A stretch of DNA of 64,000 bases from an uncultured Bacilli bacterium (lineage in GTDB: Bacteria; Bacillota_I; Bacilli_A; RFN20; CAG-826): NCBI GenBank assembly GCA_944369075.1, contig CALVXK010000001.1, positions 1 through 64,000 of the forward strand, given 5' to 3'. The notes beneath the pieces are model-generated. The model ran no database searches. It had not been told where the DNA came from and was given only the letters and a program-made list of their open reading frames with translations. Positions 1 to 64,000 of the stretch are shown in pieces. Made by a program: the position numbers and the translations under genes. Each line of letters begins with the position of its first letter. Within the stretch, counting starts at the first letter, position 1.

Positions 1-16
1 ACAGCATATTAATTAT

Positions 17-70
17 AGCCTAGAAAGGAGAAAAAGTTATTCAGTCATCAAACTAGGCTTAACTGAATAA
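17..70 (+). other. Candidate H-type RNA pseudoknot
   Basis: Two perfect inverted repeats interleave. AGCCTAG (17-23) pairs with CTAGGCT (53-59), and TTATTCAGT (37-45) pairs with ACTGAATAA (62-70). The order 5'S1-5'S2-3'S1-3'S2 is that of an H-type pseudoknot, with a 13-nt purine-rich loop (24-36) containing AAAGGAG. The structure ends ten bases before the ATG at 81. The AAAGGAG is too far from that ATG to be its ribosome-binding site and no nearer start codon follows it. I do not recognise a known riboswitch class. Chance pairing in AT-rich DNA is possible, since the stems are only 7 and 9 bp. Confidence 0.4.
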
Positions 71-80
71 TACGATATTT

Positions 81-896
81 ATGAGCATTTTGTTTAACAT
101 TTTTGGAACTACAATTTTTTCTATATCAGTTTTTTCTGCAAATGTAACTGCAAAAGAAATAGAAGTTACTCAAAATGAGATTAGTGTAGCGCTAAATGAA
201 ATTCGTTCAGCAGATTTTTCAAATAAAGAAACAGAAGATTTGGAAGATGATTTTAAAGTTAATCTATTAACTTTTTATGAAGAACACGATTCATACGTAT
301 CGAAACCTCTTTTAAATGATTTGAAGGATTATCTAAAACAAAATGATTTCAATTTTATGGATGGTAGTATTTTATCTTACTCGTCTTTGCCTAGAATGTC
401 TTTGGAATTTGATATGTATGAAGGCTCTGGAGTTAAGAAGCCAAGTATTTCTGACGAATTTCCAATATATTCTTATAACTCAAATAATGCTAAAGTTTCA
501 TATGCACCGACAATTAATAATCAGCCTTTTGTCGGAATAAACCTGACAAAAGATGCTGCAATAGGAATTTATAATGTACTTTCGAGTATAATTAAAAATT
601 TTAGTTTCTTTAAAGAGATATTAAGTTTAGCTAAAAATACTACTTTTTTGGCAATTAGCAGTTTTATAAACAAAATTTCATCAACATTTATGAACGTCAT
701 TAATACAATTCTTTCTTTAATACCAGCGGGTGCAATTGGTAATATTATAAAAGTTGTATTGGTTGTATTGATATCGTCTATTGTAATTTTTCTAGCTGTA
801 GCTTTTGGATTTGGAATGTTTCAAACTGGGTTCTATATAGGATTTAAGAGAGTTGGATTTTTAAATTGGGATTTTATATATGGAAAATATGAATAA
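81..896 (+). CDS. Hypothetical secreted or membrane-anchored protein
   Basis: I do not recognise this 271-residue protein. Residues 1-24 form a hydrophobic signal-peptide-like segment ending near an ANVTAKE stretch. Residues 25-150 are acidic and polar. The last third is strongly hydrophobic, with a long segment around residues 200-255 rich in Ile, Val, Leu and Gly that could cross the membrane once or twice. The frame is closed by a TAA at 60-62, so the ATG at 81 is the only conventional start, but it has no Shine-Dalgarno sequence. It overlaps the next gene by 17 bases, so the two are probably cotranscribed and may act together in the envelope. No function can be assigned. Confidence 0.6.
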   Translation: MSILFNIFGTTIFSISVFSANVTAKEIEVTQNEISVALNEIRSADFSNKETEDLEDDFKVNLLTFYEEHDSYVSKPLLNDLKDYLKQNDFNFMDGSILSYSSLPRMSLEFDMYEGSGVKKPSISDEFPIYSYNSNNAKVSYAPTINNQPFVGINLTKDAAIGIYNVLSSIIKNFSFFKEILSLAKNTTFLAISSFINKISSTFMNVINTILSLIPAGAIGNIIKVVLVVLISSIVIFLAVAFGFGMFQTGFYIGFKRVGFLNWDFIYGKYE

Positions 897-1920
897 TAAA
901 AATAATTATCTAACATCGATATTTAATTCCTTTATGATAATTAATGTTTTAGTTGGTTTTGCCTCTATCCCTTTTATTTTAACTTCAATTGCTACTTTTG
1001 ATCCATTTAGTTTTTATTCTTACTTTTTTGCTTTTTCTTTTATATTCTTTGTTATCTTGCTTTATATAAAAATATTTAAAGATAATAAAAGAATTAAAAA
1101 AGAAAGATTATTAAATAAAGAACAAGATAAATTTTTAATTAAGTATTTTGCTTATCTTAATCCTACTTTGCTTTTAGTTATTAACGTTATTGTTAATGAA
1201 GTATTCCATTATTTTAAAGATCGTAGTAATAGCGTATTAATTTTAATGTTTCTATTTAATCTGGTTTATATAATTATTTCTACAATTTACTTTTATTATC
1301 GTTTAAAAAAATATAATGATGGTAATAAGCTTTACGATAAATCTTTTAAAGTTTATTCTTTTTTTCCAATTTATGATAAAAATAAAATAAAAGAATTATT
1401 AGAAAATAGTAGTGATATAGATAACATAAAACTTAGTTATGTAAGAATTTATCGTTCTTCTTATTATTTATTTTTAATAACAATATCATTATTTATCGTA
1501 AGTTCTTCATCATTTATTTATATTAATAACCTTATTAATCTAGGAATAACGATAAATAATATAGTTTTTATTCTTTTAATAATATTAACTATATTATCTT
1601 TTGTTATAGCATTATCCTTTTTTGTTTATTTACTTTATATCGGAAAGGAAATAAAGATAATAAATAAAAAAGGATTATATTATTTTATTTATTTTGTTCT
1701 TATTGGAATTATTTATTCTTTTATTGCTCCTTATTCATACTTAAATCTATCTAGAGATAGTTTTATCTTTACTAATGAATATTCTTTTATTTTTTATATT
1801 ATTCTTACTTGGTTTTTATTTATTATCGTTTATGTTTTTATTTATTCATTAATCTTTGTTAGAGAAAGAAGATATCTTAATGAAGTACTAATTACTTGTA
1901 GTAAGAACCAAAATAAGTAA
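880..1920 (+). CDS. Hypothetical polytopic membrane protein
   Basis: This is a 346-residue protein with about eight hydrophobic segments, at roughly residues 18-40, 45-66, 90-110, 117-140, 195-215, 225-257, 268-290 and 304-330. Short Lys-rich loops separate them (for example near residues 65-85). No catalytic motif or ATP-binding site is visible and I do not recognise the family. The start overlaps the end of the preceding gene by 17 bases in a different frame. A second ATG lies at 889, and neither has a strong ribosome-binding site, which suggests translational coupling. A hairpin terminator follows. It could be a transporter-like or peptide-export partner of the upstream protein, but that is only inference from the pairing. 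Confidence 0.6.
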   Translation: MENMNNKNNYLTSIFNSFMIINVLVGFASIPFILTSIATFDPFSFYSYFFAFSFIFFVILLYIKIFKDNKRIKKERLLNKEQDKFLIKYFAYLNPTLLLVINVIVNEVFHYFKDRSNSVLILMFLFNLVYIIISTIYFYYRLKKYNDGNKLYDKSFKVYSFFPIYDKNKIKELLENSSDIDNIKLSYVRIYRSSYYLFLITISLFIVSSSSFIYINNLINLGITINNIVFILLIILTILSFVIALSFFVYLLYIGKEIKIINKKGLYYFIYFVLIGIIYSFIAPYSYLNLSRDSFIFTNEYSFIFYIILTWFLFIIVYVFIYSLIFVRERRYLNEVLITCSKNQNK

Positions 1921-1944
1921 ATTAAGTAGTTATTTATACCATTT

Positions 1945-1968
1945 AGGCCTTCTTAATAGGCCTTTTTT
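1945..1968 (+). terminator. Rho-independent terminator
   Basis: AGGCC (1945-1949) pairs with GGCCT (1959-1963) and is followed by a run of T. The stem is short but GC-rich for this genome, and it sits 25 bases after the stop of the membrane protein gene. Confidence 0.6.
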
Positions 1969-2058
1969 GTCACTTATTAATTTTTGGGCTAAATTTTGAT
2001 ATTTACTTATTTACTTATATTTTTTTGTCTATTTGTAAGAGGCATAATTTAAGTAAAT

Positions 2059-3328
2059 ATGGAAGAAATTATTGGTAAATTTAATAACGCAAAAGTATTT
2101 ACGAGTGTAATTGATGAAGAGACTAGAGAACAAGTAAAACTCTTATTAAGTCAAAGCTTTATTAAAGATTTGGTTGTTAGAATTATGCCGGATTGCCATA
2201 AAGGTAAAGGCTGCGTTATTGGTACAATGATGACGATTAAAGATAAAATTGTACCTAATTTAGTTGGGGCTGATATTGGTTGTGGAATTAAAGTAATAAC
2301 TTTAGGAAATATTAATGATATCAATTTAGATTTTGCTAAGCTTGATAAATTTATTTATAACTCTATTCCTCACGGAATTGGTGTAAATAAAGAAAAAGTA
2401 TTAGATGAAGATACTTTAATTCATAATCTAAAATGTTTTAATTACTTATAAGATGTTGATCGTTTAGAAAAATCTTTATGTTCTTTAGATGGTGGAAATC
2501 ATTTTATTGAATTAGATAAAGATGATGAAGATAACGTCTATTTACTTATTCATACTGGTTCTAGAAATCTAGGAACACAAGTGACAACTTATTATCAAAA
2601 TAAAGCAATTAGTAATCATAATGATTTTGTTGTTTCTTATGAAAATAAAAGAACTTCGACTATTAAAAAACTAAAAGAAGAAGGTAAAAAAAAGAAAATG
2701 CTTTAGCATTAAAAGAGTTAGAAAAAGAATTTTCTGAAGTTAGAGATATTCCTGATCAATTAACATATCTTGAAGGTGAAGATTTTCTAATTATCTTCAT
2801 GATATGGAATTAACTCAAGATTTTGCATCGATTAATAGGGATTTAATTGGAAAAAATAGTAAGTGAAGTATTTAATTTAGATTATGATTCTTTAGATAAA
2901 TTTGAATCGATTCATAACTATATTAACTTCAAAGATATGATTTTAAGAAAAGGAGCAATTATTCTTATAAAAACGAAAGATTAGTTATTCCAATCAATAT
3001 GAGAGATGGTTATATTTTAGCTCTTGGTAAAGAAGATAAAGACCATAACTATAGTGCTCCTCATGGTGCAGCAAGAGTTTTATCGAGAAATAAAGCAATA
3101 GAATCTATTCCTTTAGAAAAATTTGAAGAATCGATGAAAGGAATATACACAACCTCAGTATGTAAAGGGAGAATTGATGAATCACCTTTTACATATAAAT
3201 CAATTAATGACATTATCGATAATATTAAAGAAACAGTCGATATTATTAAAATAATTAAGCCTATTTATAATTTTAAAGCAAGAACTAACTTTAATTACTA
3301 TAAAAATTCATTTATAAAATTTAGTTAA
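2059..3328 (+). pseudogene. rtcB: RtcB-type RNA ligase, decayed
   Basis: RtcB ligases join RNA 2',3'-cyclic phosphate ends to 5'-hydroxyl ends using GTP and Mn2+. The first open piece (2059-2451) carries the N-terminal motifs MPDCHKGKG and VGADIGCG, whose Asp, Cys and His residues bind metal in the family. It ends at a TAA that stands where a Lys codon is expected, and the same frame continues with SLDGGNHFIEL and HTGSRNLG. The frame is then lost at four further places: about 2690 (in an A run), 2790, 2850 (in an A run) and 2960. Recognisable pieces persist, including YLHDM, then NMRDGYILALGK and APHGAARVLSR (2999 on), and a family-like C-terminus ending near YNFKA. With one nonsense codon and four frameshifts no functional protein is expected. 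Two lesions lie in homopolymers, so sequencing error could explain some but hardly all. Confidence 0.85.
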
Positions 3329-3339
3329 ATTGCTATAAT
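3311..3339 (+). promoter_or_regulatory. Promoter of the pheS T-box transcript
   Basis: TTTATA (3311-3316), a 17-base spacer and a perfect TATAAT (3334-3339) form a SigA-type promoter. It lies at the end of the rtcB remnant and just before the T-box leader. Confidence 0.6.
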
Positions 3340-3345
3340 TTATTT

Positions 3346-3556
3346 GTTTTAAGTGTCGAAGAGGAGTAGTAATCACTTAATAGTTATTTTAGTGAGAGGT
3401 GAGAGTGAAAAACCTTATAACTAACTTGATGAATTCGCCTTGGAGCTTGGTTTGATGAACCCGTTAAACTTTTGCGTAAAAAAGATAAATTAAGAGTAAA
3501 GAATTAGGATGGTACCACGTTAATTATAACGTTCCTATACACTAATTCTTTTTTAT
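3346..3556 (+). promoter_or_regulatory. T-box riboswitch before pheS (Phe specifier)
   Basis: The conserved T-box core AGGATGGTACCACG is at 3506-3519. A terminator helix, AAAGAATTAG (3498-3507) with CTAATTCTTT (3542-3551) followed by T, encloses it. An alternative antiterminator pairing around ACGTT and AACGT is available. The Stem I region contains GAGGAGTAGTA near its 5' side. A GAA followed by TTC (3434-3436) is a good candidate for the specifier codon, matching Phe. Uncharged tRNA-Phe would therefore favour read-through into pheS-pheT. The core and terminator are clear. The specifier call is an inference from position and from the gene downstream. Confidence 0.88.
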
Positions 3557-3578
3557 TTATTAGGAGATATTTGTATTT

Positions 3579-4619
3579 ATGGATTACACTTTAGAATTTG
3601 AAAATATTAAAACTAAAGCTAGTGAAGAAATAAGTAAAGCTAATGATTTATCTTCTTTGATAAATATTAAGAATAAATATTTATCAAAGAAAGGTGAAGT
3701 ATCTTTAATGATGAATCATATTAAAGAAGTTAGCGATAAAAAAGCCTTTGGAGAAATTTATAATAAAACTAGAAAAGAAATTGAATCTTTAATTAATGAA
3801 AAGATTAAGGTTGAAGAAGAAAAGAAGTTAAATGAAGAATTAAAGAAAGAAAGAATCGATATTACTTTACCTGGAAATAACTATGTTAGAGGTATTGCTA
3901 ACCCATTTTATCAAACAATTAATGAGATTGAAGACATATTTAGAGGAATGGGTTATAGTGTAGAACATGGTCCAGAAGTAGATTATGATAAATATGTCTT
4001 TGAACTTTTAAATATTCCTCATGATCATCCAGCTAGAGATATGCAAGATACTTTATATATTAACGATAATTTACTTCTTAGATCTCATACTTCGAGTGTT
4101 CAAGCTCATGTAATGGAAAAAGCTAAAGGTAAACCTATTAAAATTATTTGTCCTGGTAAAACTTATCGTCGAGATGATGATGATATGACTCACTCTCATC
4201 AATTTGCTCAAGTTGAAGGTTTAGTTATTGATAAAAATATTAATTTAGGTAACTTAAAAGCAACTTTAGAACTTTTTGCTAAAAAGATGTTTTCTAAAGA
4301 TACAAAAGTTAGATTTAGATCTTCTTATTTCCCATTTACTGAACCTAGCGTTGAAGTTGATATTTCTTGTTTTAACTGTAAAGGTAAAGGATGTCCAATT
4401 TGTAAAAATACTGGTTGGATCGAAATTTTAGGTGCTGGAATGGTTCACCCTAATGTTTTAAAGATGAGTGGATATGATCCTGAAGTTTATAGTGGCTTTG
4501 CTTTTGGAATTGGAATTGAAAGAGTAACAATGCTTAAATATGGCATTAACGATATTCGTAAGTTCTATCAAAATGATTTACGTTTCATTAAAGAATTTAA
4601 GAAAGTAAAAGAGGATTAA
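3579..4619 (+). CDS. pheS: Phenylalanyl-tRNA synthetase alpha subunit
   Basis: This is the catalytic subunit of the alpha2-beta2 PheRS, which charges tRNA-Phe in the cytoplasm. The 346 residues match the family length. Residues 1-85 form the charged coiled-coil tRNA-binding arm. The class II core follows, with the family stretch HDHPARDMQDTLYI, motif 2 around FRSSYFPFTEPSVEVDI, a CxxCKGKGCPIC cysteine cluster, GAGMVHPNVLK, and motif 3 GFAFGIGIERVTML near the C-terminus. The ATG at 3579 has GGAGAT upstream (3562-3567). The gene lies just after a Phe T-box and four bases before pheT, the usual pheST operon. Confidence 0.97.
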   Translation: MDYTLEFENIKTKASEEISKANDLSSLINIKNKYLSKKGEVSLMMNHIKEVSDKKAFGEIYNKTRKEIESLINEKIKVEEEKKLNEELKKERIDITLPGNNYVRGIANPFYQTINEIEDIFRGMGYSVEHGPEVDYDKYVFELLNIPHDHPARDMQDTLYINDNLLLRSHTSSVQAHVMEKAKGKPIKIICPGKTYRRDDDDMTHSHQFAQVEGLVIDKNINLGNLKATLELFAKKMFSKDTKVRFRSSYFPFTEPSVEVDISCFNCKGKGCPICKNTGWIEILGAGMVHPNVLKMSGYDPEVYSGFAFGIGIERVTMLKYGINDIRKFYQNDLRFIKEFKKVKED

Positions 4620-4622
4620 TCT

Positions 4623-7046
4623 ATGTTAGTAAGTTTAAAAGAAATTTCTAAATATGTTGATATAAAAGATTTAACTCCAGAACAAATTGCTTCTAGACTC
4701 ACTTTTGCTGGAATTGAAGTAGAAGAGATTAAAAGAAGCGCTGAAGCAACTAACTTAGTTATAGGAGAAGTTATTTCTTGTAACCCACACCCAAATAGTG
4801 ATCATCTTCATGTATGTAAAGTTGATGTTAAAGATGAAATATTAGATATTGTTTGTGGAGCACCTAATGTAAGAAAAGGTTTAAAAGTAATTGTTGCTAA
4901 AGTAGGAGCTATACTTTCAGGAAATAAAGAGATTAAAAAAGGTGAAATTAGAGGAGAAACTTCTAATGGAATGCTTTGTGCTTTAAATGAACTTGGAGTA
5001 GATCCTAAATATTTAAGAAAAGAACAAATTGAAGGTATTGAAGAACTTCCTAGTGATGCTATAGTTGGTAACACAGATGTTTTATCTTATTTAGGGCTAG
5101 ATGATGTTATTTTAGATTTATCTCTACTTGCTAATCGTAGTGATTGCTATGCTTTATATAATGTTGCTAGAGAAATTGGGGCATTATTTGATAGAAAAGT
5201 AAATATTCCCACATTTAATGAAGAACATAATTATATTGAAAATGAATTTAAAGTATCTTCTTTAACTACTGCTTGTCCATCTTTTTATGCTAAAATAGTT
5301 AAAAATATTACTATTAAAGAATCTCCTAAATGGCTTAAAGAAGTACTTCAAAGTGAAGGAATTAGATCAATTGATAATGTAGTTGATGTTGCTAACTATG
5401 TAATGTTACTTACTGGACAACCTTTACATACATACGACTATGATAAATTACCTAGTAAAGAATTAATCGTAAAAGATGATTTAGATGAAGATTTTGTAGC
5501 TTTAGACAATAATACTTATCATATTAAAAAAGGTGATTTATGTGTTACCTCTAATAATAAAACTATGTGTTTAGCTGGTATTATGGGGGGAGAAAATAGC
5601 GAAATTTCTAAAGAATCAAAAAATATTGTAATAGAAGTTGCTAACTTTAATTTTGCTTCAATTAGAAAAACATCATCTAGAGTTGGTTTATCAAGTGATT
5701 CATCTTTAAGATTTTCTAAAGGTATAAATAAAGATCAAAGTGAAGATGTGCTTAATCTTACTATTCATTTACTTAAAGAAGTAATGAGTGAAGAAGAATC
5801 TTCTAAATTAGAAATATCTAATCTAATAAAATACGATACATTAAATCATGATCCTAAGATTATTTCTTGTTCATTAGATTATATTAATAAACGTTTAGGT
5901 TCATCTTTTACTTACGAAGAAGTAAAAGATGTATTAACTAAACTTAACTTTAATTATGTTAAAGAAGATTTAACTACCAATTCTTTTGAAGTTAAAGTGC
6001 CATCTTATCGAATTGATGTTGAAGGTAAAGCTGATTTAAGCGAAGAAGTAATTAGATATAAAGGATTTGATTATATCTCTTCATCTTTACCTAATATGGA
6101 AACAACATTAGGAACTTTCTCTTCATCTAGAGAAAAAGAAAGAATAATTGAATCACATTTACTTTCTTTAGGTTTATATGAAGTATTAACTTATACCTTA
6201 ATTAATGAAAAAGATAATTCAATGTATAATTATTTTAATAATAAAGGTAAAGGCTTGCTTATTTCTAACCCATTAAGCGAAGATAGAAAATATATTAGAA
6301 AAAATATACTTACTTCCTTACTTAGAACAATGGAATATAACTTAAATCATAAAGAGAGTGATTTTAGAATATTTGAAATATCGAATGTTTATAATGAAAA
6401 TGATTTTGAAGAAATTCATCTAGGTATTATTTTAGAAGGAAATAAGTTAAAAGAAGAAGGAATTATCTTAAGTCCTTATTCTTATTTTGACGTTAAAGGT
6501 ATATTTGAATCTATTACATCTTTATTTAATATCGATTCTAATAGACTTAAATATAAACGTGTTGAAGAAGATAATAAAGAACTTCATATTGGAAGAAGTG
6601 CTTATGTTTATTTAGATGGTAAATTATTAGCAGTTTTAGGAGAGATTCATCCTTTAAAAAGAAGTGAATTCTCTTTAAAGAAAGAAAATGTTGTAATGCT
6701 TGAAATGAATTTATCATTACTTTTTGCTACAAGAAGTGCGAATAATAAGTTTAGTGAAATATCAAAATATCCTAGTGTAAGAAGAGACTTTGCTTTTGTT
6801 ATATCTAAAGATATCGATTATATCTTAGTTAAAAATGAACTTAAAAAAGCTTCTTCTTTAATTAAAAATATCTCCTTATTTGATATATATGAAGGAGAAC
6901 ATATTAAAGAAGGTTATGTTTCTTTAGCTTTATCTTTAACTTATGAAGCATTAGATCATACATTAAAAGAAGATGAGATTACTTCTTTAGATAATAAGAT
7001 CAAAGAGATCTTATTATCTAAATTTAAAGCTGAACTAAGAGGATAA
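4623..7046 (+). CDS. pheT: Phenylalanyl-tRNA synthetase beta subunit
   Basis: This is the large PheRS subunit, which binds tRNA and edits mischarged Tyr-tRNA-Phe. The 807 residues are the usual size. An N-terminal EMAP/OB tRNA-binding domain is at about 40-150 (HPNSDHLHVCKVDVKD, VCGAPNVRKG). B3/B4 editing-type sequence follows (IRSIDNVVDVANYVM, GIMGGENSEI). Then come B5 and a catalytically inert class II-like core, with a C-terminal FDX-ACB anticodon domain (YPSVRRDFAFVIS, from about residue 715). It follows pheS with three bases between and shares its T-box control. Nothing looks broken. Confidence 0.97.
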   Translation: MLVSLKEISKYVDIKDLTPEQIASRLTFAGIEVEEIKRSAEATNLVIGEVISCNPHPNSDHLHVCKVDVKDEILDIVCGAPNVRKGLKVIVAKVGAILSGNKEIKKGEIRGETSNGMLCALNELGVDPKYLRKEQIEGIEELPSDAIVGNTDVLSYLGLDDVILDLSLLANRSDCYALYNVAREIGALFDRKVNIPTFNEEHNYIENEFKVSSLTTACPSFYAKIVKNITIKESPKWLKEVLQSEGIRSIDNVVDVANYVMLLTGQPLHTYDYDKLPSKELIVKDDLDEDFVALDNNTYHIKKGDLCVTSNNKTMCLAGIMGGENSEISKESKNIVIEVANFNFASIRKTSSRVGLSSDSSLRFSKGINKDQSEDVLNLTIHLLKEVMSEEESSKLEISNLIKYDTLNHDPKIISCSLDYINKRLGSSFTYEEVKDVLTKLNFNYVKEDLTTNSFEVKVPSYRIDVEGKADLSEEVIRYKGFDYISSSLPNMETTLGTFSSSREKERIIESHLLSLGLYEVLTYTLINEKDNSMYNYFNNKGKGLLISNPLSEDRKYIRKNILTSLLRTMEYNLNHKESDFRIFEISNVYNENDFEEIHLGIILEGNKLKEEGIILSPYSYFDVKGIFESITSLFNIDSNRLKYKRVEEDNKELHIGRSAYVYLDGKLLAVLGEIHPLKRSEFSLKKENVVMLEMNLSLLFATRSANNKFSEISKYPSVRRDFAFVISKDIDYILVKNELKKASSLIKNISLFDIYEGEHIKEGYVSLALSLTYEALDHTLKEDEITSLDNKIKEILLSKFKAELRG

Positions 7047-7047
7047 T

Positions 7048-7539
7048 ATGTTTATTAATATTGATTCTATTAAAAATAATAAAGAAGAAACTATATTATA
7101 TGATGGCGAACTTTCAATCTATTCTAAACTTAATCATTCTTCAATAATTAAAGATATTAAAGAAGTTAGTGGTAAGATTAACTTAATTAAAGTAAATAAT
7201 ATTCTTTCTTTAGAGTTTGATTTAACTTCCAAACTTTTAATTGAAAGCGCTTATACTTTAAAAGAAATTGATTACATTTTACCAATAAAAGATACCTTAT
7301 ATTTTACTAACGAAATAGATTTAGAAAGCGAAGAAGTATTTTTTGTTAAATCTAAAGTTGATCTAGAAGAAACAATCTATTCTTTAATTATTACTTTACT
7401 TCCTTTAAATGCTCATGGTGAAAATGAAGTTTTACCATCTAATGATGAGTTTAAAGTATATAGTGAAGATGAATTAGAGTTAGAAAATGAAGAAAATCAT
7501 GACTCTCCATTTGATGTTTTAAAAGATTTAGATCTATAA
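7048..7539 (+). CDS. DUF177/YceD-like protein
   Basis: This 163-residue acidic protein starts one base after the pheT stop, so it is translationally coupled to pheST. The layout resembles the DUF177 (YceD) family. It has a beta-rich N-terminal half with LSLEFDLTSKLLIESAYTL, a middle EIDLESEEVF stretch, a LEETIYSLIITLLPLNAHGE segment, and a C-terminal SPFDVLKDLDL like the family's conserved end. The Cys pair seen in many members is missing. DUF177 genes usually precede rpmF (ribosomal protein L32) and have been linked to 23S rRNA metabolism. Here no rpmF follows, and a terminator comes next. The family call is by motif only. Confidence 0.65.
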   Translation: MFINIDSIKNNKEETILYDGELSIYSKLNHSSIIKDIKEVSGKINLIKVNNILSLEFDLTSKLLIESAYTLKEIDYILPIKDTLYFTNEIDLESEEVFFVKSKVDLEETIYSLIITLLPLNAHGENEVLPSNDEFKVYSEDELELENEENHDSPFDVLKDLDL

Positions 7540-7566
7540 GTGACACAAAACGAGGTATTTAAAAAT

Positions 7567-7598
7567 AAGGTGGGAAAAACTCCCACCTTTTATTTTTG
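7567..7598 (+). terminator. Rho-independent terminator of the pheST operon
   Basis: AAGGTGGGA (7567-7575) pairs perfectly with TCCCACCTT (7581-7589) across a five-base loop, followed by TTTATTTTT. The same AAGGTGGG/CCCACCTT stem recurs after secDF at 54846-54870. Confidence 0.9.
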
Positions 7599-7703
7599 CT
7601 TGTTTTTTATGTATTTTTTAATAAATATTTATATTTTATATAAATATTTATTAATTTATCGGTAATTTCTAATTTTTTTGCCTTACTTTTTTATAAAAAG
7701 TAT

Positions 7704-7770
7704 TTGCCTATATTCTTACTTGAGCGTAAAATGTAGTCATGTGGTAAAAAGTGGGAGAAAGTAGAAGACA
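7704..7770 (+). promoter_or_regulatory. mraZ promoter with MraZ-box array
   Basis: TTGCCT (7704-7709), a 17-base spacer and TAAAAT (7727-7732) form a SigA-type promoter. Downstream, GTGG-type boxes are phased: GTAGTC (7733), GTGGTA (7741), GTGGGA (7751) and GTAGAA (7761). The last three are exactly ten bases apart. MraZ family regulators are known to bind repeated GTGG-type boxes before their own gene. The third box overlaps the GGGAG that would serve as ribosome-binding site for mraZ. Autoregulation is therefore the likely control of the whole cluster. Confidence 0.75.
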
Positions 7771-8208
7771 ATGTTTATAGGCTCTTATGACTACGTTATC
7801 GATTCAAAATCACGTTTAGTTATCCCTTCAAAATTCAGAAATGAATTTGGAAACGAAGCTAACATTTATTTAACTCGTGGTTTTGATGGCTGTATCAGTG
7901 TCTATAAAGAAAGTGACTTTGAAAAAGTTCTCTTACGTTATCAATCACATAGCTATGAAAAAAGCGAAGTAAGAGAAACTCTTAGAAGTTTTCTTGATTC
8001 AGTCGTTCAAGTTTCATTAGATTCACAAGGAAGAATCTTAATTCCTCAAAAAGTATTAGCAAAATATAACATTTCATCTAAAGTTCATATTCTTGGAACA
8101 ATCGATCACTTTGAAATCTGGGATGAAGATAAGTGGAATGCACGCCAAGCACAAAACGATGAAAATTATGAAGCTAATGCTGAAAAGGTATTCGCTGATG
8201 AAAACTAA
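7771..8208 (+). CDS. mraZ: Transcriptional regulator MraZ
   Basis: MraZ is a ring-forming DNA-binding protein with two AbrB-like swapped-hairpin repeats that controls the division and wall cluster. The 145 residues match the family. The first repeat begins MFIGSYDYVIDSKSRLVIPSKFR and the second is around VSLDSQGRILIPQKVLAKY, each with the conserved D-x-[KQ]-[GS]-R-x-x-[IV]-P signature. The tail is short and charged. The gene opens the division cluster directly behind its own candidate boxes and overlaps rsmH by 11 bases. Confidence 0.96.
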   Translation: MFIGSYDYVIDSKSRLVIPSKFRNEFGNEANIYLTRGFDGCISVYKESDFEKVLLRYQSHSYEKSEVRETLRSFLDSVVQVSLDSQGRILIPQKVLAKYNISSKVHILGTIDHFEIWDEDKWNARQAQNDENYEANAEKVFADEN

Positions 8209-9136
8209 TGAACACATAAGCGTCTTACTTAATGAGGCAATCGAAGGATTAAACATAAAAGAAAATGGAATTTATGTTGATGCTACATTAGGTAGAGCCG
8301 GACATTCCTCCAAAATTCTAGAAAGACTAAAAGAAGGTAAGTTATATTGTTTTGATCAAGATGAAGAAGCAATAACTTATTCTAAAGAAAAATTATCTAA
8401 GATTAATTCTAACTTCGAAATAATCTATTCTAACTTCAAAAATTTAAAAGAAGAACTAGCTAAAAGAAACATAACTAAGGTTGATGGCCTATTGTATGAC
8501 TTAGGAGTATCTTCACCACAATTTGATGAAGATTACCGTGGATTCTCTTACCGCTACGATGCACCACTTGACATGAGAATGGATTTAAATAATCCTCTCA
8601 CGGCAAAAGAAATTGTTAACAAATATTCTTTAAATGATTTAACTAAAATATTTAAAGAATATGGGGAAGAAAGATATTCTTATCTTATCGCTAAAAAAAT
8701 AGTAGAAGAAAGAAGTAAAAAAGAGATAGAAACTACATTTGAGTTAGTTGATATTATCAAATCAAGTATTCCTAAAAAAGAATTATTTAAAGATAAGCAT
8801 CCAGCTAAACAAGTATTCCAAGCTCTAAGAATTGAAGTTAACGACGAACTTAAAGTACTTGAAAAATCTTTAAATGATGCACTTACTATTCTAAATAAAA
8901 ACGGAAGAATAGTAGTAATTACGTTCCATTCATTAGAAGACAAAATTGTAAAAAACATCTTTAATAGTGTAAGTAAGATTAAAGGTGATCGCCATAACGA
9001 CTATCTTCTTCCTAGCGAGATTAAAAAACCTGAATTTAAACTTGTTAATAAAAAAGTAATTACCCCTAGTGAAGAAGAATTAAATTTAAATCATCGTGCT
9101 AAATCAGCCAAACTTAGAATTATTGAAAAACTATAA
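8198..9136 (+). CDS. rsmH: 16S rRNA (cytosine-1402 N4) methyltransferase
   Basis: RsmH (MraW) methylates C1402 of 16S rRNA using S-adenosylmethionine. I place the start at the ATG at 8198. This gives the family N-terminus MKTNEHISVLLNEAI, a 312-residue protein of normal length, and an AAAAGG ribosome-binding site inside the mraZ end. An open frame extends further upstream but is mraZ sequence. Visible motifs are the SAM-binding VDATLGRAGHS, YDLGVSSPQFDEDYRGFSYRYDAPLDMRM, KQVFQALRIEVNDEL and ITFHSLEDKIVK. It overlaps mraZ by 11 bases and is followed by a small membrane gene 17 bases on. Confidence 0.95.
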   Translation: MKTNEHISVLLNEAIEGLNIKENGIYVDATLGRAGHSSKILERLKEGKLYCFDQDEEAITYSKEKLSKINSNFEIIYSNFKNLKEELAKRNITKVDGLLYDLGVSSPQFDEDYRGFSYRYDAPLDMRMDLNNPLTAKEIVNKYSLNDLTKIFKEYGEERYSYLIAKKIVEERSKKEIETTFELVDIIKSSIPKKELFKDKHPAKQVFQALRIEVNDELKVLEKSLNDALTILNKNGRIVVITFHSLEDKIVKNIFNSVSKIKGDRHNDYLLPSEIKKPEFKLVNKKVITPSEEELNLNHRAKSAKLRIIEKL

Positions 9137-9153
9137 AAGGAGAATAATAACTT

Positions 9154-9393
9154 ATGAAAATGAAAGATAAAATTTATAAAAATAACCATAAAAAAGGATA
9201 CTATTACTTTAAAAAAGCTTCTTTAAGCGTCGGTATATTTGTTGGTGCATTTATCTTTTTAGCAATTCCAGTTTCAATTATTAGATCAATTGTTATTTCT
9301 CCTTCTACATCACTAAAAGAGAGTGAAACAAAAACTATTGATAGCGATTCTAAAGTTAATGAACAAGAAAATATTTCACTCTTATCATTTTAA
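9154..9393 (+). CDS. Small single-span membrane protein, in the FtsL position
   Basis: This 79-residue protein has a basic N-terminus rich in Lys and Tyr, one hydrophobic segment at about residues 26-46 (SVGIFVGAFIFLAIPVSII) and a short polar tail. A good AAAGGAG ribosome-binding site lies before the ATG at 9154. In many Firmicutes the gene directly after rsmH is ftsL. This product has the same single-span layout but its outer part is only about 33 residues with no clear coiled coil, so I do not call it FtsL. A division or membrane-anchoring role is inference from location only. A terminator follows and separates it from ftsA. Confidence 0.6.
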   Translation: MKMKDKIYKNNHKKGYYYFKKASLSVGIFVGAFIFLAIPVSIIRSIVISPSTSLKESETKTIDSDSKVNEQENISLLSF

Positions 9394-9436
9394 TTAGATT
9401 TATTTATAACTTTCTAACATATAATTTCCCCTTTAT

Positions 9437-9476
9437 AAAAAGTCATACAAGTAACTTGATGACTTTTTATTTTTGT
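9437..9476 (+). terminator. Rho-independent terminator after rsmH operon
   Basis: AAAAAGTCAT (9437-9446) pairs with ATGACTTTTT (9459-9468), and the inner CAAG (9448-9451) with CTTG (9455-9458). One A is bulged and ATTTTTG follows. It separates mraZ-rsmH from ftsA-ftsZ. Confidence 0.8.
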
Positions 9477-9698
9477 TTAATAAGTCATTATTTATTTTAA
9501 TTTTTAATATTTCTTACTTTAAAAGATAAAAATAACAATCTTTTATTATTAATTTTAATAATAAAAAACATAAAAGATATAGATATAAATCTAGTTTAAA
9601 TAGTAAGTTCTAATTTAAAATTATTGATACTAATTGAAGATTAAAATTCGACGATATTTCAATTGTTTTTTTATGCTTTAGATATTAAAATTATTGAT
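9477..9698 (+). repeat. AT-rich intergenic region with inverted repeat before ftsA
   Basis: This gene-free stretch is almost entirely A and T. It contains a near-perfect inverted repeat at 9541-9566 built from TTATTATTAA (9543-9552) and TTAATAATAA (9555-9564). No convincing -35/-10 pair and no Shine-Dalgarno sequence before ftsA could be identified. The repeat may be a hairpin or just a low-complexity effect. Confidence 0.4.
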
Positions 9699-10931
9699 AT
9701 GGATATAACTGTTGCAACAATTGAAATAAAGAATACATCTTTTAAGCTTTTAATCGGTTATCTTTATGATAATAAAATAAATGTTTTATATAATAGAACA
9801 TACCCTTTAAGAGTATCAAATAAAGATGGTGATATATTTGATCTAACTTCTTTAAGTGAAGATTTAAAACAAATTAAAGTAATAGAAGACCCTAAAAAGA
9901 GATTAAAAGTTACAATTAATGATTTAGTTTTAATTTTACCCCCTTTTGGTCTAAATGTTTTTAGTGATACAAAAACGACTAATACAATCGCTCAAAATGG
10001 AATGATTGATAAAATTGATATTGCTAATGCTTTATCAATGGTAAAAAAAGTAAGAATCGAAGAACCAAATGATGAAATAGTTGATATTATTCCTAATGTT
10101 TTTGGGGTTGATGGAAATAGAACTTTCAAAGAACCTCCTTTAGGTTATATTTCTTCATCTTTACTTGTAAAAGCTCATATATTTACTCTTCCTTCAAAAC
10201 TAGTTAAAAACTTTAAAAAAGCCGTATTAGATGCAGGTTTTTCAATTAAAAGAACTGTCATTGCTCCTTTAGGAGTTAATTCACTTTTAGAACTTAATAA
10301 AGCAGTTGGAGATAAATACGTTTTAGTTGATTACAACAAAGATAATACAGTTATTTCTTTCTTTGGTAATGGTAAACTCTATGCTTCAAAATATTTTGAT
10401 GTTGGAGGAGAAGATATTACTAAAGATATTGCTAATTCATTTGAAATTTCAATGGATAAAGCTGAAGAAATTAAATGTATCTATGGCTTAGATTTAAGAG
10501 AAACTGAATTTAATGCTCCTATTCTTTCAGTATTAGGAGATGATGGTTTACCTAGAAAACATAATGTTAAAGAATTAAATAAAATAGTTAATGAATCATT
10601 AGATAAACGGAATACATTCTTTTCAAACTGCCTTTCAACTCTTTTAGCTGAATATGGTGATTTAAAAAATACTATTCCTTTAGTTTTTATCGGTAATGGT
10701 ACTTTACTTAATGGTTTTAAAGATTATGTAAAAAAATATTACACTTCAAATAAAATTACTTTCTATACTAACGATTCAATTGGAGCACTAGAACCTGGAG
10801 ATATCAATATGCTTGGAGCAATTGCTTTCTCTTCAATCTATAAAGGTTCACTTGAAGATGAGGCTAAAATTGATATTGCTAGCGTTAATAGAAAGCAAAA
10901 AGAATATCATGAAGAAGATGATGAATTATAG
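9699..10931 (+). CDS. ftsA: Cell division protein FtsA, divergent
   Basis: FtsA is an actin-like ATPase that tethers FtsZ to the membrane. I start at the ATG at 9699 (410 residues). The frame also opens at a TTG at 9663, but the family N-terminus aligns from MDITVATIEIKNTS. The family shape is kept: a central region with PLGVNSLLELNKAVGDKYVLVDY and KYFDVGGEDITKDIANSF, then LVFIGNGTLLNGFKDYV and IGALEPGDINMLGAIAFS. The nucleotide motifs are degraded: EIKNT replaces the usual DIGT, the Gly-rich phosphate-2 loop reads VDYNKDNT, and the adenosine motif reads IGNGTLLNG. The C-terminus is acidic with no clear amphipathic helix. It lies 15 bases before ftsZ. Confidence 0.82.
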   Translation: MDITVATIEIKNTSFKLLIGYLYDNKINVLYNRTYPLRVSNKDGDIFDLTSLSEDLKQIKVIEDPKKRLKVTINDLVLILPPFGLNVFSDTKTTNTIAQNGMIDKIDIANALSMVKKVRIEEPNDEIVDIIPNVFGVDGNRTFKEPPLGYISSSLLVKAHIFTLPSKLVKNFKKAVLDAGFSIKRTVIAPLGVNSLLELNKAVGDKYVLVDYNKDNTVISFFGNGKLYASKYFDVGGEDITKDIANSFEISMDKAEEIKCIYGLDLRETEFNAPILSVLGDDGLPRKHNVKELNKIVNESLDKRNTFFSNCLSTLLAEYGDLKNTIPLVFIGNGTLLNGFKDYVKKYYTSNKITFYTNDSIGALEPGDINMLGAIAFSSIYKGSLEDEAKIDIASVNRKQKEYHEEDDEL

Positions 10932-10946
10932 TTTAGGAGAAAAAGT

Positions 10947-12110
10947 ATGCTTGATACACATGATTTAGATAGTTTTGAGCCAGTAGCTCGAATTGTAGTT
11001 ATTGGTATTGGTGGTGCTGGTAATAACGCCGTCAATAGAATGATTGATGAAGACATTCGTAATGTCGAATTTTATGTTGCAAATACTGATAAACAAGCTC
11101 TTTCTCTTTCTAAAGCTCCTAATAGAATCATCTTAGGTGAAAATATTACTGGTGGACTTGGTGCTGGTGGAGATCCAAATACTGGTAAAGATGCAGCCGA
11201 GGCTTCAACTGAAGAAATTAGAGAAATCGTTAGAGGAGCTAACATGGTCTTTATCGCTGCTGGTATGGGTGGAGGAACTGGAACAGGTGCTGCTCCTGTA
11301 ATTTCAAAAATTGCTAAAGATGAAGGTGCTTTAACAGTAGCTATTGTTACTCGTCCATTTACTTTTGAAGGTAAAAAGAAAGTAGAAACATCTATTCAAG
11401 GTTTAAACGAACTTAGAAAATGCTGTGATGCTTTAATTGTTGTAAGTAATGATAAGCTTTTACTTTCTAGTGGTAACTCTCCAATTTCTGATGCTTTTTC
11501 AATGGCAGATGGAGTTTTATCAGATTCAGTTAAAACAGTTACTGATTTAATTTTAATGCCTGCATTTATTAACCTTGATTTTGCTGATGTTAGAGCAACT
11601 TTAAAAGATAGCGGTGTTGCTTTAATTGGCTTTGGTTCAGGAAGTGGGCCAAATAATGCAATTGAAGCTGCTGAAAGTGCTTTATCTTGTCCATTAATCG
11701 AACAATCAATTCAAGGTGCTCAAAAAGCAATATGTCATATTACATGTGGTCCTAAAGTATCATTACTTGATTGTCAAACATGTGTTGACCATATGGTTTA
11801 TGCTTGTGGAGGAAATCTAGATCTTAAATTTGGTATTTCTGTAAATGATCAACTTGATGACCAAATTTTAGTTTCTATTATTGCTGGTAACTTTAATACT
11901 GAATTTGATTTCTCAGTTAATCCAGGAACAAAGATTGATTTAAGTGAACTTAAAGCTCAAAGGGAAAAGAACTTACAAGATTATTATTCTAAGAAAGCTG
12001 AACAAGATAAGAAACTTAGAGAACAAGAAGATAGTGAAGAAAATAAAGATGAAGCTAATTTAGAAGAATCAATCATTCCAGAATTCTTAAATGATGATTC
12101 TGATATGTAA
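10947..12110 (+). CDS. ftsZ: Cell division protein FtsZ
   Basis: FtsZ is the tubulin-like GTPase that forms the division ring. The 387 residues include VIGIGGAGNNAVNRM near the N-terminus, the tubulin signature GGGTGTGAAP at about 109-118, TRPFTFEGKKK and the synergy-loop region NLDFADVRATLKDSGVALIG. The C-terminal linker is charged (Lys and Glu). The protein ends with ESIIPEFLNDD, matching the conserved C-terminal peptide (I-P-x-F-[LI]) that binds FtsA. TAGGAGAAAAAGT before the ATG is a good ribosome-binding site. The intact FtsZ and its tail peptide suggest the partner FtsA is still used. Confidence 0.98.
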   Translation: MLDTHDLDSFEPVARIVVIGIGGAGNNAVNRMIDEDIRNVEFYVANTDKQALSLSKAPNRIILGENITGGLGAGGDPNTGKDAAEASTEEIREIVRGANMVFIAAGMGGGTGTGAAPVISKIAKDEGALTVAIVTRPFTFEGKKKVETSIQGLNELRKCCDALIVVSNDKLLLSSGNSPISDAFSMADGVLSDSVKTVTDLILMPAFINLDFADVRATLKDSGVALIGFGSGSGPNNAIEAAESALSCPLIEQSIQGAQKAICHITCGPKVSLLDCQTCVDHMVYACGGNLDLKFGISVNDQLDDQILVSIIAGNFNTEFDFSVNPGTKIDLSELKAQREKNLQDYYSKKAEQDKKLREQEDSEENKDEANLEESIIPEFLNDDSDM

Positions 12111-12130
12111 TAACTAACTTATTTGATAAA

Positions 12131-12171
12131 TAAAAATAGACTTTAGAAACATATTCTAAAGTCTATTTTTA
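12131..12171. terminator. Bidirectional terminator between ftsZ and minus-strand genes
   Basis: An 18-bp perfect inverted repeat runs 12131-12148 / 12154-12171 with a five-base loop. The inner arms are CTTTAGAA and TTCTAAAG, with A runs and T runs outside. It serves both ftsZ (plus) and the convergent minus-strand pair. Confidence 0.9.
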
Positions 12172-12190
12172 ATATCAAATTTCAAATTAT

Positions 12191-12631
12191 TTACATTCTA
12201 ATGTATCTATTTTTTATAACTACAATCATGTATGAATAGTAGATTAAGGAATTAAATAGAAGTAGTGTTCCAAAAGTTAAAAAAGCTAAAGACTTAATAA
12301 ATTCATTTTGAGCAAAGATAAAATATAAACCTAAAACAATTAAAATTAACGAAATAAAACTAACTACTATCACGACTATTAAAGCAAATTTATTAATTTT
12401 TCCATCATCTTCAAAAACTAGTGTATATAACATTGAATCTTCTTTTTTAAATGCTCTTATTGATACAAAAAACTCAGTAGAAGCAACAAGAATTGCTACA
12501 ACGCAAGATATAGTAACAAGGAGTGAATCAGTATCAAAATGTGATAAATTAAGTCCTAAATAAACAATATAAAAAGGAAGTTGAAAAATAGATAGAATCA
12601 AAGATAATATTCGATAAGACCTTATTGACAT
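12191..12631 (-). CDS. Hypothetical four-span membrane protein
   Basis: I do not recognise this 146-residue protein. Four hydrophobic segments are visible, near residues 7-28, 35-58, 80-108 and 115-137, separated by short charged loops (FKKEDSML, EDDGKINKFA) and ending KNRYIRM. There is no catalytic motif. It is the second gene of a minus-strand pair, 20 bases after the GH13 enzyme gene, with only a weak AAAG ribosome-binding site. A role linked to carbohydrate use is possible from context only. Confidence 0.6.
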   Translation of the reverse strand: MSIRSYRILSLILSIFQLPFYIVYLGLNLSHFDTDSLLVTISCVVAILVASTEFFVSIRAFKKEDSMLYTLVFEDDGKINKFALIVVIVVSFISLILIVLGLYFIFAQNEFIKSLAFLTFGTLLLFNSLIYYSYMIVVIKNRYIRM

Positions 12632-12651
12632 AAATTTCTACTTTAATTAAT

Positions 12652-13971
12652 TTATTTAGTTTCGATATCAGTTGCTTTAAATAAATACATTGGTTCTTTA
12701 ACTTTAACACTATGATTTTTAATTAAAACAATCTTATTGGTGAAATAATCAACATATGCTCCATCAACTAATTTATCATCTTTAATAATAACTCCATTAT
12801 TTGATAAAGAAGTAGAAAGGTTAAATAAACCATAAGAAGTTGAACCATCTTTATAGTGATTAATGATTCCTAAGTTTCTACCTTTAGATGTTAAAACTTC
12901 ACTTATAAGTAAATCTTGATTTAACTTATCTTTTTTAAATTCAATTAACTTTTTAATAAAGTTATACCATTCAATATCAAGTGATAAATCAAGTAAATCT
13001 TTTTCAAATAAATCTAAATGATGATCTGCTTTAGATTCAAGTCCATTATAAATAAACATAGGACCTTTCATAAATACAGGGAAAGCAGCTAAATTCTTAA
13101 TTAAGATTTTATTTTTAGTATATTCTATCAATCTTTTTTGATCGTGATTTTCTAATCCTCTAATTCTAAGGTTAGTAGCAGGATTATAAGCTTCTTCATA
13201 ATTGAGTAAAACTTTATACATATCTAAATATCTAGACTCTTTAGTACCCAAATATTTTCTAAGTTCTTCCATATTATTATAAGGATAAAGTAAATCAAAA
13301 CCGACTTCGTAAAGTTCAGCATCACTTAAAGCGTTAAAATTTATACTACGAACATAATTAATAAAATTAGAATCAACTGATTCAGCAAGTAAAATAGTTT
13401 TGGGATATTTTTGATCTAACATTTCCTTCAATTTTTCAAAGAAAGATTTATAGATTAAAGATGCAACATCAAATCTAAAGCCATCTACTCCTAATGAACA
13501 ATAATATTCGATAACACCAACTAAATAAGCAATTAAATCTTGATTATTATAATCTAAATCGTAAACATCAGACCAATCACCAGCTTTATTTGCAAAATTA
13601 CCATCTTTATCGTGATACATCCATTCTGGATGTTCGTTCATAATAAGAGAATCTCTTGATGTATGATTAAAAACGATATCAATCATTAATTTCATGCCTT
13701 TTTCATGGGTTTTAGAGATTAAGTCTTTAAAATCTTCAAGAGTCCCATATTCTGGATTAATTTTGTAATAATCTTTAATAGAATAAGGGGAACCTAAACT
13801 TCCTTTTCTTCCTACCTTTCCAATTTCATTTATTGGAAGAAGATATAAGATATCTGTTCCTAAATCTTTAATATAATCGAGTTTGCTTGTTAAAGCGTTG
13901 AATGTTCCTTCTATAGTATAGTTTCTAGTAAAAACTTGGTAGATAATACTACTTTTTAATTCGTTTTTCAT
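12652..13971 (-). CDS. Cytoplasmic GH13 alpha-glucosidase/amylase
   Basis: This is a 439-residue glycoside hydrolase of family 13 without a signal peptide, so it should act on imported maltodextrins. The (beta/alpha)8 barrel motifs are present: region I IDIVFNHTS, region II GVDGFRFDVAS with nucleophile Asp168, region III LLAES with acid/base Glu197, and region IV RGLENHDQKR with Asp277. The start at 13971 has GAAGGT upstream on the minus strand. A short C-terminal beta domain ends at about residue 439. Exact specificity (alpha-1,4, alpha-1,6 or phosphorylated sugar) cannot be read by eye. It is divergent from the GH77-like gene at 14123, sharing a 151-base intergenic region with a palindrome. 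Confidence 0.88.
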   Translation of the reverse strand: MKNELKSSIIYQVFTRNYTIEGTFNALTSKLDYIKDLGTDILYLLPINEIGKVGRKGSLGSPYSIKDYYKINPEYGTLEDFKDLISKTHEKGMKLMIDIVFNHTSRDSLIMNEHPEWMYHDKDGNFANKAGDWSDVYDLDYNNQDLIAYLVGVIEYYCSLGVDGFRFDVASLIYKSFFEKLKEMLDQKYPKTILLAESVDSNFINYVRSINFNALSDAELYEVGFDLLYPYNNMEELRKYLGTKESRYLDMYKVLLNYEEAYNPATNLRIRGLENHDQKRLIEYTKNKILIKNLAAFPVFMKGPMFIYNGLESKADHHLDLFEKDLLDLSLDIEWYNFIKKLIEFKKDKLNQDLLISEVLTSKGRNLGIINHYKDGSTSYGLFNLSTSLSNNGVIIKDDKLVDGAYVDYFTNKIVLIKNHSVKVKEPMYLFKATDIETK

Positions 13972-14049
13972 AAAATTAATGTACCTTCATCTTTAAATTT
14001 AAGTAAAAAGTATTTATCATTTATATTAACCTTAATATTAAATAAATGA

Positions 14050-14072
14050 TTTTGTTTAGTTTAAACAAAATA
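14050..14072. promoter_or_regulatory. Palindromic operator candidate between divergent genes
   Basis: ATTTTGTTTA (14050-14059) and TAAACAAAAT (14063-14072) form a perfect inverted repeat around a GTT. Each arm contains TTGTTT on its own strand, which could serve as -35 sequence for both the minus-strand GH13 gene and the plus-strand GH77-like gene. Its place in the divergent region suggests an operator for a dimeric regulator. No regulator gene lies in the window. Confidence 0.5.
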
Positions 14073-14122
14073 AATAATAATAAAATTAATATTAAATTCA
14101 AGAAAAAGATTATTAATTAAGT

Positions 14123-15793
14123 ATGAACAAAGAGAAAATAAATAAAAAAGTTATTGAAAACATTTATAAAAATGAAAATTTAAATTTAAATTATTCTTCA
14201 AGTTTTATATATCAATATAATCCATTTTTATCTAACTTTAATTCTTTAATGTTAGATAAAAATGAAGTGAATAAAAGAAGTGGAATTTTACTTCATATTT
14301 CACAACTTCCTTCAAAATATGGAATTGGTAGTTTAGGTAAAGAAGCATTTAAATTTATTGATTTTTTAAAAGAATCTGGCTTTTCTTATTGGGAAATACT
14401 TCCTATTTATGACGTTGGATATTTAAATTCACCTTTCCAAGTAATAACCTCAAAAGGACTAAATCATTACTTAATCGATATTGAATCTTTGATCGATGAT
14501 AACTTATTATCATCAAGAGATTTAACTAACATTGATTTTGGAAGTGATCCAAAAAGAGTAGATTACGATAAACTATTTTTACATAAAGATGAAGTACTTA
14601 AAAAAGCTTTTAAAAGATTTGATACTTCAAAAGAGGAATTTGTTAATTTTATTAATACAACCAATTTATCAGGTTATTGCTTATATAAAGTAATTAAAGA
14701 AAGAAATGGCTCCAAAGCTTGGTTTGATTTTGCTTTAGAAGATCGTTATTTTGATGAAGAAGTTAAATCTCATTATATTAGACACTATCAAAAAGAGATC
14801 GAATATCAATTTTTTCTTCAATTCATATTTTTGAAACAATGGAATAAATTACATGATTATGCTAAAAAGCAAAATATTGAAATGATTGGAGATTTGCCTC
14901 ACTTTTTAGGATATGATTCAGATGAGATGTATTTTAACCCTGATTTATTCATGGTAGATAAAAGATATCAAGTTACATATGTTGCTGGTTATCCTAGTGA
15001 TAACTTTAAACCTCAAGGTCAAAAACGGGGCTATCCGCTTTATGACTGGGACTATATGAAACTAAATCACTATAAATGGTGGAGAAGCAGAATTTTAGAT
15101 GCCTTAAATTTATTTGATAAAGTTAAATTAAATCACTTTAGAGGTTTTTATGAAATTTATGCTATACCTTTTAGAAGTAAAAGTGCAAAAAAAGGTACTC
15201 GGATTAAAGGACCTGGATTAGATTTTATAACTTCAATTAACGATCTTTCTCCTTATCTAATTGCTTCTGCTTTAGGAAATAGTGATGAAAATGTTTCAAA
15301 TTTTGTTAAACAAACTAAATTATTCTCAACTAAAACTTTAATTCCTTCTTTATTTGACAACATTCCTTATAAAATTTATCCGTCAATGATTGATGAAAAT
15401 ACATACTATTATTTAGGGAATCATGATAATACTACGATTAAAACTAAACTAGATGAACTTAAACCAAGCGAAAAAGAAGAACTAGTTAAAATAATAAATG
15501 AAGAGTGTTTAAAACTTAATGTACCTTTATTAAATATACCTTTTTCAAATTATGATATAACTAAAAAACTACATGAACTTGTTGCCTCTTCTAAAGCACT
15601 TAATGTTACTTTTTTACTTTCAAACATTTTATATTTAGGAAAAGAAGCTAGATTAAATACTCCAGGTACGTTAAATGGTTCAAACTGGACATATAGATAT
15701 TTATTTCATGAAATTTTTAATGAAGATTTAAAAAAATATTTATTTAATTTAAATAAAACATATAATAGGCTTAATAAGAAAAATTTTAAATAA
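14123..15793 (+). CDS. GH77 (MalQ-like) protein, probable pseudoenzyme
   Basis: This 556-residue protein aligns end to end with the intact MalQ encoded next to it, with an extra N-terminal stretch of about 46 residues. Shared blocks include RSGILLHISQLPSKYGIGSLGKEAFKFID, IDFGSDPKRVDYDKLF, YKWWRSRILDALNLFD and FRGF. Two of the three catalytic carboxylates are changed. The nucleophile Asp of the RIDHFRGF motif is Asn337 (KLNHFRGF), and the acid/base Glu of AEDLG is Ser382 (ASALG). The third Asp is kept (Asp435 in NHDN). The substrate loop DSPYQSPSNYGLN is also altered to NSPFQVITSKGLN. The frame is intact, so this looks like a maintained, non-catalytic GH77 paralogue, perhaps a glucan-binding or regulatory protein. 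No Shine-Dalgarno sequence is seen before the ATG at 14123. Confidence 0.85.
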   Translation: MNKEKINKKVIENIYKNENLNLNYSSSFIYQYNPFLSNFNSLMLDKNEVNKRSGILLHISQLPSKYGIGSLGKEAFKFIDFLKESGFSYWEILPIYDVGYLNSPFQVITSKGLNHYLIDIESLIDDNLLSSRDLTNIDFGSDPKRVDYDKLFLHKDEVLKKAFKRFDTSKEEFVNFINTTNLSGYCLYKVIKERNGSKAWFDFALEDRYFDEEVKSHYIRHYQKEIEYQFFLQFIFLKQWNKLHDYAKKQNIEMIGDLPHFLGYDSDEMYFNPDLFMVDKRYQVTYVAGYPSDNFKPQGQKRGYPLYDWDYMKLNHYKWWRSRILDALNLFDKVKLNHFRGFYEIYAIPFRSKSAKKGTRIKGPGLDFITSINDLSPYLIASALGNSDENVSNFVKQTKLFSTKTLIPSLFDNIPYKIYPSMIDENTYYYLGNHDNTTIKTKLDELKPSEKEELVKIINEECLKLNVPLLNIPFSNYDITKKLHELVASSKALNVTFLLSNILYLGKEARLNTPGTLNGSNWTYRYLFHEIFNEDLKKYLFNLNKTYNRLNKKNFK

Positions 15794-15884
15794 TAATAGC
15801 TTTAAAATTAAAAATTACGTTATATTCACATTTTTTTCTTATAAAATTTATATTGATAATTTGCGATAACCATCGAATAAAAGC

Positions 15885-15902
15885 AATTTTGATGTCAAAA
15901 TT
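15885..15902. promoter_or_regulatory. Perfect palindrome upstream of malQ
   Basis: AATTTTGA (15885-15892) and TCAAAATT (15895-15902) are perfect inverted arms around TG. The two-base centre makes it more like a protein-binding site than an RNA hairpin. It lies about 80 bases upstream of the malQ -35. Confidence 0.4.
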
Positions 15903-15979
15903 AACTAATATTTTTAATAATTTTACAATAATTTAACATTTAATTTAAAATTTAACGATGTCTGCTCATTTTTCAAGAC

Positions 15980-16021
15980 TTGACTATATAGAATTTTGAA
16001 AATATAATGAAAGCGCTTACA
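15980..16021 (+). promoter_or_regulatory. malQ promoter with overlapping cre-type operator
   Basis: TTGACT (15980-15985), a 17-base spacer and a perfect TATAAT (16003-16008) form a strong SigA-type promoter. TGAAAGCGCTTACA (16008-16021) begins on the last base of the -10 and matches every position of the catabolite-responsive element consensus TGWAANCGNTNWCA. A LacI-family repressor (CcpA or a MalR-type regulator) bound here would cover the transcription start. Control of malQ, and perhaps of the transporter genes downstream, by sugar status is therefore likely. Confidence 0.88.
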
Positions 16022-16052
16022 AGAAATTTGCAAACATTTTAAGGAAGTACTT

Positions 16053-17576
16053 ATGAGACTTAGAGAAAGTGGAATTTTATTAAATATATCATCTTTACCA
16101 TCGAAATATGGTATTGGAAATCTAGGTAAAGAAGCCTATGAATTTATTGATTTTTTATCAAGTGCTAAATGTAGTATTTGGCAAATCTTACCATTAAACG
16201 TAACTTCATATGGCGATTCACCTTATCAATCTCCATCAAATTATGGATTAAATTATTATTACATTGATTTAGATACTTTAATTTCTAAAGGCTTATTAAA
16301 AGAGGAAGAAGTTAAAGATATTGATTTTGGTTCAAATCCAAAAAGAGTTGATTATGGTAAATTATTTAATACTAGATTAAAAGTTTTAAAACTTGCTTTC
16401 TCTAGATTCGATACCCGTAATGAAGATTTTAAAAACTTCATTATTAATAATCCAAAGTTTAAAGATTTTGCTTTATTTATGACAATTAAAGAAAAACAAA
16501 ATCTTAAACCATGGTATGAATGGGAAGCTAAGTATAGAAAATATACAACTTTACTTGAAGAAGAAGTTGTTAGAGAAAATAAAGAAACAATGCTCTTCTA
16601 TATTTGGACTCAATATGAATTCTTAGATGAATATTGTAAATTAAAAGAATATGCCAAATCTAAGAAAATCAAAATCATGGGTGATCTTCCTATTTATGTA
16701 GCATTTGACTCTTTAGAAGTATGGAAATTTCCAAGTTTATTCCAACTTGATGAAAATCGCTATCCAACAGCTGTTGCTGGTTGCCCACCAGATTGTTTCT
16801 CAGAAGATGGTCAACTTTGGGGAAATCCTTTGTATAACTGGCCTTATCATAAAGAAACTGGTTATAAATGGTGGAATGAAAGAATTCAGAATTGCTTAAA
16901 TTTATTTGATTATCTCCGTATCGATCATTTCAGAGGATTTAGTGGTTATTACTCAATACCATTTAAAGATAAAACAGCTAAAAATGGTAAATGGGTAAAA
17001 GGGCCAGGATTTGATTTATTTAAGGATAAATTAGACCTTCCAATCGTTGCTGAAGATTTAGGAATGATGGATGATGATTTCTATGAATTCTTTGATAAAT
17101 GTGGCTATCCTGGAATGAAGATTGTAACTCAATGTTTCGATGATGATGATCCTGACAATATATGGAGACCATCAAATTACCCTTACAATTTCTTTTCTTA
17201 TACTGCAACACATGATTCTCCAACAACTAAACAATTTATTGATGAGAGAACTCCAGAACAAAAAGAACTAATGCTAAAAATACTAGAAGATGAATGCAAG
17301 AAATTCAGAATTCCGTTTGTCAAAAATCTTACTAACGAACAACTCACTTTAAAAATTTGTGAACTTAACTTCGCTAGTGAAACTAGAGCTGCAATTATTC
17401 CTTTACAAGATTTATTTGCAATAGGCAAAGAAGGAAGAATGAATTTCCCTTCCACATTATCTAGTGATAACTGGTCATTTAGAATAACAAAAGACTTATT
17501 TGAATCTAAAAAGAAGGAGTTAGGAGAACTCTTACTTAGATGGAATGACAATTATCAAAGAGGCATTGATAACTAG
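16053..17576 (+). CDS. malQ: 4-alpha-glucanotransferase (amylomaltase)
   Basis: MalQ transfers maltosyl or longer glucan units between maltodextrins, releasing glucose and longer chains for further breakdown. The 507 residues are the usual GH77 length. All three catalytic residues are present: nucleophile Asp291 in RIDHFRGF, acid/base Glu334 in VAEDLGMM and Asp388 in THDSPTT. The substrate loop SYGDSPYQSPSNYGLN is canonical. The ATG at 16053 lies about 32 bases after the cre-type operator, with AAGGAAG upstream. It begins the maltodextrin region and sits right after its catalytically altered paralogue. Confidence 0.97.
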   Translation: MRLRESGILLNISSLPSKYGIGNLGKEAYEFIDFLSSAKCSIWQILPLNVTSYGDSPYQSPSNYGLNYYYIDLDTLISKGLLKEEEVKDIDFGSNPKRVDYGKLFNTRLKVLKLAFSRFDTRNEDFKNFIINNPKFKDFALFMTIKEKQNLKPWYEWEAKYRKYTTLLEEEVVRENKETMLFYIWTQYEFLDEYCKLKEYAKSKKIKIMGDLPIYVAFDSLEVWKFPSLFQLDENRYPTAVAGCPPDCFSEDGQLWGNPLYNWPYHKETGYKWWNERIQNCLNLFDYLRIDHFRGFSGYYSIPFKDKTAKNGKWVKGPGFDLFKDKLDLPIVAEDLGMMDDDFYEFFDKCGYPGMKIVTQCFDDDDPDNIWRPSNYPYNFFSYTATHDSPTTKQFIDERTPEQKELMLKILEDECKKFRIPFVKNLTNEQLTLKICELNFASETRAAIIPLQDLFAIGKEGRMNFPSTLSSDNWSFRITKDLFESKKKELGELLLRWNDNYQRGIDN

Positions 17577-17692
17577 AGAAATCCTATTTATCAACCAATT
17601 TACAATTAATTAAGGTTATTAAGCTCATAACGAGTTAATAATATATTAAAAAGTATTTAATAATTCATATTTAAGGAGGAAACAATAATAAT
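17577..17692 (+). promoter_or_regulatory. Leader between malQ and the binding-protein gene
   Basis: This AT-rich spacer ends in a strong AAGGAGG ribosome-binding site. A weak hairpin, ATTAAGCTC with GAGTTAAT, is possible around 17618-17640. I see no convincing promoter or terminator, so the transporter genes may be read from the malQ promoter. Confidence 0.35.
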
Positions 17693-18994
17693 ATGAAAAA
17701 ATTTAAATTCTTAGCCATCCTTGCAGTTGGCGCAATGGTCTTAGGAGGCGGACTTGCTTCTTGCGATCAACAAGGAGAACAACCAGGCCCTGTTGATCCA
17801 GATAATCCAGATAAACCTGATAATCCTGATACACCTGATGAAGGAAAAACTATTGAGTTAGTATTATCTGGCCCAGCAGATAAAGCTGATTTAGATACTG
17901 AATTAATTGAAGATTTTAAAGAATATCGTAAATCAATTGGCGATCCAAATACTTATGTAATCACTCAAGAAGCTCACGGTGAAGATAAAGTTGACTCTGA
18001 AGTTGTTGACTGGAAACAAGGACCAGATGTTTATGCATTTGGTGCTGATAAGTCACAAGGCTTGTTCAAAAAAGGTGCTTTAGCTCAATTACGTGGAACT
18101 TACGCAACCTATGTTGAAGAAAACAACTCCCCAACAGGTATTCAAGGCGCAACTTTTAACGGTGAAGTTTATGCTTTCCCATACACTGCTGATAATACTT
18201 ATTACTTAATGTATGATAAATCAATTTTCTCTGCAGAAGATGTCTCATCAATCGAGGGTATTTTAGCAAAATGTGCTGAGGCTGATGTTGATTTTGCTTA
18301 TAACCTTTCTCAAGGATTCTATAGTTTAGGTGCAATGTTCACATTCGGCTGTGATTACGACATTTCCTTCAGTGAAGATGGTCAAATTAGCAATGTTGAA
18401 GCTAACTTTAATGATGAAAATGGTATGAAAGCTATTAAATTATTAGATGAAGTCACTTCAAACGAACACTGGATCGATACTTACACCGTCGCTGGAACAG
18501 ACAATGTTAAAATTGCTGTTAATGGAACTTGGGATATTGCTACAGCTAAAGGCTTATTAGGTGATAATTATGCTTGTGCTCCAATGCCAACAGCTACAAT
18601 CGACGGAGTAACAAAACCTATCGGTAACTTTATTGGCGCTAAACTTTTAGGCGTTAACCCTCAAAGAAGTCTTGATGACCCAGATAGATTAACTGCTGCA
18701 TTTAACTTAGCACAATATCTTTCAGGTCCAGAAGCTCAATTAAAGAGATTCCAACAATTCAACATCGGTCCATGTAATTTAGATGTTGCTGAATCTGAAG
18801 AAATCCAAAACAATGAAAACATGAAAGTTTTAATGGAGCAAAATACTTGGGGACATGCTCAAACCATCGTTACTGACCCAATGTGGCAAGCTGCAACTAC
18901 ATTAGTTACTGGCCTTGTTGATGGAACAGTTACAGAAAGTAATTACCAAGAAGCATTAGATATTCTCAATAACGTATTCGTTGAAACAAAATAA
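17693..18994 (+). CDS. Maltodextrin ABC transporter substrate-binding lipoprotein
   Basis: This 433-residue protein should be lipid-anchored outside the membrane and deliver maltodextrins to the permease pair encoded downstream. The signal peptide ends in LASC with Cys24 as the lipid site. A spacer of Pro-Asp repeats (about residues 30-52) then holds the binding domain off the surface. The rest has the class I binding-protein layout, with DVYAFGADKSQGLFKKGALAQL, NGEVYAFPYTADNTYYLMYDKS, NGTWDIATAKGLLGDNYACAPMP and a closing WQAATTLVTGLVDG. The AAGGAGG ribosome-binding site is strong. Sugar specificity is inferred from the neighbours (malQ, amylase). Confidence 0.88.
   Translation: MKKFKFLAILAVGAMVLGGGLASCDQQGEQPGPVDPDNPDKPDNPDTPDEGKTIELVLSGPADKADLDTELIEDFKEYRKSIGDPNTYVITQEAHGEDKVDSEVVDWKQGPDVYAFGADKSQGLFKKGALAQLRGTYATYVEENNSPTGIQGATFNGEVYAFPYTADNTYYLMYDKSIFSAEDVSSIEGILAKCAEADVDFAYNLSQGFYSLGAMFTFGCDYDISFSEDGQISNVEANFNDENGMKAIKLLDEVTSNEHWIDTYTVAGTDNVKIAVNGTWDIATAKGLLGDNYACAPMPTATIDGVTKPIGNFIGAKLLGVNPQRSLDDPDRLTAAFNLAQYLSGPEAQLKRFQQFNIGPCNLDVAESEEIQNNENMKVLMEQNTWGHAQTIVTDPMWQAATTLVTGLVDGTVTESNYQEALDILNNVFVETK
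17795..17839 (+). repeat. Pro-Asp spacer repeats in the binding lipoprotein
   Basis: Five imperfect nine-base units (variants of GATNNNCCA/T) encode a DP-DNPDKPDNPDTPD spacer just after the lipidated Cys. Such repeats can vary in number between strains. Confidence 0.7.
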
Positions 18995-19006
18995 TTAAAA
19001 TATTTT

Positions 19007-19048
19007 AAGCAAACTGCATCCAGAAGGGATGTAGTTTGCTTTACTTTA
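19007..19048 (+). terminator. Intercistronic hairpin after the binding-protein gene
   Basis: A 15-bp stem runs 19007-19021 / 19027-19041 with one G-T pair and a five-base loop, ending in AAGC/GCTT and followed by TTACTTT. It ends about ten bases before the next ribosome-binding site. Such hairpins commonly protect the upstream message or stop part of the transcripts, making the binding protein more abundant than the permeases. Confidence 0.75.
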
Positions 19049-19059
19049 AAGGAGGAAAT

Positions 19060-20598
19060 ATGACAAATCTAGAATATATGTCTTTAAATAGAACTCAACG
19101 TTTCTTTTATAAATTTGGTTCTATCTTTGTAAAAGTTCCTCTTGCTATTTTCCATTTCTTTAAAAAATTGCCTAGAACACTAGGCTCAAAAGTAAAAAAA
19201 GCTTTTTCTCCTTTTAAGAACTTAGGAACATGGTTCTTACAAGGAGACATTCTAACTAAGTTAAATTTTATTATCATGGGTATCGGCCAAATACCAAGAC
19301 ACCAAATAATAAGAGGTGTTTTAAATTTAGTTTACGAAATTGTTGCCATCCTATTCTTAATTTTAGTTGGAATACCAAATTTTATTAAGTTGCCTTCTTT
19401 TGGCTATGTTGGTTCAGTTCAATACGAAACAGACACTCCACCATTTATTGGATACATGTATCAAGATGATAGCTTTATGATTTTACTAAATTCAGTTATA
19501 TCTTTAGCTATTATACTAATTTTAGTTTTCTTATGGTACACCAGTATTAGAGATTCCTATGAATTGCAAAGACTTGGTGAAATCGGGAAAACAAAAACTG
19601 ATAAATCAACAGTTAAAGATTTAGTTGGAAAAGATTACCACAAAGTAATGCTCTCTATTCCTACATTAGGAATAGCTATTTTTACTATCATACCTTTAGT
19701 TTTTATGGTTTTAGTTGCATTTACAAATTACAATTCAAATCATATGAATCCTAAGGAATTATTTGACTGGGTTGGATTAGGAAATTTTGAGCAATTATTA
19801 GGTATTGCAAGTGGCGGAAATTCACAAGTATTATTCGTTTTTTTACAAATATTGCTTTGGACTCTTATTTGGGCATTCTTCGCAACATTTACAAACTATT
19901 TTTTAGGGATGATTGTTGCATTAATGATTAACAAAAAAGGTATAAAACTAAAAAAATTATGGAGAACAATTTTAATTACAACAATTGCTGTTCCACAATT
20001 TGTTTCTTTACTTTTAATATCTAAAATGCTCAATCAAGATACTGGAGTTATAAACGCAACTTTAAAGAATTTAGGTTTAATTACAGAAAACATAAAATTC
20101 CTTACTGATGGAATTTTAGTTAAAGTAACCATTATCGTCGTTAATATGTGGATCGGTATTCCATATACAATGTTAATGTGTACCGGAATTTTGATGAATA
20201 TTCCTGATGATTTATATGAATCAGCAAAAATTGATGGTGCTAGCCCATATAAAATGTATATGAAAATTACTCTTCCATATATGTTGTTTGTCACGACACC
20301 ATACTTAATTTCTCAATTTGTTGGTAATATTAACAATTTCAATGTTATTTATCTTCTATCGAACGGAGGTCCAACATTTACTTCGGTTAATGGTGAAATG
20401 ATTTCAACGCGTATATATGGCGCAGGACAATCTGACCTTCTTATTACTTGGCTTTACAAAATGAGTATGGGAGAAGTATTTAAAGACTACGGAACCGCAG
20501 CTGTAATCGGTATTATCGTTTTCGTCATTGTAGCTTTCTTCTCATTAATATTCTATGGTAGAAGTAATTCTGTTAAAAATGAGGAGGATTTCCAATAA
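19060..20598 (+). CDS. Maltodextrin ABC permease, MalF type
   Basis: This is one of two membrane subunits of the sugar importer. I start at the ATG at 19060, placed by the AAAGGAGGAAAT ribosome-binding site, which gives 512 residues. About eight hydrophobic segments are visible, including IVAILFLILVGIPNFI, FMILLNSVISLAIILILVFLW and PTLGIAIFTIIPLVFMVLVAF. The EAA loop, which docks on the ATPase, reads DDLYESAKIDGASPYKMYMKITLPYM. A large loop after the first spans is charged, and the N-terminal ~60 residues are basic. The stop overlaps the start of the MalG-type gene by one base. Confidence 0.92.
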   Translation: MTNLEYMSLNRTQRFFYKFGSIFVKVPLAIFHFFKKLPRTLGSKVKKAFSPFKNLGTWFLQGDILTKLNFIIMGIGQIPRHQIIRGVLNLVYEIVAILFLILVGIPNFIKLPSFGYVGSVQYETDTPPFIGYMYQDDSFMILLNSVISLAIILILVFLWYTSIRDSYELQRLGEIGKTKTDKSTVKDLVGKDYHKVMLSIPTLGIAIFTIIPLVFMVLVAFTNYNSNHMNPKELFDWVGLGNFEQLLGIASGGNSQVLFVFLQILLWTLIWAFFATFTNYFLGMIVALMINKKGIKLKKLWRTILITTIAVPQFVSLLLISKMLNQDTGVINATLKNLGLITENIKFLTDGILVKVTIIVVNMWIGIPYTMLMCTGILMNIPDDLYESAKIDGASPYKMYMKITLPYMLFVTTPYLISQFVGNINNFNVIYLLSNGGPTFTSVNGEMISTRIYGAGQSDLLITWLYKMSMGEVFKDYGTAAVIGIIVFVIVAFFSLIFYGRSNSVKNEEDFQ

Positions 20599-21458
20599 TG
20601 GCAAAAGTAGAAAGATATCACAGTAAAAAAGCAAAAGAAATCACTTCTAAAACCATTATCTATATTATTCTTGTAATAATGGCAATTATTTGGTTAGTTC
20701 CTTTTATTTATTTGGTAATTCAATCATTTACAGAAAGCTACTCGCCTTCTCAAATTATTCCTGAACATTGGACATTTCAAAATTATATAAATCTTTTTAC
20801 AGATGAAATTTATCCATTTGGAAGGTGGTATTTAAACACTTTAGTTATTGCAATAATTACTGCAGTATTACAAACAATTATAACTTTGATGACTGCATAT
20901 GCTTTTTCAAGATTAAGATTTAAATCAAGACAAGGATATATGAAGTTAATTCTTGTTATAGGAATGTTCCCATCTTTCCTCGGAATGATCGTTACATACT
21001 TCTTATTACAATTAATCGGATTATCCGGCAGTATTTTCGGACTTATTGTTGTCTATTGTGCTGGTGCAGGAATGGGCTATTATGTTGCAAAAGGCTTTTT
21101 TGATACAATTCCACGTTCACTTGATGAAGCAGCAATGATAGATGGCGCTAATAAAAATACGGTATTCTGGAAAGTTATTTTGCCTCTTTCAAAACCAATT
21201 GTTGTTTATACTATCTTAATGAGTTTTACCGCTCCATGGGGAGACTACATGATGGCATCTTACCTTGCACAAGGTAAACAAGAATTGTTCAACGTTGCTG
21301 TCGGCTTGCAACAAATGATGGCAAAAGGTAAAGACATAACTTATTTCCCACAATTCTGTGCAGGTGCTGTTATTGTTTCAATCGGAATTATGGCATTATT
21401 CTTCTGGCTACAAAGATACTATGTTGAAGGTGTAACAGGAGGAGCTGTTAAAGGCTAA
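20598..21458 (+). CDS. Maltodextrin ABC permease, MalG type
   Basis: This is the second membrane subunit of the importer, 286 residues with six hydrophobic segments, starting with IIYIILVIMAIIWLVPFIYLVIQSF. The EAA loop is RSLDEAAMIDGANKNTVFWKVILPLSKP, as expected for ATPase docking. The GAVKG ending is close to that of many MalG proteins. The ATG overlaps the previous TAA by one base, with GAGGA just upstream, so synthesis of the two permeases is coupled. Confidence 0.94.
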   Translation: MAKVERYHSKKAKEITSKTIIYIILVIMAIIWLVPFIYLVIQSFTESYSPSQIIPEHWTFQNYINLFTDEIYPFGRWYLNTLVIAIITAVLQTIITLMTAYAFSRLRFKSRQGYMKLILVIGMFPSFLGMIVTYFLLQLIGLSGSIFGLIVVYCAGAGMGYYVAKGFFDTIPRSLDEAAMIDGANKNTVFWKVILPLSKPIVVYTILMSFTAPWGDYMMASYLAQGKQELFNVAVGLQQMMAKGKDITYFPQFCAGAVIVSIGIMALFFWLQRYYVEGVTGGAVKG

Positions 21459-21462
21459 TGAA

Positions 21463-23082
21463 ATGAAAAGAACATTATTAATAGTTACAACAATATTAAC
21501 CAGCTTGCTTATATCTTCGTGCGCTCCAAAAAAAGTATACGATGAAATTTATGGTTATAGTATCGATGAAAATTTAGAAGATGTTACTCCTTTACAAGAT
21601 AATTATCGAAACTACTACGAAATTTTTGTAAGATCTTTTGCAGATTCTAATGGTGATGGTATTGGTGATTTGAATGGTGTTAGAGAAAAACTTGATTATA
21701 TAAAAGATCTTGGCTTTACAGGTATTTGGCTAATGCCAATTAATACATCACATTCATATCACAAGTACGATGTTGATAATTATTACGAAATCGACCCTAG
21801 TTATGGAACTGTTGATGATTTAAAAAATCTAATTAGTGATGCACACGACAAAGGGATTAAAGTTATTCTTGATTTAGTTCTTAATCATTCATCGCTATAT
21901 ACAAATGAATTTAATTTAGCTTCAGCATCATATAATAAACACATTAATGGTCAGATTTTGAATGATGAAGAAAATAAATATTATGATTATTATTCATTTT
22001 TCAAAACGCAAGACGATCCAAATGCAAAAGGTAAAAAATTATATAAACATCCTAAATATAATTTCTATTATGAAGGAAATTTTTCAAGCGATATGCCTGA
22101 ATTTAATCTAACTTCTCCTTATGTGCAAGAAGATATCAAATCTATTACCAAATATTATTTAGATATGGGTATAGACGGATTTAGACTCGATGCAGTTATT
22201 TATTATTTTATGAATAATACTTCCGAAAATATCAAATTCTTATCGTGGCTAAATTCTTACATTAAATCAGTCAAAGAAGATGCGTATATAGTTGGAGAAG
22301 CTTGGACTGGAGAACAAATTATTAAACAATATTATGAGTCTGGCATTGATTCTTTTTTCTACTTTCCAGGTTCTACAGCTTATTCTAGCAGTTTTTATTT
22401 AAATTCTACTAATTTAGATGGAAACATGGCTGATACTTACTATGAAGGATTATCTGATTTAATTGATGTTTCAAATAACGGTATTCCTGCTCCATTTTTG
22501 GATAATCATGATATGTCAAGATACACTAGAGCAAGTTCAAAAGAGCTAACAAAATTCTATTATGGTCTATTGTCAATGTCTAATGGAACCACCTTTACAT
22601 ATTACGGTGATGAAATTGGAATCTCAGGTACTGTTCCACCTGATCAAAATGCTAGAACATCGATAAAATGGGGCGAAGATGATAATAAATACGATACGGT
22701 TCAATTAAGCGGTATCACACAAGAAAATTACCCTTTTGGGACTGTTAAAGAAAATATTGAAGATGCTAATTCTATACTTAATTATTACAAAAAAGCTAAT
22801 TATTTGAGAAATAAATTTGCATCAATATCAAGAGGTAATATCTCTTTATCAAAATTCGATAAAGATAGAGGCTTATTAATAATTTCTAAATCATACTTAG
22901 ATGAAAAAATAGATATCGCTATTAACTTTAATGAAACTGATAATATAATTATCACTTCTAGCGATATAAATGATGAAAAAGAAGTAGTTGGACAACTTAT
23001 TGTTGACAACTCAAAATATATCGGTGAATTAAATGATGGAACAATAATCCTTCCACCTTATTCAATAGCGATATTTAAATAA
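21463..23082 (+). CDS. Surface alpha-amylase lipoprotein (GH13)
   Basis: This 539-residue enzyme should sit on the cell surface and cut starch or maltodextrins into importable oligosaccharides. The signal peptide ends in LISSC with Cys20 for lipidation. The barrel carries a calcium-type loop DSNGDGIGDLNG, region I LDLVLNHSS, region II GIDGFRLDAVI (nucleophile Asp243), region III IVGEAW (Glu279) and region IV FLDNHDMSR (Asp350). A C-terminal beta domain ends LPPYSIAIFK. It begins four bases after the MalG-type stop, within the transporter operon, which makes surface cutting and uptake a coupled process. Confidence 0.92.
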   Translation: MKRTLLIVTTILTSLLISSCAPKKVYDEIYGYSIDENLEDVTPLQDNYRNYYEIFVRSFADSNGDGIGDLNGVREKLDYIKDLGFTGIWLMPINTSHSYHKYDVDNYYEIDPSYGTVDDLKNLISDAHDKGIKVILDLVLNHSSLYTNEFNLASASYNKHINGQILNDEENKYYDYYSFFKTQDDPNAKGKKLYKHPKYNFYYEGNFSSDMPEFNLTSPYVQEDIKSITKYYLDMGIDGFRLDAVIYYFMNNTSENIKFLSWLNSYIKSVKEDAYIVGEAWTGEQIIKQYYESGIDSFFYFPGSTAYSSSFYLNSTNLDGNMADTYYEGLSDLIDVSNNGIPAPFLDNHDMSRYTRASSKELTKFYYGLLSMSNGTTFTYYGDEIGISGTVPPDQNARTSIKWGEDDNKYDTVQLSGITQENYPFGTVKENIEDANSILNYYKKANYLRNKFASISRGNISLSKFDKDRGLLIISKSYLDEKIDIAINFNETDNIIITSSDINDEKEVVGQLIVDNSKYIGELNDGTIILPPYSIAIFK

Positions 23083-23107
23083 ATGATACCTTATGGAGGA
23101 ATAAAAC

Positions 23108-25657
23108 ATGGCAAACATTAAATTAGACCACATCTATAAAGTTTATCCAAACGGTGTTAAGGCAGTCTCTGATTTTACAATGGATATTAAAGACAAAGAA
23201 TTCATTGTTTTCGTTGGACCTTCTGGTTGTGGTAAATCCACAACTTTAAGAATGATTGCTGGTCTTGAAGATATTAGTGCGGGCGAACTCTATATTGACG
23301 ATAAAATCGTAAATGATGTTGAACCTAAAGATAGAGACATCACAATGGTCTTCCAAAATTACGCTTTATACCCACACATGACAGTTTATGAAAACATGGC
23401 TTTTGGTTTACAACTCAGACATGTTCCTACCGAAGAAATACACGAAAGAGTTTTATGGGCAGCAAACATTTTGGGTTTAACAGATTATCTTGATAGAAAG
23501 CCAAGAGCAATGTCTGGTGGTCAAAGACAAAGAGTTGCTTTGGGTAGAGCTATCTTAAGAAATCCTAAAGTTATGCTTCTTGATGAACCATTATCTAACC
23601 TTGATGCAAAATTAAGAGCACAAATGAGAAGCGAAATAGCAAAATTGCACCAAGACTTACAAACTACATTTATATATGTTACTCACGATCAAGTCGAAGC
23701 TATGACCCTTGGCACAAGAGTTGTTGTTATGAAACTTGGCGAAATTCAACAAATCGATTCACCTAAAAATCTTTACGATTATCCACAAAATAAATTCGTA
23801 GCAGGTTTTATTGGCACACCTCAAATGAATTTCTTCCAAGCAACATTGCTCAGAAAAGGTGATAAAATTGAGATTAAATTCGAATGGTCTGATAACAAAT
23901 TAACAGTTGATGCTAACGATTTAATTAAAGTTCAACCATATTATTTAGACGGAAAACACAAAGTCTGGTTTGGCATTAGATGTGAGGATGTTAGACTAGC
24001 TACATCAGAAGACAAAGATGATTTAGAAAATGTTTTCAATGTCAAAATTTCCCATTTCGAAGAATTAGGCAACGAAACTTTAATCTATGGTGATATTAAT
24101 ATGCAAGGTGACGGTTTCAAAGAAACTTCAACCAGAATTATTGTAAAAGCTTTAAACTCTAATAATCTAAAAATTGGTGATGTAGTTAAAGTAAAACTCA
24201 ATATTTCAAAAGTGCATTTCTTTGATTTTGACACCGAAGTTTCTATTGTTCCACGTATTCCAACATTAAATGTTATTTCTTGTAAAATTAATGGACATGA
24301 ATTATCATTCGATGGAAATAAATTAACATTACCAAAAGTTGTTGAAGTTTCTAATGGAGAAGGGCAACTTTACTTACCAATCAGTGCTTTAAGCATTACT
24401 CCAAACGGAAAATTTGATGCTACAATTATCAATATTGAACAAGTAGAAGATAAAAAACTCGCATATTTAAAACTAAATGAAAGAGTTTTATTCTTACTTG
24501 TAGATGATACAGCAAAAATTGGAGACCATGTGAAGTTAGACATTGATATCACACAAATAACAATCAAAAATGGTGAAAAAACCCTAGTCTCAACTTTAAA
24601 GAAATATAATGAAATTTCTGCAACATTTATTAATTACGTTAGTGCAAATACTAACGAAAAAAATAAATACAATCCTCTTCTTGATTCCAGAATTTCAGAA
24701 GTTAACAAAGATTATGATGATAAGTTGAAAGAAATTAATATAAAGTATGATGCTTTAGTAAAAGAAAACTCTTCGAAAGATTTGGCTGCTATTAAGACTG
24801 AAAACTTAAAGAAGATTGCAGAGCTTACAAACGATACTAAAGAGAAACTGAAACAACTCGAAATTAATTATAAAAAAGGTGTTGCCGATGTTAAAAAACA
24901 ACACAAAGTTAATAAAAAAGAGGTTGTTGCTAAAGTAAAAGAAGAACAAGAAAAGATTAAAAAAGAAGAAAACGAATCTTATAAAAAATTCTTGAAAGTC
25001 AACAAAGATAAAGATGTTTACCATAAACGTAAAGCTGAACATCAAGACTTTAAAGAAAATTATCCTAAAGAACGTGAAAATCTTATCAACAAAGCTATTG
25101 ATGGAGAATCACTCATTTTTGAAACTGCTCTTAATGGAATCAAAGCTCCTTACAAGAGAGACAAAAAGATGATTAAAAATTCCTATAAATCAGCTGTAAA
25201 GAAATTAAGAGATGAATACAATATCATTTCTGTTTTGAATAAGCAAAGACAGGATGAAATTGTCAAATTAGAAAAAGAAAGAAAAACTGCACTAATGAAA
25301 GCAAAACAAATTTTCTTCTTAAAAATTAATGGACATTTATATCAGTCTCCAGACACTATTTCTAATAAGATGATTCAAGGTTTAGGGACAAAAGTTTTCG
25401 TTAAAGATTTTACAGTGGAGATTCCAAACGATAAGATTTATGTCTCTGATGAAGGATTAAAGGCAACTGTAACTTCATTCTTAGATTATGGTGAAAAGAA
25501 ATTTGTCATATGTAATGTAAAAGAAGAAGATGGAAATGAACATGAATTCTATGTGCTACATGATAGCGAAATTAAAAAAGGCACAGAAATTCACCTCTCA
25601 TTTGAATTAATGGATACTCACATTACAGAAAAATCAATGAACCTAAGAATTTATTAA
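23108..25657 (+). CDS. MalK/MsmK-like ABC ATPase with long coiled-coil extension
   Basis: The first ~370 residues are a normal sugar-importer ATPase. It has Walker A GPSGCGKST (38-46), signature SGGQ (136-139), Walker B LLDEP (157-161), H-loop His193, and a TOBE-type domain ending near FFDFDTEVSIVPR. The family usually stops there at 360-380. This protein is 849 residues. A second beta-rich block (about 388-500) starts CKINGHELSF. A Lys/Glu-rich coiled coil follows (about 525-738). A third block (about 739-849) starts LKINGHLYQS, echoing the second. The frame is unbroken and the GGAGG ribosome-binding site is good. The front end surely energises the permeases encoded just upstream. The function of the extension is unknown; it could be a docking, regulatory or membrane-proximal scaffold. 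Confidence 0.9.
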   Translation: MANIKLDHIYKVYPNGVKAVSDFTMDIKDKEFIVFVGPSGCGKSTTLRMIAGLEDISAGELYIDDKIVNDVEPKDRDITMVFQNYALYPHMTVYENMAFGLQLRHVPTEEIHERVLWAANILGLTDYLDRKPRAMSGGQRQRVALGRAILRNPKVMLLDEPLSNLDAKLRAQMRSEIAKLHQDLQTTFIYVTHDQVEAMTLGTRVVVMKLGEIQQIDSPKNLYDYPQNKFVAGFIGTPQMNFFQATLLRKGDKIEIKFEWSDNKLTVDANDLIKVQPYYLDGKHKVWFGIRCEDVRLATSEDKDDLENVFNVKISHFEELGNETLIYGDINMQGDGFKETSTRIIVKALNSNNLKIGDVVKVKLNISKVHFFDFDTEVSIVPRIPTLNVISCKINGHELSFDGNKLTLPKVVEVSNGEGQLYLPISALSITPNGKFDATIINIEQVEDKKLAYLKLNERVLFLLVDDTAKIGDHVKLDIDITQITIKNGEKTLVSTLKKYNEISATFINYVSANTNEKNKYNPLLDSRISEVNKDYDDKLKEINIKYDALVKENSSKDLAAIKTENLKKIAELTNDTKEKLKQLEINYKKGVADVKKQHKVNKKEVVAKVKEEQEKIKKEENESYKKFLKVNKDKDVYHKRKAEHQDFKENYPKERENLINKAIDGESLIFETALNGIKAPYKRDKKMIKNSYKSAVKKLRDEYNIISVLNKQRQDEIVKLEKERKTALMKAKQIFFLKINGHLYQSPDTISNKMIQGLGTKVFVKDFTVEIPNDKIYVSDEGLKATVTSFLDYGEKKFVICNVKEEDGNEHEFYVLHDSEIKKGTEIHLSFELMDTHITEKSMNLRIY

Positions 25658-25677
25658 ATCAGGCAGGAGGTAATTTT

Positions 25678-26241
25678 ATGAAAAACAAAATTAAAATCTT
25701 TGCTTTAGGTTCGTTGTTAACTCTTCTAACATCGTGCGGTGCTCCTAGTGGTTATCTTAGTTATGACGACATTTCCTCCAAGGTTTCAACTTTTGTAGAT
25801 CAAAGTTATACAACTTATTCGTATGATGGTTACTTTAATTGCAAAGGGCTTACCGGAGATGATTACGCAGCTTTAGGAGAAAATGTTTCTTTTTCAAATG
25901 ATCAAACTTCCTATTATTTAGCTTTGCCACTCAAGTTAACATCAAAAGATTTAGAAAGCCAATATCAAACAATTTTAAATAAGTTTACAACTACTGATTC
26001 CATTGATACCGTTTATTGTTACAATACTTCAGATGGTGGATTAGTGTTTAGAACTTTCGGAATAAATAAAAGATTGATTATCAAGAGATTTGGAATGGAA
26101 ATTAGTGCAAAGCGGGATGCTTTTATAACTTATGATTCCAATGGTTATCTTGTTACTGAACAATTTCAAACCATTAATTCTGTAAATGATTCCTATTTGA
26201 ATTCTGTATATGGTTATACAACATATACTTATTCAGAATAA
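25678..26241 (+). CDS. Hypothetical lipoprotein
   Basis: This 187-residue protein has a typical lipoprotein signal ending LLTSC (Cys20) and a strong AGGAGGT ribosome-binding site. It is the last gene before a terminator in the transporter operon. The mature part is rich in Tyr, Ser, Thr and Asp, which is common in surface glucan-binding proteins, but I see no family motif. Its position suggests a surface role in starch or maltodextrin capture. That is inference. Confidence 0.7.
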   Translation: MKNKIKIFALGSLLTLLTSCGAPSGYLSYDDISSKVSTFVDQSYTTYSYDGYFNCKGLTGDDYAALGENVSFSNDQTSYYLALPLKLTSKDLESQYQTILNKFTTTDSIDTVYCYNTSDGGLVFRTFGINKRLIIKRFGMEISAKRDAFITYDSNGYLVTEQFQTINSVNDSYLNSVYGYTTYTYSE

Positions 26242-26259
26242 AAAAATAATTATATAATT

Positions 26260-26300
26260 AAGGTTGATGCAATTTTATTGTGCATCAACCTTATTACTTA
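26260..26300 (+). terminator. Rho-independent terminator of the transporter operon
   Basis: AAGGTTGATGCA (26260-26271) pairs perfectly with TGCATCAACCTT (26281-26292) over a nine-base loop. The T tract after it is weak (ATTACTTATT). Confidence 0.78.
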
Positions 26301-26318
26301 TTAACAACTAATTATCAT

Positions 26319-27047
26319 ATGAAACACAAAAATACTTTTTACATATTAATTTCTATTACTAGCCTATTCCTTTCATCTTGCTATTCAAAAATTCCTGGTG
26401 GACCAATAAAGTCTTATATAAATGGTTTTTCTATTACAAAAGCCGAAGAAAACATTCATTCAGCTTCTCTTGTTTACGAAAACATCGAAATTGATAGCAA
26501 GGGTGAAGAAATTGGAAAAGCTTATTGTTATTTTGAATTTAACAATTCAGATAAAGATTATCCATATCTTTATCTTTATAGAACCTATGAAGGAACTTTA
26601 ATTCAAGAAGATGGTATCAAAGAAAAAGAAGTTTTATACTATATATCACCAACAAACGAAGAAATAGGCTTAGAAAAAAATAATGGTGTAATAAAAAATG
26701 TAGACGTAAGCAAAACATCAATAAATGATTCTATAACTCTTTTCTTTTATAGAGAAAAATCATACGACTATTATAGAGGCGGTCTTTATTATGGCGATTT
26801 AATAAAAATCAGTGCAGAAAAATGGCATATGAATTTTTCAATTAACAACGAAGGTTTGTTAAGATATAAACTGACTAACGATATGACATATGAGGGGGCT
26901 ATTTTTAATACAGATTTTACTATAACTAAAGAAGGAATGCTGAAAGATTATTATTACGATGGTCAAATGACTGAAACCAAAGAAAAACTTGTAAATACAA
27001 TAAACGTTGATTACAACGTAGAAATAGACAAGAAAGAAACCATTTAA
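26319..27047 (+). CDS. Hypothetical lipoprotein
   Basis: I start this at the ATG at 26319, which gives a proper lipoprotein signal (MKHKNTFYILISITSLFLSSC, Cys21) and 242 residues. A longer frame opens upstream inside the terminator and adds residues that spoil the signal. The mature part is rich in Tyr, Glu and Lys and predicted by eye to be mostly beta, with no motif I recognise. There is no clear ribosome-binding site. It follows another lipoprotein gene across a terminator, so it may be read through from it or have its own weak promoter. Confidence 0.65.
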   Translation: MKHKNTFYILISITSLFLSSCYSKIPGGPIKSYINGFSITKAEENIHSASLVYENIEIDSKGEEIGKAYCYFEFNNSDKDYPYLYLYRTYEGTLIQEDGIKEKEVLYYISPTNEEIGLEKNNGVIKNVDVSKTSINDSITLFFYREKSYDYYRGGLYYGDLIKISAEKWHMNFSINNEGLLRYKLTNDMTYEGAIFNTDFTITKEGMLKDYYYDGQMTETKEKLVNTINVDYNVEIDKKETI

Positions 27048-27049
27048 CC

Positions 27050-27063
27050 TGTAAGCACTTTCA
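27050..27063. promoter_or_regulatory. Second cre-like operator
   Basis: TGTAAGCACTTTCA differs from the cre consensus TGWAANCGNTNWCA at one position (A instead of G at base 8). It starts three bases after the lipoprotein stop and lies about 195 bases before the next small gene. It may tie the following genes to the same sugar regulator as malQ. Confidence 0.5.
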
Positions 27064-27202
27064 TTATTTTTACAGCAAGTAGCAATTATTATTGATTCTA
27101 TCGATGAAAACTGACTGAAAATTTTTTCATTTAATTAAAAAATATAGAGATTTAAGTGCAGAAATTTTTGGAATTTATATCTTTTGCTTTAATATATTGT
27201 CA

Positions 27203-27225
27203 TTCAAAACTAAAAATGTTTTGAA
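27203..27225. promoter_or_regulatory. Inverted repeat before the 52-residue gene
   Basis: TTCAAAAC (27203-27210) and GTTTTGAA (27218-27225) are perfect arms around a seven-base AT loop. TTGTCA stands immediately before it at 27197-27202. It could be an operator or a leader hairpin for the gene at 27258. Confidence 0.4.
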
Positions 27226-27257
27226 CGAAACTATTATTTTAATAGGAGGCAAAAGAT

Positions 27258-27416
27258 ATGAGAAATTTAAATGATTTTTTATTTAAAAATAGAGATTACG
27301 AATATATTCAAGATGAAAATAAAGACAATTTCGAACTTGTAGGTGTTGCAGCATTTTCATACACATATGGTCAAGTTATTCCATCAATCTCTTTCATAAA
27401 GAAGATTGATAATTAA
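27258..27416 (+). CDS. Small 52-residue protein
   Basis: The ATG at 27258 follows a perfect AGGAGG with seven bases between, the best translation signal in this part of the window. The product begins MRNLNDFLFKNRDYEYIQDE and ends with SISFIKKIDN. It is soluble-looking, with an acidic first half and a short hydrophobic middle (VGVAAFSYTYG). I do not recognise it. It stands between a cre-like site and a strong terminator, so it may be a monocistronic, regulated message. The SGNH gene follows 78 bases on. Confidence 0.6.
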   Translation: MRNLNDFLFKNRDYEYIQDENKDNFELVGVAAFSYTYGQVIPSISFIKKIDN

Positions 27417-27446
27417 TTAATCTGCCATATATTTGAATTTATTTAT

Positions 27447-27480
27447 AAACTTCTTTTTAACTAAAGAAGTTTTTATTTTA
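27447..27480 (+). terminator. Rho-independent terminator
   Basis: AAACTTCTTT (27447-27456) pairs with AAAGAAGTTT (27463-27472), followed by TTATTTTA. It closes the small gene and lies just before the ribosome-binding site of the SGNH hydrolase gene. Confidence 0.78.
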
Positions 27481-27494
27481 GAGGACGATTGTAT

Positions 27495-28298
27495 ATGATG
27501 AAAAAAATTTATGAAATTGAGGAAGGTGAAAAACCTCTTGATAACATTAAAGAAACATGCGGTTTTGCATCCATTTTAAAAAAAGTAGGTGTCATTGGCG
27601 ACTCATTATCAAGTGGGGAATTCGAATCAACTGACGATAAAGGGGATATAATTTACAATGATATGTATGAATATTCTTGGCCATCAATTCTTTCAAAACT
27701 AACAGGTTCCCAATACCTAAATTTTTCTAGAGGCGGGATGACATTTAAAGAGTTCTACGAAACACGGGCGGACAAAAATAATTTTTGGATAAAATGCCCA
27801 GCTTACATTATTTTCTTAGGAAATAATGATTTATTTGTATACAATCAAAATGTAGGAAGCGTAAGCGACATTAACTTACTTGATCCATCTAAAAATCCTG
27901 ACACTTATTTTGGATATATGGGAAAAGTTATTTCAAAACTAAAATCCTTAGAAAATGATGCAAGAATCTTTTTAACTTCAATACAAATTGACGAAATGAG
28001 TGAAGAAAGAACAAGAGTAGTTAAATATGTTAGTGAAGAAATGAAAAAAGTCGTTAAACTTTATTCTTTCACATATTTAATAGATTTTACTCAATATTTA
28101 TTCAAATATGATGAAGAAGCAAGAAAGAAAATTGCCATGGGATTTCATCCATCTCCATTAGGATACTACTCATTAGCTTTAGCTTTTGGAAATTACATTG
28201 ATTATATAATTCGTCAAAATCCAGAAGACTTTAGAAAAATGGCCTTTGTAGGTACTGATTTAATAAACACCAATTATCCTGACAATTTTGGCAAATAA
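27495..28298 (+). CDS. SGNH/GDSL-like hydrolase
   Basis: SGNH hydrolases remove acyl groups from sugars or lipids. I place the start at the ATG at 27495 (a second ATG follows at 27498), with AGAGGA upstream; this gives 267 residues and no signal peptide. Block I is VGVIGDSLSSGE with the candidate nucleophile Ser37. A Gly occurs in FSRGGMTF (block II), Asn in LGNNDL (block III), and the catalytic His is probably His218 in GFHPSPLGY. The Asp normally three residues before that His is a Met here (MGFH), so the triad may use a dyad or another acid. A sugar de-acetylase role beside glucan genes is plausible but not shown. Confidence 0.72.
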   Translation: MMKKIYEIEEGEKPLDNIKETCGFASILKKVGVIGDSLSSGEFESTDDKGDIIYNDMYEYSWPSILSKLTGSQYLNFSRGGMTFKEFYETRADKNNFWIKCPAYIIFLGNNDLFVYNQNVGSVSDINLLDPSKNPDTYFGYMGKVISKLKSLENDARIFLTSIQIDEMSEERTRVVKYVSEEMKKVVKLYSFTYLIDFTQYLFKYDEEARKKIAMGFHPSPLGYYSLALAFGNYIDYIIRQNPEDFRKMAFVGTDLINTNYPDNFGK

Positions 28299-28378
28299 CT
28301 AAAAAACTTGTTAAAAATATGTCTCATACAATTTATTTGATGAATTAGTTTTATTTATAAAATCATCCTATTTTGTTC

Positions 28379-28406
28379 TTGTATTCAAAACAAAAAGGTA
28401 TAAAAT
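28379..28406 (+). promoter_or_regulatory. Promoter for MATE gene, probably leaderless
   Basis: TTGTAT (28379-28384), a 16-base spacer and TAAAAT (28401-28406) place the transcription start at about 28412-28414, on or next to the ATG at 28414. There is no Shine-Dalgarno sequence. Confidence 0.5.
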
Positions 28407-28413
28407 TTCAGTC

Positions 28414-29841
28414 ATGAATTCCAAAACTTTAGGTATATTAAGTTTATTTAGAAGAAACAAAGAAACGATAAAATTGGCAATTCCTGTTTTCATAGAATTA
28501 CTACTAAATGTTGGCATAAATTATGTTAATCAATTTATGTTTGCGGGTTTTCCTGTTGCCACAAATGCAATAGGACAAGTAAATCAAATTTCTAATATTT
28601 TTATTGTTAGTTTCTCAGTTTTATCTACATCATCCTTAATCTTAATAACCCAACTGAGGGGCTCTCAAGACGAAAATGGCATTAAGAAAATATATCCTTT
28701 AACCTTATTTTTAAATCTAATAATTGGAATTATTGTTGCTTTAATTTTGTTTTTAATTTCACCTTTCATCTTTAATATAATGCAAGTTGATTCATCAATT
28801 ATTCATTTTGCGAAACTTTACTTATATATAACTGCTCCATCCTTAATATTTTATTCAATAAATCAAGCCTATTCTTCATTTTTAAGAGCTAATAAAAGAA
28901 TGGTTGAGCCAACAATTATTTCATTAATTACTAACGGTGTTAATATTCTCGCGTGTGTTATTGTTTTACGGGGAATTAATACATTAACTCTTGAACAAAA
29001 ATTGATTGGAGTAGGTTTTGCCACATTACTTTCGAGAATTATATCCTGCATTGTCTCATATATCTTTTTTAGAGTTAAAGTTAAGACAAAAATTAGTTTA
29101 AAAAAATTAAAACCATTTCCAATAAATTTCTTAACAAAACAATTAAAAATTGGACTTCCAACTGCAGGAGAAACTCTTTCTTATAATCTTTCACAATTTG
29201 TCTTAACAATTATTGTTAATGCATCTTGTAGTGTTTTAGACCAAAATCTAAGAACATACATTATGACTTTCACTTCAATAATTTATTTATTTGCTAGTGG
29301 TTCAGGTATTGCAATGCAAGTTATTGAAGGTATGGCTTTAGGCAAAGAAAATAAAGATGAAGCTTATAAACTTGTTACAGATACAGGAAAAATGGCAAGA
29401 ATTGTATCTTTTATTCTTTCTTTAATTGTACTAGCTATTGCTTATCCTACGTTTATGGGTTTAATGAGTAGTGCGGTAAATGATCCAGAAATTAATGTTA
29501 ATGGTATAGATACGTCTTATTGTGGCCTTACAGCAGTTTTATGCTTATCAATTAATGTTATTTTGGAACAAGGAAGAGCGACAAATTTAATTTACGTAAA
29601 AGGATTAGAAACTGCAGGTGATATAGCTTTCCCAGTATGTAGTTCAATAGTTACTTCATGGTTATTTACTGTTGGAGTTTCGGCCCTATTATGTTTAGTT
29701 TTTAATTTAGGAATCTATGGTGCTTTTATAGGTGCTATGCTTGATGAATGTATAAGAGGAATCGGTTTTTATATCCGTTGGGAAAAAGGTTCGTGGAGAA
29801 AAATTGATCTTCTTAAAGGAATTAAAAAAGAGAATTCTTAG
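28414..29841 (+). CDS. MATE family efflux transporter
   Basis: This 475-residue protein has about twelve hydrophobic segments and the MATE layout, two bundles of six. The first block ends LAIPVFIELLLNVGINYVNQFMFAG and a related block, IGLPTAGETLSYNLSQFVLTIIVNA, begins the second half near residue 245. MATE proteins export drugs or metabolites in exchange for Na+ or H+. The substrate cannot be told. No ribosome-binding site precedes the ATG, and the promoter suggests a leaderless message. A T-box leader for ileS follows. Confidence 0.88.
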   Translation: MNSKTLGILSLFRRNKETIKLAIPVFIELLLNVGINYVNQFMFAGFPVATNAIGQVNQISNIFIVSFSVLSTSSLILITQLRGSQDENGIKKIYPLTLFLNLIIGIIVALILFLISPFIFNIMQVDSSIIHFAKLYLYITAPSLIFYSINQAYSSFLRANKRMVEPTIISLITNGVNILACVIVLRGINTLTLEQKLIGVGFATLLSRIISCIVSYIFFRVKVKTKISLKKLKPFPINFLTKQLKIGLPTAGETLSYNLSQFVLTIIVNASCSVLDQNLRTYIMTFTSIIYLFASGSGIAMQVIEGMALGKENKDEAYKLVTDTGKMARIVSFILSLIVLAIAYPTFMGLMSSAVNDPEINVNGIDTSYCGLTAVLCLSINVILEQGRATNLIYVKGLETAGDIAFPVCSSIVTSWLFTVGVSALLCLVFNLGIYGAFIGAMLDECIRGIGFYIRWEKGSWRKIDLLKGIKKENS

Positions 29842-29913
29842 AATTATTTATTCTTGCAAACTGAATATATATTAAAGAAGGTTGTTATCGATATATTTAC
29901 ACTTAAGATTAAG

Positions 29914-29942
29914 TTTACATCTAAACTAAAATAAGGTATTAT
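29914..29942 (+). promoter_or_regulatory. Promoter of the ileS T-box transcript
   Basis: TTTACA (29914-29919), a 17-base spacer and TATTAT (29937-29942) precede the T-box leader. The stretch 29842-29913 upstream holds nothing else I can name. Confidence 0.6.
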
Positions 29943-29949
29943 TTTCATT

Positions 29950-30168
29950 GTTAAAAGACAGGTCTTTAAGAAAAGTTTTCTAACTAGAGAAAGTAACATT
30001 TTGGTGGAAGTTACTAGAAAACCCTTAAAGGTATCACTTTTAAATGAACTTAAATATATTAAAACTAAAGTGTATATTCTTATTATTAAATAAGATATAA
30101 ACTAAGGTGGTACCGCGGATAATTATAGTATATTCGTCCTTAGAAAATTATTTTTCTAAGGATTTTTA
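29950..30168 (+). promoter_or_regulatory. T-box riboswitch before ileS (Ile specifier)
   Basis: The T-box core AAGGTGGTACCGCG is at 30104-30117. The terminator is TCCTTAGAAAA (30137-30147) with TTTTCTAAGGA (30152-30162) plus a T run. CTAAGG (30102-30107) can instead pair with CCTTAG (30138-30143) to form the antiterminator. Stem I includes GTCTTT and GAAAGTAAC segments. ATC at 30033-30035 in AAAGGTATCACTT is the likely specifier, fitting Ile. High uncharged tRNA-Ile should switch on ileS. Confidence 0.9.
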
Positions 30169-30190
30169 TTTATTAAATAAGGAGAAGAAC

Positions 30191-32920
30191 ATGGATCTAA
30201 AATCAAGTTTATTAATGCCTAAAACAAACTTTGAAATGAGAGGTAATTTAAATCAAAAAGAACCAAAATATCTTGAAAAATGGGATAAAGAAGATATTTA
30301 TCACAAGATGAATGAAGGTAAAGATTTAACCTTTATGCTTCATGATGGTCCCCCATATGCAAATGGTGCTATGCACTGCGGCCATATGTTAAATAGACTT
30401 CTAAAAGATTTTGTTATTAGATTTAAAAATATGGAAGGATATAATACCCCATTTATTTTTGGTTGGGATACTCATGGTCTTCCAATTGAAAATATGGTTA
30501 CTAAAAGTGGAGTTGATAGAAAAAGAACTCCAATTGTTGAATTTAGAAAAATCTGTGAACAATATGCTTTTAGTCAAGTTGAAAAACAAAAATCCGATAT
30601 TAAAAGACTTGGTTGTTTAGGTGATTATGATCATCCTTATTTAACTTTACATAAAGAATTTGAAGCAAATGAAATCCATGTTTTTGCTACAATGGCTTTA
30701 AAAGGATTAATTTATAAAGGACTTAAGCCAGTTTATTGGTCACCATCAAGTGAAAGTGCTTTAGCTGAAGCTGAAATTGAATATGCAGATGTTAAGGCAA
30801 AAACTATTTTTGTTAGTTTTGATACAAAAGATGGAAAAGGAGTTGTACCAAATGATTCAAAATTTATTATTTGGACAACTACACCTTGGACATTACCAGC
30901 AAACCTTGCAATTTGTGCTAACCCAGAATTTATCTATGGTTTATTTGATACAAATTTAGGTAAATTAGTATTTTTAAGCGAACTTAAAGATAAACTTAGT
31001 AAAACTTTAGGCTTAACTAAATGTGAATTAATTAAAGAAATTAAAGGTAAAGACTTAGAAGGAATTACAACAAATCATCCTTTTTATGATAGAGAATCTG
31101 TTCTTATTTTAGGAGATTATGTTACTGCTGAAACTGGTTCTGGCTTAGTTCATATTGCTCCTGGACATGGTATGGATGACTATTTAGTCTGCTTAAAATA
31201 TGGTATTAAGCCATATTGTCCAGTTGATGAGCATGGTAAGATGATGGAAGATTGTGGCCCTAGACTTGCAGGACTTTTCTATGAAGATGCAAATGAAGAA
31301 GTTTTAAAAATCTTAGAAGAAAATCATCACCTTTTAAAGGAAGAAGATATTGTTCACTCTTATCCTCACGATTGGAGAACACATAAACCTGTTATTTTTA
31401 GAGCTACAAAACAATGGTTCTGCTCAATTGAACCAATTAGAGATGAATTAATCGATACTGTTCATAAGTTAGAATGGTCACCTAAATGGGGTGAAACAAG
31501 AATGGTAAATATGATTAAAGATAGAGCAGATTGGTGTATTTCTAGACAAAGAGTTTGGGGTGTACCAATTCCAATTATCTATTGCGAAGACGAAACACCT
31601 ATTATCGACGAAAAAGTATTTGATCATATTGAAAAACTTGTTAGAGAAAAAGGCTCTAACGTTTGGTATGAACTAGATGAAAAAGAACTTTTACCAGAAG
31701 GCTATGCAAATCCTCATTCTCCAAACGGTATCTTTAAAAAAGAAAAAGATATTATGGATGTTTGGTTTGACTCAGGTTCTTCTTGGAACGGAGTTTTAAA
31801 AGAAAGAGGACTAAAATATCCTGCCGATCTATATCTTGAAGGTAGCGACCAATATAGAGGTTGGTTTAACTCATCATTAATTTTAAGTGTTGCAATTAAT
31901 GGTGTTGCTCCATTTAAAAAATGTGTTTCTCATGGTTTCGTAATGGATGAAAAATGGGAAAAAATGTCAAAATCTAAAGGAAATGGTATTGATCCTCTTA
32001 AAATTATCAATATTTATGGTAGCGATACTCTTAGACTTTGGGCATCACTTGTTGATTATCAACAAGATGTTAGAATTTCAGAAAGTATTATTAAAACAAT
32101 AAGCGAACAATATCGTAAAATCAGAAATACATTTAAATTCTTGTTAGGAAATATTTCTACTTTTAATGAAAATGAAGAAGTAGATATTAGTGAATATATT
32201 GATAAATGTATTTTAGCTAAATTTGAAAGTGTTAAAAATTCTTACCTTAAAGCAATGGAAGAATATGACTTTATTAATGCAGTTACAAAAGTCATTAGCT
32301 TTATGTCAAGTGATTTATCTTCTTTCTATTTAGACATTACTAAAGATATTTTATATTGTGAAAGTGTTGATTCTATTCGTAGAAAAGCAGTAGTTAAAGT
32401 ATTGAAAGAAATTACTGAAAGTTTAATGATTATGTTAAATCCTATTCTTCCATTTACAATGGAAGAAGTTAATCAAAACTATCCATTTAAGAAATTTGAT
32501 AATGTAATGCTTTATCAAATGGTTAAAGAATCACATGAGTATGACGAATCTTATTTAACAAATTTCTATAAATTATTAGATTTAAAAAACGAAGTTTTAA
32601 AAGTAGCGGAAGTTAAAAGAAACGAAGGTGAAATTAAATCTAATCAAGAAGCTAGTGTTACTTTAAACATATTTGATAAAGAAGTTAAAGAAATATTTGA
32701 TAAATTATCTAATGATGAACAAAAACGTTTCTTTATCGTTTCTGAAGTTAAATATGATGATTCATTAACAGAAAATAAAGGTAAATTAGCTTACGTTAAA
32801 GTTAACCATGTACATGGAGAAAAATGTAAGAGATGTTGGAATTATTACGATGAAAAAGATCTTACATTAGTTGATGGAGACTATATATGTCCAAGATGTT
32901 TAAAGGCTTTAAAGAAATAA
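30191..32920 (+). CDS. ileS: Isoleucyl-tRNA synthetase
   Basis: IleRS charges tRNA-Ile and edits Val in a separate CP1 domain. I use the ATG at 30191, just after GGAGAAGAAC and beginning MDLKSSLLMPKTNFEMRGNL; the frame opens earlier inside the T-box but that is not coding. The 909 residues include the HIGH variant HCGH near residue 65 (AMHCGHMLN), the editing domain (TTTPWTLPANLAI), and KMSKS in WEKMSKSKGNGIDP. A C-terminal zinc finger of two Cys pairs (CKRCW ... CPRCL) marks the bacterial type. Its last 34 bases overlap lspA. Confidence 0.98.
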   Translation: MDLKSSLLMPKTNFEMRGNLNQKEPKYLEKWDKEDIYHKMNEGKDLTFMLHDGPPYANGAMHCGHMLNRLLKDFVIRFKNMEGYNTPFIFGWDTHGLPIENMVTKSGVDRKRTPIVEFRKICEQYAFSQVEKQKSDIKRLGCLGDYDHPYLTLHKEFEANEIHVFATMALKGLIYKGLKPVYWSPSSESALAEAEIEYADVKAKTIFVSFDTKDGKGVVPNDSKFIIWTTTPWTLPANLAICANPEFIYGLFDTNLGKLVFLSELKDKLSKTLGLTKCELIKEIKGKDLEGITTNHPFYDRESVLILGDYVTAETGSGLVHIAPGHGMDDYLVCLKYGIKPYCPVDEHGKMMEDCGPRLAGLFYEDANEEVLKILEENHHLLKEEDIVHSYPHDWRTHKPVIFRATKQWFCSIEPIRDELIDTVHKLEWSPKWGETRMVNMIKDRADWCISRQRVWGVPIPIIYCEDETPIIDEKVFDHIEKLVREKGSNVWYELDEKELLPEGYANPHSPNGIFKKEKDIMDVWFDSGSSWNGVLKERGLKYPADLYLEGSDQYRGWFNSSLILSVAINGVAPFKKCVSHGFVMDEKWEKMSKSKGNGIDPLKIINIYGSDTLRLWASLVDYQQDVRISESIIKTISEQYRKIRNTFKFLLGNISTFNENEEVDISEYIDKCILAKFESVKNSYLKAMEEYDFINAVTKVISFMSSDLSSFYLDITKDILYCESVDSIRRKAVVKVLKEITESLMIMLNPILPFTMEEVNQNYPFKKFDNVMLYQMVKESHEYDESYLTNFYKLLDLKNEVLKVAEVKRNEGEIKSNQEASVTLNIFDKEVKEIFDKLSNDEQKRFFIVSEVKYDDSLTENKGKLAYVKVNHVHGEKCKRCWNYYDEKDLTLVDGDYICPRCLKALKK

Positions 32921-33597
32921 TTAAAAAATATTATAAATTAGCGATATATTTTATAGTATTTTCATTACTTATTTGTATTGTTGATCAAATAACTAAGTGG
33001 GTAGCATATAGTCTTCTAGGTCCACTTAGTTCAACAATTCTTCCAGGAGAAGAACTTCCTAGTCAATATGGACAAAGTGTAACCATTATTCCAGGACTTT
33101 TAAATTTTACTCTTTTAACAAATAATGGGGCTGCTTTTGGAATGGGTGGAAATACACTTGCAATGAGAGTAGTTTTTATAATTATTTCTTGGGTTGTTTT
33201 TATCTTTTTACCTTTAATACTTCTATATTGTTTAAATAAATATAAATTTGTTGAACGTAAGAAGTTAACATTTATTCATATAATGTATTTTATTGCTTTA
33301 ATATTTATTTATGGTGGTAATTTAGGTAATCTAATCGATAGAACTTTCTATTGGGGAATCCCTTGTGGAGTAATTGATTTTATTGATATTTCTCCTTTAA
33401 TTCCTAACTTTGGAGTATTTAATATTGCTGATTCATTTGTTGTAATTGGTGTATTACTTGTTGTTATAACTTTAATTATTGAAATGTTTAAAGATGATGA
33501 TAAATCTAAAAAAGAATTAGAAAGCGTTAAAACTAATGTAAATAACGATAGCAAAAATAGTGAAGAAAATGGAAAAGAAACAGATTCTAGTAACTAA
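32887..33597 (+). CDS. lspA: Lipoprotein signal peptidase
   Basis: LspA removes the signal peptide of prolipoproteins after lipidation. Four membrane spans are seen. The active-site Asp pair is Asp151 (GNLIDRTF) and Asp182 (FNIADSF), with NNGAAFGM, GGNLGNL and GVIDFIDI around them. The start at 32887 has GGAGA upstream inside ileS, so the two are coupled. At 236 residues it is longer than usual (about 150-170), because of a loop (about 46-66) and a polar Ser/Asn/Glu C-terminal tail. It would process the four or more lipoproteins encoded earlier in the window. Confidence 0.95.
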   Translation: MSKMFKGFKEIIKKYYKLAIYFIVFSLLICIVDQITKWVAYSLLGPLSSTILPGEELPSQYGQSVTIIPGLLNFTLLTNNGAAFGMGGNTLAMRVVFIIISWVVFIFLPLILLYCLNKYKFVERKKLTFIHIMYFIALIFIYGGNLGNLIDRTFYWGIPCGVIDFIDISPLIPNFGVFNIADSFVVIGVLLVVITLIIEMFKDDDKSKKELESVKTNVNNDSKNSEENGKETDSSN

Positions 33598-34477
33598 AGA
33601 TATTGAGACTTTACGTTTAGATAGAGTTTTAGCTTTAAAAGATACATCTCATTCTAGAGAATATTTTTCCTTTTTAATTAAAAATAAGCATTGTTTAGTA
33701 AATAATGAAGTTAAATCACCTTCTTATAAAGTAAAAGAAGGTGATTTAATAACATATGAATACGAAGAAAAAGAGTCTAATTTAAATTTAAAACCTTATG
33801 AATTTAAATTAGATATTATTTACCAAGATGATGATTTACTTGTTATAAATAAACCTAAAGGATTAGTTGTTCATCCAGGTAGTGGGCATGAAAACGATAC
33901 TTTAGTTAATGCTTTAATTTATAACAAAATTGAACTTTCAACAGTTAATGGACTGCACCGAGTAGGTATAGTTCATCGAATTGATAAAGATACATCTGGC
34001 TTACTTTTAATTTGTAAAAACGATTATGTTCATAACGAAATTGCTAAGCAACTAAAAACCCACTCGATGCATCGAGAATATATTGCTTTAGTTGATGGAG
34101 TTATTTTAGAAGATAATGGAAAAATAATTGGTAAAATTGGTCGAGATAAAGATAATAGACTTAAAATGGCAATCGATCCTAAAAACGGAAAAGAAGCTAT
34201 TACCCATTTTAAAGTATTAAAAAGATATCAAAAATACACTTTAATTGATTGTACTTTAGAAACAGGTAGAACTCATCAAATTAGAGTTCATATGTCTTAT
34301 ATTCATCATCCTATTGTTGGCGATACTTTATATAAAGGTAGTAACCAGCTTTATGATAATGGCCAACTTTTGCATGCTTATCGATTAACTTTCTTTCACC
34401 CAATATTAAAAAAAGAAATGAGCTTTACTTGCCCACTTCCTTCTTATTTTAATGAAGTATTAGATAAATTAAACTAA
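33569..34477 (+). CDS. rluD: 23S rRNA pseudouridine synthase, RluD family
   Basis: RluD-family enzymes make pseudouridines in helix 69 of 23S rRNA. I choose the ATG at 33569 (302 residues). A GTG at 33560 in the same frame is also possible and neither has a good ribosome-binding site. An N-terminal S4 domain (RLDRVLALKDTSHSREYFSFLI) precedes the catalytic domain, with Asp139 in HRIDKDTSG, INKPKGLVVHPGSGH and GRTHQIRVHMSYIHHPIVGD. It overlaps the lspA end and converges on rnhC, overlapping it by nine bases. Confidence 0.9.
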   Translation: MEKKQILVTKDIETLRLDRVLALKDTSHSREYFSFLIKNKHCLVNNEVKSPSYKVKEGDLITYEYEEKESNLNLKPYEFKLDIIYQDDDLLVINKPKGLVVHPGSGHENDTLVNALIYNKIELSTVNGLHRVGIVHRIDKDTSGLLLICKNDYVHNEIAKQLKTHSMHREYIALVDGVILEDNGKIIGKIGRDKDNRLKMAIDPKNGKEAITHFKVLKRYQKYTLIDCTLETGRTHQIRVHMSYIHHPIVGDTLYKGSNQLYDNGQLLHAYRLTFFHPILKKEMSFTCPLPSYFNEVLDKLN

Positions 34478-35416
34478 ACTTGGATTTAACATATTTAAAA
34501 CATCTTCATAGTTAGCAAAAGATTTTTTAGATATTTTATTAAATTCTTCAAGTCCAAACTTATGAATAAAAGCTTTGGAAAATAGATTAACTTTTTCACT
34601 AGCTCCTAAAGGAATATTGACGTTATATTTATGATTCATAACATCAATTTCTTTTAAGAATAAATATCTAGCAATGCAAGAAGCTAGGGCAACACTAGGG
34701 AAATAAGTTTCACCTTTTTCTCTAAAAACGATATTACGTTGAACTTTACTCATTCCTTCTAAATAAGAATAATATTTATCACTTGAACAAAATTGATCAA
34801 CATAAACGTTATGAACATAAGGGAAACGAGCATGTAATCTTAGTAAACAGAAATTATGTAAAATTGCCTTAACTTTATTTAAATTAAAACCTTTAGAAGT
34901 AGCATTATTAAACTTTTCATTCGATAAAACTTTAGCTTCATAAAATACTTTCTTTAGGATTAATGGAACAAAAGTTAATATTTGTTTATCGCTTAATTTT
35001 TTAGAGTCAGAAATATGATATTCTTCGATTATTTTCATTGTTTCTTCATCGACATAGGCTGCACAAACTACAATTGGTCCTAAAAAATCACCTGTTCCAA
35101 CTTCATCACTTCCAATTTGAAAATCAACATCGATATAAATTGGCGATTCTTTTGATATTTTCTTCTTTTTAGGGATAGTATTAACATCATCGCTATAAAT
35201 AGAAGCAATCTTTAATGGATCAGGTCCTTGGAAAGTTACTTTATTATAATTTTTATTCTTATTATCATAAGCTGTAACCATATATCCATCTTTTTTAGCA
35301 ACAAAAAGAATATAACCAACATTCTCTTCGATTATATAGTCTTTAAAATCTTCTTTTAATCTCAAAAGATTATCTTTACTCACTTTTACACTTAACACTC
35401 TTTTAGTATAACACAT
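34469..35416 (-). CDS. rnhC: Ribonuclease HIII
   Basis: RNase HIII cuts RNA in RNA-DNA hybrids. The 315 residues have an N-terminal TBP-like domain (about residues 10-100) and the catalytic stretch IGSDEVGTGDFLGPIVV carrying the DEVG acidic pair, then ISDSKKLSD and YVDQFCS with further acidic residues. The ATG at 35416 is the first in frame and has no Shine-Dalgarno sequence, so a slightly later start such as a GTG is possible. The 3' end overlaps rluD on the other strand by nine bases, leaving no room for a terminator. Confidence 0.92.
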   Translation of the reverse strand: MCYTKRVLSVKVSKDNLLRLKEDFKDYIIEENVGYILFVAKKDGYMVTAYDNKNKNYNKVTFQGPDPLKIASIYSDDVNTIPKKKKISKESPIYIDVDFQIGSDEVGTGDFLGPIVVCAAYVDEETMKIIEEYHISDSKKLSDKQILTFVPLILKKVFYEAKVLSNEKFNNATSKGFNLNKVKAILHNFCLLRLHARFPYVHNVYVDQFCSSDKYYSYLEGMSKVQRNIVFREKGETYFPSVALASCIARYLFLKEIDVMNHKYNVNIPLGASEKVNLFSKAFIHKFGLEEFNKISKKSFANYEDVLNMLNPSLV

Positions 35417-35572
35417 AAATTTATTTTTGTTTAAATTTTTCGATAGTTATCTTATTTTTTGTAATTTTGACACTTATAAATTAATTGCTAATTTAACTAT
35501 TTTTTAAACCTCATCTATATTATAATTATTAAAGTTTTAGAAACTATAAACTAATAAATAAATTAAATTAAT
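35417..35572. promoter_or_regulatory. Divergent promoter region rnhC/mutS2
   Basis: This very AT-rich spacer between divergent genes holds TTGACA (35467-35472) and a perfect TATAAT (35521-35526) on the plus strand, but not at the right spacing to each other. TATAAT is about 45 bases before the mutS2 ATG, which itself lacks a good ribosome-binding site. Confidence 0.45.
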
Positions 35573-37870
35573 ATGAAAAAAGTTAAAGATATATTAGAAA
35601 TTAACAAGATATTAGATATGTTCTCTAAGTATATTAAGACCAACTTAGGTCTTAATATACTTTTAAATAAACAAATATCTAACGATAAAAAATATATTAT
35701 AAAAGAATACTTAAAACTAGATGAAATATATAAAATAATTGAAAATTTTAATGAACTTCCTATTTATTCTAAGTTAGATATGTATAAAGAAATAGAATCT
35801 TTAAAAAAAGGTTCTTTAATGGATGGGAACAAACTTAATGAATTAAAAGATGAAATTACCTCTACTTTAGATTTGATTACCTATTTTTCTAAAAATGATA
35901 TTTCAAGTTTAAACTTAAAAATAATACCTAATCTAATTTCATCTTTAAGAGCAAATACAAAGTTATATTCTAAGATAATTTCTTCTATTTCTAATGATGG
36001 GGAAATTCTTGATGGAGCTTCTAAGAATTTATATGAAATAAGAAAAGAATTAAGAAGTATTGATAAAGAAATACATACTAGATTAACTAAGATAATTAAT
36101 TCTAATAAAGATAAGATTAATGGTGATAATTACGTAATTCGTAATGGGCATTACTCAATTCCTATTTCTTCAAGTTTAAAAAATACCATTTTAGGTGTAG
36201 TTCAAGATATTTCAGATAGTGGAGCAACAACATTTATTGAACCTTATGAAATTGCTGAACTTGAAAACAAAAGAAGTGTTTTAGAACTTAAAGAAAGAGA
36301 TGAAATTTCAAAGATTTTAGATTCTTTTAGAAGCGAAATCCTGTTTGACGCCTCTAATTTAATTAATAATAATGAAGTAATATGTGAACTTGATTATATA
36401 AGTGCTAAATATAAATACATGAAGAATTTTAATGCCTCAATTCCTCATATTTCTTCTAAAAATATTGTTAGATTAATTAAAGCTAGACATCCTTTATTAG
36501 ACCAAAACACTGTAATTCCTAATGATTTTATTTTTGGAGAAGATAAAACTTTTCTTTTAATTAGTGGTCCTAATGCCGGAGGTAAAACAATTGCTCTAAA
36601 AACTCTAGCTACTTTATCTTACTTAACTAAACTAGGTCTACCTTTAACATGTGAAGAAGGAAGTGAAATACCTTTATTTAATAACATTTATTTAGATATT
36701 GGTGATAATCAATCAATTGAATCTAATTTATCAACCTTCTCTTCTCAAATTAGTAACATTTCTTATATATTAAAAAATGTTACTAATAAAGATTTAGTAA
36801 TTTTTGATGAACTTTGTAATGGAACAGACCCAAAAGAAGGAGAAGCTTTATCTATTGCTATATCAAAATATTTAATTGAAAAAGGAGTAATTTCTGGGGT
36901 TTCATCTCACTATCAATTACTTAAAAAATTTGGCTTAGAAAATGAACATGTATTAAGTGCAAGTTTTTTATTTGATGAAAAGAAAATACGTCCTACTTAT
37001 AAAATGCTTTTAGGAGTTAGCGGTAAATCTTTTGGTTTTTTAATCGCTAATAAATATGGAATATCTTCTAATATTGTTGAAGATGCTAAAAAAATATATG
37101 AAAAGAATTATCTTTCAAAAGAAGATAGAAGAATAGAAGTAATTGAAGAAAAAGAAAGGCAACTTGAATTTAAAGAAGAAAAATTAAAAACTTTTGAAAA
37201 GAAACTTTCAAAAGAACAATCTAAAATTGATCAAGAAAAGAATAAACTCGCTATTCGAACTGAAAAACTAAATCAAAATAAAAGTGAAGAATTTGATCGT
37301 TATTTAGATGAAAAATATAAAGAAATTAACGATGTTTATAAAGAATTTTTAGCATCTAAAAATGCTAAAAAAGCGATGGAAAAACTCGCTAAAATTTCAA
37401 TCGATGATGAAATTGATCCAACAATTTCAATCGGAGATTACGTATTAATAAAAGGTTTAGAAACAAAAGGTACAGTTTCAAAAGTTAAAGGTAATAAAAT
37501 TTCCGTAATTAATGAAGATGGTTTTACTATTAACACTAATTTAGATACTTTGAAAAAACTTCCTAAACCTGCTAATAAAATTGAAAAGTCAACAAATGTT
37601 GATAACAAAATTTTAAAAAGTGTTGATGTTCCTTCTTCAATTAATTTAATTGGCTATCACACTTATGAAGGTGTCGAAATGCTGGAAAAATATATTTCTG
37701 ATTGCTTAATGAATAATAAGACTAGTTGTAGAGTTATTCATGGTTTTGGAAGTGGAAGATTAAGAACTGCTTTATGGGAGGCTTTAAAGAAAAATCCTCA
37801 TGTCGAATCTTTTTCTCTTTGTGATGAAAGTAATGGTGGCGGAGGAGCTACAAGTATAAAACTTAAATAA
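35573..37870 (+). CDS. mutS2: Endonuclease MutS2
   Basis: MutS2 is a MutS homologue without mismatch recognition, linked to suppression of recombination and to rescue of collided ribosomes. The 765 residues begin with lever and clamp regions, with a MutS core, and the ATPase Walker A ISGPNAGGKT near residue 330, VIFDELCNGTDPKEGEAL and SHYQLLKKF. A charged coiled coil follows (about 515-590). The C-terminal Smr nuclease domain has DVPSSINLIGYHTYEGVE and VIHGFGSGRLRTAL. The domain usually has LDLRG where this reads INLIGYH, so its metal site may be altered. uvrC follows one base later. Confidence 0.95.
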   Translation: MKKVKDILEINKILDMFSKYIKTNLGLNILLNKQISNDKKYIIKEYLKLDEIYKIIENFNELPIYSKLDMYKEIESLKKGSLMDGNKLNELKDEITSTLDLITYFSKNDISSLNLKIIPNLISSLRANTKLYSKIISSISNDGEILDGASKNLYEIRKELRSIDKEIHTRLTKIINSNKDKINGDNYVIRNGHYSIPISSSLKNTILGVVQDISDSGATTFIEPYEIAELENKRSVLELKERDEISKILDSFRSEILFDASNLINNNEVICELDYISAKYKYMKNFNASIPHISSKNIVRLIKARHPLLDQNTVIPNDFIFGEDKTFLLISGPNAGGKTIALKTLATLSYLTKLGLPLTCEEGSEIPLFNNIYLDIGDNQSIESNLSTFSSQISNISYILKNVTNKDLVIFDELCNGTDPKEGEALSIAISKYLIEKGVISGVSSHYQLLKKFGLENEHVLSASFLFDEKKIRPTYKMLLGVSGKSFGFLIANKYGISSNIVEDAKKIYEKNYLSKEDRRIEVIEEKERQLEFKEEKLKTFEKKLSKEQSKIDQEKNKLAIRTEKLNQNKSEEFDRYLDEKYKEINDVYKEFLASKNAKKAMEKLAKISIDDEIDPTISIGDYVLIKGLETKGTVSKVKGNKISVINEDGFTINTNLDTLKKLPKPANKIEKSTNVDNKILKSVDVPSSINLIGYHTYEGVEMLEKYISDCLMNNKTSCRVIHGFGSGRLRTALWEALKKNPHVESFSLCDESNGGGGATSIKLK

Positions 37871-37871
37871 A

Positions 37872-39629
37872 ATGAATGAAATAATTAAAAAACAAATCGA
37901 ATTATTATCAACTTCTCCAGGTTGTTATCAAATGTTTGATAAAGATAACAACATAATTTATGTTGGAAAAGCAAAAAACCTAAAAAAGAGAGTTTCTCAA
38001 TATTTTCTTCGCCCTCAAATTGGTAAAACTGCCGCTATGGTATCACATGTTGATCACTTTGAAACTATCTTAACTGATACCGAAAAAGAAGCCTTAATTT
38101 TAGAGATGAATCTTATTCAAAAAATTCATCCTAAATACAATATTTTATTAATGGATGATAAACATTATCCTTATATTGAACTTCATAAAGGCATAAAAGA
38201 TCCTTATATTTCAATTGCTAGAAATATAAAAAATAAAAAATCTGATTTTTATGGCCCTTATCCTTCTTCAAGTAGTGCTTATCAAGTAATTAATATTATT
38301 AATTCAATTTATCCTTTAAGAAAATGTTCAAGTGTTAAAAAATCACCTTGTTTATACTATCATTTAGGTCAATGTATCGCCCCTTGTATAAATAAAATTT
38401 CTAAAGAAGAATATGATAAAATAATTAAATCAATTGAATCTTTTTTAAGAGGAAATAACGAAGAAGTAATCAAAGAATTAAAGAAAAAGATTGAAAAATG
38501 TTCAGAAGAACTTGATTATGAAAATGCTAAAGTTTATAAAGAACAACTTGATTCTATTTTATATATAAACGAAAAACAAAACGTTGAATTTATCGATAGA
38601 ATTAATCGTGATTTTATAGGATTTTATACCTATGAAAATTATTTATCATTAATTATATTAATTTACCGTAATGGTTTATTAATTGCTAAAAAGAAGTTCT
38701 TTTATGAAATTGTTGGTGAAATTAACGATTTTATCGCTGATTTATTAATGCAATATTATGAGATTAATACACTTCCTAAAGAGATAGTTATCTCAAGTGA
38801 AGAGATTATCGATTTACTTAAAGATAACTTAAAAACTACTATTATATTACCAAAACAAGGAAAGAATATTGATATTATCTCAATCGCTATTTCTAACGCT
38901 CAAGAAAATTTTTCTTCTTACTTACAAGTAGAAAAAAATAAAGAATCTAACATAGATTTATGTAATAAATTAGCTAAACTTTTAAATATTCCTAAGGCTG
39001 ATTATATTGAGCTTTTTGATAATTCTCACCTTCAAGGAAGTAATGCCGTAGGAGCAGTCGTTTCTTATATTAATGGTGAAGAAGTTAAATCGATGAACCG
39101 ACAATTTAATATTGAATCATATAATAAAAAAGATGATATTTCATCAATGAAAGAAGTAATTTATCGAAGATATTCTAGGCTTAAAGAAGAAAACAAAAAA
39201 CTTCCGGATTTAATTATTGTTGATGGCGGAAAAGAACAAATAATTGCTGCACTTGAATCTTTAAATAAATTAGATTTAGATATAAATCTGTGCGGCTTAG
39301 TTAAAAATGATAAGCATCAAACTAGAGCTTTAATGTCTTCAAACTTAAAAGAGATTCCTTTTGACGATAAAAAATTATTTTTATTCTTATCTAGAATGCA
39401 AGATTCTATTCATCGTTTTGCAATTACTAGTCACATTAAAAAAAGATCAAAATCAATGTTTAAATCAATTTTTGACGATATAAAAGGAATCGGAGATAAA
39501 AGGAAAGAAATGATTTTAAAAAGATTTCCTTCCTTATCTGACTTAAAAAAAGCTACAATTGAAGAGCTAAAACAAATTTTACCTTCAGATGCTGCAAGCG
39601 AATTATATGAAAAACTAAAAAGTTATTAA
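37872..39629 (+). CDS. uvrC: Excinuclease ABC subunit C
   Basis: UvrC makes both cuts in nucleotide excision repair. The 585 residues start with a GIY-YIG type nuclease (SPGCYQMFDKDNNIIYVGKAKNLKKRVSQYF), then a Cys cluster KCSSVKKSPCLYYHLGQCIAPC, a UVR motif (LEELDYENAKVYKEQL-like, about 213-235), and the RNase H-like half with ELFDNSHLQGSNAVGAVV and PDLIIVDGGKEQI. Helix-hairpin-helix sequence GIGDKRKEMILKRF closes the protein. It follows mutS2 almost without gap, so the two repair genes form an operon. Confidence 0.97.
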   Translation: MNEIIKKQIELLSTSPGCYQMFDKDNNIIYVGKAKNLKKRVSQYFLRPQIGKTAAMVSHVDHFETILTDTEKEALILEMNLIQKIHPKYNILLMDDKHYPYIELHKGIKDPYISIARNIKNKKSDFYGPYPSSSSAYQVINIINSIYPLRKCSSVKKSPCLYYHLGQCIAPCINKISKEEYDKIIKSIESFLRGNNEEVIKELKKKIEKCSEELDYENAKVYKEQLDSILYINEKQNVEFIDRINRDFIGFYTYENYLSLIILIYRNGLLIAKKKFFYEIVGEINDFIADLLMQYYEINTLPKEIVISSEEIIDLLKDNLKTTIILPKQGKNIDIISIAISNAQENFSSYLQVEKNKESNIDLCNKLAKLLNIPKADYIELFDNSHLQGSNAVGAVVSYINGEEVKSMNRQFNIESYNKKDDISSMKEVIYRRYSRLKEENKKLPDLIIVDGGKEQIIAALESLNKLDLDINLCGLVKNDKHQTRALMSSNLKEIPFDDKKLFLFLSRMQDSIHRFAITSHIKKRSKSMFKSIFDDIKGIGDKRKEMILKRFPSLSDLKKATIEELKQILPSDAASELYEKLKSY

Positions 39630-39643
39630 AAAGGATTAAAATT

Positions 39644-40627
39644 ATGACAAAAATTGAAAAAGAAGTAATAGAAAAACTTTATTCCCAATTTAAATTTGAA
39701 GATATAATAAGAGATTTTAGTGCCTCTAATGATCCTGAAATTATATATTACGTTTTAACTTCCTATGTTTCATTAAATAAAATTGGTGAAGCTTATGAAT
39801 ATTATTTATCTAAAACTAAAATAATTGAAAAAGTAAATTTTGAAGTTGCTTCGAATTATTTATGCTTAATTCTTTCTTTATTAGATGATTCATATTTAGT
39901 TGAAAAAGAATTTAATAGAGTTGCATCTAACTATAAAGGAATTAAAGCTGATGAAGTATTAAAGAAGTTAGAACTAAAATTAAAACAATTTAAAGATATA
40001 AATACAAAATTAAAAAAGAGTGAATTAAAAGATAATGAAAAAAATAAATTAAAAATCGAATATCAATATCTTGAAATGCTCAATTCTAAAAATGTTGAAG
40101 AAGTACTTAATGCAATGAAATACATTAATTCAAACTTCAAAAATCAATATTCTCAACTTGGATTAATCTATTATCAAAGCTATGAAAAAAGAAAAGAATT
40201 TGATCCTATTAAAGCCTTATTTTTAGCTCAATTAATCGCTTTAGGCTATGATAAAAATTTATCTTTATATAAAAACTCAAAATTCTATTATTTTAATCCA
40301 AAAGATGTAAATAAAGATTATATTTTATATTCGCAAAAAATAAACCAAACAATCGATGTTTTTTCTAAAAATGAAAAGAATGTAAATATAATAAGTGATG
40401 TTATATTGCAGTTTATGTTAATGGTCTATTATCATCTTCCAAATATTTTAAAAGATGAAGAACTTTATTCTTTGCTTTACATAGCGTTAAAGCATAACTA
40501 TGAACTTTTAGGCCAAAAAATTGAAGATGACGAATATGCTTCAAATTTACCACTTGATTTAATGTTTATTAGTCAAAATTACGATAATAAGTACTTTGTT
40601 GATAATTATATTAACCTTAAAGTTTAA
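39644..40627 (+). CDS. Hypothetical protein, helical-repeat-like
   Basis: I do not recognise this 327-residue protein. It is rich in Lys, Leu, Tyr and Asn, with no signal peptide or membrane span. The order of helices (EIIYYVLTSYVSLNKIGEAYEYYLSKTKI, VASNYLCLILSLLDDSYLVEKEFNRV, NSQYSQLGLIYYQSYEK-like) resembles TPR or similar repeats. AAAAGGATT precedes the ATG at 39644. It is third in the mutS2-uvrC operon. A scaffold role is only a guess. Confidence 0.6.
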   Translation: MTKIEKEVIEKLYSQFKFEDIIRDFSASNDPEIIYYVLTSYVSLNKIGEAYEYYLSKTKIIEKVNFEVASNYLCLILSLLDDSYLVEKEFNRVASNYKGIKADEVLKKLELKLKQFKDINTKLKKSELKDNEKNKLKIEYQYLEMLNSKNVEEVLNAMKYINSNFKNQYSQLGLIYYQSYEKRKEFDPIKALFLAQLIALGYDKNLSLYKNSKFYYFNPKDVNKDYILYSQKINQTIDVFSKNEKNVNIISDVILQFMLMVYYHLPNILKDEELYSLLYIALKHNYELLGQKIEDDEYASNLPLDLMFISQNYDNKYFVDNYINLKV

Positions 40628-40653
40628 AAATGAAACTACTAAAAATTTATTCT

Positions 40654-40680
40654 TTATCACTCACTTAAGAAAAGTGCTAA
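40654..40680. promoter_or_regulatory. CIRCE-like HrcA operator before tig-lon
   Basis: TTATCACTC (40654-40662), exactly nine bases, then AAGTGCTAA (40672-40680). This matches the CIRCE consensus TTAGCACTC-N9-GAGTGCTAA with one mismatch in each arm. CIRCE is the HrcA heat-shock operator. Its place before a chaperone and a protease gene fits well. Confidence 0.8.
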
Positions 40681-40698
40681 AATTTTAGTGTTTTTCAT

Positions 40699-40727
40699 TT
40701 TACTATTTTAAGCATATAAGATATAAT
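40699..40727 (+). promoter_or_regulatory. Promoter for tig
   Basis: TTTACT (40699-40704), a 17-base spacer and a perfect TATAAT (40722-40727). The palindrome CTAAAATTTTAG (40677-40688) joins the CIRCE-like site to this promoter. The ATG at 40758 has AAGGAG upstream. Confidence 0.6.
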
Positions 40728-40757
40728 TTTATAGATTTTTAAGGAGAAAAGAAAAAA

Positions 40758-42107
40758 ATGAAAACAGAATTAAAAAAATTAGAAAACTCACAAGTTGAAG
40801 TTTTAGCCGAAATTAAAGGAGATGACTATAAAAAAGCGGAAGAAAAAGCATTAAAGAAATTAGCATCTCGTTTAAATATTAAAGGTTTTAGAAAAGGCAA
40901 AGCTCCTTTAAATATTGCTAAAGATCACATTTCAAAAGGCGAATTAATTAACGAAACAATTAACGAATCATTAAATCCAGCTTATCAAGAAGCTATTAAA
41001 GAACATTCTCTTAGACCAATTGCTCAACCAGAAGTTAATGTTGTTGATTTTAAAGAAGGCGAATTAATCAAACTTTCTTTTAAAGTTAGTGTTGAACCTG
41101 AAGTTACTTTAGGTGAATATAAAGGAATCAATATTCCATTAAAAGTTGAAGAAGTAAATGAAAAAGAAGTTGATGAAGCAGTTCAAAACGTTTTAAACAA
41201 CAATTCAGAATTAGTCTTAAAAGAAGGACCAGCTGAAAAAGGTGATACAGTTGTTTTAGATTTCAAAGGATATATTAATGGAAAAGAATTTGAAGGTGGA
41301 AGTGCTGAAAATTACACTTTAGTCTTAGGTTCAAATCAATTTGTTCCAGGATTTGAAGATCAATTAGTTGGTGTTACAAGCGAATCTAAAAAAGATGTAA
41401 TCGTTACTTTCCCAGAACAATACATTAAAGATTTAGCTGGTAAAGAAGCTAAATTCGTTTGTATGATTCACGAAATCAAAACTAAAAAAGTTCCTGAATT
41501 AAATGATGAATTTGCAAAATCATTAAATCTCGAAGATGTTGCAACTGTTGAAGATTTAAGAAAATATGAACAAAAAGTTCTTGAAAATAGAAAATTAAAT
41601 CAAGCAAAGAATGCTCAATTCCAAGAATTAATTAATAAAATTGTTGAAGATTCAAAACTTAATCTTCCAGAAGTCTTAGTTACTAACGAAGTCAATGCAA
41701 TGAAGCAACAATTCCTTTCTCAACTCGAACAAAGTGGTTTAACTAAAGAACAATATAAAGAAATCACAGGAAATGATGAAAATTCATTCGAAGCAGAATA
41801 TAGAAAAGATGCTGAAACTAGATTAAGACAAGAATTAGTTTTAAATGCAATTGCTAGAAAAGAGCATTTAACTATCACTAAAGGTGATTTAGATGATTAT
41901 TATGCTAGCGTTGCTTCCCAATATAGTATGAAAGTTGAAGATGTTAAAAAAGTTTTCGCTAGAAACGAAGCTCAAATTGTCTCCAACTTATTCAATCAAA
42001 AAATTACAAGATTCCTCTCTGCTAATAACTTAGAGGAAGAAAAGAAAGAAGTTAAAGACGAATCTCCAAAAACTGAAGAAGCAAAAGAAGAAGGAGAATC
42101 TAAATAG
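40758..42107 (+). CDS. tig: Trigger factor
   Basis: Trigger factor is the ribosome-bound chaperone with peptidyl-prolyl isomerase activity. The 449 residues show the ribosome-binding region with GFRKGKAP (about 39-46), the FKBP-type domain (about 157-245: GDTVVLDFKGYINGKEFEGG, LVLGSNQFVPGFEDQLVG) and the long helical C-terminal arms. The tail is acidic (KKEVKDESPKTEEAKEEGESK). It is preceded by a CIRCE-like operator and followed by lon, so folding and degradation seem to be coregulated. Confidence 0.97.
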   Translation: MKTELKKLENSQVEVLAEIKGDDYKKAEEKALKKLASRLNIKGFRKGKAPLNIAKDHISKGELINETINESLNPAYQEAIKEHSLRPIAQPEVNVVDFKEGELIKLSFKVSVEPEVTLGEYKGINIPLKVEEVNEKEVDEAVQNVLNNNSELVLKEGPAEKGDTVVLDFKGYINGKEFEGGSAENYTLVLGSNQFVPGFEDQLVGVTSESKKDVIVTFPEQYIKDLAGKEAKFVCMIHEIKTKKVPELNDEFAKSLNLEDVATVEDLRKYEQKVLENRKLNQAKNAQFQELINKIVEDSKLNLPEVLVTNEVNAMKQQFLSQLEQSGLTKEQYKEITGNDENSFEAEYRKDAETRLRQELVLNAIARKEHLTITKGDLDDYYASVASQYSMKVEDVKKVFARNEAQIVSNLFNQKITRFLSANNLEEEKKEVKDESPKTEEAKEEGESK

Positions 42108-42139
42108 TAGCTTCTAACTTAAGGAGGTCCTATTTATAG

Positions 42140-44464
42140 ATGCCAAAAATTGAAAAAATAAAGTTACCAGTCCTTATAACTAGAGGAGCGGTATGCTTTC
42201 CAGGAAATGACCTTGTTGTTTATTGTGAAAGAAATTTCTCAGTAAATGCAGTTCTAAATTCAACAAAAGACTATAATTCACTTGTCTTTTTAACTGCTCA
42301 AAAAGACATAGATAAAAATGAAATAGAGTCAATGGATGACATTTATAGTGTCGGAACACTATGCAAAATATCTTTTAAGATAGAGCAAAAAAATGTCATC
42401 AAAACTTCTCTACATGCTTTAGAAAGATATAAATTTTCTAAGTTAACTCTTGAAAATGATTGTTACTTTGTAGAAGGCGATCTTTATGAAGATGAGGAAG
42501 TTAGCGAAGAAGAAGAACAAGCAGTAGTTACTTCTTTAATTCAAACATTCAATAACAAACCTATTGATCAATTTGTTAATCCAGCAAATAAAAACTTCTT
42601 TGAAAACGTTAAAAAAGGGCTTAGCGCAAAAGAACTTTCTTATCTTTTTTCAAATGAGCTTGATCTTGAACCAAAGAAAAAGCAAGAATTACTTGAATGT
42701 AAAAATGTCGTAGAAAGAATTAAAACTATTATCGAAGACATTTCTATTCTTGAAATTAGAAGACAAGCTGATATTAAAGTTCAGCAAAATTTAAAAGAAA
42801 TTAATGAAAAAGCCCAAAAAGATTATTATCTCCGTTCTCAGATGATGGCCATCAAAAAAGAACTTGGAGATGATGGTCAAGATAGTGAATCTAAGTATAG
42901 AAAACTTTTAGATTCAGGAAAGTATCCTAAAGAAGTTGTCGATAAAGTAAACGATGAATTAAAAAGAATGAATACCTTACCTCAAGGTACACTTGAATAT
43001 TCATTAGTCTTAGATTACCTTGATACTCTTTTTGCAATGCCATTTTATAATGAAACAAAAGATAATGATGATTTAGCTCGTGCAAGAAAAATCCTTGATG
43101 AAGATCATTATGGACTTGAAAAAGCTAAAGAAAGAATCATCGAATATCTTGCAATTAAAAAAGTTAATGGCAATTTAAAAGCACCAGTACTTTGCTTTTA
43201 TGGCCCACCTGGAACCGGTAAAACTTCACTTTCAATCTCTATTGCTAAAGCTTTAGGAAGAAAGTTTGTTAAATGTTCATTAGGTGGAATTTCTGATGAA
43301 TCTGAAATAAGAGGACATAGAAGAACTTATGTTGGTTCTAAACCAGGTAGAATCATGTCTTTCATGAAAAAAGCCGGAACTATTAATCCTCTCATCTGTT
43401 TAGATGAAATTGACAAATTATCTCACGATTCTTTTAAAGGCGATCCAAGTGCAGCTTTACTTGAAGTCTTAGACCCAGAACAAAATACTCATTTTAGAGA
43501 TAATTATCTTGAAATTGATTATGATCTTTCAAATGTATTATTTGTTTGTACATGTAACTATCTTGAAAATGTTCCTGAACCTTTAAGAGATAGACTTGAA
43601 CTTATTCCAATTGATTCATATACATTAATTGAAAAGGTTAAGATTGCAGAAGAACATCTTATTAAGAAAGAAGCTAGCCAAATTGGATTAGATTCTAAAA
43701 ATATTAAATTCTCTAAAGAAGCAATTGAATATATTATAGAACACTACACTAGAGAGGCTGGCGTAAGAGAACTTTCTAGAAAAATCGGTTCAATTTTAAG
43801 AAAAGTTATTGTTGAACAATTAAATTCAAATACTTTAAACCAACCAATAAAAATTGGTGTTAAAGATGTTAAAAAGTTCTTAGGAATCGAAATTTTTGAA
43901 TCCACAGATAAAGAAAAGAAGAGTCAAGTTGGTATTGTTACTGGCTTAGCTTATACTCAATTTGGTGGCGATATCCTACCAATTGAAGTTAATCATTTTG
44001 AAGGTACAGGAAAACTCATTATCACTGGTAATTTAGGTGATATTATGAAGGAATCTTGTTCAATTGCTTTAGATTATGTTAAGGCAAATGCTGAAAAATA
44101 TGGTATTTCAAGTGATTTCTTCAATAAAAATGATATCCATATTCATGTTCCTGAAGGAGCAGTACCAAAAGATGGCCCAAGTGCAGGAATTGCTATTACA
44201 ACCGCAATTATTTCGGCTTTAACACAAAAACCAGTAAGCAATGATGTTGCAATGACTGGAGAAGTTAATCTTAGAGGAAATGCTCTACCAATTGGTGGTT
44301 TAAGAGAAAAATCTCTTGCTGCTTTAAGAAGTGGCATTAAGACTATTATAGTTCCAAAAGGGAATAAGAAAAATATTAGTGAACTTCCAAAAGATATTAC
44401 TAATAATCTCAATGTTATCTATATGGATAATGTTGATGATGCTTTAAAAGTTTGCTTAATGTAA
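42140..44464 (+). CDS. lon: ATP-dependent protease La
   Basis: Lon degrades damaged and regulatory proteins. The 774 residues show an N-terminal substrate domain (about 1-195), Walker A GPPGTGKTS (about 355-363), Walker B LICLDEIDKL, and the C-terminal protease with Ser681 in KDGPSAG and Lys724 in GLREKSL. The 43-residue spacing of this dyad is the normal one. AAGGAGG lies 12 bases before the ATG. It is the second gene after the CIRCE-like site. HrcA control of lon has precedent in Mollicutes. Confidence 0.97.
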   Translation: MPKIEKIKLPVLITRGAVCFPGNDLVVYCERNFSVNAVLNSTKDYNSLVFLTAQKDIDKNEIESMDDIYSVGTLCKISFKIEQKNVIKTSLHALERYKFSKLTLENDCYFVEGDLYEDEEVSEEEEQAVVTSLIQTFNNKPIDQFVNPANKNFFENVKKGLSAKELSYLFSNELDLEPKKKQELLECKNVVERIKTIIEDISILEIRRQADIKVQQNLKEINEKAQKDYYLRSQMMAIKKELGDDGQDSESKYRKLLDSGKYPKEVVDKVNDELKRMNTLPQGTLEYSLVLDYLDTLFAMPFYNETKDNDDLARARKILDEDHYGLEKAKERIIEYLAIKKVNGNLKAPVLCFYGPPGTGKTSLSISIAKALGRKFVKCSLGGISDESEIRGHRRTYVGSKPGRIMSFMKKAGTINPLICLDEIDKLSHDSFKGDPSAALLEVLDPEQNTHFRDNYLEIDYDLSNVLFVCTCNYLENVPEPLRDRLELIPIDSYTLIEKVKIAEEHLIKKEASQIGLDSKNIKFSKEAIEYIIEHYTREAGVRELSRKIGSILRKVIVEQLNSNTLNQPIKIGVKDVKKFLGIEIFESTDKEKKSQVGIVTGLAYTQFGGDILPIEVNHFEGTGKLIITGNLGDIMKESCSIALDYVKANAEKYGISSDFFNKNDIHIHVPEGAVPKDGPSAGIAITTAIISALTQKPVSNDVAMTGEVNLRGNALPIGGLREKSLAALRSGIKTIIVPKGNKKNISELPKDITNNLNVIYMDNVDDALKVCLM

Positions 44465-44470
44465 TTATTT

Positions 44471-45073
44471 ATGGAGAATAACGATTTACACCATTATAAA
44501 AGTGCAAAATTTATAAAATCGATTACTTCAATCAAAGAAGCACCCGCTGAAAATCTCAGCGAGGTGCTTTTTGTCGGAAAATCTAATGTTGGAAAATCTT
44601 CTCTAATTAATGCATTAACAAATAATAAAAAATTAGCCTATACTTCATCTAATCCTGGACATACAAGATTACTTAATTATTTTTTAATAGATAATTCTTT
44701 TTATTTTGTTGATGCTCCAGGATATGGATTTAGTGCTCAAAAAGATAAAGATTATGCATTTTATGGAAACATGATTGAATCTTATTTTGAAAATAATCCT
44801 AATTTAAAATGTGTCATTTTCCTTTTAGATTCTCGAAGAATCCCAAATGAAGATGACATTTTATTCTATAATTTTATTAAATCAACTCAATATCCTTACT
44901 TAATTGTAATGACAAAATGCGATAAGCTTAATATGTCGATGAAATCAAAAATTAAAAATAATTTAAAAAATACATTAAACATTGACAATTTTAATGAGAT
45001 AATTTTATGTTCGGTAAATGATAAAAAAAGTTTACTTGAACTTAAAAATAGAATTAACCAATACATCAACTAA
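44471..45073 (+). CDS. engB: Ribosome biogenesis GTPase EngB/YsxC
   Basis: EngB helps assemble the large ribosomal subunit. The 200 residues carry G1 GKSNVGKSSL (about 37-46), G2 region TSSNPGHTRLLNYF, G3 DAPGYG, and G4 TKCD. The family often follows lon, as here (six-base gap). The 5' part of the gene contains a terminator-like hairpin (separate entry), which could reduce expression of engB and valS relative to lon. Confidence 0.95.
   Translation: MENNDLHHYKSAKFIKSITSIKEAPAENLSEVLFVGKSNVGKSSLINALTNNKKLAYTSSNPGHTRLLNYFLIDNSFYFVDAPGYGFSAQKDKDYAFYGNMIESYFENNPNLKCVIFLLDSRRIPNEDDILFYNFIKSTQYPYLIVMTKCDKLNMSMKSKIKNNLKNTLNIDNFNEIILCSVNDKKSLLELKNRINQYIN
44538..44572 (+). terminator. Terminator-like hairpin inside engB
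   Basis: AAGCACC (44538-44544) pairs with GGTGCTT (44563-44569), and CGCTGA (44545-44550) with TCAGCG (44556-44561), with one bulged A at 44562 and a five-base loop. The T run TTTTT (44568-44572) follows. It is the most terminator-like sequence in this stretch, yet lies in frame at codons 23-34 of engB (near KEAPAENLSEVLF). Confidence 0.55.
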
Positions 45074-45084
45074 AGGAGTTTCAT

Positions 45085-47664
45085 ATGCTTGATAAACGAT
45101 ATGATTTTAAGAAAATAGAAGAAGGAAAAGTAGCAACTTGGAGAGAAAAAGGCTATTTTTTAGCAGGTGATACATCTAAAAAACCATTTTCAATTATTAT
45201 TCCACCACCAAATGTTACTGGTATTTTACATATTGGACATGCTACTGATAATACTTTCCAAGACATTATTTGCCGTTATAAAAAGGCAAAAGGCTTTGAT
45301 GTTCTTTATCTTCCAGGCGTAGATCACGCAGGAATTGCTACTCAAGCAAAAGTTGATGCAAAATTAAAAGAAGAAGGAATTGATAGATTCCAAATTGGCA
45401 GAGAAAAATATTTAGAAGAAGCTTTTAAATGGAAAAACGAAAAAAGTGGGATCATTCACGCCCAATGGGAAAAATTAGGTTTAATGCTTGATTATACAAG
45501 GGAAAGATTTACCCTTGATGAAGGATTCCAAGATGCTGTTTTCACTGTTTTTAAACAATTATATGATGAAGGCTTAATTTATCGTGGAGAAAGAATTGTT
45601 AATTATGATCCTGAAATGAAAACAGCTTTAAGTAATATTGAAATCGTTTATAAAGAAGATAAAGGTCATTTCTATTATTTTAAATATCGTTTTGTAGATG
45701 ATAAAAATAAATATCTTTCTATTGCAACAACTAGACCTGAAACTATGTTTGGTGATACTTGTATTGTTGTAAATCCAAATGATGAAAGATACAAAGATTT
45801 AATTGGTAAAAAGGTAATTAATCCAGCAAATAATGAAGAAATTCCTGTTATTGCCGATGATTATGTCGATATCAACTTTGGAACAGGTGCTATGAAATGT
45901 ACTCCAGCTCACGATCCAAACGATTTTATTATCGGCAAAAAATATAATTTAGCACATCCCATCATTATGAACACTGATGGCACAATGACTAAAGAATGTG
46001 GAAAATATGCTGGTTTAGATAGATTTAAATGTAGAGAAGAACTTTTAAAAGATATCGAAAGTCATGACGATTTAATTAAAATCGAAGAAATAACTCACCA
46101 GGTAGGACACTCTGAAAGAAGTGATGCTGTTGTTGAACCAATTTTATCAAAACAATGGTTCGTTAAAATGAAACCACTTGCTGATAGAGTTTTAGAAAAC
46201 CAAAAAACCGAAAACAAAGTTAAATTCTATCCTGAAAGATTTGAAAATGTTTTGACAAGATGGCTTTCTGACATTGACGATTGGTGCATTTCTAGACAAC
46301 TTTGGTGGGGTCATAGAATACCTGTTTGGTATAAAAAAGGCACCGAGGAAGTTGTTGTCTCTAAAACTTGCCCTGGTAATCCTGATGAATGGAGCCAAGA
46401 TGAAGATGTTTTAGACACTTGGTTTTCATCAGCTTTATGGCCTTTTGCTACATTAGGATGGCCAAAAGAAACGCCTGATTTTAAAAGATATTTCCCAACA
46501 TCTTGCTTAGTAACAGGCTATGATATTATTTTCTTCTGGGTTTCAAGAATGATATTCCAATCACTCCACTTTACAAATCAAATTCCTTTTAAAGATGTTG
46601 TAATTCATGGCTTAGTTAGAGATCCTAAAGGTAAAAAGATGTCTAAATCTGCGGGAAATGGTGTTGACCCTATTGCAATTATTGATCAATATGGTTGCGA
46701 TTCTTTAAGATATTATCTTGCTACCACAGCTGCTCCAGGATTAGATATTAAATATAATGAAGAAAAAATTGCTTCTGCTAATTCCTATCTAAATAAAATT
46801 TGGAATAGCGCTAGATACGTTTTAATGAATATTCCAAGTGATTTTGATGCAAATGTCACAATTGAATTTAGTAAATTAAATGAACTTGATAAGTTTATTT
46901 TTGTAAGATTAAACGAAACAATTGCAAAAGTCACAAGCGCTATGGACAAATATGAATTTGGTATTGCTTGTTCAAATCTTTATTCATTTGTTTATGATGA
47001 TTTCTGCGATTTCTATCTTGAAATGTCTAAAGTAAGTTTGTCAAATGAAGCATATGATAAAAATTCAACTTATTACACTTTATTAACAATTTTAAAGAAT
47101 ATTTTATTGATGATTTATCCTTTTGCTCCATTTATTAGCGAAGAAATTTATCTTTCACTTCCAAGTCATAAAGATTCAATTATGTTAGAATCATACCCAG
47201 AAGTAGATCAAACAATTTCTTTTGATATTTCAAACATCTTATTTGTTAAAGAAACTATTGAAAAAATTAGAGCATATAAAGTCGATAATGATTTAAAACC
47301 AAATGAAAAAATTAAATTATTTATCAAAACTTCAAAAAATATTGAATCTTTAATTCCTTATATTCAAAGATTCACATTTGCTTCTAATGTAATTTTAACT
47401 AATGAAGAAGTTTCTGGTTCTTCAATTATTATTGATGGTGGAATCTTATATATTCAAGACGATATTTCTAAAGAAGAAAAATTAGCTACTTTAAATAAGC
47501 AACTTGAATTAGTATTAAAAGATATTGATAGAAGTGAACATTTATTAAATAACCCTAACTTCCTAAATAAAGCAAATCCTAACAAAGTAAAAGAAGAACA
47601 AGATAAATATAAAAAATATCTCGAACAAAGAAAGTTAATCGAAGAAAAAATTAAAAATATTTAA
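45085..47664 (+). CDS. valS: Valyl-tRNA synthetase
   Basis: ValRS charges tRNA-Val and edits Thr. The 859 residues include HIGH (PNVTGILHIGHATDN, about residues 44-58), the CP1 editing domain (TTRPETMFGDTCIVV), KMSKS (GKKMSKSAGNGVDP, about 519) and a C-terminal coiled coil (KLATLNKQLELVLKDIDR to the end). AAAGGAG precedes the ATG at 45085. Unlike pheS and ileS there is no T-box; it follows engB by 11 bases. Confidence 0.98.
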   Translation: MLDKRYDFKKIEEGKVATWREKGYFLAGDTSKKPFSIIIPPPNVTGILHIGHATDNTFQDIICRYKKAKGFDVLYLPGVDHAGIATQAKVDAKLKEEGIDRFQIGREKYLEEAFKWKNEKSGIIHAQWEKLGLMLDYTRERFTLDEGFQDAVFTVFKQLYDEGLIYRGERIVNYDPEMKTALSNIEIVYKEDKGHFYYFKYRFVDDKNKYLSIATTRPETMFGDTCIVVNPNDERYKDLIGKKVINPANNEEIPVIADDYVDINFGTGAMKCTPAHDPNDFIIGKKYNLAHPIIMNTDGTMTKECGKYAGLDRFKCREELLKDIESHDDLIKIEEITHQVGHSERSDAVVEPILSKQWFVKMKPLADRVLENQKTENKVKFYPERFENVLTRWLSDIDDWCISRQLWWGHRIPVWYKKGTEEVVVSKTCPGNPDEWSQDEDVLDTWFSSALWPFATLGWPKETPDFKRYFPTSCLVTGYDIIFFWVSRMIFQSLHFTNQIPFKDVVIHGLVRDPKGKKMSKSAGNGVDPIAIIDQYGCDSLRYYLATTAAPGLDIKYNEEKIASANSYLNKIWNSARYVLMNIPSDFDANVTIEFSKLNELDKFIFVRLNETIAKVTSAMDKYEFGIACSNLYSFVYDDFCDFYLEMSKVSLSNEAYDKNSTYYTLLTILKNILLMIYPFAPFISEEIYLSLPSHKDSIMLESYPEVDQTISFDISNILFVKETIEKIRAYKVDNDLKPNEKIKLFIKTSKNIESLIPYIQRFTFASNVILTNEEVSGSSIIIDGGILYIQDDISKEEKLATLNKQLELVLKDIDRSEHLLNNPNFLNKANPNKVKEEQDKYKKYLEQRKLIEEKIKNI

Positions 47665-47720
47665 TTTACTAGGGATAAAAATTATTCATCAAAACATTCT
47701 TGAATAAAAAGGAGGTTTTT

Positions 47721-47903
47721 ATGAATAAAGTAATGCTTAGCAAAGAAGAATTAACTTCCATTAAGCCCGGTGAAGCTATAACCTTAGCAGCAGTAATCGC
47801 TATAATGGCAATTTCGATTTTAACAGTTGCTGTTTATAAACTCTTTACTTCAGATGAAGCTGTAATTAAGCTTCCGGGTGGTTATCAATTCACATGGGGT
47901 TAA
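47721..47903 (+). CDS. Small membrane peptide with bacteriocin-leader-like start
   Basis: The start is the ATG at 47721, set by AAAAGGAGGTTTTT; a TTG or upstream ATG would place that site inside the gene. The 60-residue product begins MNKVMLSKEELTSIKPGEA, close to the LSxEELxxIxGG leader of double-glycine bacteriocins but with PG in place of GG. A hydrophobic span follows (about residues 20-40, AITLAAVIAIMAISILTVAVY), then a short outer part ending LPGGYQFTWG. No exporter or immunity gene is adjacent. It lies between valS and the rplU leader. It may be a membrane microprotein rather than a bacteriocin. Confidence 0.62.
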   Translation: MNKVMLSKEELTSIKPGEAITLAAVIAIMAISILTVAVYKLFTSDEAVIKLPGGYQFTWG

Positions 47904-47939
47904 TTGCTTAAAAAATATCAAAACTTCGATAATTATCAT

Positions 47940-48080
47940 TTGTTTTTTAACTTCGCTTATGATATTATACATGCGTTGTAACTTCATATTAGCTACAACC
48001 GCATTAAAAAGGTCGATAAAATTCAACAAAATTGAATACCTTCAGAGCGAGTATTATTTAATTAATGGAGGAAACAAAAG
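47940..48080 (+). promoter_or_regulatory. rplU promoter and L21 leader RNA
   Basis: TTGTTT (47940-47945), 17 bases and TATTAT (47963-47968) make a promoter. The leader has a stem TGCGTTGTA (47972-47980) / TACAACCGCA (47994-48003) with one bulge, and a second hairpin AAGGT..ATTCAA (48009-48026) / TTGAATACCTT (48032-48042). GGAGG lies before the rplU ATG. Firmicutes have a conserved L21 leader here, which ribosomal protein L21 is thought to bind for autoregulation. The identity is inferred from position and structure. Confidence 0.7.
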
Positions 48081-48389
48081 ATGTACGCTATAATTTTAAC
48101 TGGTGGAAAACAATTAAAAGTTGAAGTTGGCCAAAAAATCTATGTCGAAAAATTAGACGCTAAAGTTGGCGAAGAATTCACATTCGATAAGGTTTTATTA
48201 GTCGCTGACGGTTCAGTTAAAACAGGAAATCCTTATATTGATGGCGCTAAAGTCGTTGCTAAAGTTGAAAAACAAGGCTTAGGTAAAAAAATCGAAGTCT
48301 TCAAATTCAAACCTAAAGACAATTACAAGAGAAGCTACGGCCATAGACAACCATACACCTGTTTAACAGTCACAAGTATTAACGGATAA
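48081..48389 (+). CDS. rplU: Ribosomal protein L21
   Basis: L21 is a large-subunit protein that binds 23S rRNA. The 102 residues match the family: [23 protein letters not shown] at the start and [19 protein letters not shown] near the end. It begins the conserved rplU-prp-rpmA cassette behind a structured leader. Confidence 0.98.
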
Positions 48390-48392
48390 TAA

Positions 48393-48713
48393 ATGATACA
48401 AGTTGAGTATATAGGAAATAGTTCAAACATCGAATATATTAAAATATCAGGTCATGCAAATTACGATGACTATGGTAAAGATATAGTTTGTTCGGCAGTA
48501 AGCGCAATATCGATTGGAGCATTAAATGCTTTAAAAAATATTGAAAATTATGCTATTACTCAAAAAGAAGGCTTAATTATTATCGAAAATAAAAACAAAA
48601 GTTCTTATGACGATAATATAGTTCTTAATACAATGTTGATTCAATTAAAAACAATTGAACAAAGTTATCCAAAATTTATACAAATAGTAAGATTGATTAA
48701 AAGAAAGGAGTAA
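48393..48713 (+). CDS. prp: Ribosomal-processing cysteine protease Prp
   Basis: Prp (YsxB) removes the N-terminal extension of ribosomal protein L27, an essential step in Firmicutes. The 106 residues show the catalytic His21 ([11 protein letters not shown]) and Cys33 ([11 protein letters not shown]). The gene sits three bases after rplU and four before rpmA, as in Firmicutes. L27 in the next gene carries the matching extension. Confidence 0.95.
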
Positions 48714-48717
48714 AACG

Positions 48718-49011
48718 ATGGAATTAAGATTTAAACTTGATTTACAACTCTTCGCTTCCCACAAAGGTGTTGGTTCAACAAAAAACGGCAGAGATAGTGC
48801 TGGTCGTAGATTAGGCGCAAAGAGAAGCGACGGCCAATATTGTAAAGCAGGCGCAATTATTTATAGACAACGTGGAACAAAAATCTATCCTGGTGTCAAT
48901 ACTAAAAAGGGTGGAGACGATACAATTTTTGCTACTAAAGCTGGTATTGTAAAATACGAAAGAATGGGCAAAAATAAGAAAAGAGTATCTGTTTACGAAC
49001 TCGCTGCTTAG
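48718..49011 (+). CDS. rpmA: Ribosomal protein L27 with cleavable N-terminus
   Basis: L27 reaches the peptidyl-transferase centre of the 50S subunit. The 97 residues begin [14 protein letters not shown], followed by [21 protein letters not shown], the true mature start. The extension fits the Prp recognition pattern (LxLQ[FL]FA), to be cut near the A-S junction. GGAG precedes the ATG. A strong terminator follows. Confidence 0.97.
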
Positions 49012-49024
49012 TTAAATAATAGTT

Positions 49025-49056
49025 AACCACCTGCTTTGCGGGTGGTTTTATTTTTA
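49025..49056 (+). terminator. Rho-independent terminator after rpmA
   Basis: AACCACCTGC (49025-49034) pairs with GCGGGTGGTT (49038-49047) including one T-G pair, with a three-base loop and TTATTTTT after it. Its T run ends only about ten bases before the obg start codon. Confidence 0.9.
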
Positions 49057-49065
49057 AAAAAAATT

Positions 49066-50331
49066 ATGTTTATAGATCGAGCAATTATAGAAGTAAGAAG
49101 TGGAAAAGGCGGTGATGGAGCCTTAACTTTTTTACACGAAAAATTTAGACCAAATGGTGGTCCTAGTGGTGGAAATGGTGGAAAAGGCGGCTCAATTTAT
49201 CTAAGAGCTGCAAACTCTACTACAACACTCGTTAATTTTAGACATTCCAAAACTTTCATTGCTCAAGACGGTGAAAAAGGCGGAAATAAACTTCAATATG
49301 GTAAAAATGCACCAGATATCTATATAGATGTTCCTTTAGGTACCGTAGTTTATCTTGAAGAAGGTCATAAATTTATTATAGATATGATGGAAAATGGCGA
49401 AACCTATCTTATCGCTAAAGGCGGAAGAGGTGGAAGAGGTAATGCTTGCTTCAAATCAAGTAGAAATAAAGCTCCTAGAATTGCTGAAAATGGCTTACCA
49501 GGAGAAGCAAAACGAATTATTTTAGAATTAAAATTACTTGCTGATGTTGGTATTATCGGTTTTCCAAGTGTAGGTAAATCAACATTTATTTCATGTGTAA
49601 GTAATGTAAAACCTGAAATTGCAGATTATCCTTTTACAACGATAGTCCCTAATTTAGGAGTAACTTATTTAAAAGACGGAAGTTCATTTGTTTTAGCTGA
49701 TATGCCCGGTTTAATTGAAGGCGCTTCTAAAGGCAAAGGCTTAGGCTTAACATTTTTAAGACATATTGAAAGAACAAAAGTACTAATTCATATTTTAGAT
49801 ATGACTAGAGAGGATCCATATAAAGATTATTTAGTAATACGTAAAGAACTTGAAGATTATGGAATGAATTTAGTCGATAGACCTGAAATTATTGTCGCTT
49901 CTAAAATGGATGAAGAAGGTGCTACTGAAAAATTAGAAGAAGTTAAAAAGAAACTAAATAAAGAAATTTATCCCATTTCTTGTTTAACAAACGAAGGTAT
50001 AGATGCTGCTTTATATAAAGCAAAAGATTTATTAGCTACAGCAAAAACTTTCCCAATTTATAAAGAAGAAGAACTTGAAAAAGTTTATAACCTTGATGAA
50101 GAAAATAAAGATATATTTACTATTGAAAAAGTTAAAGAACATCTTTATATCGTTAAAGGTGAAAGAGTTGAAAGAACATACGATTTAATTAACATAAGTA
50201 CCGATGAAGGTATGATGAGACTTATCACATATCTTACAAAAATTGGCGTCGATAACAAACTTAAAGAAATGGGCGCTCAAGACGGTGATATTGTTAAACT
50301 TAAGGACTTTGAATTTGAGTATTTTGAATAA
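49066..50331 (+). CDS. obg: GTPase Obg/CgtA
   Basis: Obg helps mature the 50S subunit and responds to stress nucleotides. I start at the ATG at 49066, which gives the family N-terminus MFIDRAIIEVRSGKGGDG and 421 residues. The frame also extends upstream, but that lies in the terminator. The Gly-rich N-domain (1-158), G1 GFPSVGKST (about 166), G3 DMPGLIEGA and the C-terminal OCT domain are present. No Shine-Dalgarno sequence precedes the ATG, and a terminator sits directly upstream. Confidence 0.96.
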   Translation: MFIDRAIIEVRSGKGGDGALTFLHEKFRPNGGPSGGNGGKGGSIYLRAANSTTTLVNFRHSKTFIAQDGEKGGNKLQYGKNAPDIYIDVPLGTVVYLEEGHKFIIDMMENGETYLIAKGGRGGRGNACFKSSRNKAPRIAENGLPGEAKRIILELKLLADVGIIGFPSVGKSTFISCVSNVKPEIADYPFTTIVPNLGVTYLKDGSSFVLADMPGLIEGASKGKGLGLTFLRHIERTKVLIHILDMTREDPYKDYLVIRKELEDYGMNLVDRPEIIVASKMDEEGATEKLEEVKKKLNKEIYPISCLTNEGIDAALYKAKDLLATAKTFPIYKEEELEKVYNLDEENKDIFTIEKVKEHLYIVKGERVERTYDLINISTDEGMMRLITYLTKIGVDNKLKEMGAQDGDIVKLKDFEFEYFE

Positions 50332-50353
50332 TCATTACTTTATAAAAGGTTAA

Positions 50354-50905
50354 ATGATTTCATATATGAAAGGTAAAATAGTAGAGATAGGTGAAAATTC
50401 TATCTCACTATTTTTAAATAACATCGCTTTTAAAGTTTATGTTAAAGAAAATGAAAATTTTGTTTTAGAAGAAGAAGTAAAACTTTACGTTTTTGATTAT
50501 CTTAAAGATGAATTATTTTCTTTATATGGCTTTAAAAATTTAGATGATTATTTAATGTTTAAAAAACTAATTAACGTTAATGGTATTGGACCAAAAACTG
50601 CTACAAGTATTTTATCAAACATTGATCCAAATACTTTAAGTTATTTAATAAAACAGAAAGATATAAAAACTTTAAAGAAATATCCTGGTATCGGTAATAA
50701 AGCAGAAGCGATAGTAATCTCTTTATATAGTAAAATCAAAGATTCATTTAAAGTCGACTTATTCCGCTATAAAAATGTCTTTGAAGCACTAAAAAGTTTA
50801 GGATATAAAGAGAAAAATGTCTCCGATATTATATATTCTTTAAAAGATGGTTTAAGCGATGAAGAAGCTTTAAAAGAAGCGATTAGGAGAATAAATGTTT
50901 TATGA
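50354..50905 (+). CDS. ruvA: Holliday junction helicase subunit RuvA
   Basis: RuvA binds Holliday junctions and loads RuvB. The 183 residues have an OB-fold N-domain (MISYMKGKIVEIGENSISL), two helix-hairpin-helix motifs (LINVNGIGPKTATSILSNI and LKKYPGIGNKAEAIVISL) and a C-terminal RuvB-binding domain. AAAAGG lies before the start. Its TGA stop overlaps the ruvB start in ATGA, one of the few TGA stops in the window. Confidence 0.96.
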   Translation: MISYMKGKIVEIGENSISLFLNNIAFKVYVKENENFVLEEEVKLYVFDYLKDELFSLYGFKNLDDYLMFKKLINVNGIGPKTATSILSNIDPNTLSYLIKQKDIKTLKKYPGIGNKAEAIVISLYSKIKDSFKVDLFRYKNVFEALKSLGYKEKNVSDIIYSLKDGLSDEEALKEAIRRINVL

Positions 50906-51858
50906 GCAATAAAATAGATAATCTCCTTCGACCTTCAAGTTTTGAAAAATTTTTTGGACAAGAAGATATTACTAGTCAACTTAAAATTCATATTTTTAGT
51001 GCTAAAAATCGAAAAACAGTATTAAGTCATATTTTGTTTTATGGCCCTCCAGGATTAGGTAAAACTTCATTAGCAAACATCTTAGCTAACGAAATGGGAA
51101 GTAAAATCGTAACAGTTACGGCAATATCTTTAGAAAAAGTTCCTGATTTAGTATCAATTTTAGGTCAACTTGAAGCTGGAGATATTTTATTTATTGACGA
51201 AATACATAGATTAAAAATTGAACTTTGTGAATTACTTTATAGTGCAATGGAAGATTTTAAAATTTATGTAAGTTATAAAAATGATGAAAATACAAAACTT
51301 TTAACATTAAATCTTGCACCCTTTACCTTAATAGGAGCAACAACTAATATTGGTAGTATTTCTAAACCACTTTATGATAGGTTTGCTCTCATCTTTAAAT
51401 TTAATTATTATGATGAACAAACTTTATGGAAAATCATTGATCAAAATTCAAAATTTTTTAATTTAAATATTGATAAAAAATTATATCCTTTAATCACTGA
51501 AAGAAGTAGATTTACTCCAAGATATTTAAATAATATTTTATTAAAAATAAGTGATTATTCTCTTTATTACAATGTTAAAAAATTTAATGAAAAAGAGCTT
51601 CTTCATGCTTTTGAAATTATGAAAATTAATGAAGGCGGTTTAACTTACGAAGATATTGAAATTATAAAAATTATTGGGGAAAATTTCTCTAATCGACCTG
51701 TTTCTTTAGAAGCTGTTGCATCTATGCTTAATGAAGATGCTAACAATATTAAAAATGTAAATGAGCCTTTTTTAGTTATGTCTAATATAATTCTAAGAAC
51801 AAAAAGAGGAAGAATGCTAAGTCAAAAAGGACTTAAAATTCTAGAGAAATATAGTTAA
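50902..51858 (+). CDS. ruvB: Holliday junction helicase subunit RuvB
   Basis: RuvB is the AAA+ motor for branch migration. The 318 residues begin with LLRPSSFEKFFGQEDI, then Walker A YGPPGLGKTS, Walker B FIDEIHRL, sensor I GATTNIGSISKPLYDRF and the C-terminal winged helix with LRTKRGR. It is slightly shorter than the usual 330-350. The start overlaps the ruvA stop. Confidence 0.97.
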   Translation: MSNKIDNLLRPSSFEKFFGQEDITSQLKIHIFSAKNRKTVLSHILFYGPPGLGKTSLANILANEMGSKIVTVTAISLEKVPDLVSILGQLEAGDILFIDEIHRLKIELCELLYSAMEDFKIYVSYKNDENTKLLTLNLAPFTLIGATTNIGSISKPLYDRFALIFKFNYYDEQTLWKIIDQNSKFFNLNIDKKLYPLITERSRFTPRYLNNILLKISDYSLYYNVKKFNEKELLHAFEIMKINEGGLTYEDIEIIKIIGENFSNRPVSLEAVASMLNEDANNIKNVNEPFLVMSNIILRTKRGRMLSQKGLKILEKYS

Positions 51859-51898
51859 TTTTAATAAAAATTTAACAACAAATTTAAAAGATATTTTA

Positions 51899-51927
51899 TT
51901 GTATTAAGAGGCTTTATTCGATATAAT
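51899..51927 (+). promoter_or_regulatory. secDF promoter
   Basis: TTGTAT (51899-51904), a 17-base spacer and a perfect TATAAT (51922-51927). The leader of about 45 bases ends with AAAGAGG before the ATG at 51980. Confidence 0.65.
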
Positions 51928-51979
51928 TTATTGCGAATGTTTTATAAATTATATTTATAAAAAGAGGATTAAGTATTTT

Positions 51980-54838
51980 ATGAAAAGATTAATTGCATAT
52001 ATAAGTTTAGTCGCCACTATGCTCTTAGCGGCATTAGTTGGCTTAGTTCCTTCATTTTTAAATGTAAATTCAACAGGCGAATATGAGTCTCAACATACTT
52101 ACGTCTATAAGATTTCAGAAAAATCTTATGATATTTCTAATGGCGGAACAACTGATGATGGTGATATTTCTGATCAAGATAAACAATCACGTTTGGATGA
52201 AACTGTTGAAGAGATTAAAACAAGATTATCTAACGCTGATGTTAGTGATTACACTATCGAAACATCTGGATTAGACACAATCAATGTTACATTTAAAGTT
52301 GATAGCGACCTTTATCAAGATGTTTCTTCTTACTTAAATTTCTCTTGGTCATTTAAAGCATCTACGTATGATGGTGACCCAGCTGTAGGTCAAGATGCAA
52401 ATGAAATTGCAAATAATTCTGGAACAGATAATTTCTTTGAACCAGGTTCAGCAAGAATCGAGTATAGAGATAACTATCCTTACGTAGTTATTGATTTATC
52501 TTCTCCAGAAGATTTCAAAACCGTCTATGATGATGCAAAAAATGCTAAAGAAGAAACAGATGAAGAATCTTCAACAACTACAACCTCATCTAACTCTGGT
52601 ATCTCAGTTTTAACTGATGGCGGAGTAACAAGTGGTGATGATTCAACAACAGGTGAAGATGGAGAAGAGGAAGAAGAAACTCCAAACATCAACAAAATTT
52701 ATATTTTAAATGACTGGGTTGATGGATTAACAATTGATTCATTAATCAATGATACAAACTCTTACGTTAAACCAAGTCAAGTTAAAGATCATATTTTATT
52801 TGAATTTGATGCTACAAAACCAGAAACATTCTTCTGGGATTATGATTCTTCTTTAAGTAGTGAAGATCAAGAAAATCACGTTTATAACTCCATTTATTTT
52901 GGCGGTTATAACCTAACTGGAACAGATGAAAATGCTTATTATGGTTCAACCGAAACAGATAGAGTATTAGCTTACAAAAAAGCAAATATCTGGATGCATA
53001 AATTCAATTCCACTACATTTGATTGGAACGTAACTTTATTAAATGAAAATGGAAATAGCAATACATCTCACTTGGTACCACCAACAAACGATTACTTAGT
53101 ATTTATGAATAGTATCGTTTGGACTAACACTTTATTTGTTGCATCTTTAATTGCAACAGTTATTGTTGCTTTATTCTTAATCCTAAATTATGGATTAAAT
53201 GGCTTAACAAGTGTTGTTACTACAATTGCTCTTTTGATTTCTTCAATTGGATTATTTAATTTATTTGAAGCTGAATTTAACTTAGGTGCAATATTATGTT
53301 TACTCGTATTATTAGCAATTTCTGTTTTCACAGGATCCATATTCTATAAAAAGATTAAAGATGAGCTATATAGTGGTAAAAATATCAAAAAAGCTTATCA
53401 AGATGCTTCAAAAAAATCTTTAGGAATTCAAATTGATATTACAGTTATTTCTCTTATTCTTGGAATAATTGCATATTTAATTCCTTCCTCAATCTTTGCT
53501 TCGTTTGGTTCATTACTAGTTATTGGAACTATCATGAATATTATTTTGAATATTATTATTGTTAGACCATTAACTTGGTTGTTATGTAATTCAAGCTTAA
53601 TCGCTAATAAACTTGGCTTAATTTGTGTCGAAAAGAAAAAAGTTCCAGTCTTATCTAAAGATGAAAAACCTATTTACTTCGATAAATTTAAATTTAAAGA
53701 ATCAAAGAAAACCAAACTAGCTTATGGAATTGGTGGATCAATCTTGCTTGTCGCTTCAATAGTAGCAATGGTTACATTTAGTGCAACAAGAGGCAACATC
53801 TATAACTCTTCATCAACCGAAACTAATAGCCAAGTAGTTGTTAGAATTGATGAAAGAAACGTTGCAGATGATGATACAACAACAATCGAAGGAAATATCT
53901 CTTCTTTACAAGATATCTTCTACACTAATTTCTATAGCAATGAAGATACAAGAATGTTTGCATCTCCAGCTGACGTAGAAATTGAAGACTATAACTATTC
54001 TTATATCGTTAACGACGTTACAAATAAAGAATATTATTACATCATTAATTTAGATGGAATTTATAATAACGATTCTACAATATATGCTTTAGATGAGAGC
54101 GGAAACGTTAGTCAAATGACTATGGAAGAAGCTTTAAATATTCATTTAGCACAAAATGAATTCCAATCAAGTGATGTATCGCTAAACGAAGTTTATAACG
54201 TTAATACAGATTCAAATAACTTCTCCGTATTAATCTTTGTATTAATTGGAGTAGCAATTAATAGCGTATACTTACTCTTAAGATATAACATTTCTAAAAC
54301 AATTGCTTCTATTCTTGGAACCGGAACGATTCTTACAATTACTGTTGGAATCTTCTCGTTAATTGGAGGAGCATATTCATCAGTAATTACTCTTGGATTA
54401 TTATATTTATTACCAGTAGTTTATATGATTTTAATTTCATACTTCGATATTGAAAAAGAAACATATAAAGAGAGAAAGAAGGAGTTAAGTTTACTAGATT
54501 CTAGATACGAGGCATTTGAATATTCTACTAATAACGTATTTAGAAATGTAATGACTATGACTTTAATTTCTGCTTTTGGAGTAATATCAATGTTCTTTGC
54601 AACAGGTGTTAACCAAGACTTATTATTCCTTATTATTATCGGAATATTATTAACTGTTTTATTTACAAAAACATTGCTATTACCTCTTGAAAAAGTATTT
54701 GCAGTTTCATTTAATAAAATTAAAGTTAATATTCAAGAATCTAGAGCTAAAAAGGCCTCTACAAGTAAGAAAAAGAAAAATTCAAAAGATAACGACGATG
54801 GCCCTCAAGAAGCAATATTTGTCGGTATTAATGATTAA
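51980..54838 (+). CDS. secDF: SecDF-like protein translocase subunit, divergent
   Basis: SecD and SecF use the proton gradient to help Sec export. This 952-residue protein has two halves of about six membrane spans each, with large outer loops after the first span of each half. The second signature of the SecD half is visible but changed (FTGSIFYKKIKDELYSGKNIKKAYQDASKKSLGIQIDITVISL, where AVDANV-type and D-x-N-x-TT are usual). The GLDLxGG motif after span 1 is missing. An acidic Ser/Thr/Glu insert (about residues 189-236) is unusual. The call rests on length, topology and these remnants. A terminator follows. Confidence 0.75.
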   Translation: MKRLIAYISLVATMLLAALVGLVPSFLNVNSTGEYESQHTYVYKISEKSYDISNGGTTDDGDISDQDKQSRLDETVEEIKTRLSNADVSDYTIETSGLDTINVTFKVDSDLYQDVSSYLNFSWSFKASTYDGDPAVGQDANEIANNSGTDNFFEPGSARIEYRDNYPYVVIDLSSPEDFKTVYDDAKNAKEETDEESSTTTTSSNSGISVLTDGGVTSGDDSTTGEDGEEEEETPNINKIYILNDWVDGLTIDSLINDTNSYVKPSQVKDHILFEFDATKPETFFWDYDSSLSSEDQENHVYNSIYFGGYNLTGTDENAYYGSTETDRVLAYKKANIWMHKFNSTTFDWNVTLLNENGNSNTSHLVPPTNDYLVFMNSIVWTNTLFVASLIATVIVALFLILNYGLNGLTSVVTTIALLISSIGLFNLFEAEFNLGAILCLLVLLAISVFTGSIFYKKIKDELYSGKNIKKAYQDASKKSLGIQIDITVISLILGIIAYLIPSSIFASFGSLLVIGTIMNIILNIIIVRPLTWLLCNSSLIANKLGLICVEKKKVPVLSKDEKPIYFDKFKFKESKKTKLAYGIGGSILLVASIVAMVTFSATRGNIYNSSSTETNSQVVVRIDERNVADDDTTTIEGNISSLQDIFYTNFYSNEDTRMFASPADVEIEDYNYSYIVNDVTNKEYYYIINLDGIYNNDSTIYALDESGNVSQMTMEEALNIHLAQNEFQSSDVSLNEVYNVNTDSNNFSVLIFVLIGVAINSVYLLLRYNISKTIASILGTGTILTITVGIFSLIGGAYSSVITLGLLYLLPVVYMILISYFDIEKETYKERKKELSLLDSRYEAFEYSTNNVFRNVMTMTLISAFGVISMFFATGVNQDLLFLIIIGILLTVLFTKTLLLPLEKVFAVSFNKIKVNIQESRAKKASTSKKKKNSKDNDDGPQEAIFVGIND

Positions 54839-54845
54839 CTAAAAT

Positions 54846-54876
54846 AAGGTGGGCAAATAAATCCCACCTTTTTGTT
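54846..54876 (+). terminator. Rho-independent terminator after secDF
   Basis: AAGGTGGG (54846-54853) pairs with CCCACCTT (54863-54870), followed by TTTTTG. The stem is the same as that after the pheST operon at 7567-7589. It ends about ten bases before the recJ start. Confidence 0.9.
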
Positions 54877-54881
54877 CTTTT

Positions 54882-56489
54882 ATGGATAAGATTATTAAAA
54901 AGGTATTAGATTATTATCAAATTGATAAAGAAGAATTCCTCGATATCGTTAAAGAACCTAGCGAGGAAATTTTTGATTTTGCTTATACTTGTCCGCTTTT
55001 TATTAAAGCAAAAGAAGTTATATCTAATTCGATATTAAACAAGGAAAAAATCATGATTTATGGTGATTATGATTGCGATGGAATAACTTCGACTTCAATA
55101 ATTCTTAATACCTTATATCTTTTAAATAATGAAAGTCTTCAAAATATATCGTTTTTCATTCCTTCAAGAGTAGAAGATGGTTATGGCTTAAATCTAACGA
55201 ATGCACAAAAAATAGTTGATAAGAAATTTGATTTAGTAATTTTAGTAGATAATGGAATTACCTTAAAAAATGAAATAGCTTACTTAAAAGAGCATAACAT
55301 TAAAGTAGTGGTCATTGATCATCACGAAATAAATGAAGAAAAACTACCAAGCCCTGACGTTTTAATTCATTATAAATATATAAATGAATTAAAATATCAA
55401 AATATTTCGGCAGGTGGTTTATCTTTTTTAACATCGATTTGCCTATTAGGAAAGATGGACTATTATCTTTTCTCACTAGGTGCTTTAAGTATTATCTCTG
55501 ATGTAATGCCAATGAAAGGCTTTAATCATAAATTTGTAAAACTAGCTCTAAAAACATTAAATATTTCTAAAAACTCACGTTTTCATCATCTAATAAAAGA
55601 AGTTTTTGATAAAAACGGTAAAATATATAACGTATCTAAAATAAGCGAAGATGAACTTTCATCATACATTATTCCTAAAATCAATTCTGCTGGGAGACTT
55701 CCAACAAAAGAAGTTTTAAAAGAAGCTGTTAATACATTCTTTATAGGAAATCTTGATTATTTAAAAAGTTTTGAAATAATTTTGAATGTCGACTCAGAAA
55801 GAAAAAATATTTTAAATACTTATTTAGAATCTCATCAAATAAAAGAGCTAAATAATAATTATCTTCTTATTGTTGAAAAAGAACTAGAAGAAGGACTTAT
55901 TGGATTACTTGCTAATAAATATTTAGAACAATACCAAGTTCCAACTATTATTTTAACTTATAATAAAAACACGAATTTATATAAAGGCTCAATGAGAACC
56001 AAAAAAGGGATAAGTGTTATTGATTTTCTAAACTTCTCTTTCGAACTTTTACCTCATTATGGTGGACATGAAAATGCTGGAGGATTTGATATAAAGGAAG
56101 AAAATATCCCTTTACTCGAAAATAAACTAAAACTTTATTTAGAATCAAATAAAATCGCCAGAGTTAGTGATAAATATATGGAATTAGATAAAATCGATAT
56201 TTCTAAACACACATATTTGATTCTTCAATCACTTAAACCATACGGAAATTTATTTGAAAAACCTAAATTAAAACTACTAAATGTTTCACCTAAAAACTTA
56301 AATAAATCAAAAGATGGTAAACATTTATTGGCTAAAATTAATGACGAAGGAACAATAGTTTACTTCGGCTTTCCACAAGAATTGTTAAGTTATGATGAAG
56401 TAAACCTAATTGGAACAATAAAGAAAAACGTATTTTATTCAAAAATAACTTATCAATTCATAGCTTCAGACTATGAAATAGTTAAGTAG
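54882..56489 (+). CDS. recJ: Single-strand DNA exonuclease RecJ
   Basis: RecJ degrades 5' ends of single-stranded DNA in repair. The 535 residues contain the DHH motifs: IYGDYDCDGITS, LVDNGI, VVVIDHHEI and SAGGLSFL. The DHHA1 motif is HYGGHENAGGF (about residue 391). A C-terminal OB-like part follows. There is no Shine-Dalgarno sequence, and the secDF terminator is immediately upstream, as for obg. Confidence 0.94.
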   Translation: MDKIIKKVLDYYQIDKEEFLDIVKEPSEEIFDFAYTCPLFIKAKEVISNSILNKEKIMIYGDYDCDGITSTSIILNTLYLLNNESLQNISFFIPSRVEDGYGLNLTNAQKIVDKKFDLVILVDNGITLKNEIAYLKEHNIKVVVIDHHEINEEKLPSPDVLIHYKYINELKYQNISAGGLSFLTSICLLGKMDYYLFSLGALSIISDVMPMKGFNHKFVKLALKTLNISKNSRFHHLIKEVFDKNGKIYNVSKISEDELSSYIIPKINSAGRLPTKEVLKEAVNTFFIGNLDYLKSFEIILNVDSERKNILNTYLESHQIKELNNNYLLIVEKELEEGLIGLLANKYLEQYQVPTIILTYNKNTNLYKGSMRTKKGISVIDFLNFSFELLPHYGGHENAGGFDIKEENIPLLENKLKLYLESNKIARVSDKYMELDKIDISKHTYLILQSLKPYGNLFEKPKLKLLNVSPKNLNKSKDGKHLLAKINDEGTIVYFGFPQELLSYDEVNLIGTIKKNVFYSKITYQFIASDYEIVK

Positions 56490-56491
56490 AA

Positions 56492-56519
56492 TTTACAAAA
56501 AATTATCATATTGTATTAT
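56492..56519 (+). promoter_or_regulatory. rel promoter
   Basis: TTTACA (56492-56497), a 16-base spacer and TATTAT (56514-56519). The start at 56538 has AGGGT about ten bases upstream. Confidence 0.5.
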
Positions 56520-56537
56520 AAATATAGGGTAAAGTTT

Positions 56538-58841
56538 ATGGCAGAAAAAAAGGTAACACAAAAAAACGATGAATTACTAAAAGATGGTATAAAAGCATCT
56601 TATGACACCATACAAAAAGAGGATAAAGAAGGCCATTTATTACCAAATGGTGGTTATCCAATGCATACTTTTGATGATTTAAAGGCAGTTTATTCAGTTT
56701 ATATTCATAACGAAGATGATCAAAAACTTATTGAAAATGCCTATCATTTTGTTGAGCAAAAACATGCTGGAATAGTAAGAAAATCAGGTGAACCATATAT
56801 TCATCACCTCATTGAAGTTGCTTATATTGTTGCTGACCTTCAAGGCGGACCTGTTACAATTGCTAGTGCTTTATTACATGATGTTGTTGAAGATACTGAT
56901 ACAACTGTCGAAGATATCAAAAAACTTTTTGGAGATGAATGCGCTAGGATAGTAGATTCTTTAACCAAAATTCAACGTTTAAAATTATCAAAAAGAACTC
57001 AAGAAGATTTTGTAGCTGAAGACCATAGAAAAATCTTTTTGGGTATGGCAAAAGATGTTAGAGTTATTATCATTAAGTTAGCTGATAGATTACATAATTT
57101 AAGAACAATTGAAGCTTTAAAACCAGAAAGACAACACGCATTAGCAAAAGAAACATTAGAAGTTTTTGCTCCAATTGCCCACCGTTTAGGTATTTATAGA
57201 GTTGAAAGCGAACTTGAAGATTTATCTTTAAAAATAGAAAAGCCAGAAGAATATAATCAAATTAGCGAACTTTTAAATGAAAAGATCAAAAATAGAAAGA
57301 GCGCTCTTTTGCAATTAAAGAAAAAAATAGCTGATATTTTATATCAAAAAGGCTTTAAATTTAAAATTGAATCAAGAGTTAAATCTATTTATTCAATATA
57401 TAAAAAAATGTATGTTAAGCATCATAAATTTGATGAAATTTACGATGTATTAGCAATTAGGGTAATTACGGAAACTGAGTTAAATTGTTACGAAATTTTA
57501 GGTATTATTCACCAAAATTTTTCACCAATTCCTGGAAGATTTAAAGATTATATTGCAATGCCAAAACCAAACATGTATCAATCTCTTCATACATCAGTTG
57601 TTGATGGAAATTCCAATATTTTCGAAGTCCAAATAAGAACTAAGGAAATGGATGAAGTTGCCGAAAGCGGTGTTGCTGCTCACTGGAGATATAAAGAAGG
57701 CTCTCATTATAGCGCAAAACAAGAACAGAAAGAGATTGAAGAAAAACTCCATTGGTTTAGAGATTTCGTTTCGATTTCTAAAGACAAAGAAATTGCACAA
57801 AGCAAAGATGCTAATGAATACCTTGATACTTTAAGTAAAGATATATTTGAGGCTAACGTATATGTTTTTACTCCAAAAGGAAAAGTTGTTGATCTTCCTG
57901 CAGGATCGACCCCATTAGATTTAGCTTTTAGAATTCATACAAAAGTAGGAGAGCAAACAGTTGGAGCTTTAGTTAATGGTGTATTAGTTCCTTTAAACAC
58001 CGAACTAAAAACAGGTGATGTTTGCGAAATAAAAACATCTAACAATGCTCCAGGCCCTAATGAAGATTGGCTAAATTTAGTCAAAACATCTTCCGCAAAA
58101 TCTAGAATTAAAAAATTCTTATTAAAGAAAAATAGCGAACTTGTTAGAGAAGATAAAATACAAAGAGGAAAAGTGATTCTTTTAGATTTCTTTAAAGATA
58201 GAGGATATAGTGAAAAAGAAATAATGCCTTTATTAAATAATCAAGACTTGCTTAAGAATTTTGAATGCGCAACACTTGATGATTTAATGATTGCTGTTTC
58301 AATGCATAATCCTAACCCTGGACAAATTGGAACTTTTCTAGGAATCAAAAAGAAGGCCGAATTGCTTTTATCGAAGAAGGAAAATTTTGATAATGATAAT
58401 TGTCCAGTCACTATTGAAAATGGAAAAGGAATCAAAATTACCCTTGGAAATTGTTGTACACCAATTCCTGGTGATAAAATTGTTGGATATGTCACAAAAG
58501 GAAATGGCGTTACAGTTCATAGAATAGATTGTCCAAATATTGCTAATGATAAAGCAAGATTAATAGATGTTTCTTGGAAAGAAAATTTAAAAACTCAATC
58601 TTTCCCTGTTGATATACAAATTGAGTGCAATGATAGACCAAATTTAATCGCTGATATTTTATCAAATTTAGCTTCTTCGCAAGTAAAATGTACTGAGATT
58701 AATGCTAAATTACATCCTGAAAACTTTTCTTGCACTATATCTGCTCAAATTTATGTTAAAAATATCAACGAATTAAACAAAACTTTCCAACTTATTAAAA
58801 ATGTAAAAGATGTTTTCGAGGTTAAACGTGTCATACATTAA
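56538..58841 (+). CDS. rel: (p)ppGpp synthetase/hydrolase Rel
   Basis: Rel makes and removes the stringent-response alarmone (p)ppGpp. I start at the ATG at 56538 (767 residues, MAEKKVTQKNDELL); a longer frame exists, but the family starts here and AGGGT precedes it. The HD hydrolase domain (HHLIEVAYIVADLQ, LLHDVVEDTD, ADRLHNLRT), the synthetase domain (YDVLAIRVITE, GRFKDYIAMPKPNMYQSLHT), the TGS domain (VYVFTPKGKVVDLPAGSTPLDLAF) and a C-terminal zinc-finger-like and ACT domain (NCCTPIPGD, HRIDCPN) are all present. Bifunctional Rel is the usual single enzyme in this group. Confidence 0.97.
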   Translation: MAEKKVTQKNDELLKDGIKASYDTIQKEDKEGHLLPNGGYPMHTFDDLKAVYSVYIHNEDDQKLIENAYHFVEQKHAGIVRKSGEPYIHHLIEVAYIVADLQGGPVTIASALLHDVVEDTDTTVEDIKKLFGDECARIVDSLTKIQRLKLSKRTQEDFVAEDHRKIFLGMAKDVRVIIIKLADRLHNLRTIEALKPERQHALAKETLEVFAPIAHRLGIYRVESELEDLSLKIEKPEEYNQISELLNEKIKNRKSALLQLKKKIADILYQKGFKFKIESRVKSIYSIYKKMYVKHHKFDEIYDVLAIRVITETELNCYEILGIIHQNFSPIPGRFKDYIAMPKPNMYQSLHTSVVDGNSNIFEVQIRTKEMDEVAESGVAAHWRYKEGSHYSAKQEQKEIEEKLHWFRDFVSISKDKEIAQSKDANEYLDTLSKDIFEANVYVFTPKGKVVDLPAGSTPLDLAFRIHTKVGEQTVGALVNGVLVPLNTELKTGDVCEIKTSNNAPGPNEDWLNLVKTSSAKSRIKKFLLKKNSELVREDKIQRGKVILLDFFKDRGYSEKEIMPLLNNQDLLKNFECATLDDLMIAVSMHNPNPGQIGTFLGIKKKAELLLSKKENFDNDNCPVTIENGKGIKITLGNCCTPIPGDKIVGYVTKGNGVTVHRIDCPNIANDKARLIDVSWKENLKTQSFPVDIQIECNDRPNLIADILSNLASSQVKCTEINAKLHPENFSCTISAQIYVKNINELNKTFQLIKNVKDVFEVKRVIH

Positions 58842-58843
58842 CT

Positions 58844-58872
58844 TTGATTATACATGCGTTTTTGATTATAAT
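58844..58872 (+). promoter_or_regulatory. hisS promoter
   Basis: TTGATT (58844-58849), a 17-base spacer and a perfect TATAAT (58867-58872). The ATG at 58899 has AAAAAGGAA upstream. No T-box is present. Confidence 0.7.
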
Positions 58873-58898
58873 ATTTAAGTTAAAAAGGAATTTTTTAT

Positions 58899-60320
58899 AT
58901 GTTCAATTTAGTAAAAGGCACACACGATATTATCCTTAATGAAGCTGATAAATATACCTATGTAGAACAAACTTTAGTTCAATTTGCTGAGTTTTATAAT
59001 TTTAAAGAATTTAGAACTCCAATTATAGAATCAAGCGATTTATTTCAAAGATCTGTTGGAGATAGTAGTGATATCGTTAGAAAAGAAATGTATACCTTTT
59101 TAGATAAAGGTGATAGATCAATTACTTTAAGACCAGAAATTACTGCTGGTATTATAAGAAGTATTGTCAACAATAAACTACTTGCTCTTGGCGATTATCC
59201 TGTTAAAGCTTACTATGTAGGCCCTTGTTTTAGATACGAAAGACCTCAACAAGGAAGATATCGTCAATTTAATCAATTTGGTATTGAAATAGCTGGTGTA
59301 ACTTCACCTTATAGAGATGTTGAAGCAATTTCTTTTGGATATTTTGCTTTAAAACTTTTAGGTTTTGAAAACTTAAAATTAAAAATTAATTCCTTGGGCG
59401 ATGATGAATCAAGAAAAAATTATCGTGATGCATTAACAAAATACTTTGCATCTTATATAGATCAAATGTGTGATGACTGCAAGGACAGATATAAGTTGAA
59501 TGTATTAAGAATTCTTGATTGTAAAGTACAAGAAGACCAAGAAATTATTAAAAATGCACCAAAAATTTCTGATTATTTAACTGATAAATCCAAAGACTAT
59601 TTTAATAAAGTTCTTAAATCTTTAGATGAACTTGGAATTGAATACGAGATAGATGATGGCTTAGTTAGAGGACTTGATTATTATAGTGATGTTGTCTTTG
59701 AATTCCACTATACATCAAGTAAAGGCTTAAGCTATGGGGCTTTAGGAGCTGGCGGACACTACAATAAGCTAATAGGTGAAATTGGTGGTCCTAAAGATTG
59801 CGAAGGCTGTGGCCTAGCAATGGGAATTGAGCGTTTAGTTTCTGTTATGGAAGATGATCAATTATTTGATAATCTGGACGATAGTTTAGATTGTTACGTA
59901 ATGCCACTTTCTATGGAATATCAATCTGATGCTTTGAATATTTCATCTTCATTAAGACTCAATGGGTTTAAAAGTGAAGTTAACTTGGAAGGAAAATCTT
60001 TAAAAGCAATGTTCAAGAAAGCTAATAAATTAAATGCTAAATTTGCTTTAATTATTGGCGAAGATGAAATTAAAACCAATTCAATTATTTGTAAAGATTT
60101 ATCAAGTGAGCAACAAGAATCTGTTGGTATTCAAGACTTAATTGATTATCTTGATTCTCATATAGGTTCAGATGAAGAACATCATCACGAATGTGGATGT
60201 AGCTCTAATCATGAAGGACATGAAAATTGCTGTTGCCATAATCATGAAAATGATCATCATTGTTGTCATGAACACGGCCAAGAACACGAATGTTATAATG
60301 AAAGTAAAAAGGAAAACTAG
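58899..60320 (+). CDS. hisS: Histidyl-tRNA synthetase with His/Cys-rich tail
   Basis: HisRS charges tRNA-His. The class II core is complete: FNLVKGTHDI, TLRPEITAGI (motif 2 region), CFRYERPQQGRYRQFNQFGIE, RGLDYYSDVVFEFH, and GLAMGIERLV (motif 3), followed by the anticodon-binding domain (about 330-420). The normal end is near residue 420. An extra tail of about 50 residues follows (424-473, from nt 60168). It has 12 His and 8 Cys, in runs such as HHHECGC, CCCH and HHCCH, with Glu and Asn, and ends NESKKEN. Such a tail could bind Zn, Ni or Cu. The aspS gene follows 12 bases on. Confidence 0.96.
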   Translation: MFNLVKGTHDIILNEADKYTYVEQTLVQFAEFYNFKEFRTPIIESSDLFQRSVGDSSDIVRKEMYTFLDKGDRSITLRPEITAGIIRSIVNNKLLALGDYPVKAYYVGPCFRYERPQQGRYRQFNQFGIEIAGVTSPYRDVEAISFGYFALKLLGFENLKLKINSLGDDESRKNYRDALTKYFASYIDQMCDDCKDRYKLNVLRILDCKVQEDQEIIKNAPKISDYLTDKSKDYFNKVLKSLDELGIEYEIDDGLVRGLDYYSDVVFEFHYTSSKGLSYGALGAGGHYNKLIGEIGGPKDCEGCGLAMGIERLVSVMEDDQLFDNLDDSLDCYVMPLSMEYQSDALNISSSLRLNGFKSEVNLEGKSLKAMFKKANKLNAKFALIIGEDEIKTNSIICKDLSSEQQESVGIQDLIDYLDSHIGSDEEHHHECGCSSNHEGHENCCCHNHENDHHCCHEHGQEHECYNESKKEN

Positions 60321-60332
60321 GTATAGACATAT

Positions 60333-62075
60333 ATGATTTTAAATATTAAAAGAACTGATTATTGTGGTGAATTATCCACTAACGATATAGGAAGAGAAGT
60401 ATCTGTAGTTGGATGGGTTTCAAAAAGAAGAAATCTAGGCAGTTTATTATTCGTAGATTTAAGAGATAGTAGTGGTATTATTCAAATTATTATTAAAACC
60501 GATGAAATAGAAGTACCTGATATTAGAAACGAATATATATTAAATGTTACCGGAAAAATTAATAAAAAAGACGTACCAAATCCAAATCTTAAGACAGGTG
60601 AAATTGAAATTGATGCAAATGAAGTTATTTTAGTAAATACTGCAAAACAACCACCTTTTATTATTGCAGATAAAACTGATGCTCTTGAAGATATCAGATT
60701 AAAATATCGTTATCTAGATTTAAGAAGACCTGCTTTACTTAATAATTTTAAAATGAGAGCTAAGATCGTTAAGATTTGTCATGAATATTTAGATGCTCAT
60801 CGTTTTATTGAAGTAGAAACTCCTTATTTAGCTCCTTCTACACCAGAAGGTGCAAGAGATTATCTCGTTCCATCTAGATTACATAAAGGCTCTTTCTATG
60901 CATTACCTCAATCACCTCAACTTTATAAGCAAATGCTAATGGTTGCTGGATTTGAAAGATATTACCAAATAGCTAGATGTTTTAGAGATGAAGATCTTAG
61001 AGCAGATAGACAACCAGATTTTACTCAAGTTGATATTGAAACTTCTTTCTTAACTCAAGACCAATTTTTAACTTTAATGGAAGGTTTAATTCAAAAAATA
61101 TTTAAAGAAACTATTAATTATGATGTTAAACTTCCTTTAAGAAGAATGAAATATGATGAAGCAGTTAATGTATATGGTTCAGATAAACCAGATACTAGAT
61201 TTGATTTAAAATTAGTTGATATTAAGTCGATTTTTAGTAATTCTACATTTGAAACATTTGCATCTGCTAAGTACATTAAAGCCATTAAAGTCGAAAACTT
61301 TGCTAAAGATTGTTCAAGAAAAAAACAAGATTCTTACAATTTATTAGCTAAGAAATTTAAATTAAATAGTTACATGATCGTAAAATTTGAAGGTGGGGCT
61401 TTAACTGGTGGAATTATAAAACATTTCAGTGAAGAAGAACAAAAACAATTAATTTCTACAATGGATCTTCATGAAAATGATATAATCTTTATAGCCCATT
61501 CAAATATACTAAGAAATGTTAATTTTGGTTTAGGTGCTTTAAGAAGTGAAATAGCAGAAGAATTAAGCTTAATTAAACCACATACCTATGATTTATTATG
61601 GGTAGTTGACTTCCCACTATTCGAAAAAAGCGAAGAAACTGGTGAAATTACACCATGTCATCACCCATTTACTAGACCAGTAGATGAAGACTTAGATAAA
61701 CTCGAATCCGAACCATATAACGTATATTCATACACCTATGACATTATTATGAATGGTTATGAAGCTGGTGGTGGCGGATTAAGAATTTATGATCAAGAAA
61801 CCCAAGACAGAATATTCAAAATATTAGGTTTTAGTGAAGAAAATATTCAAAAGAAATTTGGATGGTTTGTTGAATCATTAAAATATGGAACACCTCCACA
61901 TGGTGGAATGGCATTTGGACTTGAAAGATTAACTATGGTCTTATGCGAAACAAATAATATTCGTGATGTCATTGCTTTCCCTAAAAATTTAAGTGGTGTT
62001 TGTCCTGTAACTAATGCTCCGGTTGAAGTTGATGAAGAACAACTTAAAGAACTCGGCATAAAAATTGATAAGTAA
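60333..62075 (+). CDS. aspS: Aspartyl-tRNA synthetase
   Basis: AspRS charges tRNA-Asp. The 580 residues are the bacterial type. The N-terminal OB anticodon domain (VVGWVSKRRNLGSLLFVDLRD) is followed by the class II core with motif 2 FRDEDLRADRQPDFTQ, a GAD insert (about 280-410) and motif 3 GGMAFGLERLTMVL. AGGTATAGACAT precedes the ATG. The hisS-aspS order is typical of Firmicutes. Confidence 0.98.
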   Translation: MILNIKRTDYCGELSTNDIGREVSVVGWVSKRRNLGSLLFVDLRDSSGIIQIIIKTDEIEVPDIRNEYILNVTGKINKKDVPNPNLKTGEIEIDANEVILVNTAKQPPFIIADKTDALEDIRLKYRYLDLRRPALLNNFKMRAKIVKICHEYLDAHRFIEVETPYLAPSTPEGARDYLVPSRLHKGSFYALPQSPQLYKQMLMVAGFERYYQIARCFRDEDLRADRQPDFTQVDIETSFLTQDQFLTLMEGLIQKIFKETINYDVKLPLRRMKYDEAVNVYGSDKPDTRFDLKLVDIKSIFSNSTFETFASAKYIKAIKVENFAKDCSRKKQDSYNLLAKKFKLNSYMIVKFEGGALTGGIIKHFSEEEQKQLISTMDLHENDIIFIAHSNILRNVNFGLGALRSEIAEELSLIKPHTYDLLWVVDFPLFEKSEETGEITPCHHPFTRPVDEDLDKLESEPYNVYSYTYDIIMNGYEAGGGGLRIYDQETQDRIFKILGFSEENIQKKFGWFVESLKYGTPPHGGMAFGLERLTMVLCETNNIRDVIAFPKNLSGVCPVTNAPVEVDEEQLKELGIKIDK

Positions 62076-62086
62076 AGGAGAATAAT

Positions 62087-64000
62087 ATGAAAAAAGCATT
62101 AAGCAAAAAAGAACGACAAGAATTATGTGTAGCCGCTCTAAGAGCAACATGTATTGATGGAATCAATAATGCTAACAGCGGACATCCAGGTGCATCTTTG
62201 TCTTTAGCACCAGTTATGTATATTTTGTATAGAGATTTCGTTGTCGCAAATCCATTTAAACCAAATTGGATAAATAGAGACAGGGTTGTTTTAAGTTGCG
62301 GACATGCTTCAATGCTTTTATACACAATTCTCCATCTTTGTGGATATAACATTTCTATAAACGATTTAAAGAAATTTAGAAAGTTAGGTTCTATTACACC
62401 TGGACATCCAGAATATGGCGTAACTGAAGGTATTGATGCATCAAGCGGACCTTTAGGACAAGGTATTGCTGAAGCAACAGGTTTAGCTTTAAGTGAAGTA
62501 ATGTTAAGTGCTCAATATACTTCAAAATTATTCAATCACTATACTTATTGTATTTGTGGTGATGGATGCTTAGAAGAAGGTATTTCTCAAGAAGCAATAA
62601 CTTTTGCTGGATTAAATAAACTAAACAAACTCATTCTTCTATATGATTCAAATGATGTAACACTTGATGGGCCACTTTCACAAAGTGATGATACCAATGT
62701 TATACAAAGATTTAAAGCTGCTAAATGGAATGTTATTTTAGTCAAAGATGGCAATAATTTAAAAGACATTCATTCAGCTATTGCAAAAGCAAAAAAATCT
62801 GAAGATAAACCTACATTAATTATTTTCAAAACTATTATTGGTTATGGTTCTAAAAATCAAGGAACTTGCAAAGTACATGGTGCTCCTTTAGGAGAAGAAG
62901 ATGGAAATAATGCAAAATTATCTTACGGGTATAAAGAACCACCTTTCGTAATCCCTGAAGAAGTTTATGATGACTTTAAGGAAACATTCATTGCTAGAGC
63001 TAATGAAAAATACGAAAAATACAATAATTATTATCAATCATATTCTTCTATGAATCCTGATAAGATTAAAGTTTTAGAACAAGTTCAAACAAGAGACTTA
63101 TCAGAATTAATTGATAATTTAAAATTCGATTATGAAAAAGTTGATTCTAAAGCTACAAGAGATATCTCTCAATTATTACTTAATTTCTATCATGAACATT
63201 TACCATTCTTAGTTGGCGGAAGTGCTGATGTTGCAAGTAGTGTTAAAACACATTTGACTAATGGAAAAGATTTTACTCCTAATTCAATTGATGGAACTAA
63301 TATAAATTGGGGAATCAAAGAATTCTTTATGTGTGCAGCAAGTAATGGCTTACTACTAAGTGAATGTTTAAGAGCTTATGTTGGATCATTCCTTGTCTTC
63401 TCAGATTATGCAAAGAGTGCACTTAGAATGGCTGCTTTAATGAAACTTCCAATGATTTATCTTTTCTCACACGATTCAATTGCTGTTGGAGAAGATGGGC
63501 CTACACATCAACCAATAGATCAACTTCCAATGTTAAGATCTATACCTAATTTTAATGTAATAAGACCATGCGATGTAAAAGAAACATATGGGGCTTATAG
63601 AGTTGCTTTAAAGAGTAAAGAAACACCTACAGCTATTATATTATCAAGACAAAAACTTCCAAATATTGCAACTTCTTTATATGATGGCGATTTTGAAAAA
63701 GGTGGATATATTATTTCTAAATCCCAAGGTGATGTTCTTGATGGAACAATTATTGCTACAGGTAGTGAAGTAGGTTTAGCAATCGATGCTCAAAAAGAAC
63801 TTTTAGTTAGTAATATTCACGTCGACGTAGTCTCTATGCCTTCTTTAAATACTTTTGATTCACAAGATGATGAATATAAGGCAAAAGTTTTAAGATCGCC
63901 AAGAGAAAAAACATTCTCCTTAGAAATGTCTTCTACATTTGGCTGGTATAAATATAGTGCACATCCTTATGGAATAAACACCTTTGGTGCTAGCGGAAAA
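62087..64000 (+). CDS. tkt: Transketolase, cut by the window end
   Basis: Transketolase moves two-carbon units between sugar phosphates in the pentose phosphate pathway, using thiamine diphosphate. The gene starts at 62087 with AAAGGAG upstream and stays open for 638 codons to the last base, lacking only the end (the family has about 660). Visible motifs are NSGHPGASLSL, the TPP-binding GDGCLEEGISQEA, TIIGYGSKNQGTCKVHGAPLG, SHDSIAVGEDGPTHQP (pyrimidine-binding) and FGWYKYSAHPYGINTFGASGK close to the C-terminus. It follows aspS by 11 bases. Confidence 0.97.
   Translation, partial: MKKALSKKERQELCVAALRATCIDGINNANSGHPGASLSLAPVMYILYRDFVVANPFKPNWINRDRVVLSCGHASMLLYTILHLCGYNISINDLKKFRKLGSITPGHPEYGVTEGIDASSGPLGQGIAEATGLALSEVMLSAQYTSKLFNHYTYCICGDGCLEEGISQEAITFAGLNKLNKLILLYDSNDVTLDGPLSQSDDTNVIQRFKAAKWNVILVKDGNNLKDIHSAIAKAKKSEDKPTLIIFKTIIGYGSKNQGTCKVHGAPLGEEDGNNAKLSYGYKEPPFVIPEEVYDDFKETFIARANEKYEKYNNYYQSYSSMNPDKIKVLEQVQTRDLSELIDNLKFDYEKVDSKATRDISQLLLNFYHEHLPFLVGGSADVASSVKTHLTNGKDFTPNSIDGTNINWGIKEFFMCAASNGLLLSECLRAYVGSFLVFSDYAKSALRMAALMKLPMIYLFSHDSIAVGEDGPTHQPIDQLPMLRSIPNFNVIRPCDVKETYGAYRVALKSKETPTAIILSRQKLPNIATSLYDGDFEKGGYIISKSQGDVLDGTIIATGSEVGLAIDAQKELLVSNIHVDVVSMPSLNTFDSQDDEYKAKVLRSPREKTFSLEMSSTFGWYKYSAHPYGINTFGASGK

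Follow-up and report, generated by a model that had tools for sequence, protein, structure and literature searches.

GH77 contains the 4-α-glucanotransferases, amylomaltase MalQ and plant DPE1 (PDB 6m6t, 1tz7, 5cps). In the structures of Arabidopsis DPE1, Gln336 (Q256 in the Thermus numbering used below for family positions) and Trp338 (W258) touch the +1 and -1 sugars, Phe331 (F251) forms the tip of a gate and closes over the bound glucan, and Asp473 (D395) makes a bidentate contact to the -1 sugar (PMC4705983). The amylomaltase of Borrelia burgdorferi, which the title of a paper cited in PMC8875642 describes as conserving the catalytic triad alone, is listed there as active. Elsewhere in the α-amylase clan, six of eight invariant positions of ISA1 are changed in plant ISA2, among them the nucleophile, the acid/base, the Arg and both members of the His-Asp pair; these substitutions are identical in maize and rice, and the ISA1-ISA2 complex needs ISA2 for both stability and activity (PMC3787081). 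Non-catalytic effects of the complex have been reported in maize (PMC12510319). Pseudoglycosidases such as the chitinase-like lectin YKL-39 have a glycosidase scaffold that no longer catalyses but may still bind glycans (PMC7828330). For GH77, we found no description of a pseudoenzyme or of a conserved inactive paralogue in the literature searched. A sequence-only reading of the present locus had stated that proteins of this kind lack a described role; this is true of GH77 in the literature searched, but not for the wider clan, where ISA2 is a known inactive-paralogue partner (PMC3787081, PMC12510319).

In the window, the whole 64-kb stretch of DNA that was analysed, the gene at 14123..15793 on the forward strand (P0001, hereafter pseudo-GH77) is open over 556 codons with no internal stop, as the sequence-only reading had noted. 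The 556-aa protein matches PF02446 with 356 bits (cut-off 25) over profile positions 1-460 of 465 and scores just under the cut-off of the TIGR00217 malQ model (198.9 vs 205.65 bits). The nucleophile motif reads VKLNHFRG (codons 334-341, 15122..15145, forward strand) where the downstream paralogue malQ2 has LRIDHFRG, so that K335-x-N337 replaces R-x-D. Lys335 stands at the GH77-invariant Arg two residues ahead of the nucleophile (Arg291 to Lys), a change that the sequence-only reading had not listed. The acid/base motif reads YLIASALG (codons 378-385, 15254..15277, forward strand) against VAEDLG in malQ2, with S382 in place of the Glu, and the third-acid motif THD of malQ2 has become NHD with His434 and Asp435 retained. 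The codons (AAT for Asn337, TCT for Ser382) bear out the earlier assignment of these two replacements and of the third acid as kept. The pseudo-GH77 protein is thus a GH77 member by sequence and fold, and, judged by its residues, it misses two defining features of a functional 4-α-glucanotransferase, the nucleophile and the acid/base. The following gene, malQ2 (P0002, 16053..17576, forward strand), encodes a GH77 protein with intact D291, E334 and D388, at exactly the residue numbers given before, which matches PF02446 with 500 bits and lies above the TIGR00217 malQ cut-off. The other GH77 copy of the genome, of an ordinary, intact-looking third type, lies on a different contig (C19:5024-6385).

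Of 26 Candidatus Onthovivens genomes (a genus of uncultured gut bacteria), 19 had a pseudo-GH77 orthologue and 7 lacked one. The orthologues share 43-82% identity with the window protein, and 18 of the sequences have open frames. Each of the 18 that span the nucleophile site carries Lys-x-Asn, with Asn at Asp293; at the Glu340 position of the acid/base, 13 of 18 have Ser and 5 have Asn, while Asp395 was retained in 16/17 and His394 in 17/17. Lys-x-Asn in all 18 sequences together with Ser or Asn for Glu excludes chance. Aligning the homologues had been proposed as a check of the earlier reading; the substitutions proved to be conserved in all 18 orthologues, with none carrying the normal residues, and since these come from separate metagenome assemblies, both a recent mutation and an assembly error are ruled out. 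When 95 GH77 proteins were placed in a maximum-likelihood tree, the 18 orthologues formed a single clade (support 100/100), which adjoins the MalQ2-type enzymes of the order and not the genus's own third, ordinary MalQ. NG86 dN/dS values of close pairs were 0.04-0.25 for the pseudo-GH77 family vs 0.06-0.20 for MalQ2; the pseudo-GH77 protein is therefore maintained by purifying selection like its active-type neighbour. This bears out the retention that the sequence-only reading had presumed, whereas the jobs it suggested for the protein (glucan sensing, MalQ regulation or scaffolding) would be candidate roles. An N-terminal extension of ~45 residues (14123..14269, forward strand), predicted to be disordered, is confined to the window protein and the orthologue in G002 and was not found in the other pseudo-GH77 orthologues. 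It is weakly constrained (NG86 dN 0.44, dS 0.76, dN/dS ~0.6), and AF2 pLDDT is below 50 for residues 1-48.

Two residues of the window protein depend on the genetic code. Arg302 (15026..15028, forward strand) and Arg360 are both encoded by CGG, which is Arg by table 11 and has been reported to be read as Trp in Onthovivens (PMC13092985) and in a clade of uncultivated Bacilli (PMC8629427). In the sister species, Trp stands opposite all three comparable CGG codons of the window (codon 316 of the ORF at 9663-10931, and codons 302 and 360 of the ORF at 14123-15793), which agrees with the reported code; the standard translation would put a wrong Arg at these codons. Codon 302 corresponds to the subsite -1 clamp Trp of GH77 (W258, W338 in DPE1), and we reject a loss of this clamp from the window protein because the recoded CGG is probably Trp; with the clamp probably intact, the case for glucan binding becomes stronger. 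ARAGORN found no tRNA within the 64-kb window.

The AF2 model of the pseudo-GH77 protein (mean pLDDT 78, pTM 0.82) resembles most closely the GH77 amylomaltases in the PDB (TMt 0.88-0.89), and the best 33 PDB matches are all GH77. We took 58 sites with a conservation of 95% or more among active GH77 relatives and counted a site as kept when its residue occurs in at least 85% of the pseudo-GH77 family; 44 of the 58 were kept. These include the cleft residues Q256, D249 and H294 (18/18 each) and F251 (16/18), together with H394, D395 and N464. W258 is present in 17 of 18 orthologues, the sole exception being the CGG codon of the window protein. The family has lost R291, D293, E340, N260 (to Tyr or Glu) and, in part, Y59 (to Phe in 10/17). 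At nine sites this family and MalQ2 have each fixed a different residue, and several of these sites lie within or next to the catalytic centre. Four further fixed changes are specific to the pseudo-GH77 family: Q45E (E91 in the window protein, Glu in 17/17 members spanning the site), I216H, Y217F and T393N, of which I216H and T393N are fixed or nearly so. E91, H260, K335 and N337 have no exceptions among the sequences spanning each site, and Y59 and D341 vary within the family. These changes would be explained simply by charge compensation around the vacated active site, with a new active site as the alternative. The pseudo-GH77 family is thus conserved, of single origin and under purifying selection, with its catalytic groups lost and its contact residues retained.

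The gene order in the window is GH13a, pseudo-GH77, malQ2 and then a maltodextrin uptake operon. GH13a (12652..13971, reverse strand; PF00128), a divergent α-amylase-like protein whose nearest PDB chain is the α-amylase 3dhu, is the conserved upstream neighbour by synteny and co-occurrence. The uptake operon (17693..25657, forward strand) encodes a solute-binding protein, two permeases, the lipoprotein GH13b and a MalK/MsmK-type ATPase. With 849 aa, this ATPase (23108-25657) is over double the normal length; it is laid out as ABC and TOBE regions (~380 aa), a long coiled-coil-looking extension and a C-terminal segment. GH13a adjoins pseudo-GH77 in 15 of the 19 genomes, and malQ2 lies directly downstream in 14. 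The earlier claim that the dead paralogue is kept beside MalQ is therefore right for most genomes, but adjacency is not obligatory: pseudo-GH77 and malQ2 are ~46 kb apart in G018, and the next gene after pseudo-GH77 is not MalQ2 in G013 and G025. Of the genomes with pseudo-GH77, 18/19 contain the MalQ2 type, whose catalytic motifs were read in the retrieved sequences; G013 has only the third, ordinary GH77 type beside pseudo-GH77. Six Onthovivens genomes have MalQ2 without pseudo-GH77. Over the 26 genomes, co-occurrence with MalQ2 (18/1/6/1, Fisher p = 0.47) gives no support for a specific tie to this enzyme; that with GH13a is stronger (18/1/1/6, Fisher p = 0.0002, a value not independent of phylogeny), yet becomes weak after phylogeny, resting on only 1-3 phylogenetically independent pairs. 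In two genomes (G009 and G015; loci L046 and L047), the GH13a-malQ2 unit is tandemly duplicated, and one of the two copies contains pseudo-GH77.

Ahead of malQ2, a perfect cre-like operator, ATGAAAGCGCTTACAA (16007..16022, forward strand), lies just past a promoter-like site at 15980-16008; this palindrome occurs once in the 64-kb window, vs 0.13 sites expected by chance. With a promoter-like site and a cre-like operator belonging to malQ2 itself, regulation is probably separate for the two GH77 genes. Between GH13a and pseudo-GH77, a perfect inverted repeat, ATTTTGTTTA-GTT-TAAACAAAAT (14049-14071), is a possible operator, with a sequence not conserved in relatives.

Eroded GH77 proteins also occur outside the genus. 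In g28, a genus of another family in the same order, half of the 14 genomes examined (7) carry a second GH77 (L135, L136, L138-L141 and L102/L142). These proteins form one clade (100/100) and are the probable sister lineage of the Onthovivens pseudo-GH77 (88/73); descent of both from one loss event would have only moderate support at this value. As in pseudo-GH77, Arg291 is lost in all seven (to Thr, Val or Ile), the nucleophile Asp293 is Asn in 2/7, and the context is a maltodextrin operon: the gene sits directly before malE-F-G in 7/7, heading the transporter operon. Unlike in pseudo-GH77, Glu340 is kept in 7/7 and Asp293 in 5/7, and the gene occupies the position that malQ2 has in Onthovivens. 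With the Arg lost and the nucleophile mostly kept, the loss of the Arg may precede that of the nucleophile, and the g28 lineage could serve as a stepwise series for studying how pseudoenzymes emerge. The atypical GH77 amylomaltases of Borrelia, already known for eroded sites in this family, share the Arg291 to Lys change with pseudo-GH77, and that of Borreliella japonica (L072:9959-11485) reads KINHFRGF, so its nucleophile Asp is also Asn; it differs from pseudo-GH77 in keeping the acid/base Glu, and a second, intact GH77 was not found in the B. japonica genome. Lastly, L101:147-1586 (G030) is a very diverged GH77 with altered catalytic sites (CIDDF, IVKDY and FRNN), in a genome that also carries an intact-looking GH77; this loss is apparently independent.

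From its residues, the pseudo-GH77 protein probably binds starch sugars or aids partners rather than working as an enzyme. The reading that we prefer, tentatively and short of calling it probable, sees in it a non-catalytic accessory comparable to ISA2, which would bind maltodextrins and serve the local enzymes acting on them; here we infer the inactivity, the binding, the complex and the partner alike. The gene would have arisen by a duplication close to where the MalQ2 type branches within GH77, and would have been inherited vertically; the machinery of the covalent intermediate would then have been lost (Arg to Lys, Asp to Asn, Glu to Ser/Asn) and the surrounding charges rebuilt, while the fold and the α-1,4-glucan cleft would have been preserved. 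Such a protein may hold maltodextrins without turnover and act as a heteromeric partner or glucan-presenting subunit for cytoplasmic MalQ2 and/or GH13a, as ISA2 does for ISA1. This reading is suggested by the conserved K-x-N and Ser/Asn, the single clade, the low dN/dS, the 44/58 kept sites and the GH77 fold, as well as by the linkage to GH13a and malQ2, the operon position in g28 and the ISA2 precedent. It is weakened by the unlinked malQ2 (G018, G013 and G025), the six genomes with MalQ2 alone, the small number of independent GH13a pairs and the cleft changes N260 to Tyr/Glu and Y59 to Phe. A more ambitious form appears doubtful to us, namely that bacteria have in this protein their own equivalent of ISA2, a GH77 subunit without catalysis that is found genus-wide, joined to MalQ2 and/or GH13a and controlling maltodextrin hand-over, derived from an older lineage that lost the Arg before the nucleophile.

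Several of the same observations can be read otherwise. The retained glucan contacts, the persistence of the gene in some genomes away from malQ2 and its apparent own promoter region, apart from the cre-regulated malQ2, would also suit a stand-alone cytoplasmic sensor or buffer, which would hold linear glucans and, with neither MalQ2 nor GH13a as a complex partner, signal to the genes of uptake and breakdown or limit their substrate. We consider this rather unlikely, because the gene is as a rule linked to GH13a and malQ2 within the genus and the profile search of pseudo-GH77 gave no DNA-binding or signalling domain. The changes Q45E, I216H, Y217F and T393N could alternatively mean new chemistry, in which E91, H260, K335, N337, N433 and S/N382 would form a new catalytic centre for a related sugar. 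The nine sites fixed differently from MalQ2, with four residues free of exceptions, and a purifying selection equal to that on the enzyme favour this idea. The loss of two buried acids would, however, call forth similar changes by charge compensation, the acid/base position is itself unfixed (Ser or Asn), and Y59 and D341 vary, so we regard a re-purposed site as improbable.

Residual transferase activity is far less likely still. A weak 4-α-glucanotransferase might persist, for instance if Asn337 is partly deamidated or water assists the catalysis, since Asp435 and the cleft are retained and the B. burgdorferi amylomaltase is listed as active in the cited entry; against this, the nucleophile and the acid/base are absent in 18/18 orthologues, and ISA1 D367A, with the equivalent nucleophile replaced, lost its activity (PMC3787081). 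Least probable of all is a decaying duplicate. Its absence from seven genomes would fit a gene heading towards a pseudogene, but the frames that stay open in 18 sequences with identities as low as 43%, the dN/dS of 0.04-0.25 and the key substitutions shared throughout point the other way, and the frames and dN/dS rule out a pseudogene.

Compared with the GH77 transferases, to which it is ~30-40% identical, the pseudo-GH77 protein shares the fold, the length and Q256, W258, D249, H294 and D395, and differs by Asp to Asn, Glu to Ser/Asn, Arg291 to Lys, Q45E, N260Y/E and a score below the TIGR00217 cut-off. Database models would nevertheless label such proteins '4-alpha-glucanotransferase'. As judged from its residues, pseudo-GH77 would be a pseudo-CAZyme paralogue that is conserved, in a family for which we found no such case in the literature searched. 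Pseudoglycosidases like YKL-39 show the same kind of glycosidase scaffold with catalysis lost, in unrelated families; the glucan-contact residues are likewise retained here, where binding is predicted. The closest parallel is plant ISA2, a GH13 protein of the same clan: like pseudo-GH77, it is a conserved, inactive-looking paralogue of an α-glucan enzyme with the Arg, the nucleophile and the acid/base replaced and the substitutions fixed across species, and pseudo-GH77 also shows purifying selection and an active-type paralogue in the same genome. ISA2 differs in its family and reaction and in its demonstrated heteromeric complex, which for pseudo-GH77 is a proposal. If the pseudo-GH77 protein binds glucan and partners, it would be a plant-independent case, beside ISA2, of cells retaining non-catalytic α-glucan paralogues as subunits.
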